This document shows positions 1 through 10,217 of a stretch of DNA of 10,217 nucleotides, in pieces. The stretch's first letter is position 1. Each line of letters opens with the position of its first letter. The translations under genes and the position numbers were made by a program. The DNA is taken from NCBI GenBank assembly GCA_938001995.1, contig CALLAV010000090.1, positions 1 through 10,217 of the forward strand. Reading direction: 5' to 3'. The notes below the pieces were generated by a model, which was not told the DNA's origin, did not search any database, and was given only the letters and a program-made list of their open reading frames with translations. The DNA comes from an uncultured Amylibacter sp. (lineage in GTDB: Bacteria > Pseudomonadota > Alphaproteobacteria > Rhodobacterales > Rhodobacteraceae).

Positions 1-1233
1 AGCGACCAAAAGCGAGATAGTGTAATCAGGAACGATCAATTGCACGACATAGCCTGTGTAGGCCCCCATCATGATATATTCGCCGTGCGCCATATTGATC
101 ACGCCCATCTGCCCAAAGGTGATCGCAAGGCCAATGGCGGCTAAAAAGTAGATGGATGCCAGCGACAACCCATCCAAGCCCAGATCAAGGGTCTGCGCCC
201 AGCCTACACGCGTTTCAACGCGATCAAGTGTTGCCCGCGCTATGGCAGTGATTTCGGCGTTTTTCTCTGAATACACCTCGTAAAAAACGTGGGATTGCAA
301 TGCAGTATCAATATCTTGAGGAGTGACCAAGGGCGGAACAATGCCAGCGTTCGCTAGGGCGTCATAGGCTTGCGTGCGGGCCGCATCTGTTCCAAGTTGC
401 GCGATGGGGACACCGCCGACACGCCCCTCTTCAATGTTCGCTTCAAGGGCGGTGCGGATCGCGTTCGCAGGAATGATTGCAGGGGCGAGCCCCGCTTTGA
501 CCAACGCTTCATAGCGCGCCTCTCGCTCATCCATCGGGTCGGTGACACTTGCGATGTTTGCGGCTGGCAAAGTCTTTGCAACACCCGATGTCGTCACCAA
601 AATTTGGTTCAAAACCGCACGCGCCGCGACCGAGGTATCTTTGGACAAAGATTGAATTGCAGTGATGCGGTCAGCTTGGCCTTCTCCAAACCGTGCTGTC
701 AGAAAGGTTATCAACTGTTCTTTGCGCGCACGGATCGAAGGAACGTCTTCACCTTTTAGCGAAGCCATCAGTGGCGCGAGCTGATCTGCACCGCCGCGCC
801 GCGCGATGCTTTCAAGGGCACTCACCCTGCGCTTTGGATCAGGGTCGCTCAGTTGGAACTGCACAAGGGCTGTGCCAATGACACGCCGCACACCACCGTT
901 GGGGCGGATTTGGATGTACCCATCGGGCGCAACCTGTGTTTCAACGCCCGTATCCACATCACGCAAAAGCAATGCATCACCTTGTTCAGTGCCAATAAAA
1001 AACACCCCCGATTCCATGTCTTTCCAGACGGATCGATCGGACCAGTGTTCCAGAAAAACGGGTACTTGGGGCAACCCAGACGCCACCAGATCATCTAAAG
1101 CCAAACCCACTGAACTGCGTGAGGGTTTGGTGATCTCATCCGTGTGTTTTTGAAGAAGAGATTGAAGATCTTGAGCCTGTAGCGCAAAGGCAGAAGCGAA
1201 CAACCAGGCAAGGCCGATCAGGATACGAACCAT
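1..1233 (-). CDS. urtB: Urea ABC transporter permease UrtB (partial, C-terminus beyond left edge)
   Basis: One of the two membrane subunits of the UrtABCDE urea importer in the inner membrane. The frame is open from the ATG at 1233 to the window edge, giving the first 411 residues. Residues 1-20 form a signal peptide ([17 protein letters not shown]). A long soluble region, roughly 21-345, follows. It contains HEAT-like helices ([20 protein letters not shown]), as is usual in UrtB proteins. The membrane domain starts near residue 350 and carries the branched-chain permease signature around residues 378-391 ([14 protein letters not shown], Asn380), which separates UrtB/LivH-type permeases from other families. 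The gene lies 72 bp downstream of urtA on the same strand and is surely cotranscribed. A weak GAAGG lies 11 nt before the ATG. UrtB proteins are usually somewhat over 500 residues, so about a fifth is missing, and urtCDE probably follow outside. LivH is the alternative, but the N-terminal domain and the UrtA neighbour argue against it. Confidence 0.95.
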
Positions 1234-1270
1234 AAGAGAATTGACCTTCAAGTGGGGTATTAAACTGTCT

Positions 1271-1293
1271 GGGCCTGCCAGAAAAGCAGGCCC
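1271..1293 (-). promoter_or_regulatory. Intercistronic stem-loop between urtA and urtB
   Basis: A perfect 8-bp inverted repeat (GGGCCTGC / GCAGGCCC) with a 7-nt loop starts 12 nt after the urtA stop codon. On the coding (minus) strand it is followed by AGACAGTTTAAT, with no T-run, so it is not a classical Rho-independent terminator. Its place between a binding-protein gene and its permease gene fits an mRNA-stabilising or partly terminating element that keeps the binding protein more abundant than the permease. That role is inferred. Confidence 0.6.
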
Positions 1294-1305
1294 AAAGCGG
1301 TGGTC

Positions 1306-2589
1306 TTAGTAGTTAGACGTCAACTGAACGCAGGTCTTGGTTTCGGTGTTGTACATACCGCATCCCAGCTCTTTCCAGTCGGACATCAGAACCGCAGATT
1401 CTGGTAAGAAGTCTGTCCACGCATCGCCTGGCACTTCTTTGGTCTGGCTGACGATGTCGAATTGGCCGTCCGCTCTGATTTCGCCAATCACGACGGGTTT
1501 GGTCAGGTGATGGTTTGGCAACATTACCGCCGTGCCACCTGTGAGGTTTGGGAATTCCTGCCCGTACATTGCCGTACGTACCGCATCCACATCCGTTGTG
1601 CCTGCTTGTTTGACCGCGTTCACCCACATGTTAAAGCCAATGTAATGAGCCTCCATCGGGTCGTTGGTGACACGTTGTGCACCTGCGTGGGCTTTCCATG
1701 CGGCAACCCATTTGTCATTGGCTTCGCTTTTGGCGGATTGGAAGTAATTCCACGCGGCCAAATGCCCGACGAGGTTGGATGTATCAAGGCCGGATAGCTC
1801 TTCTTCACCCACCGAGAACGCCACAACTGGGATGTCATCAGCGGAAATACCCGCAGCGGCCAGTTCTTTGTAAAAGCCGATGTTCGCATCGCCGTTAATA
1901 GTAGAGATTACGCCGACTTGGCTGCCGTCTGCGCCCAATTCAACAACATCTGCAACGATTGTAGACCAGTCGGAATGACCAAACGGTGTGTAGTTAACGA
2001 AGATATTTTCCTCGGCCACGCCTTTGTCGATCAGATACTGTTTCAGGATCTTGTTCGTCGTCCGCGGATAGACGTAATCCGTCCCCAGCAACGCAAATTT
2101 TTCGACGCCCAATTCGTCAATGAAATAGTCTGTGGCAGGAATGGCCTGCTGGTTTGGTGAGGCCCCAGTGTAAAACACATTGCGCGAGCTTTCTTCACCC
2201 TCGTACTGGACAGGGTAGAACATCAAACCGTTCAGTTCTTCCAAAACAGGCAGCGCGGATTTGCGTGACACAGACGTCCATGCACCAAAGATCACATCCA
2301 CTTCGGACACAGTCAGCAATTCGCGCGCCTTTTCGGCGAACAAGGGCCAGTCAGATGCGGGATCGACGACAACGGCTTCTATCTGGCAATCAAGCAAGCC
2401 ACCTGCTTCGTTTTGCTGTTTTATCAACAGCTCCATTGTGTCTTTCAACGTAGTTTCGGAAATGGACATAGTGCCCGACAGCGAGTGCAAGACTCCAACC
2501 TTGATTGGGTCAGCGCAGTCTGCGGTGGCAATGGATCCTGCGAACATCAAGCCCGCCGCAGAAAGAGTGAGTTTGGTAGAAAAAGTCAT
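1306..2589 (-). CDS. urtA: Urea ABC transporter substrate-binding protein UrtA
   Basis: Periplasmic binding protein that captures urea and delivers it to UrtBC. The 427-residue length is normal for the family. A signal peptide covers about residues 1-23 (MTFSTKLTLSAAGLMFAGSI, then ATA before DC). The mature protein opens with the type-1 periplasmic-binding fold (IKVGVLHSLSGTMSISET). Typical UrtA stretches follow: DPASDWPLFAEKARELL, FGAWTSVSRKSALPVLE, MFYPVQYEGEESS near 124-136, and GTAVMLPNHHLTKPV in the C-terminal part. The MFYPVQYEG segment and the TMSISE segment distinguish UrtA from leucine-type binding proteins and from the amide sensor AmiC. The ATG at 2589 is supported by AAAAGG nine nt upstream and by the signal peptide starting there. 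This is the first gene of the urt operon and diverges from the ATP-grasp cluster. Nitrogen control (NtrC) is usual for urt operons, but no complete NtrC site is visible. Confidence 0.96.
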   Translation of the reverse strand: MTFSTKLTLSAAGLMFAGSIATADCADPIKVGVLHSLSGTMSISETTLKDTMELLIKQQNEAGGLLDCQIEAVVVDPASDWPLFAEKARELLTVSEVDVIFGAWTSVSRKSALPVLEELNGLMFYPVQYEGEESSRNVFYTGASPNQQAIPATDYFIDELGVEKFALLGTDYVYPRTTNKILKQYLIDKGVAEENIFVNYTPFGHSDWSTIVADVVELGADGSQVGVISTINGDANIGFYKELAAAGISADDIPVVAFSVGEEELSGLDTSNLVGHLAAWNYFQSAKSEANDKWVAAWKAHAGAQRVTNDPMEAHYIGFNMWVNAVKQAGTTDVDAVRTAMYGQEFPNLTGGTAVMLPNHHLTKPVVIGEIRADGQFDIVSQTKEVPGDAWTDFLPESAVLMSDWKELGCGMYNTETKTCVQLTSNY

Positions 2590-2598
2590 TGTGACATA

Positions 2599-2604
2599 CC
2601 TTTT
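2599..2604 (-). promoter_or_regulatory. Ribosome binding site of urtA
   Basis: AAAAGG on the minus strand, nine nt before the ATG at 2589. It supports this start over internal ones. Confidence 0.6.
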
Positions 2605-2645
2605 AGGCGTGCGGCACGGCCGTCGCCTTCTTGACGAACAGACGT

Positions 2646-2656
2646 CTTAGGCTAAG
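2646..2656. promoter_or_regulatory. 11-bp dyad in the urtA leader
   Basis: Perfect inverted repeat CTTAG-G-CTAAG, 57-67 bp upstream of the urtA ATG. The position suits an operator near the transcription start or a small leader hairpin. No binding protein can be named from the sequence. Confidence 0.3.
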
Positions 2657-2792
2657 CTGAACCACACAGCGTTTGCTGTAGCTGCGGACAGGGTGGATCG
2701 TGCAAGATTGTCCTGTTCGCGGCGCTTCTGATCGAAGCCTGTGAAGCGTCAACTTTGCACCTTGAACGGACAAGTCTGCCGCAAAATGAATC

Positions 2793-2807
2793 TTCTTGTT
2801 TCAAGAA
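2793..2807. promoter_or_regulatory. 15-bp dyad TTCTTG-N3-CAAGAA upstream of urtA
   Basis: Perfect 6-bp arms around TTT, about 200 bp upstream of the urtA ATG. The three-base centre makes a DNA operator more likely than a stable RNA hairpin. The cognate regulator is unknown. Confidence 0.3.
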
Positions 2808-2919
2808 AAATGCTTACTATTTGAGCGTTTTTTCAGACGTGATCCACAAATTGAGCAACAAGCGCAGCGCAATATTTGAATGCGGTTCCGTGGTGCAACT
2901 GCGAAGAAATTTAGCCTAG

Positions 2920-2936
2920 GTAATTGATAGTATTAC
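2920..2936. promoter_or_regulatory. 17-bp dyad GTAAT-N7-ATTAC
   Basis: Perfect 5-bp arms spaced by seven bases, in an AT-rich stretch. This is the classical layout for a dimeric helix-turn-helix regulator. It lies about 330 bp from urtA and 470 bp from the ATP-grasp gene, so its target is unclear. A chance match is possible in AT-rich DNA. Confidence 0.25.
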
Positions 2937-3030
2937 ATAAAAACGAGAAACAAAGCCCGACTAGAGCGCTTCACGAAAAACCGCAGTCCTCAGATGGTGC
3001 GTGACAGGTCAGTAAACCCTAGTGCAGAGC

Positions 3031-3072
3031 GCGTTTCGCGAAAGGCTGATGCTCCAGCTTTTCGCAAAACGT
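3031..3072 (+). terminator. Long imperfect hairpin with T-run (terminator-like)
   Basis: The arms 3031-3048 and 3055-3072 pair around a 6-nt loop (ATGCTC). The inner 11 positions (GCGAAAGGCTG / CAGCTTTTCGC) are uninterrupted, with one G-U pair. After a single C-A mismatch the outer GCGTTT / AAACGT arms also pair, ending in a G-U pair. Both wobbles are G-U in plus-strand RNA, and TTTTAA overlaps the 3' end of the stem only on that strand, so the plus orientation is favoured. No plus-strand gene lies upstream within the window, so it would terminate an unannotated transcript or block read-through into the ATP-grasp operon. A large operator or an old mobile-element end are alternatives. Confidence 0.45.
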
Positions 3073-3406
3073 TTTAATGGCCTCGCCTCGTTGTTTGAGC
3101 ATTCGGTTGCGAGGGCTTGGCGGGTTTTGATGCCAAACTGGACGCCCCAAGCACTATCACTGTGATTTGGCCATGCAACATTCGACGTAATTTCTAAGTC
3201 AACATAAGCAAAATAGGACCCTAAATCAGCCAATCACCTTCGAAAGAAACGAGTCTACACGCTAGTTTCACCGGTGGTAAAATTGTTGCCTACAAAATGT
3301 TCATTTGCCCTGTCGTGGCACATTGTTTTGGCCATATCCTTGCAAAACCCAGACGCGGTTCTTTGGTACGCGTTGCACTAAGCCCGTAAACCTGTAGTCT
3401 TCACAG

Positions 3407-4831
3407 ATGACCACAGATCAGACGCACTTTAGCGAGATGCAAACACCCGACGGTGTGCGCGCCCCCTATTCCCAATACGACGGATGGTTTTCAGACCAAG
3501 ACAAAGCTCGCCTGTCCAAGAAGGCACGCGAGGCCGAGGCTTTCTTTCGGCGAACAGGGATCACATTCAATGTTTATGGGGACAATGACGGCGAAGAACG
3601 CTTGATCCCATTCGATCTTGTCCCGCGCATTCTGTCCAACAAAGAATGGGCCAAACTGTCCAAGGGGATTGATCAACGGGTGTGTGCGATCAACGCATTC
3701 CTTCATGATATTTACAACCGCCAAGAAATTTTGCGCGCCGGCATCGTCCCCACTGAATTGATCGCCCAAAACGAAGCGTTTTTGCCAGAAATGATGGATT
3801 TCAGTCCACCCGGTGACGTTTACACCCACATCGTAGGCACGGATGTTGTGCGTACGGGTGAAGACGATTTCTTTGTGCTAGAAGACAACGCGCGCACGCC
3901 TTCGGGTGTCAGCTACATGCTCGAAAATCGCGAGACGATGTTGCAGATGTTCCCGGAATTGTTCTCGAAGATCAAAGTGCAATCCGTTGGCAATTATCCC
4001 AAACACTTACGCCGCTCGCTTGAGGCCTGTGCGCCCAAATCTGCGAGCGAACGGCCCTGCGTTGCGATTTTGACGCCGGGCATTCACAATTCAGCCTATT
4101 TCGAGCACAGTTTTCTGGCCGATCAAATGGGCGTGGAGTTAGTGGAAGGCCATGACCTGCGGGTTGTGGACGGCCATATCGCCATGCGCACCACTCGTGG
4201 GTACAAAGTGATCGACGTTCTGTATCGGCGTGTGGATGACGATTTTTTGGATCCGTTGACCTTTAACCCCAACTCAATGTTAGGCGTGCCTGGCATCATG
4301 GATGTGTACCGCGCTGGTAATATCACAATTACCAACGCACCCGGAACAGGGGTTGCAGATGATAAGGCGATTTACAGTTACATGCCCGACATCGTCGAGT
4401 TCTACACTGGCGAGCGGGCGATCCTGAAAAACGTAGAAACCCATCGCTGTTCTGAACCACAGACGCTGAAATATGTGCTCGATAACCTTGCTGATCTGGT
4501 CGTGAAAGAAGTTCACGGCTCTGGCGGATACGGAATGCTTGTCGGCCCTGCCGCCAGCAAAAGAGAGTTGTCAGATTTTGCAGCCAAGTTGAAATCCAAC
4601 CCTGCCAACTATATCGCGCAGCCGACGCTTTCGCTTTCGACCGTGCCAATTTTCACGAAGAAAGGCCTCGCGCCGCGCCATGTGGATTTGCGTCCCTTCG
4701 CGCTTGTGTCCCCGAGCGGTGTGGATATTACACCCGGCGGCTTGACCCGTGTTGCGCTGAAAGAAGGCAGCTTGGTCGTGAACAGCAGCCAAGGTGGCGG
4801 CACCAAAGACACTTGGGTCTTGGAGGACTGA
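3407..4831 (+). CDS. Circularly permuted ATP-grasp protein (type 2)
   Basis: Predicted ATP-dependent carboxylate-amine (peptide-forming) ligase of the circularly permuted ATP-grasp family, formerly DUF404/DUF407. The 474-residue length is normal. Family motifs appear in order: LEDNARTPSGVSYMLENR (158-175), LYRRVDDDFLDP (272-283), GVPGIMDVYRAGNITITNAP (293-312), the Gly-rich loop VVKEVHGSGGYGMLVGP (365-381), YIAQPTLSLS (402-411), RHVDLRPFAL (424-433) and the C-terminal SSQGGGTKDTWVLED. These acidic, basic and glycine motifs are where ATP and Mg would bind. There is no signal peptide, so the protein is cytoplasmic. The ATG at 3407 has no clear Shine-Dalgarno. An ATG at 3437 (residue 11) is possible, but the upstream residues look family-like. 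It is the first gene of the four-gene cluster, and its TGA shares a base with the ATG of the alpha-E gene. The true substrate is unknown. Confidence 0.95.
   Translation: MTTDQTHFSEMQTPDGVRAPYSQYDGWFSDQDKARLSKKAREAEAFFRRTGITFNVYGDNDGEERLIPFDLVPRILSNKEWAKLSKGIDQRVCAINAFLHDIYNRQEILRAGIVPTELIAQNEAFLPEMMDFSPPGDVYTHIVGTDVVRTGEDDFFVLEDNARTPSGVSYMLENRETMLQMFPELFSKIKVQSVGNYPKHLRRSLEACAPKSASERPCVAILTPGIHNSAYFEHSFLADQMGVELVEGHDLRVVDGHIAMRTTRGYKVIDVLYRRVDDDFLDPLTFNPNSMLGVPGIMDVYRAGNITITNAPGTGVADDKAIYSYMPDIVEFYTGERAILKNVETHRCSEPQTLKYVLDNLADLVVKEVHGSGGYGMLVGPAASKRELSDFAAKLKSNPANYIAQPTLSLSTVPIFTKKGLAPRHVDLRPFALVSPSGVDITPGGLTRVALKEGSLVVNSSQGGGTKDTWVLED
4822..4826 (+). promoter_or_regulatory. Ribosome binding site that fixes the alpha-E start
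   Basis: GGAGG lies inside the last codons of the ATP-grasp gene, four nt before the ATG at 4831. It argues for the ATG at 4831 and against the in-frame TTG at 4813. Confidence 0.7.
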
Positions 4832-5772
4832 TGTTAGGTAAAACCGCAGGTGGTCTCTATTGGATGTTTCGCTATCTGGAGCGGGCCGAAAACACGGCCC
4901 GTTTGATCGAAGCAGGCTTTCGCATCGCATTGACCCGATCCACAGACGCCGAGGCAGAGTGGAAATCCGTTGTTACGACATCTGCCACACAGGCAGGATA
5001 TGACGCAAAATACGACAGTTATGAAAGCGCCCATATAATTGATTATTTGTTGCGTGATGCAGAAAACGCAAATTCTGTCTTATCGGTGATCAAAATGGCC
5101 CGCGACAATGCGCGGTTGGTTCGCACGGCGTTGACAACCGAAGTGTGGTCAGCCGTGAATGAAACGTGGATGCTGTTCACCGAGGTTCTAAAGTCGCCCG
5201 TACCCGAGGTGGACCTGCCCCAGGTTCTTTCGACCATCCGCCAACAATCCGCGCTGGTGCGAGGAGCTTTGCTTGGCACAATGTTGCGCAATGACACGTT
5301 CCACTTTTGCCGCATCGGGACGCATATTGAACGAGCGGACAACACGGCGCGTATTATCGATGTCAAATACTTCTCGCTTTTGCCGACCACGTCGCGGGTT
5401 GGGGGGCGGTTGGACAATGTGCAATGGGAAACGCTGTTGCGATCCGTTTCGGCCCATCGCTCGTTTCGGTGGGCGGTTGAAGAGGATTTTACCGCCGCAG
5501 GCGTCGCCAGTTTCTTGATCCTTGATCGCCGCATGCCGCGTTCGCTGTCGTTTTGCGCCCAAGAGATTATTGGAAGTCTAAACAATCTCGCCGAGGATTA
5601 CGGTGCGAAAATGCCCTGTCATGATTTGGCGGATGCCATGGGTGCGCGTTTGTTGAACCGTGATATTTCATCCATTTTTGACGAAGGACTGCACGAGTTT
5701 TTGAACGCGCTTGTTTTGGATGCGGCGTCGCTTGGTCAGCAGATCGAGCAAGACTATCGGTTTGCAAACTGA
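4831..5772 (+). CDS. Alpha-E domain protein (DUF403)
   Basis: A 313-residue, apparently all-helical cytoplasmic protein of the alpha-E family, which habitually travels with circularly permuted ATP-grasp and transglutaminase genes. Its biochemical role is not established; a scaffold or catalytic partner of the ligase has been proposed. The N-terminus (LGKTAGGLYWMFRYLERAE) is the family signature. The Glu-rich helix ERAENTARLIE (18-28) recurs as ERADNTARIID (167-177), suggesting an internal duplication. Another conserved helix is ARDNARLVRTALTTEVW (90-106). The start was set at ATG 4831, because this gives the canonical family N-terminus, a good GGAGG and a TGATG overlap with the preceding stop. 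An upstream in-frame TTG would add six residues. The end again overlaps the next start by one base, so the three proteins are probably made in coupled amounts. Confidence 0.95.
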   Translation: MLGKTAGGLYWMFRYLERAENTARLIEAGFRIALTRSTDAEAEWKSVVTTSATQAGYDAKYDSYESAHIIDYLLRDAENANSVLSVIKMARDNARLVRTALTTEVWSAVNETWMLFTEVLKSPVPEVDLPQVLSTIRQQSALVRGALLGTMLRNDTFHFCRIGTHIERADNTARIIDVKYFSLLPTTSRVGGRLDNVQWETLLRSVSAHRSFRWAVEEDFTAAGVASFLILDRRMPRSLSFCAQEIIGSLNNLAEDYGAKMPCHDLADAMGARLLNRDISSIFDEGLHEFLNALVLDAASLGQQIEQDYRFAN

Positions 5773-6569
5773 TGCTGCTTCGGATCACACACAAAACGCA
5801 GTACAGCTATTCACAACCTGTGGATTATGCGCTGCAAAAGGTCCGCCTGACGCCGCGCAGTTCTGCCATTCAGGACATTTCTGATTGGGAGGTGACGGTA
5901 GACGGCGGCAAAGTCGAAGCCAGCTATTCAGATCATTACGGAAACCATGTCGATCTTGTTAGCATCGAACAAGGTGCGCAGAACCTGATTGTAACCGCAA
6001 CAGGCACAGCCAACACTCAAGACACGGCGGGCGTGTTTGGTAAAGTGTATGGCCGTGCGCCGCTGTGGCATTTCCAACAATCCACCCCTTTGACCACCCC
6101 AGCATTCAGCATGGCATCGCTTGCGGCGATATTGGAAGAGCACGACACGCAGCTAGCGGGGCTCCATGCTTTGTCAGCTGCGATATTAAGCGTAACACCC
6201 TATCAAGTTGGCGCAACGAATTCGGAAACCACTGCTGCGGCGGCCTTGGCCCTTGGGGCGGGCGTGTGTCAGGACCATGCGCATATCTTTATTACTGCGG
6301 CACGCATCGCAGGTCTTCCTGCACGCTATGTTAGTGGATACTTGATGATGGACGACCGCGTCGATCAAGACGCCAGCCACGCTTGGGCGGAAGCCCATGT
6401 TGACGGCGTTGGCTGGGTCGGTTTTGATGTATCGAACGGGATCTCGCCTGATGAACGCTATGTGCGCATTGCCATAGGCCGCGACGCACAGGACGCCGCG
6501 CCAATTTCTGGGCTTAGAATGGGTCAATCGGACGAAGCGATGATTGTATCTTTGCAGGTGCAGCAGTAA
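5772..6569 (+). CDS. Transglutaminase-like cysteine protease family protein
   Basis: A 265-residue papain-fold transglutaminase-core protein with the bacterial N-terminal beta domain (about 1-75; HKTQYSYSQPVDYALQKVRL). The catalytic triad is readable: Cys166 in AGVCQDHAH, His203 in ASHAWAE and Asp219 in GFDVSNG. Such proteins act as peptidases or amide-transfer enzymes. There is no signal peptide, so it should act in the cytoplasm beside the ATP-grasp and alpha-E proteins. The ATG at 5772 shares its A with the upstream TGA and has no Shine-Dalgarno, so translation is probably coupled to the alpha-E gene. Thirty-four bp separate it from Anbu. In this cluster it could cleave the bond that the ATP-grasp enzyme makes, or transfer the product to a protein; both are inferences. 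Confidence 0.95.
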   Translation: MLLRITHKTQYSYSQPVDYALQKVRLTPRSSAIQDISDWEVTVDGGKVEASYSDHYGNHVDLVSIEQGAQNLIVTATGTANTQDTAGVFGKVYGRAPLWHFQQSTPLTTPAFSMASLAAILEEHDTQLAGLHALSAAILSVTPYQVGATNSETTAAAALALGAGVCQDHAHIFITAARIAGLPARYVSGYLMMDDRVDQDASHAWAEAHVDGVGWVGFDVSNGISPDERYVRIAIGRDAQDAAPISGLRMGQSDEAMIVSLQVQQ

Positions 6570-6588
6570 GCAGGCCTGAAGATTAGGC

Positions 6589-6594
6589 AAAGGA
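6589..6594 (+). promoter_or_regulatory. Ribosome binding site of the Anbu gene
   Basis: AAAGGA lies nine nt before the ATG at 6604. The start matters because the second residue, Thr, becomes the catalytic N-terminus once Met is removed. Confidence 0.65.
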
Positions 6595-6603
6595 CTGCTT
6601 GAA

Positions 6604-7335
6604 ATGACATATTGTGTGGCCATGCGGATCAATCGCGGTTTGGTGTTTATGTCTGACACGCGCACCAGCGCGGGTGTCGACAACTTTGCTGTCAGCCGTA
6701 AAATGTTCACATGGACGGAACCGGGCGAGCGTAAGATCACCATCATGACTGCGGGCAATCTTGCGACAACGCAATCCATGATCAGCTTGCTCGAAGAACG
6801 TTCTAAATCTGTCGAAGACCGCGACCCGAGCATCCTGCGCGAAAAGACCATGTTTCAGGTGGCACGACTGGTGGGCTCGACTTTGAAAGAAGTGATCACG
6901 TCCAGCAGCCCGAATGGCCAAACGTCCGAGGATAAATTCCGTGCCTCTGTCCTTGTAGGTGGGCAAATCAAGGGGGGGCATCCGACCATCTTTCTTGTCT
7001 ATCCCGAAGGCAACTTCATCGAAATCACCGAGGACACGCCCTATCTGCAAATCGGCGAAACCAAATACGGCAAGCCGATCCTTGTGCGGGCTTATGACCC
7101 TAATCTGACGTTTGAAGAGGCGTTAAAGTTGTTGTTGGTGTCGTTTGATTCCACTGTGAAAGCCAACCTTGGTGTGGGTCTGCCGTTTGATGTCGAAGTC
7201 TATGAAACGGATTCATATTCGTCAGAACGCCAAAAGCGAATAGAGGCGACGGATGAAACATACCAAACGATATCAGAGGGTTGGGGTGACGCATTGCGCG
7301 AAGCCTTCACAAAACTGCCCAGCTATTCTATTTAA
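6604..7335 (+). CDS. Anbu, proteasome-like N-terminal threonine peptidase
   Basis: A 243-residue member of the Anbu (ancestral beta-subunit) family, bacterial relatives of HslV and 20S proteasome beta subunits. They assemble into ring or spiral particles. The start MTYCVAMRINRGLVFMSDTR is diagnostic: Met removal exposes Thr as nucleophile. Asp18 (SDTR) and Lys33 (SRKM) sit at the positions of the proteasome Asp17 and Lys33 residues. Further family blocks are MTAGNLATTQS (48-58), ASVLVGGQ (114-121), YLQIGETKYGKPIL (147-160) and TVKANLGVGLPFDV (184-197). There is no propeptide, as in other Anbu and HslV proteins. It is longer than HslV because of a C-terminal extension after about 200. It has its own ribosome binding site and no hslU or other unfoldase gene beside it, which matches the family and suggests peptide or tag substrates rather than folded proteins. 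Confidence 0.94.
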   Translation: MTYCVAMRINRGLVFMSDTRTSAGVDNFAVSRKMFTWTEPGERKITIMTAGNLATTQSMISLLEERSKSVEDRDPSILREKTMFQVARLVGSTLKEVITSSSPNGQTSEDKFRASVLVGGQIKGGHPTIFLVYPEGNFIEITEDTPYLQIGETKYGKPILVRAYDPNLTFEEALKLLLVSFDSTVKANLGVGLPFDVEVYETDSYSSERQKRIEATDETYQTISEGWGDALREAFTKLPSYSI

Positions 7336-7365
7336 TCGGCCTCCCTTTTTGCGAGCGTACCAACC

Positions 7366-8940
7366 ATGTCCGATCCATCCAATTCTGTAGACCTTTTCGT
7401 GATAGGCGGCGGCATCAATGGCTGCGGTATCGCGCGGGACGCGGTTGGTCGTGGATATTCCTTAAAACTGGCAGAAATGAACGACTTGGCATCGGCCACG
7501 TCTTCGGCATCGACAAAACTGTTTCACGGCGGCCTGCGGTATCTGGAATACGGAGAAATCCGTTTGGTGCGCGAAGCTTTGATCGAACGCGAAACCTTGC
7601 TGCGGGCCATGCCCCATATCAGTTGGCCGATGCGCTTTGTGCTGCCGTACCATGCAGATATGCGGTTTGATTCCGATACGCCAGCATCCCGCTTGTTGTC
7701 GCTGGTCATGCCCTGGATGAAGGGTCGCCGCCCTGCGTGGATGATCCGCCTTGGGCTGTTTTTGTATGACAATCTGGGTGGGCGAAAAATCTTACCCGCC
7801 ACCAAAACGCTGACCCTAAAGAACACGCCAGAAGGCGCACCGCTTGAGGATCGTTTTGAAAAGGCGTTTGAATATTCCGATTGCTGGGTTGAAGATGCCC
7901 GCCTTGTGGTTTTGAACGCACGCGATGCCGCCGCGCGGGGTGCGCAAATCATGGTGCGCACGAAGGTGATCTCTGCCAGCTACAACGACGGCTTGTGGCA
8001 CATCACAACCGAAGGGCCAGATGGCACGATAGTACATACAGCAAGGATGATCGTGAACGCAGGTGGTCCTTGGGTCGAAGATCTGATTTACAAAACCATC
8101 CGACTGAATTCCACAGAAGGCATCCGCCTTGTTCGCGGCAGTCACATCGTCACCAAACGGCTGTATGATCATGACAAATGCTATTTCTTCCAAGGCGAAG
8201 ACGGGCGCATCATTTTCACCATTCCTTATGAAGATGATTTCACCCTTATCGGCACGACTGATGCGGATCACAGTGGTGCGGATACACGGCCCATATGTAC
8301 GTCCGAAGAAACGGAATACCTCCTCGAATTCGCAAATGGGTATCTGAAACAAGACCTCACAACGGACGATGTGGTCTGGACCTATGCGGGGGTACGGCCG
8401 TTGTATGAAGACGGCGCCAGCTCGGCCAGTGCTGCAACCCGCGAGTATGTTTTGCGCGTGAACACGTCGATGGGTGGGCCAGTGCTGAACGTGTTTGGCG
8501 GTAAGATTACGACCTATCGCAAACTGGCCGAAGCGGCAGTCGCTAAGATCAACGAAACGTTAGGTCATAGTGGCACAGATTGGACGGCGGGCGTTGCAAT
8601 GCCCGGCGGTAATTTCCCTGTCAGCGGCGTGGCTGATTTGCGGCAATCCCTTGCCAAACAGTTGCCGTTTCTATCAGCCCAAACCATCGCACGTTTGATC
8701 CGCCAGTATGGGACCGAGGCAGCGGCTATCTTCATGGATGCGGTCTCTGCCGCCGACCTTGGATCGGATTTTGGCAGCGAGATTTACCAACGAGAGCTTG
8801 ACTGGGCCATTGCAAATGAATGGGTACGAAGCGGTGAGGATTTTCTCTGGCGGCGTTCAAAACTTGGTTTGCGCACAACGGCTGAGCAACAAGCACAAAT
8901 TGACACATATTGCCGCGAAGTCTCTGGTAATGTTACTTAA
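7366..8940 (+). CDS. glpD: Aerobic glycerol-3-phosphate dehydrogenase GlpD
   Basis: FAD enzyme at the inner face of the cytoplasmic membrane. It oxidises sn-glycerol 3-phosphate to dihydroxyacetone phosphate and passes electrons to quinone. At 524 residues it has the usual GlpD length. The dinucleotide-binding motif is VIGGGINGCGIARDA (12-26), followed by STKLFHGGLRYLEYGE (49-64), a strong GlpD signature. The central region has MIVNAGGPWVED and IIFTIPYEDDFTLIGTTD. The C-terminal DAO_C domain ends with EWVRSGEDFLWRRSKLGL (485-502). The ATG at 7366 has only a weak GCGAG upstream. It is 30 bp behind Anbu without a visible terminator, so it may be read from the same transcript, although its metabolism is unrelated. 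No glpR, glpF or glpK is in the window. The last 8 bp overlap the convergent TetR gene. Confidence 0.96.
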   Translation: MSDPSNSVDLFVIGGGINGCGIARDAVGRGYSLKLAEMNDLASATSSASTKLFHGGLRYLEYGEIRLVREALIERETLLRAMPHISWPMRFVLPYHADMRFDSDTPASRLLSLVMPWMKGRRPAWMIRLGLFLYDNLGGRKILPATKTLTLKNTPEGAPLEDRFEKAFEYSDCWVEDARLVVLNARDAAARGAQIMVRTKVISASYNDGLWHITTEGPDGTIVHTARMIVNAGGPWVEDLIYKTIRLNSTEGIRLVRGSHIVTKRLYDHDKCYFFQGEDGRIIFTIPYEDDFTLIGTTDADHSGADTRPICTSEETEYLLEFANGYLKQDLTTDDVVWTYAGVRPLYEDGASSASAATREYVLRVNTSMGGPVLNVFGGKITTYRKLAEAAVAKINETLGHSGTDWTAGVAMPGGNFPVSGVADLRQSLAKQLPFLSAQTIARLIRQYGTEAAAIFMDAVSAADLGSDFGSEIYQRELDWAIANEWVRSGEDFLWRRSKLGLRTTAEQQAQIDTYCREVSGNVT

Positions 8941-9499
8941 TTCGGTTCTGCAAAACCGCGGTGGCTGCGTTGAACAGTGCCACGTCCCGCCCCGCTCGCG
9001 CCGAAAGCTGCGCACCTTCTAATAAGGCCAAGGTTGCCGCAGCCTCCCTCTTTGGGTCAGTTACATCTGAAATGGTTTCGTCCGCTTGCCCCTTGGCAAA
9101 AACCGTTTCCAACCAGACCAGCATCATACGCCGGAAAGCAGCCATGTGTGCAATTGCTTCATCGGACAACCCATCGCGACTGACAGAAAAGGCGACACAC
9201 AGGCACAGGCTTTGCCCACCGTTGAGCGCATCTGCGTAACGTTCAATCAAGGCCGCCAATCGCGCGCCGCCTGCGGTTTTTTCAGTGTCTATTTTTGCAC
9301 AAACTTGGCGAAAAATTTCTTGATACCGCGCGATCAAAGCGACGGATAAATCCGCCTTGCTTGGGAAATGGTAATGAATGCTCGCCTTGCGAATACCCAC
9401 CTCCGCTGCCAAATCGGCATAGCTGAAGCCGTCAAATCCATTGCGCCGCGCAGCAGATTCCGCTGAATTCAGAAGCGCGGTTTTAGTATCCACCGTCAT
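8933..9499 (-). CDS. TetR-family transcriptional regulator
   Basis: A 188-residue regulator with an N-terminal TetR helix-turn-helix (about 24-47; FSYADLAAEVGIRKASIHYH) followed by FPSKADL, the family hallmark. The C-terminal ligand domain contains a CLC pair (GGQSLCLCVAFSVSRDG), similar to regulators annotated in the AcuR/YcdC-like branch. The start at 9499 was chosen because it overlaps the amine oxidase stop as ATGA and gives a normal N-terminus. The frame stays open upstream, but those 41 codons run inside the amine oxidase gene and give a non-family sequence. It is translationally coupled to the amine oxidase gene and probably controls it, or a linked pathway, by autoregulation; the ligand is unknown. 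Its stop lies within the last codons of glpD on the other strand. Confidence 0.92.
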   Translation of the reverse strand: MTVDTKTALLNSAESAARRNGFDGFSYADLAAEVGIRKASIHYHFPSKADLSVALIARYQEIFRQVCAKIDTEKTAGGARLAALIERYADALNGGQSLCLCVAFSVSRDGLSDEAIAHMAAFRRMMLVWLETVFAKGQADETISDVTDPKREAAATLALLEGAQLSARAGRDVALFNAATAVLQNRIK

Positions 9500-10217
9500 A
9501 CCACTTCGCTTTCTAGGTTTAGGGCAGCAAAAGCCATTTCTGCCGCTTCCAATGCGCCTTCCAAATACCCGCCAAAGGCTGTTGCAACCTCGGTTCCACC
9601 GAACAACAGTTGCCCCTCCCAAAGCCCTCTTAACGCTGGGGGCAAGCCATAGGATGGGTGCGCGTACATGGGCGCGCGATCAGCGATTGTTGCTGTGTGC
9701 CGATCAAAGGCCCAATCCTTCAGAAATAAGTCCTTGGGATCAGACGCTTTGGCTCCAAACAACCGCACAAATTGCGCAATGCAATGGGACCGCAGAGCAT
9801 CCGCATCCAACCGACAATCAGGCGGTACGCCAATAAAACCAAACAGCGCCCCAAGGCTATCGTCCATCGGGGATGCATCGTGGATTTCCACCATCGGTCC
9901 GTGTCGGCTCATGGCGTCACCTGACAGACCCGCGTCACGCCAAAAAGGTCGATCGTATACGGCGATTGCTTTGGCTTGCCCCGCCATCCACGTCGGCACA
10001 AGGGCCATCGCTTCCATGATTTCTGGCGACAAAGCTGGCTGATATGCCAAATCCGCAGCAATACGCGGCGGCACGGCCAAAACGACACGACGGGCCGAAA
10101 TCTTTTCACCTTTTGCGGTCGTTGCAACGATTGCGGCCTTGTCGTTTTGAAGGGCTGAGACCTCTTGCCCCAAACGCACGGCCCCTTGCGGCAATCCCTG
10201 CGCCAGTCCGTCAATCA
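9496..10217 (-). CDS. Flavin amine oxidase (partial, N-terminus beyond right edge)
   Basis: The C-terminal 239 codons of an FAD-dependent amine oxidase (MAO/polyamine oxidase-like fold), which would oxidatively deaminate an amine to an aldehyde or imine. The frame is open to the window edge. The in-window start-like TTG at 10194 is internal, since IDGLAQGLPQGAVRLGQEV reads through it and matches the family segment before the second FAD-domain strand. Other family features are RRVVLAVPPRIAADL, SWITCHED-type substrate-domain helices with YDRPFWRDAGLSGD, and the C-terminal FAD-contacting block GQLLFGGTEVATAFGGYLEG, where the usual FAGTE reads FGGTE. The Rossmann N-terminus is outside the window. 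The gene ends in an ATGA overlap with the TetR gene, which supports a shared operon. The substrate cannot be told from this part. Confidence 0.9.
   Translation of the reverse strand, partial: IDGLAQGLPQGAVRLGQEVSALQNDKAAIVATTAKGEKISARRVVLAVPPRIAADLAYQPALSPEIMEAMALVPTWMAGQAKAIAVYDRPFWRDAGLSGDAMSRHGPMVEIHDASPMDDSLGALFGFIGVPPDCRLDADALRSHCIAQFVRLFGAKASDPKDLFLKDWAFDRHTATIADRAPMYAHPSYGLPPALRGLWEGQLLFGGTEVATAFGGYLEGALEAAEMAFAALNLESEVV

Follow-up and report, generated by a model that had tools for sequence, protein, structure and literature searches.

An operon encoding an ATP-grasp protein, an alpha-E protein, a transglutaminase and the proteasome relative Anbu has been described in Pseudomonas, Yersinia and others (PMC5666114, PMC6376114), and appears also in Iyer 2009 and in Valas and Bourne 2008, as cited by both reports. 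Structures of Anbu have been solved and the protein is placed close to where the proteasome family is rooted, so that its function matters. According to the same two reports, P. aeruginosa Anbu binds proteasome inhibitors, and Anbu was inactive in the published assays on standard peptides and on labelled casein; no unfoldase is mentioned with Anbu in the portions of these reports that we draw on. The Yersinia ATP-grasp protein frees phosphate from ATP, and a stable complex among the Yersinia operon proteins was tested for and not found (PMC6376114). A role in peptide synthesis has been deemed less likely by one group, and the degradation of proteins is the function preferred by Fuchs et al. 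(PMC6376114, PMC5666114). The idea of peptide synthesis or tagging is published and unproven.

The window considered here, the whole stretch of 10,217 nucleotides that was analysed, holds an intact copy of this published operon at 3407–7335. On the plus strand there follow one another a circularly permuted ATP-grasp ligase (CP_ATPgrasp_2, 474 aa, 3407–4831; Pfam E 7e-162), an Alpha-E protein (DUF403, 313 aa, 4831–5772; Pfam E 2e-88), a transglutaminase-like enzyme (265 aa, 5772–6569; Pfam Transglut_core E 9e-21, Bact_transglu_N E 2e-20) and Anbu, a proteasome-beta-like Ntn-hydrolase (243 aa, 6604–7335; Pfam Proteasome E 6e-10). All four reading frames are open. The initial annotation had the order, strand and coordinates of the four genes right, together with the one-base overlaps that connect the first three of them, and Pfam bears out the families that it named. 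Both overlaps lie in the sequence TGATG, with one base common to stop and start, and the transglutaminase and Anbu genes are separated by a gap of 34 bases. The exact overlap is no conserved trait of such loci: the median spacing is +4 bases from ATP-grasp to Alpha-E (n=114) and +3.5 bases from Alpha-E to transglutaminase (n=98), in loci that passed a spacing filter and may include near-duplicates. None of the nine window proteins scanned with Pfam is an AAA+ unfoldase, as had also been said. The window thus resembles the described operon in its four families, their order and strand, the catalytic residues of Anbu and the lack of an unfoldase gene, and differs from it in having a divergent urtA next door. 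Neither the operon nor the idea of tagging nor the lack of an unfoldase is new to the literature (PMC5666114, PMC6376114).

Anbu from the window matches five distinct PDB sequences, three labelled Anbu and two labelled only ‘Peptidase’, which we presume to be Anbu as well. The protein begins with Met-Thr, has no propeptide and exposes Thr1; Asp17 and Lys32 are present, both being found in 56/56 alignment rows, and Thr1 in 55/56, the remaining row being cut off by a contig end. Thr1, Asp17 and Lys32(33) are the features described in PMC6376114 and PMC5666114. The S1 pocket of P. aeruginosa Anbu-1 is given, in the numbering of that protein, as T20, F30, T48, L52 and S55 (PMC5666114), and in the window it consists of T20, S30, T48, L52 and T55, so that three of the five residues are identical. 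Position 30, reported as Phe in P. aeruginosa and Ser here, is S, T or A in 27/56 rows of the alignment. The window Anbu does not show the basic pocket that Anbu-2 of C. hutchinsonii is reported to have (PMC5666114).

The ATP-grasp protein is the most conserved product of the four genes (58–90% identity in the 39 loci, out of 42 named ones, in which ATP-grasp is seen), and its match to PDB 3n6x is nearly full-length (E 3e-190). Alpha-E is predicted to be all-helical (mean pLDDT 90.6). Comparison of its N-terminal with its C-terminal half gives E 5e-10, with far weaker values for shuffled and reversed controls; by this measure of sequence the protein is an internal duplication, and it contains two ER motifs, Glu17-Arg18 and Glu167-Arg168. 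In one genome (G014), the ATP-grasp (29%) and Alpha-E (24%) proteins are both distant relatives, and the transglutaminase (42%) and Anbu (52%) are closer, which suggests that ligase and Alpha-E were exchanged jointly and that the pair behaves as one unit.

The association of the four genes was surveyed in 120 genomes of the host's family, 83 of them with Anbu, and in a class sample in which dependence of Anbu on Alpha-E was counted at E <= 1e-20; the co-occurrence figures ignore kinship among genomes. Alpha-E lies within 3 kb upstream of Anbu on the same strand in 79 of the 83 family genomes with Anbu, and ATP-grasp and the small transglutaminase both adjoin Anbu in 73 of them. The association is therefore real, as had been proposed, and chance adjacency of Anbu, set out beforehand as the finding that would tell against it, is contradicted. 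Linkage is looser at class level, where 14/36 Anbu hits have no Alpha-E nearby, and in one family genome (G066) Anbu is on a different contig from ATP-grasp, Alpha-E and transglutaminase. Alpha-E is nevertheless present, kinship ignored, in 83/83 family and 34/34 class genomes with Anbu, and in 12/12 class genomes whose sole Anbu is unlinked (1e-6 against 46/133, again with kinship ignored). No Anbu without Alpha-E was found among these 83 and 34 genomes, unlinked cases included; the reverse occurs, Alpha-E genomes lacking an Anbu match numbering 5/88 in the family and 12/46 in the class. Two genomes (G048 and G083) have ATP-grasp, Alpha-E and transglutaminase together and no Anbu match. The further proposal of the initial annotation, that the Anbu substrate may be the ligase product itself, gains partial support from this asymmetry: all Anbu genomes surveyed have Alpha-E, those with an unlinked Anbu included, and the converse does not hold.

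Cys166, His203 and Asp219 of the transglutaminase, which from knowledge of the family we take to be catalytic, are identical in 22/22 rows of one alignment; a broader alignment has His and Asp in 57/57 rows and Cys in 56/57, and a transglutaminase of the Anbu-less genome G083 lacks the Cys. With Thr1, Asp17 and Lys32 of Anbu, these residues substantiate the conserved motifs claimed from the sequence at the outset. It seemed for a time that four family genomes had lost the transglutaminase completely. This was refuted on reading the loci, where a large transglutaminase-DUF2126 gene, overlooked at E <= 1e-15, adjoins the operon. All nine genomes without the small transglutaminase in the operon encode another Bact_transglu_N protein, and in five of the nine this is a fusion of a transglutaminase with DUF2126, a putative amidoligase, placed divergently and adjoining ATP-grasp. 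No substitute lies near the operons without the small enzyme in G214, G176 and G247, and G021, an Anbu genome that is 79% complete and has its operon broken at contig ends, gave zero Bact_transglu_N matches. A profile search for PF09899 found nothing in the window's own genome. Apparently, then, judged from gene content, the transglutaminase is an exchangeable step whose activity other genes can supply. From the Anbu/Alpha-E asymmetry, these substitutes, the joint swap and the Alpha-E duplication, it looks as if ligase and Alpha-E form a core, the transglutaminase an exchangeable step and Anbu a dependent accessory. These four results are the contribution of the survey.

The divergent neighbour, urtA (1306–2589, minus strand), encodes a urea ABC transporter binding protein (TIGR03407, 530.7 bits; cut-off 492.75) and lies outside the operon. 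The 817 bases (2590–3406) that separate the start of urtA from that of ATP-grasp presumably hold both promoters. This neighbour, of which the initial annotation made no use, agrees in part with published data on nitrogen limitation. In nitrogen-limited wild-type P. putida, PP_2686-2688 rise 11–15-fold and urtABCD 10–20-fold, and both sets are listed as putatively controlled by NtrB/NtrC; the Anbu gene PP_2685 changes only 1.1-fold, its rise having been seen by others whom the same paper cites, and its neighbours are still induced, 14–20-fold, in an rpoN mutant (PMC7801951). Log2 values of -6.0 to -9.4 are given for a set of four genes, encoding DUF404/407, DUF403 and two transglutaminases, in an ntrC mutant of B. 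cenocepacia (PMC5491218), and in marine metagenomes urea domains are associated with DUF403/404/407 and Bact_transglu_N (PMC3597751).

A divergent urtA adjoins the operon in 3 of the 63 family genomes with both genes (G000, G067 and G088), two of the three being close kin on the tree, and in 0 of 19 other genomes of the class sample. Across the other 62 family genomes, about 0.16 adjacencies within 5 kb would be expected by chance, with P(>=2) about 0.01 by a rough Poisson estimate that ignores kinship. Neither urtA nor glpD is beside the operon in the 42 named loci, within the flanks fetched. Co-occurrence of Anbu and UrtA, with kinship ignored, has p 0.0003 in the 120 genomes and 0.013 within size bins, falling to 0.10 among 76 complete genomes of 3.0–4.8 Mb. 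With three cases in 63, two of them kin, and this fall in significance, the standing of urtA as a conserved operon neighbour is weakened.

A conserved sigma54 promoter is rejected. The sigma54-like match at 3329–3344 agrees with the sigma54 consensus at 9/12 scored positions, a score of at least 9 being reached by 9.5% of 1051 control upstream stretches; among 39 stretches upstream of ATP-grasp, the window's included, five score 9 and none higher by that consensus. The Sigma54_DBD profile has no match in the window's genome, which is 72% complete. In six upstream stretches, NtrC-like palindromes do not stand convincingly above shuffles; the window has the best of them, and 35/200 shuffles equal it. 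Within 2590–7480 there is no excess of sigma-70 promoters (3 found, 3.4 expected) or of terminators (5 found, 6.0 expected), and Rfam gave no match at gathering score.

Our main reading, to which we give a probability of about 0.4, is that the Anbu operon encodes a module for amide ligation and processing, probably used under nitrogen shortage, in which Anbu cuts the ligase product. The ATP-grasp protein, partnered by Alpha-E, would activate a carboxylate with ATP and couple it to an amine, so that a peptide or conjugate with an amide link results; membership of the family suggests ligase activity, and ATP hydrolysis is published for the Yersinia relative. The transglutaminase-fold cysteine enzyme, or apparently another gene in its stead, would then transfer or hydrolyse the amide. 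Anbu, as a Thr1 hydrolase without an unfoldase, would cleave the ligase product and not folded proteins, as its restriction to Alpha-E genomes suggests. Expression of the module in nitrogen limitation, with urea uptake, would fit the urtA neighbour here, and has been described for three genes of the P. putida operon, out of four, and for the related B. cenocepacia cluster. The survey suggests that Anbu serves the amide-making ATP-grasp/Alpha-E enzymes, possibly during nitrogen shortage. A bolder form, which we hold to be unlikely, would make Anbu the dedicated hydrolase of their amide product and no general protease, with the product made and trimmed under nitrogen shortage, and the duplicated Alpha-E, with its two ER motifs, the second half of the ligase; since small transglutaminase and transglutaminase-DUF2126 fusion would be interchangeable, two amidoligase systems would feed one common product.

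Alternatively, ligase, Alpha-E and transglutaminase might mark proteins with a peptide or isopeptide tag, and Anbu, much like a minimal proteasome system, would degrade the marked proteins to recycle nitrogen. The proteasome-like active site retained in Anbu, the partly published expression of the operon under nitrogen limitation (PMC7801951, among others) and the views in print on tagging and degradation (PMC6376114, PMC5666114) are consistent with this, but the missing unfoldase and the inactivity on peptides and casein speak against it, as do G048 and G083, where tagging would proceed without a destroyer, and we regard it as improbable. Equally one might suppose that the four enzymes have separate substrates and are merely needed together in nitrogen starvation, Anbu being a general nitrogen-scavenging Ntn amidase. 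Joint induction of three of the four genes with urea uptake in P. putida (PMC7801951) and the unlinked Anbu genes of the class sample and of G066 accord with that; co-regulation, however, leaves unexplained the presence of Alpha-E in every Anbu genome sampled, the very short distance from ATP-grasp to Alpha-E (median 4 bases) and the joint swap of this pair in G014, and this explanation too seems rather doubtful. The proposal that the first three enzymes produce an amide metabolite for secretion or storage, with Anbu as a late proof-reading or recycling hydrolase dropped in many lineages, could draw on the occurrence of Alpha-E without Anbu, and not the reverse, and on the transglutaminase-DUF2126 fusions that replace the small enzyme. 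We consider it very doubtful, as clustering of the neighbours of roseobacter operons revealed no further gene family at a fixed position, bar a second transglutaminase-like gene (8 loci).

If Anbu genomes do always carry Alpha-E, the search for a substrate belongs among ligase products and not among proteins at large. Natural comparisons are at hand in the operons that lack the small transglutaminase or Anbu, or in which the ligase/Alpha-E pair has been swapped, and the link to nitrogen limitation and urea uptake suggests an informative growth condition.

Two further kinds of system bear comparison with the window. The first consists of a transglutaminase-DUF2126 gene and, often elsewhere in the genome, Alpha-E within an open frame of about 800 aa, frames of this size with an Alpha-E match being probably natural fusions. 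It shares with the window the domains of the ligase, of Alpha-E and of the transglutaminase. The B. cenocepacia genes I35_5080-83 (DUF404/407, DUF403 and two transglutaminases) appear to be of this general kind; that cluster is NtrC-dependent and, unlike the window, has no Anbu named among the genes listed for it in PMC5491218. The other is that of RimK/RimB and RloABC of Pseudomonas. As described in PMC12239564, it has an aspartic protease in place of Anbu and a membrane-bound, inactive transglutaminase, with no Alpha-E mentioned in the portion of that report that we draw on; in the Pfam scan, no retropepsin-like aspartic protease lies beside the window's ATP-grasp gene, the hydrolase there being of the Proteasome family. 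In outline the two are alike, an ATP-grasp ligase being opposed to a protease, and Rlo also includes a protein of transglutaminase fold (PMC12239564); this is a resemblance in working, not membership.

The four consecutive same-strand genes of the initial annotation are borne out as an operon at 3407–7335 on the forward strand. According to Pfam, they encode a CP_ATPgrasp_2 ligase, an Alpha-E protein, a transglutaminase (N-terminal and core domains) and a Proteasome-family protein; five different PDB sequences match the last of these, three annotated as Anbu and two as ‘Peptidase’. The one-base overlaps claimed among the first three genes are present at the first two joints, each a TGATG. The window is one entire contig (C90) of a 2.7 Mb assembly (72% complete), and Sulfitobacter and Pseudophaeobacter are its closest named relatives, judged by Anbu. 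Divergent from the operon on the reverse strand lie urtA (1306–2589), separated from it by 817 bases (2590–3406), and the start portion of urtB. Downstream, glpD (7366–8940, forward strand) begins 30 bases past Anbu and could be co-transcribed with it; the flanks retrieved for 42 named loci showed no glpD. It is followed by reverse-strand, mechanically called frames for a TetR regulator (8933–9622) and an amine oxidase fragment (9496–10215), which share 127 bases; the true TetR start is probably further inside its frame. Earlier works on the Anbu operon reportedly include those of Iyer in 2009 and of Valas and Bourne in 2008, as cited in later papers. Sections of PMC5666114 and PMC6376114 already describe the operon, its gene order, the missing unfoldase, and tagging and peptide-synthesis hypotheses; the window is thus an ordinary, intact member.

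Anbu is not adjacent merely by chance. Among the 120 genomes sampled from the family, Anbu is present in 83 and Alpha-E in 88, and a same-strand Alpha-E lies at most 3 kb upstream of Anbu in 79 of the 83 Anbu genomes. Orthologous ATP-grasp and small (stand-alone) transglutaminase genes are both beside Anbu in 73 of the 83, and ATP-grasp without the small transglutaminase in four. Three have the small transglutaminase without a query-like ATP-grasp: G119, with the operon at a contig edge; G081, with it divided between both ends of one contig (C39, 70,392 bases; loci L109 and L110), which suggests a circular replicon of ~70 kb; and G014, in which the ligase genes are distant relatives. Neither gene is beside Anbu in three, namely G021 and G118 (fragmentary matches, short or broken contigs) and G066 (Anbu on a separate contig). 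Of the 42 named loci, which were fetched by Anbu, 39 have all four genes in the window's order; L023 and L024 begin within the operon and L043 is an Anbu fragment match alone. Across roseobacter loci, no flank gene holds a fixed position besides a second transglutaminase-like gene directly upstream of ATP-grasp (~6322–6663) in eight loci (L009, L012–L018); Roseibium/Stappia loci, which are close kin, have common flanks. The ATP-grasp match of L069 (G049, near 6795) and the Alpha-E match of L003 (near 8972) are each in two pieces in different frames, by sequencing error or decay. A second ATP-grasp match in G013 (C1:1490778–1491767; 81% identity, residues 62–390, internal TAG) is apparently a decayed duplicate.

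Alpha-E is carried by every Anbu genome, 83/83 in the family sample and 34/34 among the 133 genomes sampled from the class (Anbu and Alpha-E each searched at E ≤ 1e-20), with kinship ignored, the window's own genome counted in both samples, and low-identity class matches to Anbu (32–40%) included irrespective of subtype. A same-strand Alpha-E is at most 2 kb upstream for 21 of the 36 class Anbu matches, close but on the opposite strand in G160, and not nearby for 14. All 12 class genomes with only unlinked Anbu, two of these matches being partial (G194, with an internal stop, and G231), have Alpha-E, versus 46/133 overall (P = 1e-6; kinship ignored). In the 29 UrtA-bearing genomes, a crude guard against a genome-size effect that again ignores kinship, Alpha-E is present in 22, including all 20 that carry Anbu (P = 2e-5). 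The reverse occurs: Alpha-E is found without an Anbu match in 5/88 family genomes (one, G030, visible only at a contig end) and 12/46 class genomes. This direction of dependence in gene content suggests Anbu as an accessory to the ligase system.

Six loci (L140–L145, from G170, G159, G147, G198, G154 and G134) carry divergent Anbu-like genes (31–37% identity), with no partner-gene match within the fetched stretch and Alpha-E elsewhere in the genome. L063 (G048) and L064 (G083) have ATP-grasp, Alpha-E and transglutaminase together, in genomes with no Anbu match.

ATP-grasp and Alpha-E look like one unit. The spacing from ATP-grasp to Alpha-E is at most 10 bases in 100 of the 114 loci passing the spacing filter. 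Many genomes have a second Alpha-E match inside an open frame of ~800 residues, the length of an ATP-grasp/Alpha-E fusion; such frames are candidate fusions. In G014 (L065, 3796–7961), ATP-grasp and Alpha-E remain in their Pfam families but are only distantly related to the usual pair (29% and 24% identity to those of the window), the transglutaminase (42%) and Anbu (52%) being nearer and of the ordinary kind. Judged by its sequence, Alpha-E is an internal duplication: the halves align over 134 columns (E = 5e-10) with their ER motifs in register (17–18 with 167–168), the best of 20 column shuffles giving E = 0.004 and a reversed half E = 0.54. Its structure model is confident (mean pLDDT 90.6), and no convincing solved structural relative of the model was found.

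The transglutaminase of the operon appears exchangeable. In four family genomes (G008, G015, G039, G078), the ATP-grasp, Alpha-E and Anbu genes are present but just 82–344 bases separate the last two, and divergent to ATP-grasp lies a transglutaminase joined to DUF2126, a putative amidoligase per Pfam; domain scans covered the complete proteins of G015 and G039, that of G008 being interrupted by a contig end. DUF2126 is at most 8 kb from Anbu in 4/4 genomes with ATP-grasp but without the small transglutaminase beside Anbu, and in 1/76 (G025) with the latter adjoining (Fisher P = 3e-6, computed on 4/4 versus 1/75); on the trees these four genomes reduce to one or two events, so the association amounts to few independent cases. 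Five further class operons lack the small transglutaminase: G210 has the divergent fusion, as in the family four, G201 is truncated by a contig end, and G214, G176 and G247 have no transglutaminase substitute near the operon. Some Bact_transglu_N protein is present in 9/9 genomes without the small transglutaminase in the operon and, among 23 genomes queried, is absent only from G021 (79% complete, with its operon broken at contig ends). The residues Cys, His and Asp are conserved in 22/22 alignment rows, four of the large (fusion) kind, and so in both kinds; in a wider alignment, Ala replaces the Cys in 1/57 rows, that of L064.

A divergent urtA ~4 kb from Anbu is seen in 3/63 family genomes that carry both genes (the window, G067 with locus L058, and G088 with L059) and beside the operon in 0/19 other class genomes having both genes; no conserved regulatory site was found upstream. 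For nitrogen-limited wild-type P. putida KT2440, sections of PMC7801951 give increases of 12.6-, 11.0- and 14.7-fold for PP_2686, PP_2687 and PP_2688 and of 9.9- to 20-fold for urtABCD. Both sets are listed there as putatively NtrB/NtrC-controlled, and PP_2686, PP_2687 and PP_2688 rise in an rpoN mutant as well. The Anbu gene, PP_2685, changes just 1.12-fold in the wild type and 4.8-fold in a relA/spoT mutant; its induction in two further studies is cited by the paper, and Fuchs et al. likewise cite Anbu induction under nitrogen limitation (in part of PMC5666114). In B. cenocepacia, the genes for DUF404/407, DUF403 and transglutaminase rank with those that depend most strongly on NtrC (PMC5491218), and in marine metagenomes these domains are associated with urea-metabolism domains (PMC3597751). 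Such published data lend a nitrogen link some weight; the genomic evidence here is thin.

It had been proposed that the ligase makes an amide-linked peptide or tag, that Alpha-E assists, and that the transglutaminase and Anbu trim, transfer or destroy the product. Gene association, with Anbu accompanied by Alpha-E in every genome sampled, supports this scheme in part. Against it, the published tests in sections of PMC5666114 and PMC6376114 found Anbu without peptidase activity and without a stable complex, its form being unchanged by co-expression with the other proteins; inhibitors do bind its Thr1. What the comparison contributes (Alpha-E in every Anbu genome sampled, an exchangeable transglutaminase, a swapped ligase pair, the Alpha-E duplication and the urtA neighbour) narrows the search for a substrate without naming one.

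In Anbu itself, Asp17 and Lys32 are kept in 56/56 alignment rows and Thr1 in 55/56, the remaining row being cut off. Residue 30 is S, T or A in 27/56 rows, all at least 68% identical to the window's Anbu, and F, Y or N in the others. With S, T or A there, the P1 pocket of the window's Anbu group is predicted to be wider or more polar: the S1 pocket of P. aeruginosa Anbu has Phe at position 30 (in part of PMC5666114), whereas the window's Anbu has Ser.
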